A stretch of 55,557 nt of DNA. Source: a virus. The notes beneath the pieces were generated by a model. It made no database searches. It worked only from the letters and a program-made list of their open reading frames with translations, and was not told the DNA's origin. Of the stretch, positions 1 to 55,557 are shown in pieces; the first letter of the stretch is position 1, and each line of letters begins with the position of its first letter. Made by a program: the position numbers and the translations under genes. The stretch is from IMG/VR virus record IMGVR_UViG_3300044699_000015, positions 1 through 55,557 of that record; one strand, written 5' to 3'.

Positions 1-585
1 CTTTTCCAGCCTTGGAAGGAACAGCGCCAAAGCCTCACGAAACACGGCCATTTTATCCTCGTCCCGTTCAATGGTCAAAAGCAGCGTTGGAAACCCACGA
101 CGATAAGACATGAATTTCCACCACTTACGGCCTGTGACGTAGAGCGAGAAGTGGACTTGCGTAACGTAATCGTTTGGCAGCGCATTGTTCAGGAGATATT
201 TAACATGGTTGCAAGGTTCTGGACATTTCACTTCAATGCCCCCGTCATCGCCTATCAATCCATCGGGGGAGCATCCAAACAGCCCGTCATCGTCCGTCAC
301 AAGTCCCACCCGCTCCACCTTTTCACCAGAATCAAACTCGTAAGCCGGAATAGCCTCTTTTTCGAGGATGTTTCCAAACTCCATAGTTAAATCCATATGG
401 CCGGGGATTGGGCCGGAAAGCCACTTTTCAGCGACTTTCTGAGCAAGATAGGTCTGGACACCCAAACCCTTGCGAATCTCGAATGTGGGGCTAACCAGAG
501 CGTCAATTTCACTGGCTGTAATCAGACCAGCGCGGGCGGTTAGCCATTCCAATGAGTTTTGCGCGAAATGAGTATAGACTTTCAT
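1..585 (-). CDS. YqaJ/lambda-type exonuclease, 5' part (runs off the window)
   Basis: A 5'-3' double-strand exonuclease that would make 3' single-stranded tails for the annealing protein encoded just upstream. The 195 visible residues carry the YqaJ signature: the N-terminal RAGLITASE helix, Glu residues near 74-76, the metal-binding Asp in GCSPDG (about residue 108) and the catalytic E-V-K pair (118-120). The ATG at 585 overlaps the stop of the ERF gene by 4 bases (ATGA), so the two are translationally coupled, as in many phage recombination operons. There is no stop before base 1; the C-terminus is missing here and probably lies at 55448-55557. Family assignment is firm; the circular join is inference. 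Confidence 0.88.
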   Translation of the reverse strand, partial: MKVYTHFAQNSLEWLTARAGLITASEIDALVSPTFEIRKGLGVQTYLAQKVAEKWLSGPIPGHMDLTMEFGNILEKEAIPAYEFDSGEKVERVGLVTDDDGLFGCSPDGLIGDDGGIEVKCPEPCNHVKYLLNNALPNDYVTQVHFSLYVTGRKWWKFMSYRRGFPTLLLTIERDEDKMAVFREALALFLPRLEK

Positions 586-1328
586 CGCCCGCGGGCCTCT
601 TTCTTGCGTAGCATCGCATCCAACATTTCATATTTTCCTGACATGATTTCCGAGAACTTCGGCGCGTCTGCTAGTTTAAGGAACGCGAATACATCACTAT
701 TCGTCTCCTTAACCCGTCGTTCCAATTCTTCCGCCTGTTCGCGGCTGATTGTCTCACCAAGGTTGCGCGGGTCGTTGTCCTCGTCCTGTAAAAAGTCTTG
801 TCTAATAATGACATTTAGGGCGTTCAATAGCGCGTTCCGCTTGGCTGTGGTAGCTGCTTTGCAATCGGCTTGCGTCTCACTATCGGACTTGCCGCCAACG
901 CGCACGGCAAAGCTATTCTTACGCGAATGACCCCCGATGTGGGAAAGGTGGCAGGTTTCCAGAATGCGGTTCTCGTTAAAGTCGTTGGAGAATGATACGC
1001 TGAAACCATGCTTGGTGAGCAACGGGCTGATGACATTCATAATGTCCTCGAATCGCTCGTATTTCCCGCGATTGGGTATGACCGTCTGCGCGACGATAAC
1101 GGGCATTTCTTTTTGCAAGGCCACAAACGCCTCGTTGAACTCGCGTTCGGCGTCCCGCTCCTGAGTTTTCCACCATAGCTCAGTCAGTTTTTCGATTGCT
1201 GCCACATTCTCGCTCGTGACGCCCCCTTTTACGACCGCTTCCAGCATCGCCGCAATGGGATTATCCGTGCGTAGTGCTATCGCTCCACCTTCGGGAGCGC
1301 GTTGTAATTCCAATTCTTCGTGTTTCAT
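582..1328 (-). CDS. erf: ERF-family single-strand annealing protein
   Basis: A 248-residue ERF-type recombinase that anneals complementary single strands during phage recombination or genome circularisation. The hallmark block is in the middle: YERFEDIMNVISPLLTKHGF, followed by a Ser/Phe-rich strand, a histidine-rich segment (CHLSHIGGHS) and the SETQADCKAATTAKRNALLNAL helix region ending in DNDPRNLGE. A clear ribosome site (AGGAAGG, 6 bases before ATG) supports the start at 1328. It sits directly upstream of, and overlaps, the YqaJ exonuclease, a standard exonuclease-annealase pair. The C-terminal 60 residues are charged and less conserved. Confidence 0.92.
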   Translation of the reverse strand: MKHEELELQRAPEGGAIALRTDNPIAAMLEAVVKGGVTSENVAAIEKLTELWWKTQERDAEREFNEAFVALQKEMPVIVAQTVIPNRGKYERFEDIMNVISPLLTKHGFSVSFSNDFNENRILETCHLSHIGGHSRKNSFAVRVGGKSDSETQADCKAATTAKRNALLNALNVIIRQDFLQDEDNDPRNLGETISREQAEELERRVKETNSDVFAFLKLADAPKFSEIMSGKYEMLDAMLRKKEARGR

Positions 1329-1370
1329 GTATTTCCTTCCTGCAATTGCTTTTCGATGCCTTCCAAGATG

Positions 1371-1781
1371 TTAAATGGCTTGTAATTCATGGTCTTTGCA
1401 AACGAGTTTCTTTTGTTTAACGGTTCTAGCTGGTTGTGCGGGTATTTCCACATCAACCTCAACCACCTTGCAGGAGTGCGGCGGCTCGGCTGCATAAATG
1501 CGAAGGGTTACACCCGGAACAAAGGTTGAGTTGGTGTAGTTAATTTTGCCTTCAACGCTGCTTGGCTCCTTATCCCATTTCCCGGTCTTTAAATGGGTGA
1601 TAAGTTTCACGGCTTGCGCTCGTGTGGGGTTATCAAAATCCACGAAGTTCATAAAGGTTGAGATGCCGACTTGCTCCGGGTAATCGGAGAGCTTTTCGCC
1701 AATCAGCACAACGGCTTCGCGCTGCTTTTTAAGGCGTTCAATTTGCGAGTCAATGCTATCCAATGTTTCTTGTATGTTCAT
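1371..1781 (-). CDS. hypothetical protein, 136 aa
   Basis: Not recognised. The N-terminus is a short charged amphipathic helix (about residues 5-28), followed by a mixed domain and a C-terminal tail rich in basic residues. Two cysteines are present but no zinc site. It lies in the minus-strand early operon 42 bases upstream of the ERF gene, which suggests an accessory role in recombination or DNA metabolism, but that is context only. No good ribosome site is visible before the ATG at 1781; the preceding bases are A/C-rich. Confidence 0.7.
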   Translation of the reverse strand: MNIQETLDSIDSQIERLKKQREAVVLIGEKLSDYPEQVGISTFMNFVDFDNPTRAQAVKLITHLKTGKWDKEPSSVEGKINYTNSTFVPGVTLRIYAAEPPHSCKVVEVDVEIPAQPARTVKQKKLVCKDHELQAI

Positions 1782-1804
1782 TTTGAGTTTGGGTTAGGTG
1801 GTGG

Positions 1805-2392
1805 TTAGTCTCCTTCTGTGCGATACACGAAGGGTTGTGATTTAAGCATATCCACCCGAATCTTAATGTTCGGATAATGCTCTCGGATTACTCTTTCAGC
1901 TTCCTCCACCGAATTAAACTTTTCTGGCAAGAGCATTCCGCGATAGCTGCTTGGATAAACATGCTTTCCTTGCGGCCATCGATAAAGCCTTATCGTGTCG
2001 GAGCCATCAGGATAATCCTCTGGAAACATCAGCTTTTCAGACTGTTTTGTTTCAATAACCTTAAAACCTTTAAACGGCTGCAATCCGCCGCGCATATTCA
2101 TCAGGACTTCGCCGTGCTTTTCAAGCAACGCAGCCGCACTTGAAATGAATTTGGCGCAGAGAATAACGGGGTGATATAGGAACCACATAAGCTCTTTGTA
2201 TGATTCTTCACCTATTGGATTTCCATCCTCTGTGAAAATGTGGGGGTCTATGCCCGTTGTCATGCAGCGAGTCATTTTAACCGCGTCCGAGGCTGCAACA
2301 ATTGTTGCAAAATCACTCTGCGCTATTTTAAGATACCAAGCCAAGGACTGATTAAATGCCGGATTGTTACCGCGTACAAACGTGAATTTCAT
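1805..2392 (-). CDS. hypothetical protein, 195 aa
   Basis: Not recognised. A globular, aromatic-rich protein (several WF, YLK and YRW segments) with no signal peptide, membrane segment or metal site. The gap to the HTH gene upstream is 13 bases and to the next gene downstream 23 bases, consistent with one early transcript. The ATG at 2392 is preceded only by a weak purine stretch (AAAAGATGAT). It is probably a real protein because the reading frame is long, uninterrupted and of sensible composition. Confidence 0.7.
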   Translation of the reverse strand: MKFTFVRGNNPAFNQSLAWYLKIAQSDFATIVAASDAVKMTRCMTTGIDPHIFTEDGNPIGEESYKELMWFLYHPVILCAKFISSAAALLEKHGEVLMNMRGGLQPFKGFKVIETKQSEKLMFPEDYPDGSDTIRLYRWPQGKHVYPSSYRGMLLPEKFNSVEEAERVIREHYPNIKIRVDMLKSQPFVYRTEGD

Positions 2393-2405
2393 ATCATCTT
2401 TTGAA

Positions 2406-3155
2406 TCATGCGTGGGTTAGTGTGTTAAGTTGCGCCTCGGCTTCGGTTATAGTCGCCTTGGCAGCGGAAAGCTCTATTGTCTCAAACGCATCGAAATAAC
2501 GCTTCCCAAAGGCATCCTGAGCGCAATTACGCAGTATCCGGCTTTTAGTCTCCTTCGCCTCTTTCAGTTTCCGTTCCCAATAGATGATTAAAGAACCGGG
2601 GGAAGATGTTCCATTCCTTATTTTTGGTTCTACTGGTTTCAATTCGTGGCCCTGTTTAGAACCGTCCTGAGGGTCACAAGTAGAACCGCGTAGGTTCTGG
2701 ATAGAACCGTTCACGAAATACCGATTAGACCTTTTTAATTCGCGTTTTTCGACTTTGATGTAGCCAGCCGATTTCAATTCCTTAATCCATCCGAGGAGCG
2801 CGGCGCGTCCGCAATGCAGTTCCCGGCAGATTGTTTTGAGCGACGGCCAGCAGCACTCATTCTTGCCCGTCATATCACGGAATAAATGCCAAGCCCTAAA
2901 TGCGCCGTGGGATATGCGCTCGTCTCGGATGATTTTGGAATATAGCTTTGGGGAGATTTTCAATCTGATAACCAATTCCCACAAGACACACCCGCCCCGG
3001 CGACAACCGTCCAGCCTCGCGGCGAGAGATTCCGAAACGGGCGTGTATTGTGGCAACTGATTAGTGCAGAAGCCGCGTATGTAGCATTCGAGACGGTTGT
3101 CATATCGTCTAGTGGGTTTATCGCCCATGCCGCCGAAAGTGTCAACGAGATTCAT
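2406..3155 (-). CDS. HTH_36-type DNA-binding/replication-like protein (paralogue of 52274-53251)
   Basis: A 249-residue protein with a central winged helix-turn-helix (about residues 75-160) of the kind found in phage replication initiators and plasmid Rep proteins. The core reads as helices around ISHGAFRAWHLFRDMTG, CCWPSLKTICRELHCGRAAL and GWIKELKSAGYIKV, ending in NRYFVNG. The same core occurs in the plus-strand gene at 52274-53251, with most positions identical or conservatively changed, so the two are paralogues at opposite ends of the window. The C-terminal 80 residues are charged and differ. A role in origin recognition or early control is inferred. A start at 3128 is also possible; neither start has a strong ribosome site. 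Confidence 0.8.
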   Translation of the reverse strand: MNLVDTFGGMGDKPTRRYDNRLECYIRGFCTNQLPQYTPVSESLAARLDGCRRGGCVLWELVIRLKISPKLYSKIIRDERISHGAFRAWHLFRDMTGKNECCWPSLKTICRELHCGRAALLGWIKELKSAGYIKVEKRELKRSNRYFVNGSIQNLRGSTCDPQDGSKQGHELKPVEPKIRNGTSSPGSLIIYWERKLKEAKETKSRILRNCAQDAFGKRYFDAFETIELSAAKATITEAEAQLNTLTHA

Positions 3156-3158
3156 AGG

Positions 3159-3353
3159 CTATTTCGATAAAATCCAATCAGTGATGGGGTCTGGCTTATT
3201 TTTCCTTGGCACTTTCACAACTTTGCCGGATTTCAAAAGTTTCTCCCAAGTCGTTTTGCCCTCGCGGACTGCGCGTGAGGCGATATTATAGCAACGCTGG
3301 CAAAGGCTCCTTGCTATAGATTCTCTGTCGCATTTGGGGTTATTGCATTTCAT
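3159..3353 (-). CDS. small zinc-finger protein, 64 aa
   Basis: Begins MKCNNPKC and has two CxxxxC/CxxC cysteine pairs in the first 22 residues (CNNPKC and CQRC), a compact zinc site, followed by a basic tail. The ATG at 3353 overlaps the stop of the upstream 56-residue membrane gene by 4 bases (ATGA), which favours this start over an in-frame ATG at 3395 that would overlap that gene by 46 bases, even though the latter has a stronger AGAGGAG ribosome site. Probably nucleic-acid or protein binding; function unknown. Confidence 0.7.
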   Translation of the reverse strand: MKCNNPKCDRESIARSLCQRCYNIASRAVREGKTTWEKLLKSGKVVKVPRKNKPDPITDWILSK

Positions 3354-3520
3354 ACCATCGGACTCCTTGTATTCTCGCGTTGAAACATCTCGCACTCCTC
3401 TGCATTTGTGCAGAAACGGCCACAGTATTTACAGCGATTCGCGTAGCCCATAGATAGCCAGATTGCTATGCCGGATATGGCTATGGCTAGGATTGTGCAG
3501 ATGATTTCGGTGAGGGTCAT
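3350..3520 (-). CDS. small membrane protein with Cys cluster, 56 aa
   Basis: A short gene easily missed by length cut-offs. It has one N-terminal membrane segment (about residues 5-24, mostly Ile, Leu, Ala) followed by a cytosolic or periplasmic cysteine motif, CKYCGRFC, and a charged tail. Both ends are 4-base stop/start overlaps: its ATG (3520) overlaps the stop of the 94-residue gene, and its own stop overlaps the ATG of the zinc-finger gene. This double coupling is the main evidence that it is real. Confidence 0.65.
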   Translation of the reverse strand: MTLTEIICTILAIAISGIAIWLSMGYANRCKYCGRFCTNAEECEMFQRENTRSPMV

Positions 3521-3801
3521 AATTCAAGCTCCGATATGTGAACAAGGCTTCCAAAACCATCCTTGCGATGCCCATAGATAACCTCATCATCTTTAGGAGT
3601 ATTAAAGCGTAGTGCGTAAACCATGCACCCCGGATTGCCCGCGCATACGCCCCATGGCTTGCCCATAACCCTATCCGCCCAATCTTCAATCCTGATTTCG
3701 GAGCCTCCAAAGTCAGGATATTGGAAGTGTTCCACACCCGGCTTTATTTTTACCCATTTACCAGCTAAAGGGTGTTTCTCGCTGTGTATTATGTTATTCA
3801 T
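3517..3801 (-). CDS. hypothetical protein, 94 aa
   Basis: Not recognised. A compact protein with many aromatic and Gly residues (KWVKIKPGVEHFQYPDFGG, RKDGFGSLVHI) and two cysteines close together (CAGNPGC). The start at 3801 (MNNIIHSEKHPLAGK) is preferred to an upstream in-frame start because it has a GAAAGG site at suitable spacing and does not run into the neighbouring gene. Its stop overlaps the start of the membrane gene at 3520. Confidence 0.65.
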   Translation of the reverse strand: MNNIIHSEKHPLAGKWVKIKPGVEHFQYPDFGGSEIRIEDWADRVMGKPWGVCAGNPGCMVYALRFNTPKDDEVIYGHRKDGFGSLVHISELEL

Positions 3802-3821
3802 TCTCTTGCCTTTCGTTGGGG

Positions 3822-4061
3822 TTATTCGGGCCAAACATCGGCCACAGTTTTGCCGTGCCATTGCGAGCGAAACCCACGCCCGCGCATACCGCAATTTGGA
3901 ATGTTGTTGCCGGTGATTTTCTTATAGACCCACGCGCAAACATCTTCCCAATGTTTCGCGCTATCAGGGATTTTGGCTCCTAGTTGTGCCTCGACAGACT
4001 CCAAATCAATGTCGCTGGCTGCATTTCCCGCGTTAATCCAATCTTGTTTTGTTGGTTTCAT
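3822..4061 (-). CDS. hypothetical protein, 79 aa
   Basis: Not recognised. Soluble, mixed composition, with helix-forming N-terminal half (VEAQLGAKIPDSAKHWEDV) and a basic Gly/Arg segment (GMRGRGFRSQWHGK) near the C-terminus. It is one of a run of small genes in the early operon, with 4 bases between the preceding stop at 4066 and this ATG at 4061. Confidence 0.6.
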   Translation of the reverse strand: MKPTKQDWINAGNAASDIDLESVEAQLGAKIPDSAKHWEDVCAWVYKKITGNNIPNCGMRGRGFRSQWHGKTVADVWPE

Positions 4062-4065
4062 AATT

Positions 4066-4323
4066 TTAACTCGCTAACTCCACAATTTCGTCGTGATGCT
4101 GGTTAGTCCACCGCGCAAGCTCTTTGCCGATGGCGCGTAGGGTTGGTTCATCTTCGACGGGATACTTTTCGTTATGGATAAAGGCTTCCCAATCAGCCAA
4201 CTCGACATTGTGACCATCGGGGCCGCTGAATACTTCAAATTCGCAGAAGCAATCAAACTTGCGCGAGTCCTCAAGCATGATGTCCACGCGCCGGTTCGTG
4301 ATTAGGCGTTTTGGCGCTATCAT
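4066..4323 (-). CDS. hypothetical protein, 85 aa
   Basis: Not recognised. Acidic protein with FCEFEVFSGPDGHNVELADW and a C-terminal helix containing ELARWTNQHHDEIVEL. The ATG at 4323 overlaps the preceding stop by 4 bases (ATGA), so this start is chosen over a longer in-frame one at 4425 that would overlap the upstream gene by 100 bases. Confidence 0.6.
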   Translation of the reverse strand: MIAPKRLITNRRVDIMLEDSRKFDCFCEFEVFSGPDGHNVELADWEAFIHNEKYPVEDEPTLRAIGKELARWTNQHHDEIVELAS

Positions 4324-4577
4324 TGTCTTATCTCCCACAATCCTTGCCACATGCTCGAGTTTGTTCCGGGCATATCTAATTGCAATGGCGTTCCATTCCA
4401 ACCATCGAAAGTCCAACCAAACCACACTCTTTCAAACTTTCCCGCGTAATAAAACCCGCCAATCTTAGCAAGATAGCTCCTGCGCCCATTGATGCCCTTA
4501 TGGTCGTGAAAGCTACAATCGTTCTCTTTCGAGAAGCATTTTGACAAATCAACGGCTTTCAGTTTTGGAGTTTTCAT
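4320..4577 (-). CDS. hypothetical protein, 85 aa
   Basis: Not recognised. Aromatic-rich (FYYAGKFERVWFGWTFDGW), with two cysteines in the first quarter. No membrane segment or known motif. Coupled on both sides: its ATG overlaps the stop of the 127-residue gene upstream and its stop overlaps the ATG at 4323. Confidence 0.6.
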   Translation of the reverse strand: MKTPKLKAVDLSKCFSKENDCSFHDHKGINGRRSYLAKIGGFYYAGKFERVWFGWTFDGWNGTPLQLDMPGTNSSMWQGLWEIRQ

Positions 4578-4957
4578 TCCTTCGGCTCGCTTTGGAGGGT
4601 GGTTAATGTCTTGGTTAATCCGTCCAGCACATCCTTGAACTCGCTTGTGATACGCCCGTTATACGCGTAATCATTGCACCTCAACACGCTACTAACGGCT
4701 TCCTTTAGCGCATCCCGCTCTTTGGTGAGGCGTTCGATATTGTTTACGGCGTGGACTATCAATTGCGCGTTGGCATGTGCTTGTTCGGGTGTTATTAAAA
4801 CGGATGGCCCAAACTTTGTCCCAGAGCCATTGTATGCGGGCGGGCAGCGCACCCCCGAAAGACCCCAGATTCCCTTTTCGGCAATTATTTCCGCTCCGTG
4901 GTTATCCACTCTACCAACCATCCACGGCCTAGCTGTAGCCTCTTTAAACATATTCAT
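4574..4957 (-). CDS. hypothetical phage protein, 127 aa
   Basis: A type of small phage protein often seen in early operons: an N-terminal beta-rich part (ARPWMVGRVDNHGAEIIAEKG) followed by a helix with the NAQLIVHAVNNIERLTKERD segment. The function of this family is unknown. The start at 4957 (MNMFKEATARP) is preferred to an upstream in-frame start inside the neighbouring gene, since a GAAAG site precedes it. Its stop overlaps the next ATG. Confidence 0.7.
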   Translation of the reverse strand: MNMFKEATARPWMVGRVDNHGAEIIAEKGIWGLSGVRCPPAYNGSGTKFGPSVLITPEQAHANAQLIVHAVNNIERLTKERDALKEAVSSVLRCNDYAYNGRITSEFKDVLDGLTKTLTTLQSEPKE

Positions 4958-4976
4958 TTTAACTTTCGTGGGGTGG

Positions 4977-5672
4977 TTAGTAAACGAACCCAAGGGATTC
5001 AACCGCTGCCTTAAATTCAGCCATTAATGCAGGCAGGCGAGCCAATAGCGCGTCTTTATCCTGCAATTGATCCAATGTGGCATCCGGCCATACCGCGCAG
5101 CTTCTAGCGGCTTCCAGGTCGCTTTTCTTGCCTTCGCCCTCAATCCATACCGGCTCGTATTCCGCTGACAGTTTGCCCGCTGGTTTCTGCGCTGAATCAA
5201 TCCAGTTTGAGGAACTGACCGAAATGCGCTCGCCTTTGTCGTTGCGCGTAACTACCTCCCACACGTTCAGGCCAGTTCTCCCGTTTTTGAGTTGTCGGCG
5301 CTCATCTTTACGCAATCCACGATGGTCTTTGTCGCTGGCGTGGTAAGTTGTATTCGCAACGTAGTGCATGGGGCCATCCGTGCTGGTGAGATGCCACTTA
5401 ATCAATGGCGCAAGCTCTGGAAAGTGTTTCGCAACCTCATCATGGCAACAACCGCCTGAATGGTCACGCCACTGTCCACCACACTTCTCATCAATCGTTG
5501 CGGTAATCGCAAATGAGTTGTGACCGTTACCGCATCGGTCATCATGGCGAACTTCGGCAACGATGCGTAATTGGCTACCATGTTCCGTGTAGAACTTGGG
5601 GCCGAAAGACTTCTTTTGATTGCTGGTTAATACGCTCGCAGGCAGCGCGTTTGTTTCAATTGTCGTTTTCAT
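4977..5672 (-). CDS. hypothetical protein, 231 aa
   Basis: Not assigned to a family. The middle carries a His/Cys-rich patch (CGGQWRDHSGGCCHDEVAKHFPE, shown here only to its start CGGQWRDHSGGCC) that could bind metal, followed by HLTSTDGPMHYVANTTYHASD. The C-terminal 40 residues form an acidic helix (ATLDQLQDKDALLARLPALM). No membrane segment. It is the second substantial gene of the early operon, read from the promoter near 5998-6024. Confidence 0.7.
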   Translation of the reverse strand: MKTTIETNALPASVLTSNQKKSFGPKFYTEHGSQLRIVAEVRHDDRCGNGHNSFAITATIDEKCGGQWRDHSGGCCHDEVAKHFPELAPLIKWHLTSTDGPMHYVANTTYHASDKDHRGLRKDERRQLKNGRTGLNVWEVVTRNDKGERISVSSSNWIDSAQKPAGKLSAEYEPVWIEGEGKKSDLEAARSCAVWPDATLDQLQDKDALLARLPALMAEFKAAVESLGFVY

Positions 5673-5703
5673 TCTCGCTTTGGGTTTGGGTTGTGGGGGT
5701 GGG

Positions 5704-5793
5704 TTATTTTACCAGCGTTTGCAGTAATTGTGCCGCGAAATGTCCGGGGCCACGACGGCGAATATCCATGGGTATTTCAATTCCAGTATTCAT
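5704..5793 (-). CDS. possible 29-aa peptide
   Basis: A short open frame in the 154-base gap between the zinc-ribbon gene and the 231-residue gene. It begins MNTGIEIPMDIRRRG and ends with an amphipathic helix (AAQLLQTLVK). No ribosome site is visible, but it lies on the right strand and would be on the same transcript. It may simply be untranslated leader. Confidence 0.35.
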   Translation of the reverse strand: MNTGIEIPMDIRRRGPGHFAAQLLQTLVK

Positions 5794-5826
5794 ATTATTT
5801 GTTGTTTGTTCTACCGTGGGGAAAGG

Positions 5827-5985
5827 TTATTTCTTCTTTTGGGACTTGTTCACCCTTGGCAAATTCCAGTATGGGCTTTTGCATTTCGGGCAAACGATTT
5901 GCGGCAGCTTGCGAGGCGTCCACGACTTCTGACAGCGCAAACATTTCAGCACCGGCAGCGTTGTTTCGATTGGTTCTGTATTCAT
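5827..5985 (-). CDS. zinc-ribbon protein, 52 aa
   Basis: First gene of the leftward early operon. The protein is a minimal zinc ribbon: CLRC, then a KSWTPR segment, then CPKC, followed by SPYWNLPR and a Lys-rich tail. Proteins with this CxxC-W.PR-CxxC-SPYW pattern are common in phages and bacteria and are thought to be small regulators, though the role is not established. The ATG at 5985 is chosen because the only upstream in-frame start is a TTG lying inside the -35 box of its own promoter. The distance from the predicted -10 box to this ATG is about 12 bases, so the leader is very short. Confidence 0.75.
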   Translation of the reverse strand: MNTEPIETTLPVLKCLRCQKSWTPRKLPQIVCPKCKSPYWNLPRVNKSQKKK

Positions 5986-5986
5986 C

Positions 5987-6015
5987 TTGACTAATACATT
6001 ATCTAAAGGTATGAA
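5987..6015 (+). promoter_or_regulatory. rightward promoter for the GIY-YIG operon
   Basis: TTGACT (5987-5992), a 17-base spacer and TATGAA (6010-6015) make a good sigma-70 promoter. The ATG of the GIY-YIG gene is 8 bases after the -10 box, so the transcript would begin at or very near the start codon. Confidence 0.6.
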
Positions 6016-6024
6016 TTGTGTCAA
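5998..6024 (-). promoter_or_regulatory. leftward early promoter
   Basis: On the minus strand a perfect -35 box TTGACA (6024-6019) is followed, with a 15-base spacer, by GATAAT (6003-5998); an alternative -10, TAATGT, gives a 17-base spacer. It would drive the zinc ribbon and the whole 1-5985 operon. The box overlaps the rightward promoter and the ATG of the GIY-YIG gene, so the two directions should compete. Confidence 0.6.
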
Positions 6025-6500
6025 TGAAAATAAACCCTGAAATGATTTTTATTTACGGCATCTTTAACGAGTGCGGCTCATGCGTTTACGTTGGGCGCTC
6101 TTGTTCTCCGATGAAAAGATTCAATCTTCACCAGTGTGTAAACGGCAAATTTCATGGCCGAAAAGTGACGATGAAAGTTTTTCGCGCCACGCTTCCGCAA
6201 CATGCGAATAGAATTGAGAATCAAATAGGCGTTGCTTATCGGAAAAGAGGGCAAGCGATTTACTCGAAAACATGGACAAATAGCCCTAAAATACCAAAGC
6301 ATATTGGTGGAACCCACGTTTACGTTGAGGGGATAGAAAAGCCATTCCCTAGCATAAATGCCGCTGGCCGTGCGCTTGGCGTATCGAACACGACGGTTTC
6401 AGAGTATTTGCGTGTGGGGTTTTTCTTTTCTGAGGAATACGAAAGAGATTTCCGAATAGCAACATCCCCTATGCCTTTAGTAATAGATTTTCAGATTTAA
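6024..6500 (+). CDS. GIY-YIG endonuclease with NUMOD1/IENR1-type DNA-binding tail
   Basis: A 158-residue free-standing homing-type endonuclease. The N-terminus has the GIY-YIG core: IYGIFN (residues 10-15), YVGRS (22-26) with the catalytic Arg, then RFNLHQ (32-37). The C-terminal half has the short NUMOD1/IENR1 motif, around FPSINAAGRALGVSNTTVSEYL, which is a helix-turn-helix that guides homing enzymes to their site. It opens a rightward operon directly opposite the early operon, right at the control region, where it may have inserted. A GTG at 6018 is also in frame, but the ATG at 6024 fits the short-leader promoter better. Confidence 0.82.
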   Translation: MKINPEMIFIYGIFNECGSCVYVGRSCSPMKRFNLHQCVNGKFHGRKVTMKVFRATLPQHANRIENQIGVAYRKRGQAIYSKTWTNSPKIPKHIGGTHVYVEGIEKPFPSINAAGRALGVSNTTVSEYLRVGFFFSEEYERDFRIATSPMPLVIDFQI

Positions 6501-6522
6501 AAACGTCCGTATTTTTGCGGAG

Positions 6523-6550
6523 TTTACAATATATACTCTTAATGTATGAT
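6523..6550 (+). promoter_or_regulatory. promoter upstream of 23-aa leader gene
   Basis: TTTACA (6523-6528), 16-base spacer, TATGAT (6545-6550). The first ATG lies only 6 bases beyond the -10 box, implying a leaderless transcript. Directly upstream (6511-6523) is a T-run followed by CGGAGT, a pattern that recurs at 8319-8331 and 41429-41438. Confidence 0.5.
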
Positions 6551-6556
6551 TCAACC

Positions 6557-6628
6557 ATGACAAACAAAACAACTCAACCAGCCGAACAAAGTATGCAAAC
6601 CAATTCAAACGAGCGGGGGAATGTATGA
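6557..6628 (+). CDS. 23-aa leader peptide
   Basis: Open frame MTNKTTQPAEQSMQTNSNERG-NV, ending in a TGA that overlaps the ATG of the next gene (ATGA at 6625-6628). A G-rich ribosome site for the downstream gene lies within its last codons. The composition (Thr, Asn, Gln) is hydrophilic. Likely a translational leader for the 99-residue gene. Confidence 0.5.
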   Translation: MTNKTTQPAEQSMQTNSNERGNV

Positions 6629-6924
6629 GAAAGATAACACGTGATACAATGAGGGCTGACGGTCAAACCGTTGGACAGGCGATGGACAAAGACGCGGCCT
6701 TTCTTCGTAGTGTTGGAATTAACGCACCTGATGGGGCTTTGACTATTGATGAAAAGCTGGATGCCAAGAAGGAGGAGGTTCGCCTTCGTGTTCTGGATGC
6801 TTTAGACGAAGCCTTTAAATCCCCGGAATATCCGAATGGGGGATGGATTGATTCGGACTTAAATAGGCTTTTTAGGACATTGGATTGGCAAACCGAATGT
6901 GTTTTTAACAGAGCAAGAAGCTAA
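6625..6924 (+). CDS. hypothetical protein, 99 aa
   Basis: Not recognised. A charged, mostly helical protein; the middle (IDEKLDAKKEEVRLRVLDAL) looks like a coiled coil and the C-terminus is aromatic (NRLFRTLDWQTECVF). Coupled to the 23-residue leader by an ATGA overlap with a GGGGG ribosome site, and 6 bases from the following gene. Confidence 0.65.
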   Translation: MRKITRDTMRADGQTVGQAMDKDAAFLRSVGINAPDGALTIDEKLDAKKEEVRLRVLDALDEAFKSPEYPNGGWIDSDLNRLFRTLDWQTECVFNRARS

Positions 6925-6930
6925 CACTCC

Positions 6931-7359
6931 ATGAAAACCGAACTGGCGAAAGTGAAACCCAATACCGTGCTGCCCAAGGGTGGCGAAATGCTACCCAAAG
7001 TGATTAAGGCCAAAATCGGAGGATGGGCTGAGATGGAATACGACGCAAAGGTGATGCGACATGGCCTAGAATGGTTGCGAGTCAAAGACGGTATGGGGAG
7101 CCGTGGTGATAGGGAGGATTGGGTTGCGAATGTTAACTCCATTGCTATTTCAGTCCACGATTACCATTGGAACGGCGACGACTTCGGCCCCAATCACGGA
7201 ACATTTAATAACGCCTGCGAACAAGAGATGAAAAAAGGATTGATGTTTGCAAAAGAGGCGATAGTAGAAATGCAAGAAGCTATCGACAACAAACGAGAGG
7301 GCATACGAGCCTTAACGGTAGCCCTTTCCCAACATCGTGCGGGGAGGAAGGGGGAATGA
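6931..7359 (+). CDS. hypothetical protein, 142 aa
   Basis: Not recognised. N-terminal half is a small mixed domain with HGLEWLRVKDGMG and a WNGDDFGPNHGTFNNACE stretch; the C-terminal 50 residues form a long charged helix (EAIVEMQEAIDNKREGIRAL). Its stop overlaps the ATG of the next gene by 4 bases. Confidence 0.65.
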   Translation: MKTELAKVKPNTVLPKGGEMLPKVIKAKIGGWAEMEYDAKVMRHGLEWLRVKDGMGSRGDREDWVANVNSIAISVHDYHWNGDDFGPNHGTFNNACEQEMKKGLMFAKEAIVEMQEAIDNKREGIRALTVALSQHRAGRKGE

Positions 7360-7616
7360 AACAATTTGCGAATCAGTTACAGCCTAGGCGAGCCGAAAGG
7401 GTGTCACAGGCAAAGCCGTTTGGTAGTTCTGATTCGAGACACCCGCGCCGTAAAGTTATCGAGTGCTATTGCGTTCGAGGCTACAAAGGCAACATGTCCA
7501 CTTCACTACAACTTAGTTGTGGGCACTTTAAGAAGCTGCGGTTTTGGAACTTTGGGAAACACCCGAAGACAACCATTTGCTTTGAATGCATCCGTAAAGA
7601 AACGGACACGATTTAG
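7356..7616 (+). CDS. small Cys-containing protein, 86 aa
   Basis: Starts inside the stop of the 142-residue gene (ATGA). The N-terminal half is basic and probably disordered; the C-terminal half has a zinc-binding pattern, LSCGH ... CFEC, around a FWNFGKHP turn. An overlapping frame of similar length starts at 7366, but this one is chosen because of the coupled start and cysteine pattern. Confidence 0.65.
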   Translation: MKQFANQLQPRRAERVSQAKPFGSSDSRHPRRKVIECYCVRGYKGNMSTSLQLSCGHFKKLRFWNFGKHPKTTICFECIRKETDTI

Positions 7617-7749
7617 GTTGAAATGATTTAGAGAGTTTGCGAAATTACAGCCTGACATCGGTTTATCATATGACCAACCAAAAAGGACATTATGCCCACA
7701 TTCAAACGCAATAGCTAAAAGAACAACCACGGCGGAAATAACATATCAT

Positions 7750-7779
7750 GCCCCATTGCTGCAAGGCTTTGGGGCTTTT
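7750..7779 (+). terminator. possible intrinsic terminator
   Basis: GCCCC (7750-7754) and GGGGC (7771-7775) can pair around a long loop and are followed by TTTT and a second T-rich patch. It falls in the 277-base gap 7617-7893, which holds no convincing gene, only very short open frames. Confidence 0.4.
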
Positions 7780-7893
7780 GATTTGTCCGTATTATTCCTG
7801 ATAGACAAATGGAAACGGATTTGCGACAGTATCAACGCCAACGGTGAAGAATCGAAGGCCAGCATTAAGACGCTGAACAAAGAAAGAGCAATT

Positions 7894-8130
7894 ATGAAAA
7901 CAATCGAAACGGTTACTTACGTTCTGCCTGCTTGTTGGGCTTCATACCTTATCAATGGAGATTCAAGCGGTTTATCCGCTGATGATTATGCGGCTGCGAA
8001 CAACTTCATTAACGGCCACGGCTTGCCAATGCCGGTTTCATGCTCTGATGAATCTTGGTTTGCATGGCATAATGACGCCGGGACATTGGGCGGTGATGTT
8101 CTGGAATATACTTTTCTTTTGCCAGTTTAG
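7894..8130 (+). CDS. DUF6926-like protein, 78 aa
   Basis: A small phage/plasmid-type protein of unknown function. The recognisable pattern is PACWASYLINGDSSGLS near the N-terminus, then DDYAAANNFINGHG, SWFAWHNDAG and a terminal EYTFLLPV strand. The start at 7894 is chosen because a GAAAGAG site lies 5-8 bases upstream; a longer in-frame reading from 7756 would pass through the terminator-like hairpin. Its stop codon is the first part of the downstream structured RNA. Confidence 0.72.
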   Translation: MKTIETVTYVLPACWASYLINGDSSGLSADDYAAANNFINGHGLPMPVSCSDESWFAWHNDAGTLGGDVLEYTFLLPV

Positions 8131-8195
8131 CCCGTCGTGGGTAATCCTTCGGCATTCGTGCCAAGCTCACACCCGTCTTAAACGACGGGCTTTTT
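8130..8195 (+). terminator. structured RNA / intrinsic terminator
   Basis: An 8-bp perfect outer stem (GCCCGTCG 8130-8137 with CGACGGGC 8183-8190) is followed by five T. Inside it lie a 4-bp stem (GGGT 8139-8142 with ACCC 8171-8174) and a hairpin GGCA-TTCG-TGCC (8151-8162). The same right arm can instead pair with the nearer CCCGTC (8172-8177) around a 6-base loop. A terminator is certain; two mutually exclusive folds suggest it may be more than that. Confidence 0.72.
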
Positions 8196-8341
8196 GTTAT
8201 CCCACACAATCGCTCTAGGATTTGATTACAGCCCTGTTTAGCACTATAGCCATGTTCAGATATGCCAATGTTTACCGTTGGCCATCCGTTGAAACGTAAA
8301 TTGGGCTTGCTGAACGGTTTTTAACGGAGTAATAGCAAGGA

Positions 8342-8752
8342 ATGGAACTCGCAAGACAGCCTCGGTCTATTTTCCGGTTCACCAAGGAAAATGCGGGGCA
8401 ATTCTCAGCCCAAGCCATTCAACGCAAGCGCGAACTCAAAGCCATCCGAGAAAAGGAGCTAGAGAAAGCTAGGAATGCCACCCCACAAACCGAGCGCATC
8501 GCCCGACAGATAGCTAGGATGGAGGAAATGATGGACAAGACAAAGGATGCTGACGAGCTACAGAAGCTATCAGCCGCACACGCTCGTTTGTTCAATGCTT
8601 GGCAGGTGCTTACAGGCACTCCAAACCCCGGTTCCAGCAAGCCATCGCGCAATCGTGAGCAACGCCAGCCCGTGCAACCAATCCAACCTATTGTGGCTCC
8701 TGCGGCAACTACGGACATACAAGTTGACCCATCGAAAACAGGGCCAGCGTAA
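8342..8752 (+). CDS. basic coiled-coil protein, possible small terminase subunit
   Basis: A 136-residue protein with an N-terminal FTKENAGQFSAQAIQRKREL segment, a long charged helix (about residues 30-85, TERIARQIARMEEMMDKTKD) and a Pro/Gln-rich tail. The pattern of an N-terminal residue-substitution-like helix plus long coiled coil resembles proteins found at the small-terminase position of some podophages, but here it lies 6 kb from the large subunit and on the other strand. A weak AAGGA site abuts the ATG. The assignment is tentative. Confidence 0.6.
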   Translation: MELARQPRSIFRFTKENAGQFSAQAIQRKRELKAIREKELEKARNATPQTERIARQIARMEEMMDKTKDADELQKLSAAHARLFNAWQVLTGTPNPGSSKPSRNREQRQPVQPIQPIVAPAATTDIQVDPSKTGPA

Positions 8753-9161
8753 TCATCAATGATTGCAGGGGGTTGATATTATGTGGCATACAATGAGAAT
8801 TATATTTAATTGAGTGAACCACTTATGTATCAGTAGGATTTCGTTGGTTATCAACTACTTGCAATCATAAGTGAGTGAATGTGCTTGACGGGGTGTCGCC
8901 CTGACTGCCCTAATATCTCTGTGACTACGTGAGCGTAAGGACGTAACCTGTTGAATAACAATCCTTAAGCATTCTTTTCGCTGGCTAGACCGTCTCCACA
9001 CCACCCACCCGGCAGGGGGAAATCGTCGCCATTCGCGTTCTACGTGACTCCCACCTTTAAACAGAGTTCACTTCTAACTTTTCTGGAATGTGGTTCTTTG
9101 CTGTCTGACTGCCGATTACAGAGGACTTTACTGATTTACCACACTCTGGTAGGTTTCAGAC
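8753..9161 (+). other. non-coding region, about 410 bases
   Basis: No gene is supported. A promoter-like TTGACG (8886-8891) with a CCTAAT box 18 bases on, a small GGG/CCC hairpin between them, and a 9-base inverted repeat CGATTACAG (9112-9120) / CTGTAATCG (9172-9180) that overlaps the downstream terminator are visible. It could be an untranslated leader, a small RNA or part of an origin. Confidence 0.4.
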
Positions 9162-9195
9162 AAAAAAATGCCTGTAATCGAGTTTTACGGGCATT
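9162..9195 (-). terminator. intrinsic terminator for the 9212-10323 operon
   Basis: On the minus strand an 11-bp stem (9167-9177 with 9185-9195, one G-T pair) with a 7-base loop is followed by seven U (A run 9162-9168 on the plus strand). It lies 17 bases past the stop of the 135-residue gene. Confidence 0.85.
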
Positions 9196-9211
9196 GGCGG
9201 GGCAGTGGAGA

Positions 9212-9619
9212 CTACTGAATGGTCTTTATGTGACGGATGTAATCGTTCAGGATTTGACCGGAACGGGCAGGGTAATCGAGAATCATTTGTGGAAGTTCGG
9301 TGTCCCAAACATTCGATTTCCTGCAATAATCGCAGACAATCGCTGCGAATTTCTTGGTTATTCGGGTGAGTTTTTCCATCGCCTTTGATTCGGTTTCGGT
9401 AATCACCGATGTTTTAAATGTGCAGCGTGTGACTTCCACGATTCGACAGACCTTGGCCACGGAATCGAATATCCTTCGCTTTTCCACCATGAAATCAGCA
9501 CACCGATTGCAGCAAAGCATTTTCTTCCATGATTCAATTTGAAACTCAATTCCTTGCTCACTGTCGAAATCAAGCCATCCCGGCTTGTGGCAGAACTTAC
9601 AGGTGTAATCAATTCTCAT
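9212..9619 (-). CDS. zinc-finger protein, 135 aa
   Basis: Three cysteine pairs are visible: CKFCHK at residues 7-12, CCNRC near 36 and CDYC near 96, spaced as in a treble-clef or paired zinc ribbons. The middle is charged. It is coupled by a 4-base overlap to the replisome-organiser-like gene, so it probably acts in DNA replication or its control. No family name can be given. Confidence 0.72.
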   Translation of the reverse strand: MRIDYTCKFCHKPGWLDFDSEQGIEFQIESWKKMLCCNRCADFMVEKRRIFDSVAKVCRIVEVTRCTFKTSVITETESKAMEKLTRITKKFAAIVCDYCRKSNVWDTELPQMILDYPARSGQILNDYIRHIKTIQ

Positions 9620-10323
9620 ATTCTATCCAACTCCTTTTCTAACAATGATTTGGTTAATGGTTTACCGTTAAATTGTCCGTTCGTTACCGGCTTTTGGCTC
9701 GGTAAGTAACCGGCGGCTTTCCATGCGGCAATAGTGTGCGGCCAGCTTTTGATTGGCTTTCCGTTCACCGTCCATCCGTTTCCTTCGCACTTGTTCCAGA
9801 ACCAAACCGCGTCGGACTCGGGAAGTCCTGACTTGGCCACTGCCAGCTTTACCTCCTCAAGAGAGGGCTTTGTCTTAAGAGTCTTGGGAACAGAAGCAAC
9901 TACAGAAGCAGAGGCAGGCTGAATCGTGGTAACGCTTGTAACGTTACGTAACGCATGGTAACGTTCCCTGTGCTTTCGCACTCTCTCTCTTGTTTTTACT
10001 GCGATGGGATTGGAGGAAAGCCGGTCACGGAAAGCCAAGTAATTTAGCACGAGCCAACCTTCCTGTAGGGTTTCAATTCGCCTCCCGTCATTATCCGGTG
10101 TGCGTGACTGAGGGTCGGGTGATTCAAACTTCTTTAAGGCTTCTAGGCAGGCCGAGTTGGTAACTTTGGACTTAGCCGCTAGCCAGCCCACGGAACCCCT
10201 TACAAGTCCATCAGCGTTACATAACGCAAGTAACGTTACCCACACCTTGCAGGTTTCGGCATCCTCATCCCAGATTGAACTGTCAACAATGTCAGAAAAA
10301 AGTTTCGTATAGCCGTCAGACAT
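9616..10323 (-). CDS. replisome-organiser-like protein (winged-helix N-terminus)
   Basis: A 235-residue protein with the architecture of phage replication-organiser proteins. The N-terminal domain (about 1-100) starts YTKLFSDIVDSSIWDEDAET, has a KVWVTLLALCNADGLVRGSV helix pair and ends in LQEGWLVLNYLAFRD, a pattern seen in phage replication proteins that load the host helicase. A basic Arg-rich linker (RERVRKHRERYH) follows. The C-terminal part (VWFWNKCEGNGWTVNGKPI, then SWPHTIAAWKAAG) is also typical of this group. The ATG at 10323 is chosen over an upstream GTG. The palindromic region just upstream is a candidate origin or operator. Confidence 0.75.
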   Translation of the reverse strand: MSDGYTKLFSDIVDSSIWDEDAETCKVWVTLLALCNADGLVRGSVGWLAAKSKVTNSACLEALKKFESPDPQSRTPDNDGRRIETLQEGWLVLNYLAFRDRLSSNPIAVKTRERVRKHRERYHALRNVTSVTTIQPASASVVASVPKTLKTKPSLEEVKLAVAKSGLPESDAVWFWNKCEGNGWTVNGKPIKSWPHTIAAWKAAGYLPSQKPVTNGQFNGKPLTKSLLEKELDRI

Positions 10324-10540
10324 AAGTAGAAAAAATCTCACTCCCACTGCCAAAGGCGTGTGATGTCAGAGCGCGAAGGAACCGACCGCCATTAGCAGGG
10401 GAAGTGAAATTTTGATTTCCCGACATCACAAAAAGACACTCTCAAAACACCCATGGGGTGTCAACCCCAAACTGGAAACTAACCCCCATCCGTAATACTC
10501 CTGATTGCGCCTGAGTCTGGGGTGTGGTTAAATCGAACGT
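10324..10540. promoter_or_regulatory. divergent control region with palindromes
   Basis: A 217-base intergenic region between two diverging genes. It contains an 8-bp inverted repeat GTGATGTC (10360-10367) / GACATCAC (10422-10429), a 6-bp palindrome ACACCC-ATG-GGGTGT (10447-10461) and a second copy of GGGGTGT at 10519-10525. These are the strongest operator-like symmetries in the window. They could bind a repressor or the replication protein encoded next door. Confidence 0.55.
10505..10533 (+). promoter_or_regulatory. rightward promoter
   Basis: TTGCGC (10505-10510), 17-base spacer, TTAAAT (10528-10533). The next ATG (10541) is only 7 bases past the -10 box. The spacer contains the GGGGTGT repeat, so an operator protein would block it. 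Confidence 0.4.
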
Positions 10541-10918
10541 ATGAAACAAGCTCTCCAAAAACACCGTAAATCGTTCAAGAAATGGGCCATGCCGGGACAG
10601 CGGACACAAACCTTGGATGCTGAAAACATCAGCGAGCAGAAATCAGTGTCCAAGTATTTCGGAAGGAACTTTGAAAACGTCGGTAAGAACAATGGCGGTT
10701 TGAAACTTTCCATACCTGCCAGAAATCTAAGCACGATGTTCACACTTCGGAACATTCGCTGCTTTCAGACCCTTGTGGCCTTCGTGCAAAATCAATTCCT
10801 TCGATGGCATACAACCCGCAACAAAAAGAACCATCACGACGCGATAGGCATCGGCTTGGAATCGAAAACAAATCGCCACAAAAGAGATAACCAACGCGAC
10901 TCCAAAACCACCCTATAA
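10541..10918 (+). CDS. doubtful basic protein, 125 aa
   Basis: An open frame following the promoter at 10505-10533. The product is very basic (Lys, Arg, Asn, His) with no hydrophobic core or motif, and the last third looks like non-coding translation. The N-terminal 65 residues are more plausible. No ribosome site is seen. It may be a short real gene followed by untranslated DNA. Confidence 0.35.
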   Translation: MKQALQKHRKSFKKWAMPGQRTQTLDAENISEQKSVSKYFGRNFENVGKNNGGLKLSIPARNLSTMFTLRNIRCFQTLVAFVQNQFLRWHTTRNKKNHHDAIGIGLESKTNRHKRDNQRDSKTTL

Positions 10919-10936
10919 CCAACCATACTGGAAGTG

Positions 10937-11377
10937 ATGACCAAGGAAGAACAGCGGATTGCTTTAGCGGAATGGATGGGATATGTCTGGTATCGCGCCC
11001 CGCAAGATAGAAACTTCCCCGAAAAAAAGTATAGGTTTCTGGCTTTTCCACAGATTCAGGAATACGAAGGACAGATTGATGCTTGGAAGCAGCGTGCTGA
11101 TGGCACGGAGAAAATAATTGAAAGTGAGCATTGGAAAAAGGCCCAAGGCGTTGACTATGTTCCAAACTACCCCAACGACCTAAATGCCATACACGAGGCT
11201 GAAAAAAAGTTGACCATTGAGCAGTCGGCAAAGTATGAACAACTGTTGGACTGTGTGGTTCACGACTCGTTCCTTCGAGGTGAAACAAGCATCACTTCGT
11301 GCGATTGGCACGCCTCATCCGAACAACGCTCCGAAGCTCTATGTCGAATACTCTGGCCAGAAAGATTCAAGGAATGA
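10937..11377 (+). CDS. phage protein of unknown function, 146 aa
   Basis: Belongs to a widespread type of phage protein that starts MTKEEQRIALAEWMGY and contains the block YPNDLNAIHEAEKKLTIEQ followed by SSEQRSEALCRILWPE. These are found in many tailed phages and their function is unknown. The 146-residue frame has this full pattern. Its stop overlaps the ATG of the lipoprotein gene by 4 bases, so the two are coupled. Confidence 0.8.
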   Translation: MTKEEQRIALAEWMGYVWYRAPQDRNFPEKKYRFLAFPQIQEYEGQIDAWKQRADGTEKIIESEHWKKAQGVDYVPNYPNDLNAIHEAEKKLTIEQSAKYEQLLDCVVHDSFLRGETSITSCDWHASSEQRSEALCRILWPERFKE

Positions 11378-11574
11378 AATACCTCCCGCTCCTCCTATTA
11401 CTCTGCGGCTGCGAAACCCCCATGTCAGGACTTCAAACCGTAGTCACTGCCCCAATCCTGATAGGAGATGGATTGTTGGAAACCATCTCATCGCCCATAA
11501 GCCCTGATTGGACTAATGGCGTGGTGGCGAGTCCGAGGCAGTGGGAACATTTTAATGGAAAGGTGATGGAGTGA
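11374..11574 (+). CDS. small lipoprotein, 66 aa
   Basis: A short lipoprotein signal peptide (KYLPLLLLLCGC) ends in a lipobox, LLCG before Cys 12. The mature part of about 55 residues has no Pro-rich linker or coiled coil. It could be an outer-membrane spanin subunit or a superinfection-exclusion lipoprotein. The start at 11374 is chosen because it overlaps the preceding stop and puts the signal at the N-terminus. Confidence 0.68.
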   Translation: MKYLPLLLLLCGCETPMSGLQTVVTAPILIGDGLLETISSPISPDWTNGVVASPRQWEHFNGKVME

Positions 11575-11695
11575 AGTTTCCGGGGACTGCTAATTAGGCT
11601 GCCAAGATGGGGAATTGGATACCCCGCGCTCCGCCGTCACACGCATTAGCAATTTACCGACACCCCGGATTGCCGTAATGAATGGAGCGCATAAA

Positions 11696-12430
11696 TTATT
11701 CCGCAGTAGTCACCGGCTCCGGTTTATTTTCTTCCTCATGCTTGGCCTTAGTCGCATCACGATTTATTTCCGCAACTGTCTTTATATTATCCCTCGCCTG
11801 CTGTTGCACAAACGCTTCATTCTTGTGGTCAAGTTTCTGCTTGTCGGAAACTTGCTTGGAGGCGAGTTTTTGAATCTGTTGTGGTGGCAATGCATCTGGA
11901 TTTGGGTCTGGTTTAAATCCATTCGCAAGAATAATCTGGTCTTGGACATACTTGCTCAATTCAGAAAATTTGATTGCGATGGTTTCCTTGGGTTCTATTT
12001 GCGACTTCTCCGCATGTTGCTGCGCCAAAGCCTTAACCTCATTCATCAGTTTACCAAGAGCATCGCTAAACTGCTTGGCAATCGCCTTATTCGCCTCGTC
12101 CTGCGATAGTAATTGAATCAACCCGCCAATGTATTGACCGACATTGGCAAGGCCCGAAAGCTCACGCTGGTCGTTCACACCACCGGACTTCTGAAACTGT
12201 GCAATCTCGCCAGCCATCAAACCCTCCAAGGTTTGTATCTGGTCAATCGGGTTAAGCCCCTGTTTCATATTCACCGGCAAACCACGCATCAACAGCGGGA
12301 AAGCAAACTCGGCATCTCGGGTAGCATCCGATACGCCTTTAGCGCCTTCAATCGGGGCCAAATCCTCGGCTATTTTGGGATTTCCGGTAATCGCCGCGAC
12401 GTTCATGTGCAACACTTTTTGTTGCGCCAC
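11696..12430 (-). CDS. portal protein, C-terminal part (displaced frame)
   Basis: This frame continues the portal from 12435-13991. Skipping one base of the GGGG run at 12443-12446 (CCCC on this strand) gives a continuous ...QLRPALDPVAQQKVLH..., after which the usual portal C-terminal helices follow (KIAEDLAPIEGAKGVSDATR, QLLSQDEANKAIAKQFSDAL). The last 60 residues form a charged coiled coil with a Pro/Glu tail. As a separate gene it would need a GTG at 12430 with no ribosome site, so it is far more likely the rest of a roughly 760-residue portal, close in length to the P22 portal. Confidence 0.75.
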   Translation of the reverse strand: MAQQKVLHMNVAAITGNPKIAEDLAPIEGAKGVSDATRDAEFAFPLLMRGLPVNMKQGLNPIDQIQTLEGLMAGEIAQFQKSGGVNDQRELSGLANVGQYIGGLIQLLSQDEANKAIAKQFSDALGKLMNEVKALAQQHAEKSQIEPKETIAIKFSELSKYVQDQIILANGFKPDPNPDALPPQQIQKLASKQVSDKQKLDHKNEAFVQQQARDNIKTVAEINRDATKAKHEEENKPEPVTTAE

Positions 12431-12434
12431 AGGG

Positions 12435-13991
12435 TCAAGGGCGGGGCCGCAATTGCATTAACTGTGTCGCCTGTGCCAGTTCCAAGGTTTGATTGCCTGA
12501 ACCTAACGGGAAATCCGGCGTAATTTCCCACAGTTCTACATCCAAGTAAGCCATCGGAATACCATACGCTTTGCACTTCTTTTGAAACAATCGAATATCC
12601 TTGTTCATCGTCTTGCGATTGCAGAAACGACGGGCAATTTCGGTATAGGCGTGTGTCTCGTATTTGTAAGCCGTCGCCAGCAAACCAGACATCAGCGCAT
12701 TGACCTGCTGCATGATGGTCATTACCTCGAATGCTGTGCGCTCTTTCTTGGTTCCATCATTGGTGTCCTGCGTGTAAGCCGCCGATGCTTCTCCAATTAA
12801 CTGTTTTGCTTGGCCCATTGCCATATCCACAAGATTGTAGTCAACCTCATGGCGTTCATCCTTTGGAACGATGCTTATTCCCGGAGGGATAAATCCCTTA
12901 TCGAACAATTCAATCTTCTGCGCTCTTGCCCTATCCGAAGGGTCTTGGGCACGAAATAACATGTTGAAATTCTCCCATACGTGCTGGAACAATCGGCAGC
13001 GCATCAGGTTTGTCCAATAGCACGGTTCGCACAACAGAAACCCAAGCCCTCTCACGGAATGATACATGAATGGCGCTTGCCCGTTTAAATCGCCAAACTG
13101 TATGTGAATAAGTTGGCCCAATTCCTCCGCGAAATCCTTGTCACCGGAGTCATAAAGGAAAACATTTCGGTCAATACCACGGATGCCATTCTGTGCGGGA
13201 ACCACCTTCAATTTCCACCGCGTTTCCCGTGGGTTTTCATCGTCCAGATAGTAGAAATGCCACAACTGCAACGACGGCACGGCGTCACTCATGTAGTAAC
13301 CCATGTCCTGCTTCCACAATTCCAAAATGCGCTCTGGTTCCGTTGACCAATCGTATTGGATATCCTGAAAGTTCAGGTCTTTGTATTCATCCAGACATTT
13401 AGCCACCAGTTTTGTGTCCCAACCGGGGTCTGGATTTTTTCCAAAGACTTTGCGAGCCAATTCCCAAGGCGTGTAGCGTTTGCGAATTCCGAACCACATG
13501 AGATTTGTCATCGCCGTTGTCGTATCGGTAGCTACCCGCAAATCCTCCAGCGCCACAAATTCAGGCAACCAATCGTTTTTATCCTGCCACATCTGCGGGC
13601 CAATGCCATGACGCACTACTGAGGCGAACTTGGAACGCATCAATTCGTAAAACGGCAGCGACTTCTGCAACGGTTTGTTGATAGCGCGAGTGATAAACAG
13701 TTCCCAATCGGTGCGCTTCTCGTTGGGAGCATCAGGAATGGCGACTTTGAAATAATAATTTTGTTTCAGGAAAGCATTGTGATATTGCTGCTCGGCCTGC
13801 TGTCCAATGGTTAGGCTTTCCAGCCAGTTCACATTGATACGCATTCCTATTTTCTTTGCCTCTGCGTCCGACATAGGAGGCATCCCATCAAACATTGAGT
13901 TTACCGTGTTGCGATTCTGCGAACGTATGCGCTCTATCTGGTCGGAGGCATCAATGACCGCATTAACTAGTTCTGGTGTGTCAAAGGTCAT
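12435..13991 (-). CDS. portal protein, N-terminal and main part
   Basis: The dodecameric DNA gate at the capsid vertex. The 518-residue frame has portal features: an N-terminal helical region with RINVNWLESLTIGQQAEQQY, a membrane-free alpha/beta core, a NRKTMNKD-type crown helix region and a Gln/Asn-rich end. It follows the terminase and two Cys-rich genes, the classical packaging order, and its ATG overlaps the preceding stop by 4 bases. It stops at a TGA in a TGAC context just past a run of four C. The frame resumes in the next feature, so the gene is interrupted here by a single-base shift. Confidence 0.82.
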   Translation of the reverse strand: MTFDTPELVNAVIDASDQIERIRSQNRNTVNSMFDGMPPMSDAEAKKIGMRINVNWLESLTIGQQAEQQYHNAFLKQNYYFKVAIPDAPNEKRTDWELFITRAINKPLQKSLPFYELMRSKFASVVRHGIGPQMWQDKNDWLPEFVALEDLRVATDTTTAMTNLMWFGIRKRYTPWELARKVFGKNPDPGWDTKLVAKCLDEYKDLNFQDIQYDWSTEPERILELWKQDMGYYMSDAVPSLQLWHFYYLDDENPRETRWKLKVVPAQNGIRGIDRNVFLYDSGDKDFAEELGQLIHIQFGDLNGQAPFMYHSVRGLGFLLCEPCYWTNLMRCRLFQHVWENFNMLFRAQDPSDRARAQKIELFDKGFIPPGISIVPKDERHEVDYNLVDMAMGQAKQLIGEASAAYTQDTNDGTKKERTAFEVMTIMQQVNALMSGLLATAYKYETHAYTEIARRFCNRKTMNKDIRLFQKKCKAYGIPMAYLDVELWEITPDFPLGSGNQTLELAQATQLMQLRPRP

Positions 13992-14374
13992 GGTTTAGCC
14001 TCAGTGTAAATCCAACAATCCGGTTTCAGGGTTTGGAATCTTTTCAAAGTTTCGTCATCGGTGTTGTCGGTTATGTGTTTTAAGGGCACATGGACTTTTA
14101 GAAAAAGCACGCAGCTACAGATACGGCACATTCCTAGTTCATCTTCACCGTCCGCGTGTATATCCATTCCTGTTTTTATTTCGATATGAGAACGGACAAC
14201 ATCGGCAGCAGCGGATTTTAATTTCTCCCACAGCTTTACTTTGGTGTTGTATGGACAATTGACACACACCTTGGCGCGAGATTCGGCAAGCTCCTGCGAA
14301 ACTGGTTTTCCACCCTCACCCAACCAATCATTTAGGATTTTATGGGCGGTTACAATTTCAGAGGCAATGCTCAT
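13988..14374 (-). CDS. Cys-rich protein between terminase and portal, 128 aa
   Basis: Two cysteine clusters, CVNCPYN (about 37-43) and CRICSC (about 83-88), plus a terminal CWIY, suggest a structural zinc site; similar Cys patterns occur in small phage proteins next to packaging genes. Function unknown. It overlaps the portal start by 4 bases, and its own ATG overlaps the preceding stop (TAATG), so its level is tied to the portal. Confidence 0.68.
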   Translation of the reverse strand: MSIASEIVTAHKILNDWLGEGGKPVSQELAESRAKVCVNCPYNTKVKLWEKLKSAAADVVRSHIEIKTGMDIHADGEDELGMCRICSCVLFLKVHVPLKHITDNTDDETLKRFQTLKPDCWIYTEAKP

Positions 14375-14670
14375 TAGTCAGCGAGCTTTCCACAGGTGGA
14401 GCAACCACCTTTTTTAGTTACCGATGATGGCGCAACATAAGGCGCGTCCGTGTCATAGCAATACTGCGGCATACAACCGAGGCGTTGACATGTGTAGCAA
14501 TCAATATCCTCAATCACTTGTTCTATCGTCGCACGGTCTAATCCATTTGCGAGACGGAAATCCAAAACAAACTTGGCCTGTTGCTCTATGCTGTAACCAG
14601 AGGCAGGAAAACTTGTGCCGGATGCCTTGGGTTTGTTCATAGACAAATTCACCTGCTGGAAAGGGGGCAT
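14374..14670 (-). CDS. Cys-rich protein, 98 aa
   Basis: Contains a predicted helix (SIEQQAKFVLDFRLANGLDR) followed by CYTCQRLGC and a terminal CSTCGK, so up to six metal-binding cysteines. It sits between the terminase and a second Cys-rich gene, and the pair may act together in head assembly. A second start at 14640 (MNKPKASG) is possible. Confidence 0.65.
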   Translation of the reverse strand: MPPFQQVNLSMNKPKASGTSFPASGYSIEQQAKFVLDFRLANGLDRATIEQVIEDIDCYTCQRLGCMPQYCYDTDAPYVAPSSVTKKGGCSTCGKLAD

Positions 14671-14690
14671 ATCTTAACAATCGGCACATA

Positions 14691-16502
14691 TCAATCGTGG
14701 ACTAATAGCCGTGATTTGATGGCATTTTCAAATTCTTCCATCTCGGCTTGCATGAAGTTATCTGTTGAATCCTCGGATTTGTCAATAATTCCAATGCGGG
14801 TTATCTGGAAACCCAATCTTCTCGCCCCCTCGACCCCTATGGCAAATGTATCCATCAAATCTGGGCTTTTCTTGATTCGCTCCTTCATGTCCTCCTTTTT
14901 CTCTATCTCAATCTTGTTGCCAGCGACGATGGAATACATACGCATCTGGCCCTCTTGAGCGACTTCCTTGGGAAGATTGCGAACTTGTTCGGATTCGATG
15001 GCTTCTCGGGTTGAGAACCATAGTTCGGTCAAAAATTTTGAATAATGCTCCGAACACTTTTTCAATCTCTTTTCAATCATCCCGTATTCATTTTTAACTT
15101 CATGGAACAAATCGTGCCTTACAGGTCGGTCGGTCGGTTTTCCTCCTGCATTCACCGGAATTGGAGATTTATCTTTGAACACTTTTGAAAAAGCATGGCC
15201 GATTGTGCCGATTCCAAATGAGTCGTAAAAACAATTCTCCGATGGAATTCCCAACATATCCAATTTCTCTTTGGCGAATGCTGCAATTTGCTCCTCCGGT
15301 TCCATGCTCGAATTAAGTCTGATTGGAATTATTTCTGGCTCGCTACAATCAATCACGGTTTGTCCATAAGCGTCTTCACCGAACTGCAATTCCATACCCA
15401 CGCATCTATCGCCAGAGCCATAGGCTAAATCAATTGCGTAAAGTTTTGTGCGTTCAGTTCCTTTCCATACAACATCATCAAACGCCTTGTGTTTTTGGCA
15501 TAATGTCATCGTAATCACTCTCCAAGACACCATATTCTTAGAGGGCTTACCGATGCATTGAGAAAACCATTGCCACGAGTCTTTGCCGTGGGTGGAGGCG
15601 ACTGATTCGAGCAATTTATCCGATATTAGAAACGGATAACGGGTTCCCGGAAAATCTTTGTTGGGATTGTCTCTGCCATCAAAGGCGACGACGTGGGCAT
15701 TGTAAAACTTTGATTTCCATTCCTGAGTTTTTTCCGTGTCAACAAATGAATCCCATCCCGCGATAGGCTCTGCGGCTGTGCAAAGCGGTTCCGCGAGGTC
15801 GAGGGGATTGCCTCCCATGCAACCCTTGAAATTTTGATTCACCATCCAATTCGTATATGCGTCCAAAAAACTTGGCTGCATCAATGCGGCCTCATCTCCG
15901 TAGTGCGCCAACTTACCGTCTAATTTTCCGGGTGAGTTGGGAGGCTTAACACCCTGAAATTTTGACATGCCAACAAATCTTCCACCGCTGACGCAGGGCA
16001 CGCACACAATACCTTTATTTATAGTTCTTGCCATTTCATTGTCGTCATCAATATCGTCCGGTGTGATGGCCATTGCCGATTCTAGAACGTATCCGGGAAG
16101 CCAAGGGAACTTTGATTTAGCACGGTTGTATAATTCTTTAACCCGACCCCATACGCGCAATTCCAGTGACCGTTTATCGGTGGAGGAAATCAATGACAAA
16201 GAAGTGTGCGGGAAACAAAAAAAATCTATCAATGGCATGACTGCCATCAGAGTAGTTTTTCCAGAGCTTGCACTTCCAAGAAACACAGTTATTTGATTCT
16301 CAACCATTCTTCTGATTCCCAAAGTGAACCAACGATGCTGTTCGTCTTCTTGGAAAAGAAGTTTGTGAATCCTCAAATATGTATCTACGCGATTCGTTCC
16401 GAGTTTGGCCATTTGTGAATCTGATTGGCCCAACATCCACATTTCGATTTGAAGCTCATGCGTTCCCTCTGGCCATAGAAGCCCATATCTGTTAAGCGAC
16501 AT
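14691..16502 (-). CDS. terL: terminase large subunit
   Basis: The ATP-driven DNA-packaging motor and nuclease. 603 residues with both domains intact. The ATPase has Walker A GSASSGKT (76-83) and Walker B ending in HYGDEAA (acidic pair 203-204). The RNase H-like nuclease has Asp 358 in AIDLAYGSGD, Asp 427 in YDSFGIG and the final Asp 551 in SPDLMDTFAIG. The start at 16502 overlaps the end of an HNH gene by 11 bases. Two Cys-rich genes and the portal follow in the same direction. The packaging type (cos or headful) cannot be read from this. Confidence 0.93.
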   Translation of the reverse strand: MSLNRYGLLWPEGTHELQIEMWMLGQSDSQMAKLGTNRVDTYLRIHKLLFQEDEQHRWFTLGIRRMVENQITVFLGSASSGKTTLMAVMPLIDFFCFPHTSLSLISSTDKRSLELRVWGRVKELYNRAKSKFPWLPGYVLESAMAITPDDIDDDNEMARTINKGIVCVPCVSGGRFVGMSKFQGVKPPNSPGKLDGKLAHYGDEAALMQPSFLDAYTNWMVNQNFKGCMGGNPLDLAEPLCTAAEPIAGWDSFVDTEKTQEWKSKFYNAHVVAFDGRDNPNKDFPGTRYPFLISDKLLESVASTHGKDSWQWFSQCIGKPSKNMVSWRVITMTLCQKHKAFDDVVWKGTERTKLYAIDLAYGSGDRCVGMELQFGEDAYGQTVIDCSEPEIIPIRLNSSMEPEEQIAAFAKEKLDMLGIPSENCFYDSFGIGTIGHAFSKVFKDKSPIPVNAGGKPTDRPVRHDLFHEVKNEYGMIEKRLKKCSEHYSKFLTELWFSTREAIESEQVRNLPKEVAQEGQMRMYSIVAGNKIEIEKKEDMKERIKKSPDLMDTFAIGVEGARRLGFQITRIGIIDKSEDSTDNFMQAEMEEFENAIKSRLLVHD

Positions 16503-17100
16503 TTTTCCACAGCTTTCTTTTCAAAATAAACCCAATCGCAGTTTTGGATACTCCGTATTCTCTGCCTAAAGTTTTCCAAGTCCACCCGCCTATTGCATAT
16601 TTCTGCCTTATTTCTCTCACCTGCCACTCGAACAGTCTTGAGTCTCCATTTCTCTCTCCTCTGGCGACACATTCAGGATGTAGTCTTGGGCCGCTCCTAT
16701 CTCCACGGGCTAATTTTTCTGGATTTGTTCTGGCATAATGGGCATCTCCCCTAATGGTAACTTTTCTTCCCTTTTTAATCATGTCCCTAATGTTATCAAG
16801 ACACGTTCCCAAGAATAAGTGAGAGGGATTTACGCATCCGGGGTTGTCGCAATGGTGACAAATAAAGTGACTCTCTGGAATAACTCCATTTTTTATCATC
16901 CAAACCAAACGGTTTGCGTTATAGGCTCCTTTTCTAACGTAAAACCTTCCATATCCAGAGCGTTTTCTGCCCAACCACTCCCAACAATCGCCATTTTTAT
17001 CAACAAGTGACCAAAATTTAGTCTCCTGTTCGGGAGTTAGTTTGACATATTGCCATTTGCTTGGGATGGTTTCAGAAGAACCGGACATCTTAGTTTTCAT
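16492..17100 (-). CDS. HNH homing endonuclease (HNH_3 type)
   Basis: A 202-residue endonuclease with the HNH_3 block: CWEWLGRKRSGYGRFYV, a RLVWMIKNGVIPE helix, then the catalytic FICHHCDNPGCVNPSHLFLG (His-His and Asn/His pairs with two zinc-type cysteines) and a DNIRDMIKKGRK helix. The C-terminus (TLGREYGVSKTAIGFIL) is a helix-turn-helix for target recognition. It lies immediately upstream of terL and overlaps its first codons; HNH genes next to terL are common, but this one is of the mobile rather than the packaging-partner type. The start at 17100 is chosen over 17181 by protein context. Confidence 0.85.
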   Translation of the reverse strand: MKTKMSGSSETIPSKWQYVKLTPEQETKFWSLVDKNGDCWEWLGRKRSGYGRFYVRKGAYNANRLVWMIKNGVIPESHFICHHCDNPGCVNPSHLFLGTCLDNIRDMIKKGRKVTIRGDAHYARTNPEKLARGDRSGPRLHPECVARGERNGDSRLFEWQVREIRQKYAIGGWTWKTLGREYGVSKTAIGFILKRKLWKNVA

Positions 17101-17184
17101 TCTTATGTTTGGTTTTAGCGGCTCGCGTGGCGTGATTACCATTCGAGCCGTGTTTATTTTGTCATTCCATCGTAAAATCACAAG

Positions 17185-18080
17185 TCATTTAACTAAAAAA
17201 TCCTGCGAATACCCAATATACCTGACGAGATTAGTCTTAACTCCCGTTGCCAATGTCTGAATGCCATAATACGTCGCCATGCTATCGGCAGCGCGAATGT
17301 ATTGGTTGGGAACATTCGTTGTCGCGGTTACAGAAGTTGTCCGGTTCACGGTGAAAGTGACATTCGTTCCCGTCTTGGTGAACTGCAAAAAGTATTGGCC
17401 GTCGTTAGTGAGTCCCACAGTGGTATCCACAACGGTCTGATTCGTTGCATTGCAAACGACCCCCTTCCATGTTGAATCATTGGCCGCTGTGGAATATCGG
17501 AAAAAGACCATGTTCGTATTGATGTTATCCGCTCCCATGCTCGTTGCCAAAGCTGCCGCTGTGAAACCAAAGTTAATTCTGACATCGTTTGTGTTTCGGA
17601 CAGTGATAAATGTCTGCGCCGTCCAAGTTGAGTTGGAATATGGGGCCAAGGCATTGAAAGTCTGAGAGCCTAAAAACTCAATCGCGTTTGCCGTCGAAGC
17701 TGTTCGCATATCAATCCAAAGGCCAATCGGTGACAATGTTCTATGTGAAACCAAGGCCGCACCCGTGCCACCGGAATTGGCAAAGCTGAGAGTGTCGCCA
17801 ACGCCATTGAATGCCGCCGTGCCAGCATCGGCCACATCCGAGGAAACTGTTCTGGAAGTCACGAGAGAGTTTGTCTGCGCTTGCAGTAAGTCGGTTATGC
17901 TACTTCCTCCACCGCCTCCCGATGCCGCAATCTGAATGTTGGTTCCACCTTGGTCTGTTAATGTGACATTTGCTCCCGCGCTTAAAGATTTGAGTGAAAC
18001 AATTGGCTGGTTAGAAGTCGAGATAAGCGAAACCGAAGATGCTAAAGTGCTGCTGTTGGTAACATTGTTGATAAGCCCCC
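17185..18080 (-). CDS. tail-fibre-like protein, C-terminal part (displaced frame)
   Basis: Continuation of the frame at 18011-18520 after one base of the C8 run at 18076-18083 is skipped. It begins LINNVTNSSTLASSVSLIST, has a Gly-rich GGGGGSS linker, and then a roughly 200-residue beta-rich domain (SFANSGGTGAALVSHRTLSP, FITVRNTNDVRINFGFTAAA, TKTGTNVTFTVNRTT) typical of fibre and receptor-binding tips. If the frame shift is real in the genome, this part would start only at a GTG around 17862 and be headless. Together the two parts make about 444 residues. Confidence 0.68.
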
Positions 18081-18520
18081 CCCGAAACAGTGGTTGCTAT
18101 ATCTGCGTTGGTGGCATGAGCCGCTTCATTTACCGCAACATTCCCCAAAGCCGATACGATGTCCACCGCATTGCTTTTCAATGGTGTATAAAGCAGCGTG
18201 AAAGTGATGATTGGCGTGGTTGTGGGAGTGGCTACATTAACCGTGAATAAAGGAGAGGCATTTCCAGACGATACGCTGGTGACGGTTCCAGAGCCGCCAC
18301 CGCCTCCCGTGGCGTTGATTTTGAAACCGCCGTTGAACCTAGAAAATGTGACGTTTGTGCCAGCGTATAGATTTGTTATCCCGAGATATGGTTGAGCCGA
18401 TGCAAGATTTGGCTTCTGAATCAATCCCAATCCCCAAGGTGTCCATTGTGCGAATGATGAAAATGTTGTTAGGAATAAAAGGGCGGCGATTATCTTTTTC
18501 ACGATTACTGCTTTTACCAC
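18011..18520 (-). CDS. tail-fibre-like protein, N-terminal part with signal peptide
   Basis: Begins with a Sec-type signal: VKKIIAALLFLTTFSSFAQ, cleaved after Ala-Gln or so. Then comes a repetitive beta region with Gly-rich linker (NATGGGGGSGTVTSVSSG) like phage fibre shafts. The frame is lost at a run of eight G (18076-18083 on the plus strand), after which the last 20 residues are non-sense; the real continuation is the previous feature. A signal peptide on a virion fibre is unusual, and a second fibre-like gene at 44813-45985 also has one. Start is GTG, either 18520 or 18502; the former overlaps the mobile gene fragment upstream. Confidence 0.62.
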   Translation of the reverse strand: MVKAVIVKKIIAALLFLTTFSSFAQWTPWGLGLIQKPNLASAQPYLGITNLYAGTNVTFSRFNGGFKINATGGGGGSGTVTSVSSGNASPLFTVNVATPTTTPIITFTLLYTPLKSNAVDIVSALGNVAVNEAAHATNADIATTVSGGAYQQCYQQQHFSIFGFAYLDF

Positions 18521-18915
18521 CTTCTAACTGGAGTGCAAAGGGATTTCTCGATTGACCATCCATTAACCAATCTATCTTGGAGCGTTCTGTAATTTATCCC
18601 AATCTCCAAAGACCATAGCATCATACTCTGGCGCTTTCCGTTAAATTCTATAATCCTATTATTTCTTCTATTGTTTTGCTGCTGTTCGGGGGTTGCCCAA
18701 ATACAATTTGAGGGTTCGTAATTTCCATTAACATTTTTACGCTCAATGCTATGTGTTTTGGATGGCCTAAGTCCCATATCGGATAAAAAACAATCGAATG
18801 AATTTAGCCAACGCTCGCAGATTGAAATTCCCCGACCTCCATAATCTTTGTAATCTGAACATTTTGTGTTTAAACATCGCTGCTTTAATCTGCTCCAAGT
18901 ATCATATTCTGGCAT
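18514..18915 (-). pseudogene. HNH-like mobile endonuclease family, C-terminal part
   Basis: This 133-residue frame matches the second half of a common phage protein family: EYDTWSRLKQRCLN, YKDYGGRGISICERW, the Asp/Arg-type HSIERKNVNGNYEPSNCIWA core, then a C-terminal helix-turn-helix ending GWSIEKSLCTPVRR. The family normally runs on from the CxCDCG half encoded at 18915-19196. Here the halves are separated by a TAATG stop/start overlap; adding one A in the AAAA run just before it would fuse them. Either a broken gene or two coupled halves. Confidence 0.65.
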
Positions 18916-19196
18916 TATATTTCCCTTTTAGCATAACCATGAACATAGTTTCTTTTAGAGGTTGTTTCTGAACTTAAACAACCGCACGAGTTGGTTCGTT
19001 TTCCTATATCGTGCCCTGTGACAGTTGTTGTATTTCCACAATCGCATTTACAAAACCAAAGCGACCTCCAATGTTTACTTCCGGCGTGATATAAGACGGT
19101 TAATTTCCCATATCTCTTTCCTGTTCGGTCAATAAATCCATTGCCGCGCTTGACTGTTGTAAGGGAATTATGAGAGGGTTTGTTTAGGTCATTCAT
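18915..19196 (-). pseudogene. HNH-like mobile endonuclease family, N-terminal part
   Basis: 93 residues with the first-half signature of the same family: GKRYGKLTVLYHAGSKHWRS, then the CKCDCGNTTTVTGHDI zinc knuckle and SCGCLSSETTSKRN, ending HGYAKREI at a TAA. In intact members the HG...EY join is continuous into the C-terminal half. The start at 19196 is chosen because the upstream in-frame start is a TTG. It is inserted between the fibre gene and the divergent collagen-like gene. Confidence 0.65.
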
Positions 19197-19303
19197 ATTT
19201 ACGTATGGTGATTTAGCTTGGCGTTGGTTGTTCAATGCTTCCAACGTCAGGCGTCATTCTGCTTGACATGTAGGCATAAGCAAGCCGAAAGTCAGTCAAA
19301 TTT

Positions 19304-20167
19304 ATGAACCCGGTTTCATGTGCTCCTTCTTGTTGTGAAAGTGTTTTACCCATACAAATTCCGGGGCCAGAAGGCCCCGACGGAACTCCCGGAATTTCTG
19401 GAACCGACGGTAAAAACGCCTTCACTTTCACCACCGCCGATTTCACTGTTCCTGCCATTGGCGCAAACGTCGTTGTTCTCGTTGCGAACTCCGATTGGAT
19501 GACTCTGGGTCAAAATGTATTCGTTCAAACCGCTGGAAACTTTAAAGTGGTTGAAAAGCCAGCTTCAACGAGCGTTATTCTGCAATATCTAAATTATGCT
19601 GGAAATGTTGGCACAGGAAATTTGGTTGGAACGGGGATGCAAGTCAGTCCATCCGGCACGCAGGTAGATGTTTCTGGAATAATCGAATTGGTGGATAGCA
19701 CCGGAGGGACAATTAGCAATGATATAAACTCTGGTGTCGGAAAAACGACTATTGCGCTATACATCACGCTCGCAAACCTCACTAATGCTGATGTTATTAC
19801 GGCTTACACACCCGGATATGCCTTCAAACTGTTAAAAGTTTCTTTCGGTGTTCAAGTGGCTGCAACCACCGCTTTGAAATTGGCAACTATCACACCTTAC
19901 ATTTCCGGGGTGGCAGTTACAGGAGGAATTTTGTCGCTGACTTCCGCCAACTGCACCCCCAAAGGAACGATAGTGGCTGGAAGTGCAATTACCGCTTTGA
20001 ATACCGGAGATGATGCAGCCACTATCACGCTGACCGCCTCGGCAGTAACGGCTTTCGTGGAAGGAACCGGATGGATTTTGATTGAGATTCAGAATACTGA
20101 TGTTGCCAATGCGCTTGCCTCTCTCGCAGCAAAACAGAATGAACTGTTGACAGCCCTTGCACCTTAA
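19304..20167 (+). CDS. tail/virion protein with collagen-like segment and beta-sandwich
   Basis: 287 residues. The N-terminus has a Cys pair and a short collagen-like stretch (GPEGPDGTPGISGTDG), then a domain starting FTVPAIGANVVVLVANSDWM and including the NVFVQTAG and LQYLNYAGN strands (residues 45-120). That same domain appears twice more in the next gene. The C-terminal half is a Thr/Ala-rich beta domain (ITPYISGVAVTGGILSLTSA, then ITLTASAVTAFVEGTGWILI). Likely a receptor-binding or fibre protein. First gene of the long rightward tail operon. Confidence 0.7.
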   Translation: MNPVSCAPSCCESVLPIQIPGPEGPDGTPGISGTDGKNAFTFTTADFTVPAIGANVVVLVANSDWMTLGQNVFVQTAGNFKVVEKPASTSVILQYLNYAGNVGTGNLVGTGMQVSPSGTQVDVSGIIELVDSTGGTISNDINSGVGKTTIALYITLANLTNADVITAYTPGYAFKLLKVSFGVQVAATTALKLATITPYISGVAVTGGILSLTSANCTPKGTIVAGSAITALNTGDDAATITLTASAVTAFVEGTGWILIEIQNTDVANALASLAAKQNELLTALAP

Positions 20168-20168
20168 T

Positions 20169-21707
20169 GTGGCTGACAAAAATCCAGTTCAATATGTAGA
20201 AGACGCTTTCGGTGTGCTGCCGGATGGAATGAATAGCGGATTATCTCCTCTGCTATTGGAAAAAACTCAGTTGTCCTTTGGTAGTAATCTTACTGTCCGA
20301 AATGGCTATGCCACAGACCGACCTCCTATAATTCGCAAGACTATTGATTTCCAAGGCGATACAGCACTCCAAACCGCTATTGAAAAAGGGTTGTGGCAAA
20401 CCTTCATATTCTATCAGCCAATAATCGGTGATACAAAATTGATGGTTTCCATTAGTGGGCGAGTGTTTGAATTTTCCGAACAGTTGAACGGAGAATTTAC
20501 CGTCATCGAAAGGACAATTCCGAGCGACCCCAATCCCGCGACTCAGCCGCAGGCTTGGATGGTGCAGGCAGAGCAATTTCTGATATTAAACGATGGTGTT
20601 TCGGTTCCCTATATTTGGGATGGCTCCATTGCACGCAGAGCACAGACCAATACGCCAACGGTTTACGGAATCACTAATGCAGACTTCACCGTTCCACAAG
20701 TGGGGGCATCAGTAACCATCAATATTGCGAGTGGATATACTGGCCCGTTAAACGTAGCAATTTACATCGGCGGGCATATTTACGTTGTCACCAATCAAAG
20801 CAATAACACTCAGGCGTATTCTCTGGCATCGGTTAAAAATGTAAACGGAGTTGCGGGGTCAACCGTTGACGCGGGAACACCTGTCATCATAAAAGGAACC
20901 GGACTGATTGTTGGAACCACGACAACGGGTTTTGCCTTCAATGATTTCTTTTTGCATGATTTAGGTCTTGATACCAGCACGGCACAAACCACTGTCGCAG
21001 ATAATAGCATTGTTACAATCTTAGGGCGACGGTTCAGAAAAAACGGCACAAAGTTTGCAATTCAATCAGGGCCATTCCCCTTTGTGGTTCCAGCCGGTTC
21101 TCAGGTTATCAGCACGGGGGCCGCGCAACCCGACCAGACCATAGCGACGGTTTATGAAGCGTTCACGGTTCCTGCTATCGGCTCCTCAGTGACGGTAAAA
21201 ACCACTTCGCTTTATTCCGGCGCAGACAATCAGGCGGTTCAGATAAATTCAAAGAACTTTGAGATTTCAAAGACAACTCAGCCCCCGACTCCACCGGCTA
21301 CTTTGATTGTCAGCAATGTGAACGACTCTCCGGGGAATACGGTTATCAGCGGAACCGATTTGGCGTCCGGTGCATTGGTCGGAGTTTCCACCGAACTGCC
21401 TCCGGGTAGGATGCTGGTTTATGGCATGGGGCGTATTTGGGAATGTCTCACTGATGGAAAACAGTTTGTCGCAGGTGATATTGTTGGCGGTTCATCCGGC
21501 ACACAGACTTACAATTATACCGACTCGGTTTTACGGGTGACAGAAAACTCTTATCTGGCAGGCGGTGGAAATTTCAGAACGCCTAGCAGCGGTGGCACGA
21601 TTAACGCCATGATTTTCACGGCCACCTTGGATGTTTTCATTGGGACAAGGGCCGATACAGATATTCACACCATCAGGAGTGTTTTCATGTCAGGCTCCGG
21701 TGGATAG
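20169..21707 (+). CDS. tail protein, N-terminal part (frame lost near 21642)
   Basis: A large beta-rich tail component. The protein starts VADKNPVQYVEDAFGVLPDG (GTG at 20169, one base past the previous stop) and contains two copies of the FTVPxxGxxV domain (about residues 171-250 and 335-410), then LPPGRMLVYGMGRIWECLTD and VLRVTENSYLAGGGNF. At 21642-21644 a GGG run appears to have one base too many: reading on in this frame gives 21 nonsense residues, while shifting by one gives ATLDVFI-GQGPIQIFTPSG and the conserved C-terminal part. So the gene is 20169-22683 with one indel. Confidence 0.72.
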   Translation: MADKNPVQYVEDAFGVLPDGMNSGLSPLLLEKTQLSFGSNLTVRNGYATDRPPIIRKTIDFQGDTALQTAIEKGLWQTFIFYQPIIGDTKLMVSISGRVFEFSEQLNGEFTVIERTIPSDPNPATQPQAWMVQAEQFLILNDGVSVPYIWDGSIARRAQTNTPTVYGITNADFTVPQVGASVTINIASGYTGPLNVAIYIGGHIYVVTNQSNNTQAYSLASVKNVNGVAGSTVDAGTPVIIKGTGLIVGTTTTGFAFNDFFLHDLGLDTSTAQTTVADNSIVTILGRRFRKNGTKFAIQSGPFPFVVPAGSQVISTGAAQPDQTIATVYEAFTVPAIGSSVTVKTTSLYSGADNQAVQINSKNFEISKTTQPPTPPATLIVSNVNDSPGNTVISGTDLASGALVGVSTELPPGRMLVYGMGRIWECLTDGKQFVAGDIVGGSSGTQTYNYTDSVLRVTENSYLAGGGNFRTPSSGGTINAMIFTATLDVFIGTRADTDIHTIRSVFMSGSGG

Positions 21708-22683
21708 AACCACATGGAACTCGCTTACCAATCCAATCCTCACGCAATCCCTGATTTCGTTTGGAGCCTTGGGACAGGATTCAACCGTGCTGGCTAATAG
21801 CGATACCTTGTTTCGCTCCATTGATGGCATCCGTTCGTTGATTCTCGCACGCCGGGAATTTGCTACATGGGGCAACACTCCAATTTCAAACGAAATGGAT
21901 AGGGTTCTGACGAATGACCAAATAGATTTGTTAGCCTATTCCAGCGCAACGGTATTCGACAATCGTTTGCTGATGACGTGCGCTCCACAGGCTTCAACCC
22001 AAGGTGTTTTCAATAGCGGATTGATTGCCCTAAACTTTTCACCCATCAGCACGCTTCGAGGAAAGTCCCCATCGGTTTATGATGGACTATGGACAGGCGT
22101 GAACGTCCTTAAAATCCTGTCAGGACAATTCAATGGTTTAGACCGTTGTTTCGCCTTCACTTACAATTTAGACCAAAAGAAGATTGAGCTTTATGAGTTT
22201 CTAAAGACGGGAAATGACCATTTTGACAATGGAAACACGCCGATTACATGGACAATGGAAAGCGCGTCGTTGTTCCATAAAATCAAAGGCAAAACCGACT
22301 TCGATTTGGTGAGAATGACCGATGGGGAAATTTATATTGATGACGTGATAGGAATGGTAACGGTTCAGGCGTATTACAAACCCGACCAGTATCCCTGTTG
22401 GGTCAAGTGGACACAATTTAACGTGTGTGCCAAGAAAAATAACCCGGATTTAGGACAACCGATTGATAATTCAATCAAGCCACAATATCGAACGCGCATT
22501 GGACTTGGACAACCAAGCGCAGACGATTGCTACGATGTTACCGGCAGGCCGTTGCGCGAGTTTTACACCTGCCAAGTGAAGTTTATCATCACGGGACATT
22601 GCCGATTTTTGGGTGCTAAATTCAAGGCGGCGATTGTGCCGGAGTCTTACTACGCGAAGCAACTTTGTGAGGGGGAATGTTAA
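21631..22683 (+). CDS. tail protein, C-terminal part (displaced frame)
   Basis: Continues the protein above. The join region GQGPIQIFTPSGVFSCQAPV is followed by a well-ordered domain: VDRTTWNSLTNPILTQSLIS, RSIDGIRSLILARREFATWG and NTPISNEMDRVL, then VFDNRLLMTC and a C-terminal beta-rich region with eight cysteines. This type of long tail protein is common in podophages from metagenomes; it may be a hub or stopper. An ATG at 21631 exists but has no ribosome site, so a separate gene is unlikely. Confidence 0.72.
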   Translation: MFSLGQGPIQIFTPSGVFSCQAPVDRTTWNSLTNPILTQSLISFGALGQDSTVLANSDTLFRSIDGIRSLILARREFATWGNTPISNEMDRVLTNDQIDLLAYSSATVFDNRLLMTCAPQASTQGVFNSGLIALNFSPISTLRGKSPSVYDGLWTGVNVLKILSGQFNGLDRCFAFTYNLDQKKIELYEFLKTGNDHFDNGNTPITWTMESASLFHKIKGKTDFDLVRMTDGEIYIDDVIGMVTVQAYYKPDQYPCWVKWTQFNVCAKKNNPDLGQPIDNSIKPQYRTRIGLGQPSADDCYDVTGRPLREFYTCQVKFIITGHCRFLGAKFKAAIVPESYYAKQLCEGEC

Positions 22684-22684
22684 G

Positions 22685-23560
22685 GTGAGTTGCGACACTT
22701 GCAAAATTATACAGTGTGACAATCCGAGTGACATAGCCCAATACTCGCTTCAATCCAGCGCATTTTTTTCGCCTCAATTCGTATTCGTTTTAGATTGTCC
22801 AGCCGGATATTCATGTCAGCCGGGAGGATACCCCAATACGATTACATTGCCACCCGGAACCATCACACTTCCACCACCTACGGTAAATCCCGGAACCCCA
22901 ACCGCGGTAAATCTGCTTTGCTGCAATACTCCCGTATCTGTCACAATTCCAGCCGATTCAAATCAAACCACCGTTACCGCCTTGATGAATCAGTTGATGG
23001 CTAATTGCGCGGCGAAAATGGCGGATTGCCTCAACATAAATAATCCACCGACAAGCATCCCCGGAGGAAACCCGCCAAGTCCACCCGGAACATTTAACAA
23101 GTATTCCAACGATGCTCTGACATATTTACTTTGTGGAAAACCAGCCACCTTGGGCGCTACCGATACATTGCCCGGATGGATTACTCTTGATACCGCGACA
23201 AACATAATTCATGGCAGCGCGGGAATTTTCTTTGGCAGGACAAAAGAGGAAGCGAATGCATTAGCTAATGCCGAGTTTGTTTCTAATATTCAAAAATTGA
23301 TAGCCACCGGAATCATTTTCTGCAATTGCATCAGCACAGGAGGAACATTGCCGGATGGTCAATCAGGAGTTTCAGGTTATGACACATTCATAGTGGCAGC
23401 GGGAGCGCCACCACCCGGATTTGCTATTACGTTTAATGTCACGGCAGGCACATTTCCACCGGGACTGACTTTGAATAGCTCCACGGGAGAAATAACCGGC
23501 ACACCAACACTGGACGGTATTTTTGCCTTCACAATCACCTTGGATTTAGTGCCTATATGA
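22685..23560 (+). CDS. virion protein with Ig-like (He_PIG) domain, 291 aa
   Basis: Starts at GTG 22685 behind a GGGGG site. The N-terminus is Cys-rich (CDTCKIIQC), then a Pro/Thr-rich linker, then a region with LPGWITLDTATNIIHGSAG. The C-terminal 60 residues make a putative Ig domain of the He_PIG type: FPPGLTLNSSTGEITGTPTL then a terminal ITLDL strand. Such domains help phages cling to surface carbohydrate. The stop overlaps the next ATG (ATGA). Confidence 0.72.
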   Translation: MSCDTCKIIQCDNPSDIAQYSLQSSAFFSPQFVFVLDCPAGYSCQPGGYPNTITLPPGTITLPPPTVNPGTPTAVNLLCCNTPVSVTIPADSNQTTVTALMNQLMANCAAKMADCLNINNPPTSIPGGNPPSPPGTFNKYSNDALTYLLCGKPATLGATDTLPGWITLDTATNIIHGSAGIFFGRTKEEANALANAEFVSNIQKLIATGIIFCNCISTGGTLPDGQSGVSGYDTFIVAAGAPPPGFAITFNVTAGTFPPGLTLNSSTGEITGTPTLDGIFAFTITLDLVPI

Positions 23561-23991
23561 GTTGCTCAAAAGATTTTACAATCAGGATTTTAGACCCGTG
23601 CAAGGATAAGAATACGGATTGGGCGCATGTTATGTGGGGAGGGGCCGAAACAAACCCGGAAGGTTCGGTTATTGGTGGCTCGGGAACCACGGTAACATTT
23701 TTCAGAAACCATGCTCCCGACGGGGCGGTTCAATTGATAGCATTTGCGACAGAATTATGTGTATTGCCGCCAAGGGATATAAGTATAAAAGTAACCAATT
23801 CAGTAGGTGCTGGCGGAGTGGATATTGAGATAGTAACCACAGGTGGCGTATGGTTATTAGGAACAACTTTTGTTGGCCCTCCGGTTACTTATCCGGTTCC
23901 TTTATTCTCAAGCGACGGCACATTTTTCCAAGTGTTTAGCACACGCTCATTTTCCGGTCTTATGGACGTAAAGGTAGAGTTTATCGTATAA
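23557..23991 (+). CDS. virion-associated protein, 144 aa
   Basis: Not recognised by family. Beta-rich, Gly/Thr-rich, with few charges (VIGGSGTTVTFFRNHAPDGA, then IEIVTTGGVWLLGTT), which suits an extracellular virion component. Four cysteines in the first half. Coupled to the Ig-domain gene by a 4-base overlap, so the two are probably made together. Confidence 0.62.
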   Translation: MSCSKDFTIRILDPCKDKNTDWAHVMWGGAETNPEGSVIGGSGTTVTFFRNHAPDGAVQLIAFATELCVLPPRDISIKVTNSVGAGGVDIEIVTTGGVWLLGTTFVGPPVTYPVPLFSSDGTFFQVFSTRSFSGLMDVKVEFIV

Positions 23992-24033
23992 ATGTTGCAA
24001 TTTGAACAAAACAGAGTAAAAGCCATCTAACCA

Positions 24034-25053
24034 GTGAAAACTTTAGGCGAACTCAAACAATCCAGAATCAAAGAGATTGCCCAATCTTGTTCCACGTCGG
24101 ATGATTTCAAGTCTCTCATAAACGAAGCCACAGAAAGATTGATGTCTCGCGGCGATTGGGTCGGTTCACTGGTTCCAATTCAGGTTTGTTTGACGCGAGA
24201 TAGCTGTGTGGTCTGGCCGCGCTACACCGGCCAAGTGCGCCGCATTAACTATTGCGGACAACACATCAAAACCCGCAATGAATGGTTCGATTTTGTTGGC
24301 CCTGAACAATACTGCGGTTGGTATCATCAATGGGGGTGGGGAAACCAAATGGGTTGGGGACAGTTTTACAATCGAAATCTAGTTTCACTAGGATTTTCCT
24401 GCACTTTTCAGGATATACCCTTGGACAAAAACTGTCTCATCCGTGTTTATCCTCTGTGTCAGGCTGATGTTGGAAAAACGATTACGATTTTCGGTGTGGA
24501 TACTAACGGCCAACCGTTGATGACCAAGGATGCCACCACAGGCGAATGGAGCGAAGGACTTACCTTAACTTTATCGTTACCGTTTGTCAGCACTTCAATC
24601 TATGTTCGGCAGATTACTCGTGTAATACGTGAGCAAACGAACAAGAACACGCCGATGTATGCTTATGACGCGGCTGATGACACGCTTTTTCAATTGGCGA
24701 ATTACGAGCCTTCCGAAACCAACCCGCAGTATGTCAAAGACCGATTGAATCTTGGATGCTATCGTGGAAACTGTGATTTGCGCTCAATAGTTGCTTTGGT
24801 AAAATTGCGATTCATTCCCGTGCAGGTGGATACGGATTTGGTTCTAATCAACAGTATCGCCGCTTTGAAACTGGCCGTGCAAGCCATTAAGTTTGAGGAG
24901 GCGAGTGAAGACGAAAGGGCTTTTTCGAAATGGACGGCAGCGATACATGAACTAAATATCCAGCTTGAGAACGATTTTCCAATGGAAGTATCCACCGCGA
25001 TTGATACAGGTTTCAGTCCTGTGGAATCATTTGGGAGGCAGCGCGTAATTTAA
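24034..25053 (+). CDS. virion protein, possible head-tail adaptor, 339 aa
   Basis: GTG start. N-terminal helices (TLGELKQSRIKEIAQSCSTS, DDFKSLINEATERLMSRGDW) followed by a large beta part with many Trp/Tyr residues and paired cysteines, and a long C-terminal helix (AALKLAVQAIKFEEASEDER). A helical N-terminus that reads like the start of podophage adaptor or tail-tube proteins plus a position between tail and ejection genes suggests a connector. Evidence is positional and weak for the exact role. Confidence 0.6.
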   Translation: MKTLGELKQSRIKEIAQSCSTSDDFKSLINEATERLMSRGDWVGSLVPIQVCLTRDSCVVWPRYTGQVRRINYCGQHIKTRNEWFDFVGPEQYCGWYHQWGWGNQMGWGQFYNRNLVSLGFSCTFQDIPLDKNCLIRVYPLCQADVGKTITIFGVDTNGQPLMTKDATTGEWSEGLTLTLSLPFVSTSIYVRQITRVIREQTNKNTPMYAYDAADDTLFQLANYEPSETNPQYVKDRLNLGCYRGNCDLRSIVALVKLRFIPVQVDTDLVLINSIAALKLAVQAIKFEEASEDERAFSKWTAAIHELNIQLENDFPMEVSTAIDTGFSPVESFGRQRVI

Positions 25054-25056
25054 TTT

Positions 25057-25731
25057 ATGGCATCACTAAGACCAATTGGCGGAACGGCATCAGGGTCAAC
25101 CTATGACCCATCCTTGTTCGGTTACAGCGTGGGGGCAGCGCCAACTCGCGGGCAAGGCGCTTTCGGAGCCGTGCCGGGACAAATTGGAGTGCCGCCATCA
25201 ACCTACACGCAGACAACCAATGCAATTCCGTCTTTAGGGCCAGCCGGAAATGCTGCCGGGACTGCCATTCAAAATCAAATTGCTGGAAAATTGTCGCCTG
25301 CAACTTTGGCTGCTTTGCGAGATGCCGCTGCGACTTATGGCGTTAGCACAGGCGTCCCCGGAAGCCAGTTTCAAAATTACGATTGGTTGCAATCTCTCGG
25401 TCTGAACACGGAAAATCAGGTCAATACCGGAATCGGGAATTACAACAAGACTTTGACTACGGTAGCGGGAACACAGACCGACCCAAATCTTGCCGCTTCC
25501 ATCGCAGACCGAAATGCTACCTATGCCGCTGCACCCGACCCCGCTGCTGCTGCGAGTTACGCACAAGGATTGTTCGACAAGTATTTGCAGTCATTAAAAA
25601 CGCCTGCTGGCGGCACAAGTTCAGCCGGAAGCACCCTTCCATGGTATATGCAAGGAGATAACTTTGGAGCATCTCTTGGCCCCGGAACATGGCAAACTGG
25701 CCCCGGCACGTATAGAACTCCATACCAATAA
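25057..25731 (+). CDS. ejection/internal virion protein, 224 aa
   Basis: Low-complexity, Gly/Ala/Thr/Gln-rich protein (ATYAAAPDPAAAASYAQGLF) with no cysteine, as is typical of internal proteins ejected with podophage DNA. It follows the adaptor gene by 3 bases and is followed after 5 by another such protein. No domain can be named. Confidence 0.58.
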   Translation: MASLRPIGGTASGSTYDPSLFGYSVGAAPTRGQGAFGAVPGQIGVPPSTYTQTTNAIPSLGPAGNAAGTAIQNQIAGKLSPATLAALRDAAATYGVSTGVPGSQFQNYDWLQSLGLNTENQVNTGIGNYNKTLTTVAGTQTDPNLAASIADRNATYAAAPDPAAAASYAQGLFDKYLQSLKTPAGGTSSAGSTLPWYMQGDNFGASLGPGTWQTGPGTYRTPYQ

Positions 25732-25736
25732 AATTT

Positions 25737-26633
25737 GTGGCCTTTGAAATCGCACCTTGGTTGAGAATCAACCCACTCGACTACGTTAATTCCGCTGCTG
25801 CCGGTGGAAGGCTTGGGTTGTCTCGTGCCGAGTTGGAATCAAGCGCATTGCAAGCCGGTGACAGAACAAATCTTGGTTATGCGCAGTTGGCAGGTGAAAA
25901 TGGCCGCGCATCTTCCGCATTGGCTGAACGTGCTTATGAGGCGAACTTGGAAAATCAGGCGCGACAAGCTGCCACCGAAGCAAATGCTTCCGAGGCCGCT
26001 GCCAAATTAAAAGAAGCAACAGCTAAATCCTCGTTGCCATCCATTCACACATTGGGAGACCAATTGTTAGCGGTGACGCCAGAGGGTTTTGTGACGCCTT
26101 TGTATAACAAACCAGAGGAACCCAAAATCATTGAAGGTTATCGTGGGGCAATTACGATGGTTGACCCTAAAAATGGGGCTGTAAAGGTGTTGCGTGATGC
26201 GATGCCTTACAACGTGCCTCAAAGGTTTGACACTGTTTCGGAAACGACCAAAGGAGTTCCCGAACATCCTTCCTATGACGTTACAACGCCACTCGTAAGT
26301 AAATGGTTTGGGCCTGATATTCAACCGTCATCGTTTTCGACAACCAACACTTCTGCTTTGGATGCTCTGCCTAAAGGCTCAACTATTGTGACCAATGATA
26401 TTCCTGCAACGCCGTCACGCACAACTAGCCGACGTGTTCCAGTGGCTACCGCTGCATTGGACGGCGTTGTTACAAGCCAAACGCCGGGAGTAAAAGATTT
26501 AGGGCCAGCATCGGGAACCGATAGCGTCACTATACCACCCGCGCAAGCCAACGAAATTACTCGCTTGACCAAAGACGGCAGGAAAGCAATTTTCGACGCA
26601 GATACGAAAGAGTTTTTGCGTTATGCCGACTAA
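25737..26633 (+). CDS. ejection/internal virion protein, 298 aa
   Basis: GTG start (no ATG nearby). The N-terminal 110 residues are an Ala-rich helical region (SRAELESSALQAGDRTNLG, AERAYEANLENQARQAATEA) typical of podophage ejection proteins; the rest is a linker plus a beta domain with SIHTLGDQLLAVTPEGFVTP. The stop overlaps the next gene by 11 bases. Confidence 0.62.
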   Translation: MAFEIAPWLRINPLDYVNSAAAGGRLGLSRAELESSALQAGDRTNLGYAQLAGENGRASSALAERAYEANLENQARQAATEANASEAAAKLKEATAKSSLPSIHTLGDQLLAVTPEGFVTPLYNKPEEPKIIEGYRGAITMVDPKNGAVKVLRDAMPYNVPQRFDTVSETTKGVPEHPSYDVTTPLVSKWFGPDIQPSSFSTTNTSALDALPKGSTIVTNDIPATPSRTTSRRVPVATAALDGVVTSQTPGVKDLGPASGTDSVTIPPAQANEITRLTKDGRKAIFDADTKEFLRYAD

Positions 26634-28194
26634 TCCAACTTGGGAAGAAACAACATCTGCACCGTCATGGGATGATACTGCTCCAATTTCTACAGAACAG
26701 GATTCACAACAATCCATAATTGATGCTTTAAATAATGGCGCAACCATTCGAGATGTTCCCGATAAAGCTGCACAAATAAAGCGTGACTTTGGCACGGAGC
26801 GATTGCGGCAAGTAATCGAAACTCCGGTTACAAATTACTTGCCAGAGGATGCCAGAAACGCATTGGATTTACCGGGACAAATGGCCGCTGTTGCTGCCAA
26901 GCATCCCGAAGATACCAGTTTTGGGGTAATGGCGGGAATGGCTGGTGGTGTCAAGAATCTAGCCAATGGTTTTACAAGCCCAATCGGATTAGCAACTTTG
27001 GGAATCGGTGCTGCTCCCAAGGCAACCCAAAAAGCGATTGCATTAGCATTCGCTGGTCAAATGGCTACCCAATTGCCAGACTTAGGAACAGAATTGGGGC
27101 AAGAATTTGGAAAACCCGCCGATAAAAGAGATACGGAGAAAATATCAAGGCTCCTCACTGAATTTGCTGGAACTGATTTGTTTGCTTCGCTGGCATTGAG
27201 ACACGGCTTAAAGGATTCTATTCCTGCACCAGAACCAAAACTAGAGCCTGCGCCTGATGTTTCAGGTAGAACACTCAAAATGCCGGAAGGTGCTAAACCT
27301 CCGGGTGAAATCCAAACAGTTGAGGACAATCTTGCTGATGTTTCCACAATTCCAAGCACGGGGCCAACCTTTGCGGGCATACCGGAAACTGCTATTCCGA
27401 AAGAGGCAAAGCCCGTGGTTCCAGAAACACCACCGGAAGCAGAAAAAGGTATCAGTGTCGTTGACGAAATCCGAAACAACGGAGCCAAGACGATTGCTGA
27501 TATTCAAAGACTTTATCCCCAAGCACAATTAACGCGAGAGGCAGCGCGAACTTTGCGTAATGCCGCATGGGGAACACCTGACAATCCTTTGCCAGCAGAA
27601 CAAACTCGACCGAAAGGAGAACCAAATGCCATTCCAGAGCGAAAGCCAGAGACGCTACCTGTGGAAATTCCACCCGGAAGTAGCACAGAAGTGGGCGGAC
27701 GAATATCCGCACCAGAAAAACCTGCCATATCACAAATCCCAAATCCCGAAACACAAACAGGGGCGGCGGGCATTCCGGAGCAAGTAGCGCCTCCGGTTGT
27801 AACCACCGATGTTACAGAGCCTTTAAATCCGGGTGGCTCACAAGCTGAATTGTCTCCTGATTTACAGGCGCAATCCAAGGCCAACAATAGCCGCGCAGCA
27901 TTTGAGGCGTTGGCGAAGGAAAAAGGCAGCCCATTGCCAACTCCCGCACCCGAAGGCAGTCCAACCGCTATGAAATATAGGTTGATTGACCAAGAGCGGG
28001 CTGCGCGTGGATTGGAGCCATTGACCAAGGGGGAATCTGTTTCCGACCAAGAGACGTTAAATAAGGCGATGGTAGCTATGGATAAAAACCCAAATGCTGC
28101 CGATGAATTGGTTAAGGAACTGAACGCGAAACCACGCACTATTTCCGACGTAGAAAACTTCATTCTGTTGCTCAAAAAAAGTGGAGTTACGTAA
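26623..28194 (+). CDS. very large ejection protein, N-terminal part
   Basis: 523 residues before the frame is lost. The N-terminus has SIIDALNNGATIRDVPDKAA, a membrane-like Gly/Ala segment (FGVMAGMAGGVKNLANGFTS; LATLGIGAAPK) and then a long Pro/Glu-rich low-complexity region. It ends ENFILLLKK at a run of seven A (28174-28180); dropping one base there gives LLKKVELRNSYEASARES and continues into the next feature. The combined protein would be about 1,430 residues, a size seen for internal lytic/ejection proteins. Confidence 0.68.
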   Translation: MPTNPTWEETTSAPSWDDTAPISTEQDSQQSIIDALNNGATIRDVPDKAAQIKRDFGTERLRQVIETPVTNYLPEDARNALDLPGQMAAVAAKHPEDTSFGVMAGMAGGVKNLANGFTSPIGLATLGIGAAPKATQKAIALAFAGQMATQLPDLGTELGQEFGKPADKRDTEKISRLLTEFAGTDLFASLALRHGLKDSIPAPEPKLEPAPDVSGRTLKMPEGAKPPGEIQTVEDNLADVSTIPSTGPTFAGIPETAIPKEAKPVVPETPPEAEKGISVVDEIRNNGAKTIADIQRLYPQAQLTREAARTLRNAAWGTPDNPLPAEQTRPKGEPNAIPERKPETLPVEIPPGSSTEVGGRISAPEKPAISQIPNPETQTGAAGIPEQVAPPVVTTDVTEPLNPGGSQAELSPDLQAQSKANNSRAAFEALAKEKGSPLPTPAPEGSPTAMKYRLIDQERAARGLEPLTKGESVSDQETLNKAMVAMDKNPNAADELVKELNAKPRTISDVENFILLLKKSGVT

Positions 28195-30913
28195 TTCCTA
28201 TGAAGCATCGGCGCGTGAATCTGCCAAGGCTTTTGATGAAGGCAGAACGGGGGATGCGAAATTGGCATCATTGGAAGCCAACAAGTATTCGGATGCGTTG
28301 GAAAAGGTGGAGAAAGCATCTCGCGTGAGCGGTTCCGAACGTGGCCGCGCATTGCGTTCATTGCGCGTGATGATGAATGAGGACTTTTCCTTGGCATCAA
28401 TGGAAATGCAGCGACGTGCGGCCAAAGGTGGAGAGCCGTTGACCGAAGGAGAACGCTCTGAATTGGTCAAGATTGCCGATGACTATAAAAAGGCCAATGA
28501 GGATTTGCAGAAGCACATGGCGGAACGTATTGACCGTGCCTCCAAAGCTGCCGTTGATGAAGCCTTGGCACGAATAGCCAAAGAAACAAGACCAACTGTA
28601 GAGCCACATGTTCGCATTATCGCAGACCGTGTTAAGGGCTACTTCGACAAACGCGCAGAAGCGGCTTTGAAACGGTTATCAGGAGCAACATTCTCAACAC
28701 CGTTGCCTGACTTGATTGACCTCGGAGTATCCAAAATCATCAGTGGCGCAATCGAATTTGGTGAATGGTCTGCTAAAATGATTGCCGACTTGGGCGAGCG
28801 AGTTAAACCACACCTTAAAACCGTGTGGGATGCCTCCCACAAGGCGCTGGATGACCATATCGCGCAAGTTGCGAGTGGGAACACCCGAGAGAAGGTCAAA
28901 ACCGCTGTAAAGTCCACTGGCGATAAAATAGCCAAGGCCCGCGAGACGATTAAAACGCGAGTGGCAGCGAAGGAAACCGAAAAGCTATCACCACAGATTC
29001 AAAAAATGGCCCGTGCGTTCATCGAATCAGGCATTACCGATAGAGAAAAGTTGATAGATGCCGTTCATAATGAATTACAACAGATTTTGCCTGACATTAC
29101 CCGCCGTGAAACCATGGACGCCATTTCGGGTTATGGAGATTTTAAGCAACTGAGCAAGGATGAAATCAGCGTCAAATTGCGTGGCATGAAAGGCGAAATG
29201 CAGCAAATCGCCAAGCTGGAAGATATGGCCAAAGGCGTGCCGCCTAGTAAAACCGGCATTGAACGACGGGAGCCGACTGCGGAGGAAAGAAAACTCATTA
29301 AGGCAGTCAACGAGGCCAAGATTCAATTTCAGGTTCCGATTACCGACCCTGCAACACAGTTAAAATCTGCTTTGGACACCCGCAAGGCTTTGCTCAAAGG
29401 GCAGATTGAGGACTTGGAGAACCGTATTAAAACGGGCGACTACTCCAAGAAGCCAAAACGCGAACTTGCTTTGGATAGAACCGCTATGGAATTGGAGGCC
29501 CAAAAAGGAAGGCTGCGAAAGAAGTTCTTGGAGGGTCAACGAAAATCGCAACTAGCCGCTAGAACTGGAAGTGAAAAAACCTTCGACTTTATCGGTAACG
29601 CCAGGCGTTTCTCGGTGCTTTCCGGTGCTAATGTGCTGGCTAAACTCGCCGCTTATTCCGCTACCAAATTGCCAATAATGGGAATAACCGAGGCAATCGG
29701 AGGGGCTTTGTCCAAGGCCAGAGGAATACGCGATATTGCCGAAAAAGCCCCAAGCGAAAGCGGTGCGAGTTACGATGCTTATGCCAAGGCGATTGCGAAA
29801 GGACTTACGCAAGGTTTCGTTGATGCCTATAAAGTCGCCAAAACCGGCCAATCTGATTTAAAGGCTGCTTTCAGTGACCGTCCTGATACGGGGCGGGAAT
29901 GGTATAACTTTTTCCAAACAGTTCACGAGGTTATCAAATCTCCATTGCGCCGTGCTGCCTTTGAATTGTCATTGCAAAAGCGCATGGCTCACGCGGTCAA
30001 GAATGGCGTGGATATTTCCGACCCTCTGGTTCAAGTCGCTTTGTCGAAGGATGCCTATTTGGATTCAGACCGTGCGCTATTGTTGGAAAGCAACAAACTC
30101 GCATCCGGTATTCGTGGATTATTGAAACAGTTGGAAACTCCAAATAAAAAGAGTGGCGAAATTCCGATTGTGGGAAAGGCCGCTGCCACCTTGGGGCGTG
30201 TCGAGTTTCCCATCCTCACAGTTCCGTTCAATTACATGAAACAAACGCTTACTTCCGCGTTTGGATTGGCTACCGGAAGTCTCAAAGCACGAGCCGCATT
30301 GAAAAGAGGAGTCGAAAACCTTTCACCAGAGGAAGCTGACAATATCATGCGGCATTTGAAATACGGTTCAATCGGAGGCGCGATGTTGCTTTACGGATTT
30401 TACGATGGTTACAAAAACGGGAGCAATGGCGTATTCGGTGGTTATTACCAGCCGGGAGAAAAGCGAAAAGACAATCAGGCTGGTGTTGGCGGTCTTAAAA
30501 TAGGGGATACTAAGATTAGCGGTCTATTGCTCCACAACCCTGTTTTAGCCGTTGGGCAGCTTGGGCATACGATTGGCGCGATTGCAGCACAAAAGCACTC
30601 CAAGGCCAATCCAGAGCAGCGTGGCGTGGCAATAGGTTCAATCTCTGGAATGATGGGGTTGCTAAATGAATCTCCACTTGGCCGACAATTTGAACTTGTG
30701 AGTGATTTAAGCGACCCCAAGAGTGCAGAATGGGCCTTGGGAGAACATGCTAAATCACTTGCAGTTCCACAATTGGTTCAAGAAGCCGCACAAGCCACTG
30801 ATAAGGACGCTGCCGGAAACGTGATTAAACGCGCTCCGGTGACGGTTGGGCAGCATGTAAAGACTGGCATTCCGATTCTGCGGCAGACGGTTCCGAAAAA
30901 GAAACAACCATAA
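28181..30913 (+). CDS. very large ejection protein, main part
   Basis: 910 residues starting in the shifted frame at VELRNSYEASARESAKAFDE. Mostly charged helix and coiled coil, with a short block (LPDLIDLGVSKIISGAIEFG, then EWSAKMIADLGERVKPHLKT) that recurs in large polyvalent phage proteins injected into the host. The C-terminal part has Ala/Gly-rich membrane-like segments (SGANVLAKLAAYSATKLPIM, MLLYGFYDGY). No transglycosylase motif was seen. The last 89 bases overlap the GroES gene on the other strand. Confidence 0.72.
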   Translation: MELRNSYEASARESAKAFDEGRTGDAKLASLEANKYSDALEKVEKASRVSGSERGRALRSLRVMMNEDFSLASMEMQRRAAKGGEPLTEGERSELVKIADDYKKANEDLQKHMAERIDRASKAAVDEALARIAKETRPTVEPHVRIIADRVKGYFDKRAEAALKRLSGATFSTPLPDLIDLGVSKIISGAIEFGEWSAKMIADLGERVKPHLKTVWDASHKALDDHIAQVASGNTREKVKTAVKSTGDKIAKARETIKTRVAAKETEKLSPQIQKMARAFIESGITDREKLIDAVHNELQQILPDITRRETMDAISGYGDFKQLSKDEISVKLRGMKGEMQQIAKLEDMAKGVPPSKTGIERREPTAEERKLIKAVNEAKIQFQVPITDPATQLKSALDTRKALLKGQIEDLENRIKTGDYSKKPKRELALDRTAMELEAQKGRLRKKFLEGQRKSQLAARTGSEKTFDFIGNARRFSVLSGANVLAKLAAYSATKLPIMGITEAIGGALSKARGIRDIAEKAPSESGASYDAYAKAIAKGLTQGFVDAYKVAKTGQSDLKAAFSDRPDTGREWYNFFQTVHEVIKSPLRRAAFELSLQKRMAHAVKNGVDISDPLVQVALSKDAYLDSDRALLLESNKLASGIRGLLKQLETPNKKSGEIPIVGKAAATLGRVEFPILTVPFNYMKQTLTSAFGLATGSLKARAALKRGVENLSPEEADNIMRHLKYGSIGGAMLLYGFYDGYKNGSNGVFGGYYQPGEKRKDNQAGVGGLKIGDTKISGLLLHNPVLAVGQLGHTIGAIAAQKHSKANPEQRGVAIGSISGMMGLLNESPLGRQFELVSDLSDPKSAEWALGEHAKSLAVPQLVQEAAQATDKDAAGNVIKRAPVTVGQHVKTGIPILRQTVPKKKQP

Positions 30914-31184
30914 GCACGTTTTCAAACGGCAGGATGGTGTATTCGACTCCACCAATGGTCTTTTTAACCGAGTTCGTGCCGTCAATAATCACCAAGTCAT
31001 TGACTGCAAATGTGGGGTCAACCTTGCGGTTCTTATAGTCGAATAAATCACCGATGCCACAGACCTGATAAACCTGTGGCCTTTCCTGTAGGTGCTCAGG
31101 AACAACAATGGTCGTTTGCTCGGTTTCCTTAATGTCCAACTGGCGCAACAGGACACGATTACGGGAGGGTTTTACAAGTCTCAT
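30825..31184 (-). CDS. GroES-like co-chaperonin
   Basis: 119 residues. The Cpn10 fold is clear: PSRNRVLLRQLDIKETEQTT (with the mobile-loop region), VYQVCGIGD, FAVNDLVIIDG and VEYTILPFENVLMV. As in phage T4 Gp31, a phage co-chaperonin lets host GroEL fold the phage capsid protein. The canonical fold ends near residue 90; the last 28 residues (EPSAAESECQSLHAAQPSPE) are extra and are encoded within the end of the ejection-protein gene. Transcribed with scaffold, which fits a role in capsid assembly. Confidence 0.82.
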   Translation of the reverse strand: MRLVKPSRNRVLLRQLDIKETEQTTIVVPEHLQERPQVYQVCGIGDLFDYKNRKVDPTFAVNDLVIIDGTNSVKKTIGGVEYTILPFENVLMVVSFSEPSAAESECQSLHAAQPSPERV

Positions 31185-31739
31185 TTAATATCCAAGAATT
31201 TGTTTTCGCTTGGCAAGAGAGGCTTCAACTTCTGAAAAGTAAACATTCGTTTCCGAAAGAATGACTTCTGTAACCTCGCGGGTTTTTTCTTGCAGAATCA
31301 TTTTATTGCCATTCTTTTTATACCACTCATAAGCATCCCACTTTCCTGTGATTGCCCTTCCAGCGCCCCACCAATCTGCCACCATTTCTTTTACATACTT
31401 AACCGGCATTTGCATTGGCTTATGCTTTGGCTCATCAGAATCGTTGGTAAGAAGCCAATATTGCCAATGATGTTTATTCGATTTTTGATGATGATTCCAA
31501 GCGTGGTCAAAGGCAGCATCTATTGGCCCTTGAATTAGCCAATATCTAAAATCGTCTGGCTCGTTTTTGTGACTTTTCTCATAGAATTTGTCAACGTAAG
31601 CGAACCATTCGCAAGGAAGAAATTTAGTCCAATCATGGATTATGGCCCTCCAAAACGAAACGCCACATTTTCTGCACGCAAGAAATACAAACCATTTGTG
31701 CAAAATCACATATCTGAGATAGAGGAAATGCTTCTTCAT
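31185..31739 (-). CDS. DUF5662 family protein
   Basis: 184 residues matching the DUF5662 pattern: YLRYVILHKWFVFLACRKCG, then IHDWTKFLPCEWFAYVDKFY, AWNHHQKSNKHHWQYWLL and MPVKYVKEMVADWWGAGRA. The spaced His and Asp residues resemble an HD-type metal site. It is common in phages and of unknown function. ATGA overlap with the end of the scaffold gene. Confidence 0.85.
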   Translation of the reverse strand: MKKHFLYLRYVILHKWFVFLACRKCGVSFWRAIIHDWTKFLPCEWFAYVDKFYEKSHKNEPDDFRYWLIQGPIDAAFDHAWNHHQKSNKHHWQYWLLTNDSDEPKHKPMQMPVKYVKEMVADWWGAGRAITGKWDAYEWYKKNGNKMILQEKTREVTEVILSETNVYFSEVEASLAKRKQILGY

Positions 31740-32986
31740 GCGACAACGCTTTCACGCAAATCTTCAAAGAACCCTTTTTCTTTCTTCTCAGTCGGAGCCT
31801 TTTTGGTGCGAATCTTTCCCGGTGTGCTGCCATTGGCATCTTCCACAGATGCTTTCAATTCTTCCAACTCGGCCTTGAGTGTGTCAATCTGTCGAACCAA
31901 CATGGGATGAGCGGCAGCACGCAGCCGGATAGCAGCATCCAAAGCAATCCTTTCCTCTGGCTTGAGTTTATCGCGGCCAAAGTAGGCTTTATCCACCAGC
32001 GCCATACTTTCATCGAATATAGCTTTGCTATCGGCATCCTTGGGGTCTGGTGAATACAGTTCCGGTGATTCATCCTGCAAATCCTTGGTAATCGCCGCAA
32101 ACGCTTTTGTGGAGCGTTCCAATTGTTCCTCACGTTGCTTCTGTTCGGTATGCTCCTTTTGGATGCGCTCAGCCTCCGCTTGCTTGGTGCGCTCGCCTGC
32201 ATTTTTGTGATAATCCTGCAAGGCGCTATCACGCTGGCGTTTCAATTCATGCAGCTTTTCATACTGCCGCATGACTCCACCAGCACGAGCGCCGAACATC
32301 AATTCTGCTTGTTCCTCTGCTTTGGCGGGTGGCAAACTGAATATCAAAGCAAAGTCGTTGTCCCAAGTAGCCTTGCGTTGCGTGCCGTTGTCATCAACCA
32401 TCAAACCCTCAATCAAACTCTTGGCATATTCCGCCGCCGTGTTGAAAGGCTTTTCGTGCTTCTCTACAAATTCAGGATTTTTCTCATAGCGATAAGTCCC
32501 CACTTCCGCCTCCAATTCCTGAATGCGCTTATCCTTGGCGGTCAATTGTTCAGATAATACCTTGGCATCCCCATTTCCGTTAGCGCCTTCGCGCAGTTTG
32601 GTAATCTCTGCCTCCAATTCCTTACGCTTAGAAAGATTGTAATTAACAACCTTTCTCATGTGCTTCATTGAAGCCGTTTCAACCTTGTTTTTGTCCTCTG
32701 GAGGCAAAACAAGTTCATCAATATCAATTTTATCAGTGGGTTTCTCAGGAGCCTTTTCAATGGGCTTATCCGGTTGTTTTTCCAGAGGTTTATCAGTCGG
32801 TTCCTTCGCGTCTTTTAGGTCTGGTTTGTCCGGTTGTTTAACCACTCGCGCTTTGGCATCTACCGAGGCGAAAGGGCTTTTAGATGGCTTCGGCTCCGGT
32901 GCAGGAGCGGGAGCAACCGCCGCTGCGATTGGTGGAGTTGTAGAAGTCGGAGCCGAAGGTGTGAGGGTGGAAATGGTTTCTGGCAT
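31736..32986 (-). CDS. capsid scaffolding protein
   Basis: 416 residues, highly charged and mostly helical. The N-terminal 90 residues are Pro/Ala/Lys-rich and disordered (PEPKPSKSPFASVDAKARVV), then long coiled coils (KRKELEAEITKLREGANGNG; QLTAKDKRIQELEAEVGTYR) and a basic C-terminal tail (KIRTKKAPTEKKEKGFFEDL), the usual scaffold design in which the basic tail binds the capsid protein. It lies on the opposite strand from the capsid gene and 8.6 kb away, which is unusual. Confidence 0.78.
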   Translation of the reverse strand: MPETISTLTPSAPTSTTPPIAAAVAPAPAPEPKPSKSPFASVDAKARVVKQPDKPDLKDAKEPTDKPLEKQPDKPIEKAPEKPTDKIDIDELVLPPEDKNKVETASMKHMRKVVNYNLSKRKELEAEITKLREGANGNGDAKVLSEQLTAKDKRIQELEAEVGTYRYEKNPEFVEKHEKPFNTAAEYAKSLIEGLMVDDNGTQRKATWDNDFALIFSLPPAKAEEQAELMFGARAGGVMRQYEKLHELKRQRDSALQDYHKNAGERTKQAEAERIQKEHTEQKQREEQLERSTKAFAAITKDLQDESPELYSPDPKDADSKAIFDESMALVDKAYFGRDKLKPEERIALDAAIRLRAAAHPMLVRQIDTLKAELEELKASVEDANGSTPGKIRTKKAPTEKKEKGFFEDLRESVVA

Positions 32987-32989
32987 AAA

Positions 32990-33235
32990 TTATGCGGGTT
33001 CGTAAGTTTGTTGAAATATGTCTGGTTTACATGGATAACATTCGCCCTTAACGCCTTTGATAATCCAATCCCCCACATTGGCGGTCATTACGCCCTCCAA
33101 AGTAGTAATGCCTAATTTTCCATCACCTAGGTGGTGTATCGCCCTGCTATTCCCAATCAGAAGCCTTACCATATTGAAATTTTCAGGAGTGTTAATTTCG
33201 GCATCTATAACTACTGGTTTCTTTCTGAATTTCAT
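32990..33235 (-). CDS. small phage protein, 81 aa
   Basis: A familiar small phage family of unknown function: starts MKFRKKPVVIDAEI, then LGITTLEGVMTANVGDWIIK and ends GVKGECYPCKPDIFQQTYEP. Members are found in many tailed phages. The ATG at 33235 overlaps the preceding stop (ATGA). Confidence 0.82.
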   Translation of the reverse strand: MKFRKKPVVIDAEINTPENFNMVRLLIGNSRAIHHLGDGKLGITTLEGVMTANVGDWIIKGVKGECYPCKPDIFQQTYEPA

Positions 33236-33477
33236 TCCCAAGTTTCTCCATTTGCAATCAACTCATCCGTCTTAAATGCGTCTGGGTGTTTTCTGGCGTG
33301 CTTGCAGCATAATGGCATCCACCCACTATTCATAGCTGGATATGCAGCTACGGTTGGTTCTCCACAAAAAACAATAGGATTGGTTTTTACAACGGTTTCG
33401 CAAGTGGGATTTATTGGTGCATTCTTCCAATCATCGGACTTTATTGATTTCCACTTTTTGTATGTGAGACTCATCAC
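33232..33477 (-). CDS. hypothetical protein, 81 aa
   Basis: Not recognised. Contains a CETVV...FCGE...CCKHARKH pattern that could be a small zinc site (three or four Cys and two His). Coupled by 4-base overlaps on both sides to its neighbours. Confidence 0.6.
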   Translation of the reverse strand: MMSLTYKKWKSIKSDDWKNAPINPTCETVVKTNPIVFCGEPTVAAYPAMNSGWMPLCCKHARKHPDAFKTDELIANGETWE

Positions 33478-33761
33478 TTCTTTTCCTTTTTAGCGTTGTG
33501 TTTGTGCAGAATGGGAACAGCGGTCAAATCGTGCGTGATTAGCGGCGAGGGAATAGGCGCGATGTCCTCACCTTTATCCGGCATGTTCAAAAGGATGCGC
33601 TCAAACATATTCGCGCCTTGCATCTGCGCTTCCGTTGGCCCCCATGACGCAAATTCAGCCTTGGTATGAATCAGCAAGGTCTGGAATAAATCGCTCTTGG
33701 TGATTGCCAAAGTCGCCTTTACTCGCTCGGCATCACGGAGGAATTCTGATTTTGCGCTCAT
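33474..33761 (-). CDS. hypothetical protein, 95 aa
   Basis: Helical, with one amphipathic stretch (SEFLRDAERVKATLAITKSD) and a Pro-rich, Lys-rich tail. Similar short proteins often precede scaffolds, but no family is recognised. The start at 33761 is chosen over 33845, which would enter the upstream gene. Confidence 0.58.
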   Translation of the reverse strand: MSAKSEFLRDAERVKATLAITKSDLFQTLLIHTKAEFASWGPTEAQMQGANMFERILLNMPDKGEDIAPIPSPLITHDLTAVPILHKHNAKKEKK

Positions 33762-33792
33762 TACTTTGATTAAGCCAGAATGATTAAAGTTG

Positions 33793-33894
33793 TCAAGGCA
33801 ACAATAGGGCAAGGATGTTTCCCAACCACACACCAACAAGTTCAATTGGAAGCATCAGCAGACACAATAAAATATACAGCTTCCAAGTTTTCAT
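33793..33894 (-). CDS. 33-aa membrane peptide
   Basis: MKTWKLYILLCLLMLPIELV-GVWLGNILALLLP: almost the whole peptide is one membrane span. Its ATG overlaps the stop of the glycosyltransferase gene by 4 bases. A small membrane peptide next to sugar-transfer genes may anchor or help them. Confidence 0.55.
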   Translation of the reverse strand: MKTWKLYILLCLLMLPIELVGVWLGNILALLLP

Positions 33895-34457
33895 CTCGGC
33901 CTCCCATCGTGACAATAAGTGATTCCCTGCAACTGTCTCACTTTCCAACCTCGTTTTAGCACAACATCCAGCCAAGTTTGGTCAACGGGGCTTGGCGTTG
34001 GTTTGATTGACTTGGCTAGTTCCATTGGAACAAACAGACCCACAGGCCCACCTTCCGGGCCATTGTTGTAAATGCTTGGGCCAAGCTGATAGAACTGAGC
34101 ATTAGCCGCGCAATCCATCGGCATCCTTTCCATTTGTTCCAGCCATGTGTTGCCTATCACCCAAGAATCGTCATCGAATAGCCATGCCCATTTGCCTTGC
34201 GCGATGTCCAGCAAATCATCTGCGAATCTACCCATATCCATGTAGCCCGCACCACGCGGGCCAATGACGGTTTTAACGCCATACCCAGCTTTCAAATCTG
34301 GAATGTCTATTATTCTTCGACTGTCATCGTCATCAATGCGTAGCAGGATTTCCACTTTGGAATTATCGCTGCAAGTGTCACGGATGGATTTTAGGGCTTT
34401 GATTAAGCCTTCCAATGGCCCGCGAGTGGGCATTATTACGCTGATAAGTGGTGTCAT
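33891..34457 (-). CDS. family-2-like (GT-A) glycosyltransferase
   Basis: 188 residues with a GT-A nucleotide-sugar domain. The start ISVIMPTRGPLEGLIKALKS is the typical GT2 first strand, LLRIDDDDSRR and LFDDDSWVIG supply the DxD-type metal site, and CHDGRPR ends it. It lacks the usual C-terminal extension and membrane segments, so probably acts on a soluble or virion acceptor. In the glycan cassette; its ATG overlaps the preceding stop. Confidence 0.72.
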   Translation of the reverse strand: MTPLISVIMPTRGPLEGLIKALKSIRDTCSDNSKVEILLRIDDDDSRRIIDIPDLKAGYGVKTVIGPRGAGYMDMGRFADDLLDIAQGKWAWLFDDDSWVIGNTWLEQMERMPMDCAANAQFYQLGPSIYNNGPEGGPVGLFVPMELAKSIKPTPSPVDQTWLDVVLKRGWKVRQLQGITYCHDGRPR

Positions 34458-35173
34458 ATAAGGTGTAAATCTGTGTTCGGGTGTTGGTCTGACATGACAG
34501 GATAGTTAGCCTCTACAAAATCGCCGCAGTAGGTGTTAGGTTTTCCACCCTCCAATCCTTTAATAACCGGCGCGAATGTTATGCCTTTGCTAAGTGAAGC
34601 GGCCCACCACGCGAAAGTTGAATTTGAACGGAATAATACCGGCGCGTGCATCAGGCGATAGAACGATGGCACAGAAACCCAAGTTGTGCCTAATCCTGCC
34701 GCAATCGCATCGCCATCAAATCCAGCTAGTCGCGTAGGGTTTGTGTCAGTCTCCCAACCAAAATCATTTGCATCAAATCCAGCGCGGGTAGCAGCGTCAA
34801 TGTAGGATTGTCGAGAGAGCGACACCATGCCTGAATCAATGTAATCCTTACCTTCGCGCACGTTTAGCAACACCTTGGGAATGTTCTTTTTCAACACTTG
34901 TAATCGTTCTTCGATTTCAGGTCTGAACGTGAACCACTCGCGTACTTGCTTGAGACTATAAATAATTGATTCCTGATTTTGATAGGTGGACTCTGGAAGT
35001 TTTATGTCGGGATTGTCAGTTCTGACTGCGTTAGGAATGTTGAATATCTTTTCACCAATCCACGGCGGAATTGCTAAGTCGTAGCCATCGCGTTCGCACA
35101 TGGCACGCGCTGTCGCATACTGGAATAAAATGTTACCAAGCCTGCCGGTTAACATTACTGATAAAGTGGGCAT
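34454..35173 (-). CDS. fucosyltransferase-like (GT11) enzyme
   Basis: 239 residues. The N-terminus LTGRLGNILFQYATARAM is the classical GT11 signature (alpha-1,2-fucosyltransferase), and the later FRSNSTFAWWAASLSKG matches the GDP-fucose-binding SSFSWWAA motif. The two motifs are at the spacing expected for the family. It therefore probably transfers fucose or a related deoxysugar. The start at 35173 is ATG (an upstream TTG is ignored) and overlaps the stop of the next gene. Confidence 0.75.
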   Translation of the reverse strand: MPTLSVMLTGRLGNILFQYATARAMCERDGYDLAIPPWIGEKIFNIPNAVRTDNPDIKLPESTYQNQESIIYSLKQVREWFTFRPEIEERLQVLKKNIPKVLLNVREGKDYIDSGMVSLSRQSYIDAATRAGFDANDFGWETDTNPTRLAGFDGDAIAAGLGTTWVSVPSFYRLMHAPVLFRSNSTFAWWAASLSKGITFAPVIKGLEGGKPNTYCGDFVEANYPVMSDQHPNTDLHLI

Positions 35174-36102
35174 CAAATTCCTTTTATTTCTGTTCCATCA
35201 TACCAATCGTGGGTTGGCCATGTCGGAATGGGCCAAGGTTTTCCACCGAGAATATCGCTTCTCAATTGTCTAATATCGAAAGGGTGTGCGGCGCGTTTTA
35301 AGCCTCTTAATTTAGCCAGCAAAGCATGAGTCTTGTCGTTTGGAGACACGCCCTTATCTTCGCGCTTCATTACATAGCCCAATTCGGAAGGCGTTCTGTC
35401 CTCCACAATCTTTATGCGCTTGTCATACATGATGGGATAGCCGTTATTCTGCATCATCAATCCGAATATGCAATCCTCCATTGAACACCCGTCGCAAGTT
35501 TCGTCCCAAGAATTGATATTCAAAACCCACTCCAAGGGTGCTCCCAAACAGGCTCCAAAAGTCCACTCGCCGGGGGCCTTAAATGGCTCTGGCTTCTTCC
35601 AGAATTTGTCCACATATTCCTCTCGTGAATCTTTTCCTATCACGATTCCCCCATGCGTGATAACCCCATCGGTGACTATCATTCCGGTTCTTTTTTCATA
35701 AGCGCCAGCAACTATGTATCTTTCTTTTATGGCCTGTCGAACTGGTTCCATCCAACCGGGAAATAATACACACCTATCATCCAAAAACATGATGTAATCT
35801 GTTTCACAGAGACAGACGGCGGTTGAACGAGCGGAGGACATGGCCCACCAATCTTGCGAAGTAACACGATGTTTTCCTTGCCAAACAGTCGGTTTAGGTT
35901 CAGTCCAAATCCATTTTATACCCAAATCATTCAGCTTAAATTTAACGCCGGTTCTGCCGCCAATTTCCGGCTTGTCGGCATAAAAATCGGTAACGATTAT
36001 ACGAACATCTTCGCCTTTGTTTAATTGTGGACGCAAGGAGTCAACAAACCAATCAAGACACGGGCGCTCTCTAGCCGTTGTGTATGCAATCGTGAGACTC
36101 AT
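35173..36102 (-). CDS. glycosyltransferase-like protein (GT-A), 309 aa
   Basis: Opens LTIAYTTARERPCLDWFVDS, then RIIVTDFYADKP, and has a central CLCETDYIMFLDDRCVLFPG with a DxD-like motif, then VIGKDSREEYV and a Cys-rich MEDCIFG segment. This is the GT-A arrangement with a metal motif after the fourth strand. Substrate unknown. Overlaps both neighbours by a few bases, in the glycan cassette. Confidence 0.65.
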   Translation of the reverse strand: MSLTIAYTTARERPCLDWFVDSLRPQLNKGEDVRIIVTDFYADKPEIGGRTGVKFKLNDLGIKWIWTEPKPTVWQGKHRVTSQDWWAMSSARSTAVCLCETDYIMFLDDRCVLFPGWMEPVRQAIKERYIVAGAYEKRTGMIVTDGVITHGGIVIGKDSREEYVDKFWKKPEPFKAPGEWTFGACLGAPLEWVLNINSWDETCDGCSMEDCIFGLMMQNNGYPIMYDKRIKIVEDRTPSELGYVMKREDKGVSPNDKTHALLAKLRGLKRAAHPFDIRQLRSDILGGKPWPIPTWPTHDWYDGTEIKGI

Positions 36103-36701
36103 TATCTTATCCTTTGGTAAACCGCGCCTGTTCCGAGTGGGTAGAGATGGACAAAACCAAGTTCGCGTAATCGCGCTTCTGATTGAAGCACAAACCCGCC
36201 CGTCCAGTTCAGGTCATCGAGTATGCAGTAGCCTCCAACTCTGATTTTGGAAGCATATCGGTTCACATCACGAATTGCTTGGTCTGTGTGCTGGCCATCC
36301 AGTGACGCGATGTCCAAATTATCAGGAGGATAGAAATTATCCGACTTCACACGATGCACTTTAACAATGTTTTGCGTTCCGGTTTCCACAACCTTATCCA
36401 TGAACTTTTTGTAAACAGCATCGTGATTTATTGTTCCCCAAAAATGAGCATTAACAGGGTCATAGCCTTCGATTGAAGCAGCAGAACTCCATGGGTCAAC
36501 GGCAACAGCTTGACCGATGCCGTTGTGTTTTTGAGCCATTGCCATAGGCAAGAAACTGGCCCCACCGAAAACACCAACCTCCAACACGAGCTTGGGGCGA
36601 ATGGCGACGACTAGCGCAGCCATAGATAAACATTTTTCAATAGGAGCCCACCCATCCCATGTTGGCCGCATTTCTTCGATTTGTTGAAAGAGTTTAATCA
36701 T
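36102..36701 (-). CDS. SAM-dependent methyltransferase (class I)
   Basis: 199 residues. The SAM-binding motif is KLVLEVGVFGGASFLPMAMA (G-x-G loop), with a second acidic strand AVAVDPWSS and LDIASLDGQHTDQ; this resembles the methyltransferases that act on sugars and is often called Methyltransf_24. It could O-methylate a glycan made by the neighbouring transferases. The start at 36701 overlaps the DHH gene's stop by 4 bases; a longer in-frame reading would overlap that gene by 130. Confidence 0.72.
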   Translation of the reverse strand: MIKLFQQIEEMRPTWDGWAPIEKCLSMAALVVAIRPKLVLEVGVFGGASFLPMAMAQKHNGIGQAVAVDPWSSAASIEGYDPVNAHFWGTINHDAVYKKFMDKVVETGTQNIVKVHRVKSDNFYPPDNLDIASLDGQHTDQAIRDVNRYASKIRVGGYCILDDLNWTGGFVLQSEARLRELGFVHLYPLGTGAVYQRIR

Positions 36702-37576
36702 GTAAGAAACGGCAGTTTTTTCATTCTGAATCCGCATGCACCACGATGACCGCCGCCACCATACTTCACGGCAATCTTTGAAAGGTCGTGATGCTCTTTT
36801 CCGGGTGCGTGATAAAGCGAAACACTCCAATCTTTACCAGTCCATTTGAAACCGAAACAGGCATCATGCTCTGGGGTTAATCCTGCCGTGAACAAAAAGG
36901 AATTGTATCGTGCATGATTGCACGCCTTGAACTTCAAACCCTCCCACTCCAAATCAAAACCGATGTCTTTGATTATTGATTCATTCTGTTTGGTTTGAGA
37001 ATATTGCAGGCACCTGCCCTGTTCTAGTAATTTTACTACGAACTCTTGTGCGTAAAATCCCTCTGATAGTAAAACTAACCATTCTGTTTCATTTATATCC
37101 TGACTGCGTAATCCGTGTTGAAACAATTCGGCATTGGAATCTCGCTTGTCCCAAATGTCATATTCACCAGCCAAGCGAACAGCTAAAGGCTCCGGTAAAG
37201 AGCGGTCAATAAACATTTGTTTATCTGGCCTCTCCCAATATGGGTTAGAATCTCCTGTTTCTGGAACAAGATGTGCGAACCAAATCCATGCAAGGCGGCA
37301 AGCTGCCACTCCGTCAATTCTCCAACCGTCAATGGTTCCGGGGTATTTATCAATCGCGCTCTTGTGATGGTCAATCCACACCAGACCCGGAAAACCCATC
37401 AATCCATCAATGCTTATATCCAGCATGTAAAGCTTTGTTCCTTTTTCTATGGCCGGAACTTGTTGCCCATAATCCCATCCAATAAGTTTCGCATCTGGTA
37501 GGAATTTCTTGGCAATCTCTCGACAGAAAATGCCGTCAAAGTCTGCCGAGTGGTGAATTACAGTTGTTTTGTTCAT
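36698..37576 (-). CDS. DHH-family phosphoesterase
   Basis: 292 residues with the two DHH-superfamily domains. Motif I is HHSADFDGIFC (metal Asp residues 12 and 14), the DHH motif is in WIDHHKSAI (69-71), and the C-terminal DHHA1 end KYGGGGHRGACGF supplies the GGGH loop. Such enzymes cleave short RNAs, pAp or cyclic dinucleotides; a phage member could degrade a host alarm signal. Start at 37576 overlaps the preceding stop. It sits inside the glycan cassette, which has no obvious need for it. Confidence 0.85.
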   Translation of the reverse strand: MNKTTVIHHSADFDGIFCREIAKKFLPDAKLIGWDYGQQVPAIEKGTKLYMLDISIDGLMGFPGLVWIDHHKSAIDKYPGTIDGWRIDGVAACRLAWIWFAHLVPETGDSNPYWERPDKQMFIDRSLPEPLAVRLAGEYDIWDKRDSNAELFQHGLRSQDINETEWLVLLSEGFYAQEFVVKLLEQGRCLQYSQTKQNESIIKDIGFDLEWEGLKFKACNHARYNSFLFTAGLTPEHDACFGFKWTGKDWSVSLYHAPGKEHHDLSKIAVKYGGGGHRGACGFRMKKLPFLT

Positions 37577-38031
37577 AGGTTTTCTAATGGTATTTTCACA
37601 ATCGCACACTGACCGTCGTTGATTCCCACAGAGACCAAAATATTTCCGTTGCTCTCAATCGCGCCACCGGGGAAAGCCACATTCTTTTTGTATTGCAGAC
37701 AATTATTCCTGTCCATCGGGTCTAGTGTGTCCAACTCGCTGCCAGCAAAGAGTGGCTCCTTGCACATTTCAAGAATTTCAAATGGTGGCTCTTTTTTCAT
37801 TACTAACCACCCGACGTAGTATCGATGGCGAGGATTTGAAAATTCCCCATCTCGCCTTGAGTGGAAAATACGCAACAGATTTCCCTTCCATGGAATTACA
37901 ACCCCACCTCTTATTGCTCCAAATTCCCAAGTGGGAGCCTTGGTTTTTATCTCTCTTACCATGTTATCGCCCTCAAGTTCCAAAACAACTTGATTGTCTC
38001 CAACAATTCCATAAACACAGTAGAGTTTCAT
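37573..38031 (-). CDS. GH130-like beta-propeller, C-terminal part
   Basis: 152 residues that match the second half of the five-bladed GH130/glycoside phosphorylase-like fold: GAIRGGVVIPWKGNLLRIFH, then RHRYYVGWLVMKKEPPFEIL, a catalytic-type NVAFPGGAIESNGNILVSVG and NDGQCAIVKI. It starts KLYCVYGIVGDNQVVLE, the point expected right after the EKNWCFF end of the 622-residue gene, and is separated from it by an HNH gene. As a separate gene it has a 4-base overlap with that HNH gene. Confidence 0.75.
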   Translation of the reverse strand: MKLYCVYGIVGDNQVVLELEGDNMVREIKTKAPTWEFGAIRGGVVIPWKGNLLRIFHSRRDGEFSNPRHRYYVGWLVMKKEPPFEILEMCKEPLFAGSELDTLDPMDRNNCLQYKKNVAFPGGAIESNGNILVSVGINDGQCAIVKIPLENL

Positions 38032-38492
38032 GGTATGATGTTCAATCTTCCAAATTCACCGTGGTATTTTAAAGATGCTGCATTGTAAGCCAATGTGGCT
38101 TCCAAGGCAGTTTCAAATCCTCCAAGGAAAATAGCTCTTTTGTCCGACATTATTCTTGCTTCGTATCTTCCATTTTTAACCCTAACCCCCTTAATTCCCA
38201 GCCTATTATTCACGGGAACTTTTCGGTTTCTCATGTTTTGGCTACGAGAACACAATCGGATGTTATCCCTTCGATTGTCCAATGTGTTTCCGTCCTTATG
38301 GTCAACCCATTGATTGCTTTTGGCATTTAAGATTTGACGGTGCATGAGAATTGTTTTTCCATTTTCTACACGGGATGCGTAATAGGTTTTAGTTTCTCCC
38401 CAATGAGCAGACCACTTCCATTGAGATAAAAGGTCATAATCTTGGTCATCAACTATTGTGACCATGCCGTGAGTTAATGGGATTGTTTTCAT
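38028..38492 (-). CDS. HNH-AP2 homing endonuclease inside the GH130-like gene
   Basis: 154 residues. Starts KTIPLTHGMVTIVDDQDYDL, has the HNH core ILMHRQILNAKSNQWVDHKD with NTLDNRRDNIRLCSRSQNMR, and ends in an AP2-like fold (GIKGVRVKNGRYEARIMSDK, then AYNAASLKYHGEFG). The gene is placed between the two halves of the beta-propeller gene with ATGA overlaps at both ends, leaving no room for an intron. Direct repeats ATGAAA mark both joints. Confidence 0.88.
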   Translation of the reverse strand: MKTIPLTHGMVTIVDDQDYDLLSQWKWSAHWGETKTYYASRVENGKTILMHRQILNAKSNQWVDHKDGNTLDNRRDNIRLCSRSQNMRNRKVPVNNRLGIKGVRVKNGRYEARIMSDKRAIFLGGFETALEATLAYNAASLKYHGEFGRLNIIP

Positions 38493-40357
38493 ACAGAGAA
38501 GAAGCACCAGTTTTTTTCGGATGATGTGAAGTCGTTCCCGCCATACTTGGGCTGTTTCACATTGATTAAAGTCCAGCGGCCTCGAATGTTTGTCAGTTGC
38601 CCATATTTCACCACGCAAACGTATTCGTTCGGAAGGCGTGACTCGGTGTAAGAGCAATACAAATCGTTGCCATGATGGAATAATCGCCCGTCCTCTGTGC
38701 TATACATCAAATCGCCTTCCAGCCATTGATTATTCAGCACATTGAATTGTTCATCCAATTCTGCAATGGCGAGTTGGGTTGTGAGATTGCCGGTGCGGTG
38801 GCTGCGATACATCATTAGGAGCCTGCCATCGTGACGGATAATGGAGGGGTTATAACCGTATGCGTAAACAGCCTTGGCATTGATAATCGAACAATCCACT
38901 TGGTCAACGACTGACGGTTTCGCCGTGGACAATCCAATCTTCTTGGCAAACTCCACCAACAATTCTTCGTTGTATTTGCGATAGGGCGATGGCTTGTATT
39001 CAACCGGCGCAGAATCTTCGCGTTTGCACACTCCCCATTCAGCATCCTTACCCATGAACGCGGCTAGACCCTGACACCAGTTTTGTTCGCTGCCCATCAC
39101 AAAGTCCGGTATCAACTCCACATTGTTATCCCACCATTCGCGGGTGAACATAAAAGCATCAATCTGCGAACGCTTTTCACCGTTGATATAGCGATGGCTA
39201 TACGCTGGCATGGGGCGTTGTTCGAGTTCTGAACCCGTTGGGAATATATCAGGCCGAGTCAGCATAATTACATCCTTGGCATCTGCCTTGAGCGTAGCCA
39301 ACCTCACAGCATCTTTCAGGAATGGATAACGATAGATTTCATCCGGCCATTTCACCTTGGTATCCCTGCCGAACGAACCTATCTCCATTGGCGACGATAC
39401 CCACGCGCCTAAGTCATAGCTCTTTTGCCATTCTTTCTTTGCCCGCTGATGCCTCTCCTTATTGGCCTCGGTGATTTCGTATTGCGACCAGACGTGGACA
39501 ACTTTAGGGCTTGAAATACCCTTGGCGAAAAAGGAGCCAGCTTTTCCAATGTTCCCGATTGCCCCCAAAATTTCCACGGCGCGATTGGGAAAGTCACCAT
39601 AACGAACATGCGCGATGTATTGCGGCCTATTCGGGCTTCCGTGCCAAAGTGAGGGTTGGTCTTGTGTGAGCGCAACAACCGGAAGCGCAGGACAAGCGTA
39701 GGCGAGTTGCAAGGTGGCCGTATCGCAGGAGACAAGACATTTTGTGTTGGGATGCTCATAGATGCCTAACAAATCGTAAAAACGGTCTGCGCGGATTTTG
39801 GATATGTCCACGATTTCATACCAGCGTCCAAACCGGAGCCGCAACATTTCCATCAGGACATTGCCCCACGGAAACGGGCTGGTAACGCCTCCAAGGTTGC
39901 ACAGAATCCACCCTTTCTTACCGGATGGCATTTTCTTTAACAGTTCTGATTCACGAACGGGTTGGCGATTGTCGAACACCAAAGGATATTGATTCTTCCA
40001 TTCAGCCAACCGGCCTAACAATCGCCATTGCTCTTTAGCGAATGATTCACAGTATTGCGCGTTTATGTCGATGCCGGATTTAACGTAGGCTTCGCGCAGG
40101 ACCGTTTCTCTGTCACCACACACTTGAGCGATTTTGTAGCCCTCATCAATCGTCTTGGCGAAATCCACAGCACGCGATAGTTCCATGAAGTTACCGTTGA
40201 ATACGATTGGGTCTAGATAACTTACGCCGTCCAGCAAGGAGGCATAGTCATGGGAGACGATTAGCTTCCAGCGATTACCACGCTCATTGTCGAAGCGGGC
40301 GAGAGGGAGAAGGTTGATTACGTCGCCCAATTTTCCGAGTGCTAAAATCGTGGGCAT
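38489..40357 (-). CDS. GT9-like / GT-A-like / GH130-like fusion, N-terminal part
   Basis: 622 residues, apparently three domains. The N-terminus (ILALGKLGDVINLLPLARFD; later SCDTATLQLAYACPALPVVA) resembles heptosyltransferases of family GT9. A middle domain has DVIMLTRPDIFPTGSELEQR and DFVMGSEQNWCQGLAAFM, suggestive of a second sugar-transfer domain. The C-terminus YGYNPSIIRHDGRLLMMYRS to TSSEKNWCFFS is the first half of a GH130-like propeller. It ends exactly where the inserted HNH gene starts. The start at 40357 follows the membrane gene by one base. Confidence 0.68.
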   Translation of the reverse strand: MPTILALGKLGDVINLLPLARFDNERGNRWKLIVSHDYASLLDGVSYLDPIVFNGNFMELSRAVDFAKTIDEGYKIAQVCGDRETVLREAYVKSGIDINAQYCESFAKEQWRLLGRLAEWKNQYPLVFDNRQPVRESELLKKMPSGKKGWILCNLGGVTSPFPWGNVLMEMLRLRFGRWYEIVDISKIRADRFYDLLGIYEHPNTKCLVSCDTATLQLAYACPALPVVALTQDQPSLWHGSPNRPQYIAHVRYGDFPNRAVEILGAIGNIGKAGSFFAKGISSPKVVHVWSQYEITEANKERHQRAKKEWQKSYDLGAWVSSPMEIGSFGRDTKVKWPDEIYRYPFLKDAVRLATLKADAKDVIMLTRPDIFPTGSELEQRPMPAYSHRYINGEKRSQIDAFMFTREWWDNNVELIPDFVMGSEQNWCQGLAAFMGKDAEWGVCKREDSAPVEYKPSPYRKYNEELLVEFAKKIGLSTAKPSVVDQVDCSIINAKAVYAYGYNPSIIRHDGRLLMMYRSHRTGNLTTQLAIAELDEQFNVLNNQWLEGDLMYSTEDGRLFHHGNDLYCSYTESRLPNEYVCVVKYGQLTNIRGRWTLINVKQPKYGGNDFTSSEKNWCFFSV

Positions 40358-40358
40358 G

Positions 40359-40514
40359 TTATTTATGATGCGCCATTGCCCAACCAAGCAAGATTACAAA
40401 TGTCAGAATCATGCAACACGCCAGACCGCCACCGTCTTTGACTTTGACGGAATAAACCGTTGAACAAATCCAAATCACTGAGAGGAATAAAATCAATAGC
40501 TCTTTATCACTCAT
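40359..40514 (-). CDS. small two-span membrane protein (holin-like), 51 aa
   Basis: MSDKELLILFLSVIWICSTV, a short charged turn with KVKDGGG, then CCMILTFVILLGWAMAHHK: two membrane spans with charges in the turn and at both ends, the arrangement of class II-like holins. Too short for common length cut-offs. Its ATG overlaps the preceding stop (ATGA) and the glycan fusion gene starts one base after its stop. Confidence 0.6.
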   Translation of the reverse strand: MSDKELLILFLSVIWICSTVYSVKVKDGGGLACCMILTFVILLGWAMAHHK

Positions 40515-40708
40515 TGACCAGCCTTTCCGTTAATCTTTTCTAGGAGGCATTTTTTGCAAGTCTTATGAGGTTCATTGTCCTGATACAAATAACTGTGCAA
40601 AGTTTTAATTGGAATATCCAAGATGTCAGCGGCTTCCTTGTGGCTCAACTTGGTGTTGTCCAGCCATGTTAGCAACGATGTTTTGAAGGAGATTTCAGGC
40701 AGGGGCAT
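40511..40708 (-). CDS. HTH protein, 65 aa
   Basis: A short DNA-binding protein: SFKTSLLTWLDNTKLSHKEA, ADILDIPIKTLHSYLYQDNE gives a helix-turn-helix with a regulator-like fold, then a C-terminal CKKC. The start at 40708 is chosen over a longer frame that would lie inside the HNH gene. Could regulate the following glycan genes. Confidence 0.65.
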   Translation of the reverse strand: MPLPEISFKTSLLTWLDNTKLSHKEAADILDIPIKTLHSYLYQDNEPHKTCKKCLLEKINGKAGQ

Positions 40709-41369
40709 ATTTCGCGCCTTTGGAAATGTTTTCTCTCCACCAAAGAGGTTGCAGGTTTGTATAATGAAAGCAGATTTTTTGTTGCTCTGGGTCGAATAAA
40801 TCAAAGGAACTTATAGGCCGCACATGGTCAACATGCCAGCCGAAACGACCACGATTAGCCCAAGTCATTCCGGGTTTAAATTTCGACTCCAAATGTTTTT
40901 CAAGCTCCGGAATAGTGCATCCCAATAATTCCATTGTCTCTGCTGCTTTTTTGCCACCCGGAAATTTCAAGGCCATAAGGATTCTGGCTCGCATGTCGCA
41001 ACGAAGTTTAAATTGCGGGTCTGTTTTCAGACGCCGATACATGTTTCTCTTGCTATTCGCCTTAACACGCTCTTTATTGTTCTGGTAATAGAGATTGTCT
41101 TTTGCCTTTTTATTTTCTAAATGCTTTAAACGGTAATTCCTATTCCATTTCTTCTTTTGCTCTTTGGTGACAGACTTTTTCCTGCGCTTGGGGTCTTTAT
41201 GATAACGCTCTTTATCATAAGCATTTAACTTTTCCCTATTTTGTTCACGGTGTTTCTTGACCCATGCTTTGCGCTTTGCTTTCCATTCGGGGTCGGCGCG
41301 TCTCAATGCCAATTCAGCTTTGCGCTCTTGGTATCTCGCCTCACTCCACGCAACCTTATCAAATGCCAT
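40695..41369 (-). CDS. HNH endonuclease, 224 aa
   Basis: First gene of the leftward scaffold/glycan transcript. The N-terminal 100 residues are extremely basic and helical (KKWNRNYRLKHLENKKAKDN). The C-terminal domain has the HNH core: GWHVDHVRPISSFDLFDPEQ, then ICFHYTNLQPLWWRENISKG. This family is found in many phages. The ATG at 41369 is preceded at a distance of 6 bases by a -10 box, so the transcript is probably leaderless. Confidence 0.85.
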   Translation of the reverse strand: MAFDKVAWSEARYQERKAELALRRADPEWKAKRKAWVKKHREQNREKLNAYDKERYHKDPKRRKKSVTKEQKKKWNRNYRLKHLENKKAKDNLYYQNNKERVKANSKRNMYRRLKTDPQFKLRCDMRARILMALKFPGGKKAAETMELLGCTIPELEKHLESKFKPGMTWANRGRFGWHVDHVRPISSFDLFDPEQQKICFHYTNLQPLWWRENISKGAKYAPA

Positions 41370-41375
41370 GCCGCG

Positions 41376-41404
41376 ATAGTGACGACCTTAATCATCTAAG
41401 TCAA
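41376..41404 (-). promoter_or_regulatory. leftward promoter for the scaffold/glycan transcript
   Basis: Minus strand: TTGACT (41404-41399), 17-base spacer, CACTAT (41381-41376). The ATG of the HNH gene lies 6 bases past the -10. The -10 box is weak, so a helper protein may be needed. Confidence 0.5.
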
Positions 41405-41606
41405 TCGAAAACCATTGCGTATGTAAAAATACGGAGTATATCTCATTCAACAGACCGTTCTTAGCCGCGCTTAGCCGGCTCAGAACAATGTTTCGAGAGA
41501 TTGTTAATCGTTTCTCAAAACTTCAAAGCGTGTTTCTTTCCGCCGTCTGGAATACAACCCAAAAACCGTCCGTTTTTAACATGGACAAAAGATAAGACAA
41601 AAATTT
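41405..41606. promoter_or_regulatory. intergenic region before the capsid gene
   Basis: Non-coding, about 200 bases between diverging transcripts. Holds the A-run plus CGGAGT motif (41426-41438), a palindrome AGCCGGCT (41473-41480) and CCGTCCGTTTTTAACATGG just before the capsid gene, which resembles the upstream of the promoter at 6501-6516 (CGTCCGTATTTTT). No classical -10/-35 pair is clear. Confidence 0.4.
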
Positions 41607-42917
41607 ATGGCAATCGACTGCTCCAAGTTCAACAGCTTTTTGCTGAGAAGAACCCCCGATTTTGATAAACAGTTATCAAAAGACCGTTATCCGTTCAGCT
41701 ATCTCTACACCAACATGTATGAGAGCCAGCCTTTCACAGCGTTTACAGGCTTTCAACACACTTGGGATAGGGTGCATGTGACTCGTCCCAACGATGATGG
41801 CAATTGGGATACGGTCAACTCGAACGACTGCGCTCAAAACATCTGCGATTATTCGCGTGTGTTCACAGGTTGGGGTTCGACTCGTTCTACGTATGGCATT
41901 TTCCATCGGGACTATCAGTCGCCGGTGTTCTGCTTTGACCAGTTAAGACATGTGGAGGAAGCGGAAGCGCAATTGTCGGCTATCGTTGACGGCCACAAGA
42001 AATTGCCTGATAGCATCATTTCGGATTTCCTTCGTTTGCTCGCCATGCGGCAGTCCAATGTGATTTGGATTTGCGGCTCGGCGGATACGCAAGTGACAAC
42101 CACCGATTCAATGTTCACGTTCACTAACGGCACATTGAATGTCAATTTGGGTGGCACAGGAAATCTGCCTGATTCCAAGCTTTCCATCCAATATCTGAAC
42201 AACCACGTCGAAAACCTGATGTATAACGGTTATTTTGACCAAGACTTTATCCCCACGGGTAAGTTTTCGGTCACTACCGACATTCAGACGCAAACGGATT
42301 TGACCAATGCTAATCCATCGTTGACGCAGATGTATAACGCGGCTGACTTTGTGAAGGGCGGAAAATTCTTCGCCTATGGCGTTATGTCCGGTGCGGGTAA
42401 TTGGTTGTTCAAGGTTGACCCGGAACCGATGCGTTTTCAGCATATTGGCTCTGGCGTCCTTCGGCGCATTCTGCCCTATCAGAACGTGGCAACTACTGTG
42501 GGCAAACAGCCGGTGTTTGATACCGCGTATAAGAACGCAGAGTATCAGATGTATCACGTCTATAATCGTGCGGCTCGCAAGATTGAGGTTGGCGACATTA
42601 CGCCGGTCAATCCTGAAATGAAGTTCAACACGGCGCGTTCGCTCATGGGCAAATGGTCATGGAAGTCGCCTGATTACTTCCGCGCCACCGACCCGAACAC
42701 TGGGACAGTGTGCGAATACATGAACGACAAGAAGAACAAGGGTTACTTTTTGGCTGAGTTCGAGATGGGTGCAAAAACCATCTACCCGGAAATCGAAATG
42801 GTCATCATTGCGAAACGTGAACCGCAGGGCGTGGTTAGCATTCCGCGTTGTGCCGATTCGCCTTCGATGGTCTATCAGTCGCTCACGCCTTACAATGGGC
42901 CTCTGTGCGAGCAATAA
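41607..42917 (+). CDS. probable major capsid protein
   Basis: 436 residues, no cysteine-rich region, mixed alpha/beta. Assigned by size, lone position in front of a set of small virion proteins, and style: RTPDFDKQLSKDRYPFSYLY near the N-terminus, then a long central domain and a C-terminal KSPDYFRATDPNTGTVCEYM with IYPEIEMVIIAKREPQ. The ATG lacks a good ribosome site (AAAAGATAAG upstream). Scaffold is on the other strand 8.6 kb away. HK97-fold assignment cannot be proved by eye. Confidence 0.72.
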   Translation: MAIDCSKFNSFLLRRTPDFDKQLSKDRYPFSYLYTNMYESQPFTAFTGFQHTWDRVHVTRPNDDGNWDTVNSNDCAQNICDYSRVFTGWGSTRSTYGIFHRDYQSPVFCFDQLRHVEEAEAQLSAIVDGHKKLPDSIISDFLRLLAMRQSNVIWICGSADTQVTTTDSMFTFTNGTLNVNLGGTGNLPDSKLSIQYLNNHVENLMYNGYFDQDFIPTGKFSVTTDIQTQTDLTNANPSLTQMYNAADFVKGGKFFAYGVMSGAGNWLFKVDPEPMRFQHIGSGVLRRILPYQNVATTVGKQPVFDTAYKNAEYQMYHVYNRAARKIEVGDITPVNPEMKFNTARSLMGKWSWKSPDYFRATDPNTGTVCEYMNDKKNKGYFLAEFEMGAKTIYPEIEMVIIAKREPQGVVSIPRCADSPSMVYQSLTPYNGPLCEQ

Positions 42918-42931
42918 GAGTCTGATTAACC

Positions 42932-42959
42932 GGACGGCAGGTGTCATAGCCTGCCGTCC
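42932..42959 (+). terminator. strong hairpin after the capsid gene
   Basis: A perfect 10-bp stem GGACGGCAGG (42932-42941) with CCTGCCGTCC (42950-42959) and an 8-base loop, 15 bases past the capsid stop and 17 before the next ATG. No T run follows, so it may slow or trim the mRNA and so keep capsid message above that of the next genes rather than fully stop transcription. Confidence 0.7.
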
Positions 42960-42976
42960 TAACAACGAAAGGTTTT

Positions 42977-43261
42977 ATGGACTCAACTGATTATCAAAAT
43001 GGGGACGGCGGGCCTGCTACGGCTTCGCTGGACGAATCACCCGACACGAAGGGTGGGGAAGATACGTTCTTTTTGCCATCCGACTTCTGCGAAGGGATGG
43101 ATTACAAAGAGGGTGATACGATTACTCTTAAAGTAGTTAATGCGCCTGATTCGGATGGTGATGTGGAGGTTAAGATGGCAAAGGGTGAGAGCAAGCCAAA
43201 GGATGACTTCTACAGCGATATGCGAAGTTCTATGAGTGACGAAGGAGGCCAAAGTGAGTAA
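42977..43261 (+). CDS. acidic protein next to capsid, 94 aa
   Basis: Very acidic and Gly-rich (DGGPATASLDESPDTKGGED; DSDGDVEVKMAKGESKPKDD). No fold is recognised; such proteins beside capsid genes may be decoration or assembly factors. Good AAAGG ribosome site before the ATG. The GTG of the next gene lies inside its end. Confidence 0.62.
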   Translation: MDSTDYQNGDGGPATASLDESPDTKGGEDTFFLPSDFCEGMDYKEGDTITLKVVNAPDSDGDVEVKMAKGESKPKDDFYSDMRSSMSDEGGQSE

Positions 43262-43652
43262 CCCCGTTTGCTCGAATCAAACATTGATTACGGATGCGGC
43301 TTGCTATGTCATTCCTGACATCAGCCCCGCCGCGCAAAAGGCGTTGTTAATCTATGCCAAGGTGCTGCAATTGGCAGCGATGGGAGGCACGGATTACACA
43401 TCTTCTATCAATACCACATTGGTATCGGATGCGGCTACGCTGACCTGCAACATGGCTCCCAATCAGAATGACGCTGCAAGGGTGGCCTTGGCGTTCACCA
43501 ATGCAGCAGCTAAGGGTGCGAGCGTGCCAGCAACCATGACGCTAAAGATGGCTCAAATAGCGTGCATTGTGAATCTTGACCCTCAGACCTTGGATGACAT
43601 TGATTTGCTCCTTACCTGCAAGTTTGGGCAGCAAAAATCCTACATACAATAA
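43254..43652 (+). CDS. small virion-associated protein, 132 aa
   Basis: The GTG at 43254 follows a full GAAGGAGG ribosome site. The protein starts SNPVCSNQTLITDAACYVIP and has PAAQKALLIYAKVLQLAAMG, which resembles the CF-K-S/T...TYLL...I repeat in the next two genes in outline. Three or four Cys. Function unknown; possibly head decoration. Confidence 0.6.
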   Translation: MSNPVCSNQTLITDAACYVIPDISPAAQKALLIYAKVLQLAAMGGTDYTSSINTTLVSDAATLTCNMAPNQNDAARVALAFTNAAAKGASVPATMTLKMAQIACIVNLDPQTLDDIDLLLTCKFGQQKSYIQ

Positions 43653-43655
43653 GCC

Positions 43656-43883
43656 ATGGCTATTAGCTGCGAACCCAACGACCTCGCAGCAGCAATAACG
43701 TGTTTTGATAAACTTTCAGCATTACAACTGGAACAAGTTAAGACCTATTTGCTCGCTGTAATAGCAGGAGGCTCTACCGACCCGGAAACCCTCATGGCTT
43801 CCGCGAAATGCTTTAACAAGTTTAGTTTTGAGCAATTGTTGGAGGTGCAAACCTATCTGCTCTGTCAAATCGCTAACGCATGA
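43656..43883 (+). CDS. repeat protein with two CFxK motifs, 75 aa
   Basis: Two copies of a roughly 30-residue unit: AAAITCFDKLSALQLEQVKT followed by YLLAVIAGG, and ASAKCFNKFSFEQLLEVQTY followed by LLCQIANA. The next gene has a third. Similar CF...YLLCQIAN units occur in other metagenomic phages near capsid genes. Role unknown; perhaps head fibre or decoration. Stop overlaps the next ATG. Confidence 0.62.
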   Translation: MAISCEPNDLAAAITCFDKLSALQLEQVKTYLLAVIAGGSTDPETLMASAKCFNKFSFEQLLEVQTYLLCQIANA

Positions 43884-44077
43884 TTTCTTGTGACCCTAAC
43901 GATTTGTCAGCCGCCGCCAAGTGCTTCTCGAAGTTGAGCAATCGCCAGAACTCGGAGGCGGCAGCATATTTGCTCTGTCAAATCGCCAATGGAGGTGGTG
44001 GAAGTGGTAACTTTAGAATTACGGAGGCTGGAGACAGACGCATAACGGAAGCTGGCGACCCAAGGATAATTGAATGA
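43880..44077 (+). CDS. repeat protein with RITEAGD tail, 65 aa
   Basis: Starts SCDPNDLSAAAKCFSKLSNR, carrying the same CFxK...YLLCQIAN unit, then a Gly linker and a C-terminal tandem repeat FRITEAGDRRITEAGDPRII. RITEAGD repeats are frequent at the C-termini of phage virion proteins. Coupled to the preceding gene by ATGA. Confidence 0.65.
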   Translation: MISCDPNDLSAAAKCFSKLSNRQNSEAAAYLLCQIANGGGGSGNFRITEAGDRRITEAGDPRIIE

Positions 44078-44078
44078 T

Positions 44079-44543
44079 ATGGCCGACAAGAAAATATCTC
44101 AATTACCGGGAGCAGGCCCATTACAGGGAACAGAACAGGTGGAGCTTAATCAAGGTGGCACTTCTGCAAGAACAACCTTGGCTGATATAGCCGCAAAGAT
44201 TCAGATTGTTCCAACTATTTCCAGAAAGGCATTGGCGTTCGGAACCTACACCAACAACAGCGGGTTTCCTGTAATACTGGTGGTAGTTTACAGTGTCTTT
44301 GGACTATCAGGAGATACCTCAACTAGCGTGGTGCTTTCCAATGGTTATGATGACAACCCACCGATTGTGGGGTTTGCAGATGCGGATAGCGCGGGATTAG
44401 ACCTTTCCATAAACGGAACCTGCACAATGGTAATTCCCAATGGGCAGCAATATACATTGTTCACCCAAGACCCCGGTGGAGCACAACCAAATACAGTTGA
44501 TGGACATTATTGGATAACATTAGCCCTTCAATTTGTCCCGTGA
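44079..44543 (+). CDS. tail-fibre-like protein, 154 aa
   Basis: N-terminal block ADKKISQLPGAGPLQGTEQV then ELNQGGTSARTTLADIA is the well-known fibre-attachment opening (ISQLP...E.VQ.G.T.RTT). The rest is beta-rich (YTNNSGFPVILVVVYSVFGL). The next gene repeats the same opening. Start is ATG 44079; a TTG at 44070 is in frame but lies in the previous gene. Confidence 0.7.
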   Translation: MADKKISQLPGAGPLQGTEQVELNQGGTSARTTLADIAAKIQIVPTISRKALAFGTYTNNSGFPVILVVVYSVFGLSGDTSTSVVLSNGYDDNPPIVGFADADSAGLDLSINGTCTMVIPNGQQYTLFTQDPGGAQPNTVDGHYWITLALQFVP

Positions 44544-44544
44544 T

Positions 44545-44808
44545 ATGGCCAATTTTAAAATCACCGACCTTCCCGCCGCTACCGCTCTGACAGGAAGCGA
44601 GCCTATGGAAGCCGTTCAGGGCGGTGTGAGCGTTCAAACCACATCTGGCGCAATCAATCTGGCTGTTACTGGAACAGGCTCGCCGGAAACCGTGGTGACC
44701 GCTCCTGTTGGTAAAATCTATTTTGACCTCACTGACACAGGAAACCCCGGCATGTGGGTTAAGGCCACCGGAATCGGAAATACCGGATGGACTCAGATTT
44801 TAGGATAA
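44545..44808 (+). CDS. tail-fibre-like protein, 87 aa
   Basis: Second protein with the fibre opening: ANFKITDLPAATALTGSEPM, then EAVQGGVSVQTTSGAI, and a C-terminal piece TGNPGMWVKATGIGNTGWTQ that is found in many phage fibres. A paralogue of the previous gene's N-terminus on a short tail. Confidence 0.7.
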   Translation: MANFKITDLPAATALTGSEPMEAVQGGVSVQTTSGAINLAVTGTGSPETVVTAPVGKIYFDLTDTGNPGMWVKATGIGNTGWTQILG

Positions 44809-44812
44809 CATT

Positions 44813-45985
44813 ATGAGATATTCTGCATTGATAACCTTGATACTTACTGTGTTTTCGGCTATGGGACAGCCGGTGTTGAGAAGCCCTCTTACCACAAACA
44901 GATTTACCACCAATATCACCGGGCAAGTTGATGCAAAAGGCATCTCAATCAGCAATTTCAATACTCTTTCAACAACGGGCAGGGTGGATATTTTCACAAC
45001 CCTTACCAACGCGAGTAACTACAAGCGTGTATCAATTTATAACAATGAGCCTGATGTTTTCATTGACCTAAACGGCCAAGGCGCGGCTACTAATGGTGGC
45101 GATTTTTATATCAGAAACATGTCTGGAAATCACCAAATGCGGTTTTGGACTGCTGGAATCGAGAGGTTCCGCATTGACAATACTGGCGTATTATATGGAG
45201 ACGGTGGAGGAATGACTAATTTGATAGCCGATAATCTTACCGGGACGTTGCCTATCGGGGTGTTGCCCGTAGGAGTTTATACGGTGTCTGGAATTTCGAT
45301 TGGACAATGGCGTATTACGACAAATCCAGCAAATAACGATTTGGTATTTACAAACACTGTCACCAGCGTTTCTCCGCTAACCATTGGCAGCAATGGAATT
45401 ATCACAATGATTACGCCGCAGTTGGCGCTTCGCCCCATAGGAACTGAATCAAATGTGTTTGCTATCTATCGGTCTAATGGACTGTTTTTAGTTCAGATGG
45501 GCGACTGTCCGAATCTGCCCGGAAGCGGACAATTAACCCTTGGAAACAATTCATTGGTTGGTTCAGGGCAGGGAAACGTCTCATTGCTTGGATTGAACAC
45601 TTCCACCTACGTAAACTCGCCGTCAGCGAATATAAATTTCAGCGTTGGATTGAATGTAAAATCAAGTCTGTCGTCTTCCTTATTCAACTTCTCAATACCG
45701 ACCACAATTCAATCCAGCAACGGGGTTGCAGGAATAGTAACAGCAACAAACAATGTGGCTACACTCGCTACAAATGTCCTGACGTTTACCGCCGTTTCCT
45801 CACTTACAAATACGCTCGGTTATGATGGCACGGCCTCAGTATCGGCTGGAACATCCGTAGTATTGCAAGACAGTGGTGGCAATACAATAGACACCATCGG
45901 AACGGTGGCAACTTTGCACGTCCTTATTCCTATGCGTAAGAATTATCGTATTTCTGGAACAGGTGTTTCCTGCGTGATTTATTAA
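44813..45985 (+). CDS. fibre-like protein with signal peptide, 390 aa
   Basis: Opens with a Sec signal (RYSALITLILTVFSAMGQ). Then come shaft-like repeats (TLTNASNYKRVSIYNNEPDV, FYIRNMSGNHQMRFWTAGIE) and a GGGMTNLIADNLTGTLPIGV segment common in fibre shafts, and a beta-rich C-terminus. It may be exported to the periplasm or cell surface rather than built into the virion directly. Similar in plan to 17185-18520. Confidence 0.65.
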   Translation: MRYSALITLILTVFSAMGQPVLRSPLTTNRFTTNITGQVDAKGISISNFNTLSTTGRVDIFTTLTNASNYKRVSIYNNEPDVFIDLNGQGAATNGGDFYIRNMSGNHQMRFWTAGIERFRIDNTGVLYGDGGGMTNLIADNLTGTLPIGVLPVGVYTVSGISIGQWRITTNPANNDLVFTNTVTSVSPLTIGSNGIITMITPQLALRPIGTESNVFAIYRSNGLFLVQMGDCPNLPGSGQLTLGNNSLVGSGQGNVSLLGLNTSTYVNSPSANINFSVGLNVKSSLSSSLFNFSIPTTIQSSNGVAGIVTATNNVATLATNVLTFTAVSSLTNTLGYDGTASVSAGTSVVLQDSGGNTIDTIGTVATLHVLIPMRKNYRISGTGVSCVIY

Positions 45986-45986
45986 C

Positions 45987-46328
45987 ATGAGCAACCATAC
46001 CAACCCTAAAACCATGTCAGAGGAACAGGAAAAGAAAATGTCCACGCCTACAATCGGTTTAAATACCAAGTTCCGTTTGGATTTCTTAGTCGCCATGGCT
46101 CCGGTAGTTTGCATGTTGGTAGTCCTGTTTTTTCAAGTCAAGGAAGTGAGCAAAAAGGTGGACAACCAATGGACAGTGGGCAATATGGCGGTATGGTCAC
46201 AGCAATTTCAGAATGATAATCCATCGTCCAAGGTTCCTGAACCGTTCAAGATTAAGCATTTAATGGAACCGGGGTTTGTCATGTTGCAACCGCCATTAAC
46301 CACAGCATCCATATACCAACAACCATGA
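45987..46328 (+). CDS. membrane protein with one span, 113 aa
   Basis: Charged N-terminal 30 residues, a single membrane span (FLVAMAPVVCMLVVLFF) and a periplasm-facing tail of 60 residues with charged helix. Such a layout fits an i-spanin or antiholin, but no coiled coil is strong enough to say. The stop overlaps the next ATG by 4 bases. Confidence 0.58.
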   Translation: MSNHTNPKTMSEEQEKKMSTPTIGLNTKFRLDFLVAMAPVVCMLVVLFFQVKEVSKKVDNQWTVGNMAVWSQQFQNDNPSSKVPEPFKIKHLMEPGFVMLQPPLTTASIYQQP

Positions 46329-46735
46329 AAACACTAATCGTAACATTGTCCTTAATCGCCCTTGTCGCCACCGGAGCGGATTTCGTCATCTACCCGCAAG
46401 GCGTCGCTACAAATAGTTGCATCGTAAACTCCGGTTGCCCCGGCAGTTATTGTGGCCATGCAACGTATTCCAAGACCATTTCGCAAGGCTGGGGCTGGAA
46501 ACCTGATACCAACAACGGAACTGTTTTCACGGCCACATATACCAACAACCTGAACGTCAAAGTTCAATATATCGGCAAGGAGAAACTAGACCCCGGATGT
46601 GGCGTTGGAACTGTTCAGATTACAAACCCGCCCCAAAGCACGGTATATCGGTTTACGGTTTACTATCCAAATAGGGCAGATGTTCCCCTCACTACAAACG
46701 GTTGTCCATTGTTGCTGTCTGGTATGCTTCCATGA
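46325..46735 (+). CDS. secreted Cys-containing protein, 136 aa
   Basis: Signal peptide KTLIVTLSLIALVATGA, then a small domain with seven Cys (CIVNSGCPGSYCGH, then CGVGT, CPLLL) that could form disulfides, and many Tyr/Thr. Likely exported. No enzyme motif seen. Coupled by ATGA to both neighbours. Confidence 0.58.
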   Translation: MKTLIVTLSLIALVATGADFVIYPQGVATNSCIVNSGCPGSYCGHATYSKTISQGWGWKPDTNNGTVFTATYTNNLNVKVQYIGKEKLDPGCGVGTVQITNPPQSTVYRFTVYYPNRADVPLTTNGCPLLLSGMLP

Positions 46736-47187
46736 CCAAACTCTCCCGCCATGTCATTTACATTGATGGAAAAGGGAAGCGTTTCGAGGCTCTGCTTTTG
46801 GATGAAGTGGTCTCTACCGTAATTCCCATGAATCTGTGCTATGTCACGAAATTGGGGAACATGGTTTTAACGTCCGCTGGTTTTGCCGCTCGCAAGTTGA
46901 AAAAGAATCATTGGTCAAAAACGATTGGATTTTTTCTATTGCTGGCATTCAATCTGTATGCCGATGAAACCAACCTTGTTGCCAAGGTGGTAAGTTCGGA
47001 GCGAAACGAGGTTGAGCTTGAAATCCCGCAACCGAATGGGTTGGAAACCAAAGTCATATCCAGAATCTACGTTGACCGTGTGATAACTGTCACCAACGGC
47101 ACGGAAATCATTTCAGCCACCAACACGGTCAAGACAGACCGCGCAACAATCAAACTGGTTCCCACCGACGAAAGGCGACTACATTGA
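46732..47187 (+). CDS. hypothetical protein with membrane segment, 151 aa
   Basis: N-terminal 60 residues form a cytosolic part with KLSRHVIYIDGKGKRFEALL, then a hydrophobic segment WSKTIGFFLLLAFNLYA that reads like a signal anchor, then a beta-rich outer part. Function unknown. ATGA overlap with the preceding gene. Confidence 0.55.
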   Translation: MTKLSRHVIYIDGKGKRFEALLLDEVVSTVIPMNLCYVTKLGNMVLTSAGFAARKLKKNHWSKTIGFFLLLAFNLYADETNLVAKVVSSERNEVELEIPQPNGLETKVISRIYVDRVITVTNGTEIISATNTVKTDRATIKLVPTDERRLH

Positions 47188-47384
47188 AGCTCTCAGGGTT
47201 TGAGACATCCGTGTTGTGCCTTTTAGCCATGGGAAAAACCAACCAAGAGATTGCTACTGCTTTGAAGTGTGATGAGGCCGACATTAAAGAGCTAATGAAA
47301 CGCATCATTGACGAGGGGGACAAAGATGTGGAAATGAAGCTGAATATCGCCATGTTCACCGCCGAACAACAAAAGAAACCATAA
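47184..47384 (+). CDS. LuxR-type HTH mini-protein, 66 aa
   Basis: TTG start overlapping the previous stop, with a GAAAGG site upstream. The HTH is GFETSVLCLLAMGKTNQEIA then TALKCDEADIKELMKRIIDE, matching the GerE recognition fold with a LuxR-like LxxG...EIA pattern. It lacks a receiver or sensor domain. A second, better match is at 49113. Perhaps a late-gene regulator. Confidence 0.6.
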   Translation: MKLSGFETSVLCLLAMGKTNQEIATALKCDEADIKELMKRIIDEGDKDVEMKLNIAMFTAEQQKKP

Positions 47385-47389
47385 AACGC

Positions 47390-47737
47390 ATGTCTAATTG
47401 GAGAACCAACCTTGGAGGCGCAATCTCAATCACTGGCACTTCGCTGATTGGCATTGGCGTGTTGACACAATTAACTCAACTGTCACCCGATGCCGCAAGT
47501 ATGCTATCTCCAGCAGTTTACAAACTGATGTGGTATGCGGCCTTTGTGGGATTTGTTCTTAGCGCTGTAGGCAAAGGAGTAACGGCATTGTTTGCCGCCG
47601 ATGCCAAGTCGGTTAAGAATTTGCAGGAGCAAATCAACATGGTTCCGAAAGCCATAGACACGGGCGACACGAGTATGCTATATAAAACGCAGTTGGAACA
47701 AAAACCATCAACCACAGACGCACCTAAAACAACATGA
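47390..47737 (+). CDS. holin-like membrane protein, 115 aa
   Basis: Two membrane spans (about residues 10-30 and 45-70: ISITGTSLIGIGVLTQLTQL, then LMWYAAFVGFVLSAVGKGVT) with a short turn and a charged C-terminal tail. This is a standard phage holin layout and is in a late-gene position. No endolysin neighbour was recognised. The stop overlaps the next ATG. Confidence 0.62.
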   Translation: MSNWRTNLGGAISITGTSLIGIGVLTQLTQLSPDAASMLSPAVYKLMWYAAFVGFVLSAVGKGVTALFAADAKSVKNLQEQINMVPKAIDTGDTSMLYKTQLEQKPSTTDAPKTT

Positions 47738-48042
47738 GTAAATACTCACAGAAAGTTCAGGACGCACTTAACAAAATAGCCAGCGGAAAACTGATTCAGG
47801 CTGAAACAGTTATGTCAATTGACGCGGCTACCGGCAAGCGGATTGTAGAGTTTCGCGGGCCACCGGAGGCACATTTCACTGTGCTTACTGTTGAAAAAGG
47901 TGATGCAAGTTTGGATGTTTACAACCCGAATTACGCCGAACTGATTGATTATATTTTCGAGAAACAGCCGGACGGTAGCTGGCTTGGCATCGGAAACGCA
48001 AAAGGTTGGGTGTCGGCCACTGCTTATCTTCCCAACCCGTAA
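47734..48042 (+). CDS. hypothetical protein, 102 aa
   Basis: Not recognised. Soluble alpha/beta protein without a signal peptide; PPEAHFTVLTVEKGDASLDV and IFEKQPDGSWLGIGNAKGWV form beta strands. Coupled with the holin-like gene. Confidence 0.55.
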   Translation: MSKYSQKVQDALNKIASGKLIQAETVMSIDAATGKRIVEFRGPPEAHFTVLTVEKGDASLDVYNPNYAELIDYIFEKQPDGSWLGIGNAKGWVSATAYLPNP

Positions 48043-48046
48043 TCCT

Positions 48047-48400
48047 ATGAAAAAACTACTTCAAATCTCAGTCCTAACATTCGCAATCTTTATAGGTTGC
48101 GGTATGTCTTGCAACAAGCCTTCGCAACAGCAGTTGTCATTCAACACGATTTACACAGTTGAAACCACGGCTACAGCAACTTATGACAGCTACGTTTCTC
48201 TCGTTGCTCAAGGCAAACTGCCAACCAACGACGTGCCGCGCATCTCGAAACTGTTCAACAAGTTTCAGGCTTACGAACAAGTGGCTTTGGACTTGGTGCA
48301 TAACAACACCAATGCCATTGCCCCGGCAGACCTGATGACCCAAGGTCAAACATTGGTAAACGAAATCCTCGTTATCAAACAAAACAACCCAATTAAATAA
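48047..48400 (+). CDS. lipoprotein, 117 aa
   Basis: Signal peptide KKLLQISVLTFAIFIGC with a lipobox ending Ile-Gly-Cys at 18, followed by a helical domain (KLFNKFQAYEQVALDLVHNN). Could be an o-spanin-like or periplasmic lipoprotein. The start at 48047 places the signal peptide at the N-terminus. Confidence 0.62.
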   Translation: MKKLLQISVLTFAIFIGCGMSCNKPSQQQLSFNTIYTVETTATATYDSYVSLVAQGKLPTNDVPRISKLFNKFQAYEQVALDLVHNNTNAIAPADLMTQGQTLVNEILVIKQNNPIK

Positions 48401-48402
48401 TT

Positions 48403-48636
48403 ATGGACTGGCTCACGATTGCACAATTGATTATCAAAGAGGGGTTGCCTCTGGCTGAATCTCTCTGGCAAAAATGGTCTGCCAACACGGTTCCTACGCA
48501 GAAAGACTTCGATGACCTGAAAGCCAAGGCCACACAGACGGCACAGGACAGAACCAAGGTTGTGCTGGCGGCTCTCGGCATTCCGCTCACAGACCCGAGG
48601 GCGGTTGCGTTATTGGGACTATCCTCTGGCAGCTAA
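48403..48636 (+). CDS. small helical protein, 77 aa
   Basis: Two helices: WLTIAQLIIKEGLPLAESLW and DFDDLKAKATQTAQDRTKVV, ending in LGLSSGS. No membrane span or family is clear. It lies two bases after the lipoprotein. Confidence 0.55.
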   Translation: MDWLTIAQLIIKEGLPLAESLWQKWSANTVPTQKDFDDLKAKATQTAQDRTKVVLAALGIPLTDPRAVALLGLSSGS

Positions 48637-49116
48637 ATGAACATGGTTTTGTCAGGCTGTAAGGAACGCTTTGAAAGGTTCTTTACGGCAACCCGATATT
48701 GGCAAAACCACGATGGTCAACTGTGCCGCGCTTTGGTAACTCATTCCGGTTGGGTAGGAGAGGACGGTTATTCAATCACCGTGAATGACAAAATCCACGA
48801 CTCAAAACTTATAGTGGAAATGTTGGTCAAGGCTTGTGGGTTGATGATTATTTATCCTCCATGCCCAAGCACAGTGGTTGACGATGGGAAAGAGGACATG
48901 CTAAAAGGGTTTAAAAGGCTTATTGATTACGAATGTAACACCTCGAAATACTGGATAGGGCAATGCGATAAAGGCACAACTATTTGGCGCATTTATCAGA
49001 ACCAATATAACTCACTGGCAGATTTGCGGGAGAAGTTAACCGTGCCATTCGTCCTGCAATTCCTTGACCGGATCAAGTTCGACATGCCGGAAGCAACCAC
49101 TAGAATCTTTGAGTGA
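48637..49116 (+). CDS. hypothetical protein, 159 aa
   Basis: Not recognised. Mixed alpha/beta with several aromatic and Cys residues (RFFTATRYWQNHDGQLCRAL; CGLMIIYPPCPSTVV), starting MNMVLSGCKERF. Its stop overlaps the GTG of the LuxR-like gene by 4 bases. Confidence 0.55.
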   Translation: MNMVLSGCKERFERFFTATRYWQNHDGQLCRALVTHSGWVGEDGYSITVNDKIHDSKLIVEMLVKACGLMIIYPPCPSTVVDDGKEDMLKGFKRLIDYECNTSKYWIGQCDKGTTIWRIYQNQYNSLADLREKLTVPFVLQFLDRIKFDMPEATTRIFE

Positions 49117-49337
49117 AGGATTTAAGCCCTCAACAGCTTGAATGCGTAAAGGCCATTTGCCTTGGTTTCAGCAGTAAGGAAGTTGCTGCCAGATTGGGCA
49201 TTAAAACTCGCACCGTTGACGAGTATATGTGCCGTGCAATGGCCAAGCTAAGAATCAACTCGCGGGTGAAGCTGGTTCACTACGCACTTGCTAGGGGATA
49301 TATTGAGAACATTTATGCACAGGAACCGAATGGCTAA
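49113..49337 (+). CDS. LuxR/GerE-type HTH protein, 74 aa
   Basis: A clear GerE-type HTH: LSPQQLECVKAICLGFSSKE then VAARLGIKTRTVDEYMCRAM and AKLRINSRVKLVHYALARGY. As with the gene at 47184 it is only the DNA-binding part. GTG start overlapping the previous stop. A stand-alone transcription factor, possibly for late or lysis genes; last gene of this plus-strand run. Confidence 0.78.
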   Translation: MKDLSPQQLECVKAICLGFSSKEVAARLGIKTRTVDEYMCRAMAKLRINSRVKLVHYALARGYIENIYAQEPNG

Positions 49338-49350
49338 GATGGTATTAGCC
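49332..49350. terminator. hairpin at convergent stop codons
   Basis: GGCTAA (49332-49337) pairs with TTAGCC (49345-49350), 6-bp stem, 7-base loop. The left arm contains the TAA of the plus-strand gene and the right arm the TAA of the minus-strand gene, so it works for both directions. No T run. Confidence 0.45.
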
Positions 49351-49728
49351 GCTTCCTACAGGACTCTGTAAATCAACTTCGGCTTGTTTGGATTGGTGCT
49401 CAGAATAAAGCTGTTCTGCCAGTTCAGCCGCTTTGATGTTTTCCTCTGTCGGCTCGTGGTTGGCTTTCCAGCGCGATAATTCAGCGGCTTTCTTCAATTG
49501 CACAGCCATGTTGGAATTGACCAGCGTATGAGTTTTATTGGCAACGGTGGCGAGATTGTCCAATTTGATGTCCCTTTGTTTGGAAGATTCCCGCAGGTCT
49601 GACTTTACTTCTTCGGCTTTTCTTGCGGCCTTGTTTGCCTGATGTTGCCCCATCCATGCGAGAGTAATGGTCACACCCGCCGCGAGCGTTGAGTCAATTA
49701 ATGCTTTCCAAACGATGTCACTCGGCAT
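49345..49728 (-). CDS. membrane-anchored helical protein, 127 aa
   Basis: An N-terminal membrane segment (LIDSTLAAGVTITLAWMGQH) then a long charged helix (KAARKAEEVKSDLRESSKQR, then KLDNLATVANKTHTLVNSNM) and AAELSRWKANHEPTEENI. This kind of anchored coiled coil, with HTLVNSNM, is common in phages and may be an i-spanin or holin partner. ATG at 49728 is chosen over a GTG at 49740 that would overlap the upstream stop. Confidence 0.65.
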   Translation of the reverse strand: MPSDIVWKALIDSTLAAGVTITLAWMGQHQANKAARKAEEVKSDLRESSKQRDIKLDNLATVANKTHTLVNSNMAVQLKKAAELSRWKANHEPTEENIKAAELAEQLYSEHQSKQAEVDLQSPVGSG

Positions 49729-49733
49729 AGCGA

Positions 49734-49976
49734 CTACCACGCTATAAAACTATGCCCCACAAGTCCAAGCAAAAAGTTCACCGCGATAATGAAGGCGCAG
49801 AAGTAAATCACCCATGTTATGACTTTTTTGAACAGGTCTGGAATGAACGGAGCAATGGATACGAGCCATATCAACGCTCCAAGGATAACCCCCACAATGA
49901 TGAGAACTAAGATAGCGTGGATAAAATCGCTTCCACCTCCGCCGCTGGTCAGAACAACCGCAGATAACATATTCAT
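49734..49976 (-). CDS. membrane protein, 80 aa
   Basis: Two membrane spans (HAILVLIIVGVILGALIWLV and VITWVIYFCAFIIAVNFLLG) with a short polar turn containing PDLFKK. Holin-like. Lies just upstream of the membrane-anchored helical protein, so the two may make a lysis pair without a visible endolysin. Confidence 0.62.
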   Translation of the reverse strand: MNMLSAVVLTSGGGGSDFIHAILVLIIVGVILGALIWLVSIAPFIPDLFKKVITWVIYFCAFIIAVNFLLGLVGHSFIAW

Positions 49977-49988
49977 AAAATAAGGCGA

Positions 49989-50285
49989 TTATCCTGTAAC
50001 GACAAGTAACGGGGGTTTTGGTCTAAAAGAATTGCACTTGAGGCCATTCCACGCTTCGACTGCGGAGCGTGGGTCTTTATACGCGCCCGTCCTAAATCCG
50101 GTTTTGCAATCGGGATTCATACAACGCACCTCTGGCCAGAATCCGTTTTCGGATAAATGCACAAGCTGCCCGTCTCCCCCACAAATCGGACATGGGTCAA
50201 GCGTAACCGTCCATGGCTCTGCACTGACTAACTTCCTTGTTTCCAAAGAGATTGTGGTCAGCACGAATTGATTGCTTGTCGTCAT
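49989..50285 (-). CDS. Lar-like zinc-ribbon protein, 98 aa
   Basis: The zinc ribbon CPICGGDGQLVHL then VRCMNPDCKTGF, with SAVEAWNGLKC after, is the Lar (restriction alleviation) pattern. Lar-type proteins in other phages help against host restriction; that role here is inferred. The start at 50285 comes after an AGGCGATT site. Confidence 0.7.
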   Translation of the reverse strand: MTTSNQFVLTTISLETRKLVSAEPWTVTLDPCPICGGDGQLVHLSENGFWPEVRCMNPDCKTGFRTGAYKDPRSAVEAWNGLKCNSFRPKPPLLVVTG

Positions 50286-50349
50286 GGCATAATCGCCTAA
50301 AATGAAGCGTGACGCTATTAACGCCACGCTGTTAGGGAGCCAACTGCAA

Positions 50350-50604
50350 TTAAGCTGTCGGAGGAGCGGGAGGCGTTTTATCCGCAAGGGCTTGCAGATT
50401 CGCCTTGGAAGTTGCCAAACGTGCTTCCATCGCGTCCACATCGGCTTGGTCTTCGGCAGTGAACGTGCCAGCCGAGTTTTGCAGCCGCGCAACGGTGTCA
50501 ATGTAGAACTGAATGTCGCCAGTCAGGTCGGTTGTGGCGGTATCAACGGCGTCGAGAAACGCTGCGATGTCGGCATTGTATTGTTTAACGGTATTTGTTG
50601 CCAT
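50350..50604 (-). CDS. phage coiled-coil protein, 84 aa
   Basis: A small, acidic helical protein seen in many phages: NTVKQYNADIAAFLDAVDTA then GDIQFYIDTVARLQNSAG, ADQADVDAMEARLATSKANL and a Pro-rich end. Function unknown. Confidence 0.68.
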   Translation of the reverse strand: MATNTVKQYNADIAAFLDAVDTATTDLTGDIQFYIDTVARLQNSAGTFTAEDQADVDAMEARLATSKANLQALADKTPPAPPTA

Positions 50605-50608
50605 AATG

Positions 50609-50809
50609 TTATTTTGATTTTGGTTTACTGTCTGTCAAACTGGCCAGAGCTTGCAACCTTTTTGTGATGTGTTTTAATCGCCTCAGATTGACCGCCATTG
50701 CGTCTTTGTCCTCTTGGGTCACTGAGTCACCAAACACCGCCTTAATCGTCTCTGTGAGGCATCTAATCGCTTCCTCAGCGCCTTTCAAGGCTCGCTCACT
50801 CATTCGCAT
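50609..50809 (-). CDS. small helical protein, 66 aa
   Basis: One long charged helix (SERALKGAEEAIRCLTETIK and AMAVNLRRLKHITKRLQALA), ending KPKSK. The gap to the next gene is 4 bases. Function unknown. Confidence 0.6.
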   Translation of the reverse strand: MRMSERALKGAEEAIRCLTETIKAVFGDSVTQEDKDAMAVNLRRLKHITKRLQALASLTDSKPKSK

Positions 50810-50815
50810 ACTGTG

Positions 50816-51232
50816 TCAGGGATTGTGGGCTTGAGCAAGTAGGGGATTTACCCCTTGGGCTGCGGCGACATGAGAATACAGGTTCACAGGCGATGCTCCA
50901 AAGTTTAACGGCATCCTGCGATTGAAAACGCATTGGACATCGGACTGTGCAAGAATGTTGTCTGCTTCCACTTCCACGGCGGAATAGCCCAATGATATAA
51001 GTTTGAGATATTCCGAAAACGTAAACCATCGTTTAAGTTGCTCAACTGAAATGCAACCGCATCCTAGATGCATTCCTTTCGCAGATTTCCTGAGAACATT
51101 TTCAAATCCTCCAAATTCAACCGGCCAAGGCGGAAGATTTAAATGGTCATCCCTGTCTTCAACCCAAGTATGGGAAAAACCCGGTTTCCATGGGCCTCTA
51201 CCATGTTTGTCTTGAACTCTAAATACTTTCAT
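50816..51232 (-). CDS. hypothetical protein, 138 aa
   Basis: Not assigned. N-terminal half has KHGRGPWKPGFSHTWVEDRD and a Cys pair CGC; the middle has EQLKRWFTFSEYLKLISLGY and EVEADNILAQSDVQCVFNRR. Reads like a phage protein that detects or binds a partner, but no function is known. Followed by the non-coding tRNA-like region. Confidence 0.65.
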   Translation of the reverse strand: MKVFRVQDKHGRGPWKPGFSHTWVEDRDDHLNLPPWPVEFGGFENVLRKSAKGMHLGCGCISVEQLKRWFTFSEYLKLISLGYSAVEVEADNILAQSDVQCVFNRRMPLNFGASPVNLYSHVAAAQGVNPLLAQAHNP

Positions 51233-51543
51233 TCTCTCTAAGTTAAGTGTCGGTTAAATTGGTTGGGGCAGACTTTTGCATTGAGTCTCTACCGGAATCA
51301 CATCCGGCGTGCTATTATTTCCAGCGATTTCACGGGCGGGTAAACGTCATTGCCGCACTATCGTTCCGCTTCGAGAGCGTCTATGCTAGCGCGAATTAAC
51401 ACTATGCCCCAAATTTAAGAGCGAGTTGTGGAATCGAACCACATTCTCTAGATAACATCGGTAGCAAGCCGACTCGTGTCCAGCGCATGAAGCCAACATG
51501 ATTATACCGGATAACCTGTGCGCACATGCTGTCCCGCTCAAAA
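51233..51543 (-). other. non-coding region with tRNA-like 3' half
   Basis: On the minus strand a textbook T-arm (5-bp stem with loop TTCGATT, at 51443-51427) is followed by CTCGCTC that can pair with GAGCGGG 112 bases upstream (51538-51532). A 5-bp hairpin with a 7-base loop (51473-51457) lies where an anticodon arm could be, and a 13-base variable region separates them. The whole is about 120 bases, too long for a tRNA, and lacks a proper D-arm and encoded CCA. It may be a degenerate tRNA or a tRNA-like structure. Confidence 0.35.
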
Positions 51544-51774
51544 TCATCTTTTCACCTTCGCAAATCTGTCTCGCACGCCACAGTCGCACTCGCAACCGTT
51601 GGATTTAAAGAACTTTAATGTCCTCTTAATATCCAAGTCACTTCCAAACCCCATTTCGAGCATGACAAAGGCGCAATTGCACCATCCCTGCCGACAATCC
51701 CACTCGCACAAACGGACTTTCAACCGCTTAATGAACTCGTTGAAACGCGGGTGGTTGTCGTTAAGGATTGTCAT
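51544..51774 (-). CDS. Cys-rich protein, 76 aa
   Basis: MTILNDNHPRFNEFIKRLKV, then a Cys-rich centre (CEWDCRQGWCNC) and a second Cys pair near the end (CECDCG). A probable metal or disulfide protein. ATG at 51774 overlaps the preceding stop by 4 bases. Confidence 0.62.
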   Translation of the reverse strand: MTILNDNHPRFNEFIKRLKVRLCEWDCRQGWCNCAFVMLEMGFGSDLDIKRTLKFFKSNGCECDCGVRDRFAKVKR

Positions 51775-51986
51775 TGTGGCTTCAAGTCGCTTAACAGACA
51801 CTCGGCCATCTTGAATGGCTCTTTTTCCATTTCCCAACCTTCTGTTTCTTCGGTAGCAAATATCAAGGCGGTTTCCATCGCCTGAGCCATCCTAGCAACA
51901 TGCGGATTGCCGTGAGTTGTGCAAAGCTCTCGGTAATGTTTCTTGAGCTTTTCAATCGTGGCTTCGGATGGTCTCGTGGATTTCAT
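51771..51986 (-). CDS. hypothetical protein, 71 aa
   Basis: Helical: KSTRPSEATIEKLKKHYREL, then NPHVARMAQAMETALIFATE. The start at 51986 is preferred for its GGAAG ribosome site, but a longer form from 52037 is possible. Coupled to the Cys-rich gene. Confidence 0.6.
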   Translation of the reverse strand: MKSTRPSEATIEKLKKHYRELCTTHGNPHVARMAQAMETALIFATEETEGWEMEKEPFKMAECLLSDLKPQ

Positions 51987-52037
51987 AACAATACTTCCAT
52001 AGGTTGATTGAATGCTGCCGCCGAGGTTACTAGCCAT

Positions 52038-52270
52038 AACAGCTTACTCGGGTCAAGGGCTTAAAAGGCCCCTATTTTAGGACGAGCTAACAATCGAGTG
52101 GGTTTATTTGCAAATTACACCCATCCAACTGATTCAGCTCCCAAACTACAGCAGCATCCAATCAACGCCTGAAATTATCACCCCGCCGTTGCAAAGTCCA
52201 TCCGATGTAATACGGATGCCATTCCGAACACTTTCACCTTGCCATTTTTAATCGGCGGGAGGACGATGCG
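52038..52270 (+). promoter_or_regulatory. intergenic region with palindrome
   Basis: About 230 non-coding bases between diverging genes. A GGGC/GCCC hairpin followed by CTATTTT lies near 52059-52080, and a 6-bp inverted repeat CATCCG (52200-52205) / CGGATG (52214-52219), just upstream of the HTH paralogue, could be its operator. A GGGAGG ribosome site lies at 52257-52262. Confidence 0.4.
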
Positions 52271-52273
52271 AGA

Positions 52274-53251
52274 ATGCTTGACAGGAAATGGTCATTTGAC
52301 CAATATCGGAGCAATGTATACGTTGATTCAGTTCGCGGCAAGCGAGTCTCAATCGCCCCCGTTCGTGTCTGTAGGAGTCCGAAGCCTTGCCGCCCAAAGA
52401 CGTATACAGCCTACAGACATGAATCGGGGTTATTGGGAATCGCCTTGCAATTAGACCCCAAGATTTATTCCCAAATCATTCAAGATAAGCGTATCTCTCA
52501 CGGCGCTTTCAGGGTGTGGCATCTACTTCGAGACATGACCGGCGACAACACTCATTGCTGGCCATCCATGCGGACGATATGCAAGAAGATTAGTTGCAGC
52601 AAATCTTCGGTTTCGGGGTGGATTAAAGAGCTAATCGAAGCGCAGTATGTAACGGTGAAGCGCGGCTCTCGACATTCGCCAAACAGGTATTTCGTGAGCG
52701 GTATCGTTTCAAACCTCAGTGTCTCGGAAGGATACCACAGAGGTATCGTTTCAGGGACGGAATTGAACTCAAAGAATATTAACTCAAATAACCAACTAGC
52801 TTCTAGTATGGAAAATCCACAAGACAAAAACGTTCAGGACTTCCACCACTGTTACAGGCAATCAACGGGATTAGATGTCTCTCTTAATTTTTACCGTGAA
52901 AGCATGTGGCGCGAATGGTTCCGGTATGGCGAAACTCATTGCGGTGGGTTTACTCAGGACGACTTGCGGGCCGTGGTTGAGTTGCGAAAATTCCGGGCCA
53001 AGAACAAAATGCAGGGATACCACACTTTAGCGTTTAATGCGCTTATAGGCTCGCCAGATGTCATGGAGGAGGATTTGTCAGAAGCCCGCGCAAAGTCTCG
53101 CCAGCGCAAGCCTAGCGCCAGAGACGCGATTTTAAGAGCCACAGGCCGACCCACAGAGCCAACCCGTGCTGCTGTGACTGCGGGCAATGTGATTGAGGGG
53201 GAACGCGCTTTCCAAGCGTTCAGGCAATGGCGTGCAGAGAATAACCTGTGA
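52274..53251 (+). CDS. HTH_36-type replication-like protein (paralogue of 2406-3155)
   Basis: 325 residues. The central winged HTH (LDPKIYSQIIQDKRISHGAF, then RVWHLLRDMTGDNTHCWPSM and TICKKISCSKSSVSGWIKEL) is the same as in the minus-strand gene at 2406. The C-terminal part (YRESMWREWFRYGETHCGGF, then DLRAVVELRKFRAKNKMQGY) is unique and typical of phage replication proteins. The N-terminal 60 residues are also related in outline. An ATG at 52274 is used; a different-frame start at 52266 exists. Confidence 0.78.
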   Translation: MLDRKWSFDQYRSNVYVDSVRGKRVSIAPVRVCRSPKPCRPKTYTAYRHESGLLGIALQLDPKIYSQIIQDKRISHGAFRVWHLLRDMTGDNTHCWPSMRTICKKISCSKSSVSGWIKELIEAQYVTVKRGSRHSPNRYFVSGIVSNLSVSEGYHRGIVSGTELNSKNINSNNQLASSMENPQDKNVQDFHHCYRQSTGLDVSLNFYRESMWREWFRYGETHCGGFTQDDLRAVVELRKFRAKNKMQGYHTLAFNALIGSPDVMEEDLSEARAKSRQRKPSARDAILRATGRPTEPTRAAVTAGNVIEGERAFQAFRQWRAENNL

Positions 53252-53257
53252 ATAACA

Positions 53258-53428
53258 ATGACCTTTGAACAAGCAGCCAAGAAAGCGTGCATATTCGATT
53301 ATCTGTCTCGCACGGAGCGCAATCGAAAAGCTGCGAAACGTGCGATTTACAGAGCCACAGTTAATTGCGAACTGTTGAAAGCAAAAGCAATGGTTCGCGC
53401 ATTGCAAATTACGAGGCTTAGACAATGA
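53258..53428 (+). CDS. small basic protein, 56 aa
   Basis: A short gene, MTFEQAAKKACIFDYLSRTE, rich in Lys and Arg, ends KAMVRALQITRLRQ. It follows the HTH gene by 6 bases. Basic helical composition suggests nucleic-acid binding; below the usual length cut-off. Confidence 0.5.
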   Translation: MTFEQAAKKACIFDYLSRTERNRKAAKRAIYRATVNCELLKAKAMVRALQITRLRQ

Positions 53429-53438
53429 GCTAAAGTTT

Positions 53439-53570
53439 ATGAGACGCGTTTTCCTTTTGGGAGCTATGGCCTGTGTAGTGCTTGCAAAACATGACAGGCC
53501 GTCATGGGCTGGCCCCGCCTATCTTATTGTGGCCTACTGCCTCGTTTGTTTGTATGAGAAAAAGGACTAA
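53439..53570 (+). CDS. small membrane protein, 43 aa
   Basis: Two short hydrophobic segments, RRVFLLGAMACVVLA and AYLIVAYCLVCLY, with a basic N-terminus and KKD end. Below usual length cut-offs. Follows the previous small gene by 10 bases. Confidence 0.48.
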   Translation: MRRVFLLGAMACVVLAKHDRPSWAGPAYLIVAYCLVCLYEKKD

Positions 53571-53574
53571 GCAA

Positions 53575-53733
53575 ATGGGCCATAACCAAACCGCGAGCGG
53601 TGGCGTCCGCGCTCCGGCAGGCCCCAAACCCAAACCACCGCAACCAACCTACAAACCCGACATTGATAACATGTCCCCAATCGAACGGGCATGGCGACGG
53701 GAGAGACAGAGCATGAAATTGAAAGGTGAATGA
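53575..53733 (+). CDS. small Pro-rich protein, 52 aa
   Basis: GHNQTASGGVRAPAGPKPKP then PPQPTYKPDIDNMSPIERAW: Pro/Lys-rich N-terminal half and a helical ERAWRRERQSMKLKG tail. Start at 53575 chosen by composition. Coupled with the next gene. Confidence 0.52.
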   Translation: MGHNQTASGGVRAPAGPKPKPPQPTYKPDIDNMSPIERAWRRERQSMKLKGE

Positions 53734-53734
53734 T

Positions 53735-54034
53735 ATGGGCTATTTTCCAAACGGAACAGCGGGAGATTGTTACGAGCATGAGTATTGCTTTAATTGCATC
53801 CATTATGGCCCGCAAGATGGCCCCGGATGTCCAATTATGTTGGCGCACATTCTCCACAATTATGAGGAGTGCAATAACGAGAAAAGCATATTGCATTTGC
53901 TTATTCCGATGGATGAACAAGGATTTAACAAGAAGTGCCTTATGTTCGTTGAGTCTGCCAAGGCATTTAAAGGTACTTTGTCACCACATTTGAAAGAGTG
54001 GGCAAAGAAACAAGGAATAGTCGAAGTCAAGTGA
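53735..54034 (+). CDS. Cys-rich phage protein, 99 aa
   Basis: Small phage-type protein with CYEHEYCFNCIHYGPQDGPG then CPIMLAHILHNYEECNN and KKCLMFV: several Cys and His that could bind zinc. An AAAGG site lies 8 bases before the ATG at 53735. Its stop overlaps the GTG of the nuclease gene. Confidence 0.65.
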   Translation: MGYFPNGTAGDCYEHEYCFNCIHYGPQDGPGCPIMLAHILHNYEECNNEKSILHLLIPMDEQGFNKKCLMFVESAKAFKGTLSPHLKEWAKKQGIVEVK

Positions 54035-54405
54035 GCCAAAAATTCAACTCGGCATGGCTGGAAAAACAGCGTTTAAAGCGTCCAGAATCGATTATAGCGC
54101 GTCCTAGCAATGTTGCTTTAGAGAAAGACCTGCACGCCCTAATCCTGTCCTATTGCCGCGATAATCGCATTTACGTGGTGCATAGCAGGATGGATAAGAG
54201 GGCAACCAACAATACCGGCACAACGGACTTTATCTTAGCGATGCCACAAGGAAGAACACTATGGATTGAGGCAAAGCGCAAAGGCGGTAAACTGTCACCA
54301 GAACAAACTATCACAAGGCATGTGCTTAGAGCTTTGGGGCATCAGCATTATGTGGTTTGGAACTATGCCGACTTCGTTTCGATTGTGAAGGCTCAAACTG
54401 CCTGA
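54031..54405 (+). CDS. VRR-NUC nuclease
   Basis: A 124-residue PD-(D/E)XK enzyme of the VRR-NUC type. The conserved block has GTTDFILAMP (Asp 66), then TLWIEAKRKGGKLSPEQ (Glu 80, Lys 82), and a final HQHYVVWNYADFV strand. VRR-NUC proteins in phages act as junction resolvases or structure-specific nucleases. GTG start overlaps the previous stop. The last 80 bases overlap the opposing membrane gene. Confidence 0.85.
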   Translation: MSQKFNSAWLEKQRLKRPESIIARPSNVALEKDLHALILSYCRDNRIYVVHSRMDKRATNNTGTTDFILAMPQGRTLWIEAKRKGGKLSPEQTITRHVLRALGHQHYVVWNYADFVSIVKAQTA

Positions 54406-54571
54406 ACAACTTATCCGTTTTCCTATCGCGTTTGCGCTTCTTTAGCCAATTCCAAAGAAATTCGTCTGGCCGAAATGTGATTACAAACGCCACACAAATA
54501 CAGAATACTAGCGCCAGCGCCCATTTCCATTCGTTGTCATCACCGCTACCACCATAATGTGAAACCATCAT
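54326..54571 (-). CDS. membrane protein, 81 aa
   Basis: One membrane span near the start (WKWALALVFCICVAFVITF) then a very basic tail (WLKKRKRDRKTDKLFRQF). The ATG at 54571 overlaps the previous stop. The tail end is encoded antisense to the VRR-NUC C-terminus; the overlapping part may be incidental. Confidence 0.55.
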   Translation of the reverse strand: MMVSHYGGSGDDNEWKWALALVFCICVAFVITFRPDEFLWNWLKKRKRDRKTDKLFRQFEPSQSKRSRHSSKPHNADAPKL

Positions 54572-54882
54572 ACTTTCTTCTTCCTTTCGCCATACCCATT
54601 CTCCCGCGCAAGCTGGATAGCTTCTAGGTGCTGTTTCCAAATCTCTTTATCTCTCTGGCAAACTAATCCGTTCTCATCAAAGTAATTGCCACATAACTCC
54701 GACATTCCTTCCAAGGCATCGAATAGTTGTTGGGCGATGGCGCGATGGTGGGCAAGCTCTTGCTCAAGGTCGGCCATGTCTGAATCATTTACTGGCCTGA
54801 CTTTGTTAGTAGGATACAATATCTGATACTGCATTAACGCCCTTTGTCTAGCAGCGTCAGTCCGTGGTGTATCACTTTTCAT
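54568..54882 (-). CDS. phage protein starting MKSDTPRTDA, 104 aa
   Basis: A common phage small-protein type with KSDTPRTDAARQRALMQ start, then DMADLEQELAHHRAIAQQLF and a Cys-containing middle. Function unknown. Overlaps both neighbours. Confidence 0.68.
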   Translation of the reverse strand: MKSDTPRTDAARQRALMQYQILYPTNKVRPVNDSDMADLEQELAHHRAIAQQLFDALEGMSELCGNYFDENGLVCQRDKEIWKQHLEAIQLARENGYGERKKKV

Positions 54883-55223
54883 ACTTTTGCTCGGGTGTTC
54901 CATAGCCTAACAGCTAGTTTGTATGGCCATTGTTGTTCTTGTGTGAAGACGTGAGGGCCGGTTGCTCCACAATTACGACAAATTACATAACAATAATAAT
55001 CCTCTGTAAAATACACTTCCTTCACTGATTTTTCACAATGCCAACACGGCAACAACTCTTGTTCGCCTGTGGGTGGTTGGGGTTCTAATCGTGTAAATAC
55101 AGCTTCTACAATAAGCTCGCCTTGGACAATCAGGATAATCTTTCGACAGTCATCCTTTGAGATGTATCCAAAACCTTTGTCTTGGAGCGCCTTTGTGATG
55201 CGTTCAATTTGTTCTGATTTCAT
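54879..55223 (-). CDS. Lar-like zinc-ribbon protein, 114 aa
   Basis: N-terminal helices (KSEQIERITKALQDKGFGYI) followed by a ribbon CWHCEKS...CRNCGATGP and KLAVRLWNTRA, the Lar-type pattern in which the last helix has WN. A second Lar-like gene is at 49989. Coupled to its neighbours by 4-base overlaps. Confidence 0.7.
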   Translation of the reverse strand: MKSEQIERITKALQDKGFGYISKDDCRKIILIVQGELIVEAVFTRLEPQPPTGEQELLPCWHCEKSVKEVYFTEDYYCYVICRNCGATGPHVFTQEQQWPYKLAVRLWNTRAKV

Positions 55224-55261
55224 AATTCATTCCACGGCCAACACTTCTTTTGTTTGGTCAT
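55220..55261 (-). CDS. 13-aa micro-ORF linking two genes
   Basis: MTKQKKCWPWNEL fits exactly between the stop of the 54-residue gene and the start of the Lar-like gene, overlapping both by 4 bases (ATGA). Translation could pass from one gene to the next through it. Confidence 0.4.
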   Translation of the reverse strand: MTKQKKCWPWNEL

Positions 55262-55422
55262 AGGGGTTTGTAAATTGCGCCGGATAAGACTGCGAATTGA
55301 ATCACCTTACGAATGTTTCGGCGATAATACTTTTTAGATTCTTTGTCGGACGATGGAAATAGCAGAGTAAATCCAAACCAGTGTCCGCGAGAGAACCAAT
55401 CGTAGTATTGTTCTGGTTTCAT
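55258..55422 (-). CDS. small protein, 54 aa
   Basis: MKPEQYYDWFSRGHWFGFTL then LFPSSDKESKKYYRRNIRKV and a hydrophobic end. Short but with a plausible GAAAG site 8 bases upstream. Follows the exonuclease C-terminus by about 25 bases. Confidence 0.5.
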   Translation of the reverse strand: MKPEQYYDWFSRGHWFGFTLLFPSSDKESKKYYRRNIRKVIQFAVLSGAIYKPL

Positions 55423-55447
55423 CCTCAAAATCTTTCGTTGGTGGGGG

Positions 55448-55557
55448 TTAATGTCGGTAGTCTAGGATTGGTTCGGGGGCTTCTCTCAAAAGCGCGTCTC
55501 GGTAGGTGTTTTTCTTCGGTGCAATGCCGCCATTGAGGGCCAGCATGTGATTGTGGG
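55448..55557 (-). CDS. C-terminal fragment, probably of the YqaJ exonuclease
   Basis: A frame that is open to the window edge and ends in TAA: ...HNHMLALNGGIAPKKNTYRD ALLREAPEPILDYRH. If the window is circular, it would continue from residue 195 of the exonuclease at 585-1, but one base is missing at the join for the frames to match. As an alternative, an ATG at 55546 would give a 32-residue protein. Confidence 0.5.
   Translation of the reverse strand, partial: HNHMLALNGGIAPKKNTYRDALLREAPEPILDYRH

Follow-up and report, generated by a model that had tools for sequence, protein, structure and literature searches.

The DNA analysed here is a stretch of 55,557 nucleotides from an uncultivated virus (IMG/VR record IMGVR_UViG_3300044699_000015), referred to below as the window. 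A cassette of sugar-enzyme genes was found on its minus strand, with the following features in and around it.

38489..40357, minus strand: protein 1 (622 residues), with a GT9-like region (residues ~1-270), a middle domain (~280-440) and a GH130-like N-terminal half (~495-622)
38028..38492, minus strand: intron-less gene of homing-endonuclease type (154 residues; HNH_3 and a weak AP2 match), within the GH130-like gene
37573..38031, minus strand: protein 2 (152 residues), GH130-like C-terminal half, from alignment to intact genes
36698..37576, minus strand: DHH-family phosphoesterase-like gene (phrog_4771, 1.5e-21)
36102..36701, minus strand: SAM methyltransferase of the Methyltransf_24/CmcI type (Methyltransf_24, 3e-10)
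35173..36102, minus strand: GT-A glycosyltransferase, GT2-type (Glycos_transf_2, 1.4e-5)
34454..35176, minus strand: GT11-like (fucosyltransferase-like) transferase (phrog_2644 glycosyltransferase, 1e-9)
33891..34457, minus strand: GT2-like glycosyltransferase (Glycos_transf_2, 3e-4, just under the cut-off)
33793..33894, minus strand: membrane peptide of 33 residues, read directly from the sequence
31736..32986, minus strand: scaffold-like gene downstream of the cassette; in relatives, its homologues lie at the distal cassette end
41607..42917, plus strand: capsid-type (MCP-like) gene by position and homology, oriented divergently from the cassette

The genes listed in a preliminary description were all present on the minus strand at the same coordinates, but its set of seven had overlooked an eighth, the HNH endonuclease gene (HNH_3, 2.4e-8, 33.9 bits against a cut-off of 24.8; phrog_99, 3.9e-37). 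Its placement of the cassette between the scaffold-like and GroES genes and a capsid-type gene also held, except that the capsid gene lies on the opposite strand, so that the cassette is co-oriented with only the scaffold and GroES genes. Since the gene at 41607-42917 had no PHROG match, it was called as the major capsid protein gene from position and homology only; it showed weak homology to the gene in the capsid position of L022, and homologues at 38-64% were found in L152-L161.

Profile searches bore out the view that these are sugar enzymes, with Pfam or PHROG matches for the methyltransferase, the GT-A enzyme, the GT11-like transferase and intact homologues of the GH130-like protein. The DHH gene was joined to protein 2 by an ATGA overlap and had 44% identity to its counterpart in L004; it was not found in the cassettes of relatives. 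The probable start of the methyltransferase was the ATG that overlaps the DHH stop codon. Identities of 44-48% were obtained for the GT-A protein with L133/L155, L160 and L161, and of 49% for the GT2-like protein in L161, and the membrane peptide gene was in turn coupled to the GT2-like gene by ATGA. The GT11-like transferase carried GRLGNILFQYA and SxFAWWAASL motifs and had counterparts in L161 (52%) and L172 (36%); it scored 16.9 bits (E = 0.004) against Pfam Glyco_transf_11, for which the cut-off is 23.9, and its structure model had a pLDDT of 36. No minus-strand terminator-like site was found inside the operon, which is compatible with a single transcript. A defence-system search of the window gave no match.

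The 152-residue protein had been described as a GH130 half with a gene of its own. It was instead the C-terminal half of the gene begun in the 622-residue protein, and intact homologues span both parts continuously. The pair is one GT9-like/GH130-like gene, interrupted by the endonuclease gene (38028-38492) within the conserved motif EKNW-x-FF-(5 residues)-LY. At the 5' junction (38489..38492, minus strand) the stop codon of protein 1 overlaps the start of the endonuclease in ATGA, and at the 3' junction (38028..38031, minus strand) the endonuclease stop overlaps the start of protein 2 in the same manner; given these 4-nt overlaps at both junctions, the three proteins appear to be translationally coupled. 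Protein 2 had 43-47% identity to the C-terminal halves of the intact L133, L168 and L173 proteins.

At least 13 related phages were uninterrupted at the split site. The site was read through in one frame in L012, L024, L046 and other intact homologues, and also in the syntenic relatives L154-L158, L160, L161, L168, L171, L172, L174, L175 and L178. The complete GT9-middle-GH130 fusion was intact in L157 as a single protein of 778 residues, of which protein 1 corresponds to residues 1 to ~621; in L133/L155 protein 1 corresponds to one gene and half of the next. These relatives were found by means of degenerate motif and profile patterns, with the capsid-type gene as marker, whereas searches with protein 1, protein 2, capsid and terminase sequences returned no close relatives from IMG/VR or among named phages. 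About ten related phages also had the cassette at this capsid/scaffold locus. Its core across the family was a GT9-like protein (plus middle domain) and a GH130-like protein, while the accessory sugar genes varied by phage and included aminotransferase and PglD-type acyltransferase sets. The family is uncultivated, and those of its contigs that seem almost complete measure ~55 kb. The capsid profile, used to look for a host, matched a short contig of a fen MAG and nothing else, which was probably carried over from a virus.

Assignment to GH130 came from the intact homologues, which scored 63 (L022), 38 (L024) and 28 bits (L172) against Pfam PF04041 (cut-off 26); the C-terminal half in the window scored 12.4 bits when searched alone, under that cut-off. 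The L157 model (pLDDT 83.5) matched GH130 phosphorylases in Foldseek (E = 6e-12, target TM 0.68), and the intact protein was predicted to form a five-bladed GH130 propeller, a fold that the window halves would share by alignment to L157. This model places the split site in the turn that links strands 619-623 and 626-632. An invariant aspartate has been proposed as the catalytic acid of GH130 enzymes (PMC4599007); the ED-x-R motif with this aspartate was retained in protein 1, its equivalence being derived from alignment of L022 to TM1225. Pfam Glyco_transf_9 had no match in the window and scored ~17 bits in L157 and L158, where the cut-off is 22. The earlier proposal of a decoration pathway was upheld as far as a sugar-enzyme cassette, through the Pfam GH130 matches of intact homologues and the GH130 fold match, but a full pathway was not supported.

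The C-terminal part of the endonuclease gave an AP2 match (0.0094) of 16.7 bits against a cut-off of 33.3, at the expected position. In an endonuclease tree the window copy grouped with L122 (weak support, 0.62), apart from the L160 and L161 copies; local hopping of one endonuclease lineage inside the cassette was thus not supported. AP2-HNH endonucleases were present at cassette gene junctions in L160 and L161, where the upstream boundary was again ATGA, and another HNH_3 endonuclease lay at a cassette gene junction in L172. The occurrence in relatives of insertion-free and differently placed endonuclease copies is consistent with homing.

The best overall reading, and one that we hold to be probable, is that of a glycan-modification cassette with a core gene that a homing endonuclease has divided, probably giving a genes-in-pieces enzyme. 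An endonuclease ORF, with neither intron nor intein around it, interrupts a gene that relatives have in one piece, as in genes-in-pieces of the Aeh1 nrdA/mobE type. The cassette would have a constant position, with the scaffold gene on one side and the major capsid gene on the other, in uncultivated tailed phages that form a family not described before. At the core of the cassette a GT9-like glycosyltransferase is paired with a GH130-like enzyme of the mannoside phosphorylase/hydrolase type, the two being fused in the window. A promoter-less, intron-less HNH(+AP2-like) endonuclease gene splits the GH130-like part at the beta-hairpin turn that follows EKNW-x-FF, although the junction leaves about one codon of the loop unaccounted for. 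Ribosomes ending at the first ATGA could restart on the endonuclease, and those ending at the endonuclease stop could restart on the C-terminal half, so that a single transcript would yield N-part, endonuclease and C-part. The two enzyme parts would probably reassemble into one propeller that acts on a glycan. The endonuclease would cut uninterrupted alleles of co-infecting relatives and be copied in along with flanking cassette DNA. As a whole, the locus is best read as a glycan-decoration locus that homing endonucleases have entered repeatedly.

A competing explanation, which we judge unlikely yet worth weighing, is that the insertion merely inactivated the GH130-like enzyme and that the halves, for all their intact look, belong to a recently formed pseudogene. 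No close relative of the window, and none sharing the split, was found, so that the split may be of recent date, in which case conserved residues would still be in place; the window departs from three near-invariant columns, from P to D and A to W in the C half and from L to V in the N half. On the other hand, both halves had open reading frames, each junction offered an ATGA for re-initiation, and 44 of 47 near-invariant positions were retained (16/17 in the N half, 28/30 in the C half). There was no branch acceleration: the share of the window in total tree length was 0.15 and 0.17 for the GH130 halves, 0.23 for the unsplit GT9 part and 0.40 for the capsid gene, although the branch-length and conservation tests would be expected to give the same outcome after a recent inactivating insertion. 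Decay was also considered for protein 2 on account of its lost GG[TS]P motif (GGV-VI) and was rejected, because the intact L156-L158 proteins lack GG[TS]P as well.

A variant account, also tentative, takes the capsid/scaffold cassette as a variable "coat" locus in which homing endonucleases exchange alleles and enter ATGA junctions, the window copy having entered a gene and so produced a two-chain GH130-like enzyme. Such an entry would be tolerated because the ends of the endonuclease gene recreate translational coupling.

It is much less probable that the GH130-like gene was already two genes and that the endonuclease entered their junction later. The endonucleases of L160, L161 and L172 do sit at existing gene junctions, and seg43 of Aeromonas phage 25 may have arisen likewise (PMC2988022). 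However, among the relatives found there was none with a split GH130 gene but no endonuclease, and exactly where the split lies, the intact relatives show a loop of five residues.

A spliced element is very improbable, whether it be an intron of group I or II, an intein, or a split intein whose halves are separated by a free endonuclease. Introns can harbour HNH_3 endonucleases, and such elements typically insert into conserved, functionally critical regions (PMC2988022, PMC10448857), but an Rfam intron search of the window gave no match. The endonuclease ORF takes up the 465-nt insert, and homology to intact enzymes continues to the very end of protein 1 and starts again with the opening residues of protein 2, so that a ribozyme or splicing domain would have no space. 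Group I and II introns were rejected on these grounds, and an intein was rejected because protein 1, the endonuclease and protein 2 are in three different frames and neither junction carries additional residues. A chimeric assembly is just as improbable, for although the window is a single metagenomic record and GC is lower in the endonuclease (0.40; GC3 0.37, against a GC3 of 0.57 in the upstream GH130 part) and in the opening ~75 codons of protein 2, the halves flank the endonuclease in the right order and direction, each overlapping it by ATGA, and the 3'-side shift is gradual, not abrupt.

Few genes split by an intron-less homing endonuclease are known, and those reviewed encode enzymes that T4-like phages use in replication or nucleotide metabolism (PMC2988022). 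If the preferred reading of a split glycan enzyme holds, an AP2-HNH type endonuclease has divided it at a locus invaded several times, and the case would show how such elements may insert into operons almost without damage where junctions overlap in ATGA. A conserved sugar locus with swapping content beside the capsid gene would also be a testable case of phage coat or host-surface glycan variation.

The cassette had been put forward as a candidate for an undescribed system. In itself it is not categorically new, since virion glycosylation is known in the mycobacteriophages Che8 and Rita, which encode glycosyltransferases and have a glycosylated capsid protein (cited in PMC11256854). The window resembles them in its glycosyltransferase genes, with a putative role in decoration. 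The related phage described in that source has its transferase genes near the 3' end of the genome, whereas the window cassette lies between scaffold and capsid genes and has a GH130-like enzyme and swappable sugar genes.

With the GH130 mannoside phosphorylases and hydrolases and the Leishmania GDP-mannose transferases (PDB 9gph, 7fip, 9erg, 6q4x), the phage proteins share the predicted propeller fold and E-D-x-R with the invariant aspartate. They differ in having EKNW-x-FF and fused or adjacent GT9-like transferases, and identity in structural alignments was ~11-16%.

In its HNH_3 domain, and perhaps in its weak AP2 match, the endonuclease resembles the IPA-HNH/AP2-HNH enzymes, which have an N-terminal HNH and a C-terminal AP2-like region and are frequent in phages; nuclease genes have been reported at genetic-exchange boundaries. 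Those covered in the accessible part of that source (PMC10448857) are mostly free-standing, with interrupted genes being spliced, whereas the window copy interrupts a gene without an intron. ShiLan in phage methylases (PMC11855218) is likewise an HNH gene within a conserved enzyme part with no detectable splicing element, but its host frame stays open through the insert; in the window the frame is closed and restarted via ATGA overlaps. T4 gene 60/mobA and Aeromonas phage 25 gene 43/seg43 (PMC2988022) also link an endonuclease with a gene in two polypeptides, and differ from the window in gene, endonuclease family and junction design. In Aeromonas phage Aeh1 nrdA/mobE (PMC2988022), as in the window, an intron-less HNH endonuclease splits a conserved enzyme gene at a critical region and both fragments are kept. 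The Aeh1 enzyme is a ribonucleotide reductase whose split form has been proven functional, while the window has a predicted glycan enzyme, an endonuclease of putative AP2-HNH type and ATGA overlaps at both junctions.

All of the cassette genes listed in the preliminary description were found on the minus strand of the window, which derives from one uncultivated virus record of 55,557 bases; a 154-aa endonuclease ORF between the 622-aa and 152-aa proteins had been missed. The observation was thus upheld in part and the sugar-cassette interpretation in outline, the surprising part being a split by a homing endonuclease. Pfam and PHROGs backed the methyltransferase, the GT-A enzyme (GT2-type) and the DHH phosphoesterase, and gave weaker assignments for the GT2-like and GT11-like genes. 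The scaffold-like and GroES genes lay downstream on the same strand, as described, and the capsid-type gene lay upstream in divergent orientation. The features considered here were as follows.

40695-41369, minus strand: Endonuclease VII/HNH-like gene (phrog_1035, 3.7e-14), immediately upstream of the operon
38489-40357, minus strand: protein 1 (622 aa), GT9-like, middle domain and N-terminal half of the GH130-like domain
38028-38492, minus strand: endonuclease (154 aa)
37573-38031, minus strand: protein 2 (152 aa), C-terminal GH130-like half
31185-31739, minus strand: DUF5662 protein (1.8e-38), with the scaffold-like gene on one side and the GroES gene on the other
16492-17181, minus strand: second HNH_3 endonuclease gene (1.3e-9), overlapping the large terminase gene start by ~11 bases; may be an additional homing endonuclease

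A 34% homologue of the phrog_1035-type gene was seen close to the capsid gene of L171, another viral record.

The end of protein 1 and protein 2 almost certainly represent one gene split by the endonuclease. GH130-like homologues were retrieved with a degenerate EKNW-x-FF pattern, and more than 50 viral proteins read uninterrupted through the insertion site just after this motif; in most of the proteins compared, five residues separate FF from the following L. Intact homologues passed the Pfam GH130 cut-off. In tblastn searches, the protein 1 C-terminus and protein 2 mapped side by side in L012, L024, L046 and other contigs. Of the 22 columns with ≥85% conservation in an alignment with 24 intact homologues, the window halves retained 21; six of these columns lie in the retrieval motif, and leaving them out gives an unbiased 15 of 16. 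Against the ten closest homologues, near-invariant columns were kept in 16 of 17 cases by protein 1 and 28 of 30 by protein 2. No other split GH130-like gene was found among the relatives.

The inserted ORF matched HNH_3 (2.4e-8) and phrog_99 (3.9e-37), with a sub-threshold AP2 match in Pfam; its relatives in the phage collection were common phage HNH endonucleases (1,334 records). Direct sequence inspection showed ATGA at both ends, its start overlapping the protein 1 stop and its stop the protein 2 start. The same overlap joined protein 2/DHH, DHH/methyltransferase, GT11-like/GT2-like and GT2-like/membrane peptide (coordinates and sequence).

Neither half should work alone, because the invariant aspartate (E-D-x-R) sits in protein 1 and further conserved positions in protein 2; in PMC4599007 this aspartate is described as the only potential catalytic acid. 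In the predicted structure of L157, a relative in which a single 778-aa protein corresponds to the complete fusion, unsplit, the site falls in a turn between two propeller strands, a predicted tolerable chain break, yet just past the conserved EKNW motif. There was no sign of relaxed constraint in the GH130 halves, as the window's share of total tree length in them (0.15 and 0.17) was below that in the unsplit GT9 part (0.23) and the capsid gene (0.40), although a recent insertion would look identical. On balance, we lean towards the putative two-part enzyme being functional.

The capsid profile recovered ten related records and one weak match. In seven of the ten (L154-L158, L160 and L161), GT9-middle and GH130 lay between the capsid and scaffold-side genes; L153 carried different sugar-type genes at this locus, and L152 and L159 had no core gene within the 4.6-5.8 kb examined on that side. 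A profile of protein 2 recovered L133 (the same contig as L155). In this syntenic phage GH130 is uninterrupted and ATGA-coupled to GT9-middle, which forms a gene of its own. From the last scan, L168, L172 and L173 had the same core as the other relatives, and L171, L174, L175 and L178 had GT9 joined to GH130 without the middle domain. C-terminal GH130-like domains in 770-890-aa viral ORFs (L106, L006, L030, L109, L117) suggest that GH130-like domains have been joined to other domains repeatedly among viruses. Another set of viral contigs (L012, L024, L136), with capsid genes unmatched to that of the window, had single-domain GH130-like genes between scaffold-like and capsid-like genes.

Other endonucleases occupied these cassettes. 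An AP2-HNH gene lay at the GT9-middle/GH130 junction in L160 and was lacking in its near relative L155; the flanks were 81% and 84% identical in DNA, and the gap between them was 39 bases in L155 and 825 in L160. Inserted along with it between GT9-middle and GH130, at ~6490-6810 (minus strand), was a ~107-aa ORF, also with ATGA overlaps and absent from L155. In L161 an AP2-HNH gene sat between GH130 and the methyltransferase, whose junction in L155 is ATGA alone; the HNH_3 gene that L172 carried between GT9-middle and GH130 was a different one; and in L122 a relative of the window endonuclease lay between two complete genes, with ATGA overlaps on both sides. The window endonuclease grouped apart from those of L160 and L161 in a weakly supported tree, and these therefore look like separate arrivals.

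In the single pair L155 and L160, identity was 95% for the capsid protein, 83% for GT9-middle and 81% for the methyltransferase but 57% over most of GH130, which suggests local replacement of GH130. Replacement did not extend to the initial ~130 bases of GH130, which places the endonuclease close to the boundary but not on it. In the window, GC was 0.37-0.43 over 37920-38505 (minus strand), dipping in the endonuclease, staying low into early protein 2 and then recovering; GC3 was 0.37 for the endonuclease, 0.39 for codons 1-75 of protein 2 and 0.57 for the upstream GH130 part. As a weak indication over ~225 bases, this stretch could be a co-conversion tract that arrived with the endonuclease.

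The cassette probably acts on glycans. Accessory genes of the window, L155, L160, L161 and L172 encoded methyltransferase, GT-A, GT2 and sometimes GT11 enzymes, families that would fit the assembly or transfer of a glycan that is methylated and possibly fucosylated. L154, L157, L158 and L168 carried a DegT-type aminotransferase, a PglD-type acyltransferase and another transferase-like gene (by Pfam for the set in L154 and the aminotransferase of L168, by evident sequence similarity for the rest). The fixed place beside capsid genes, together with these swapped accessory enzymes, suggests a role in diversifying the coat or surface. Structural matches to the GH130-like fold spanned phosphorylases, hydrolases and GDP-mannose transferases, so the fold does not fix its chemistry; giant-virus proteins also matched. 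No paper describing GH130 in a phage cassette of this kind was found in the literature searched. PMC11256854 cites reports of capsid glycans in the phages Che8 and Rita.
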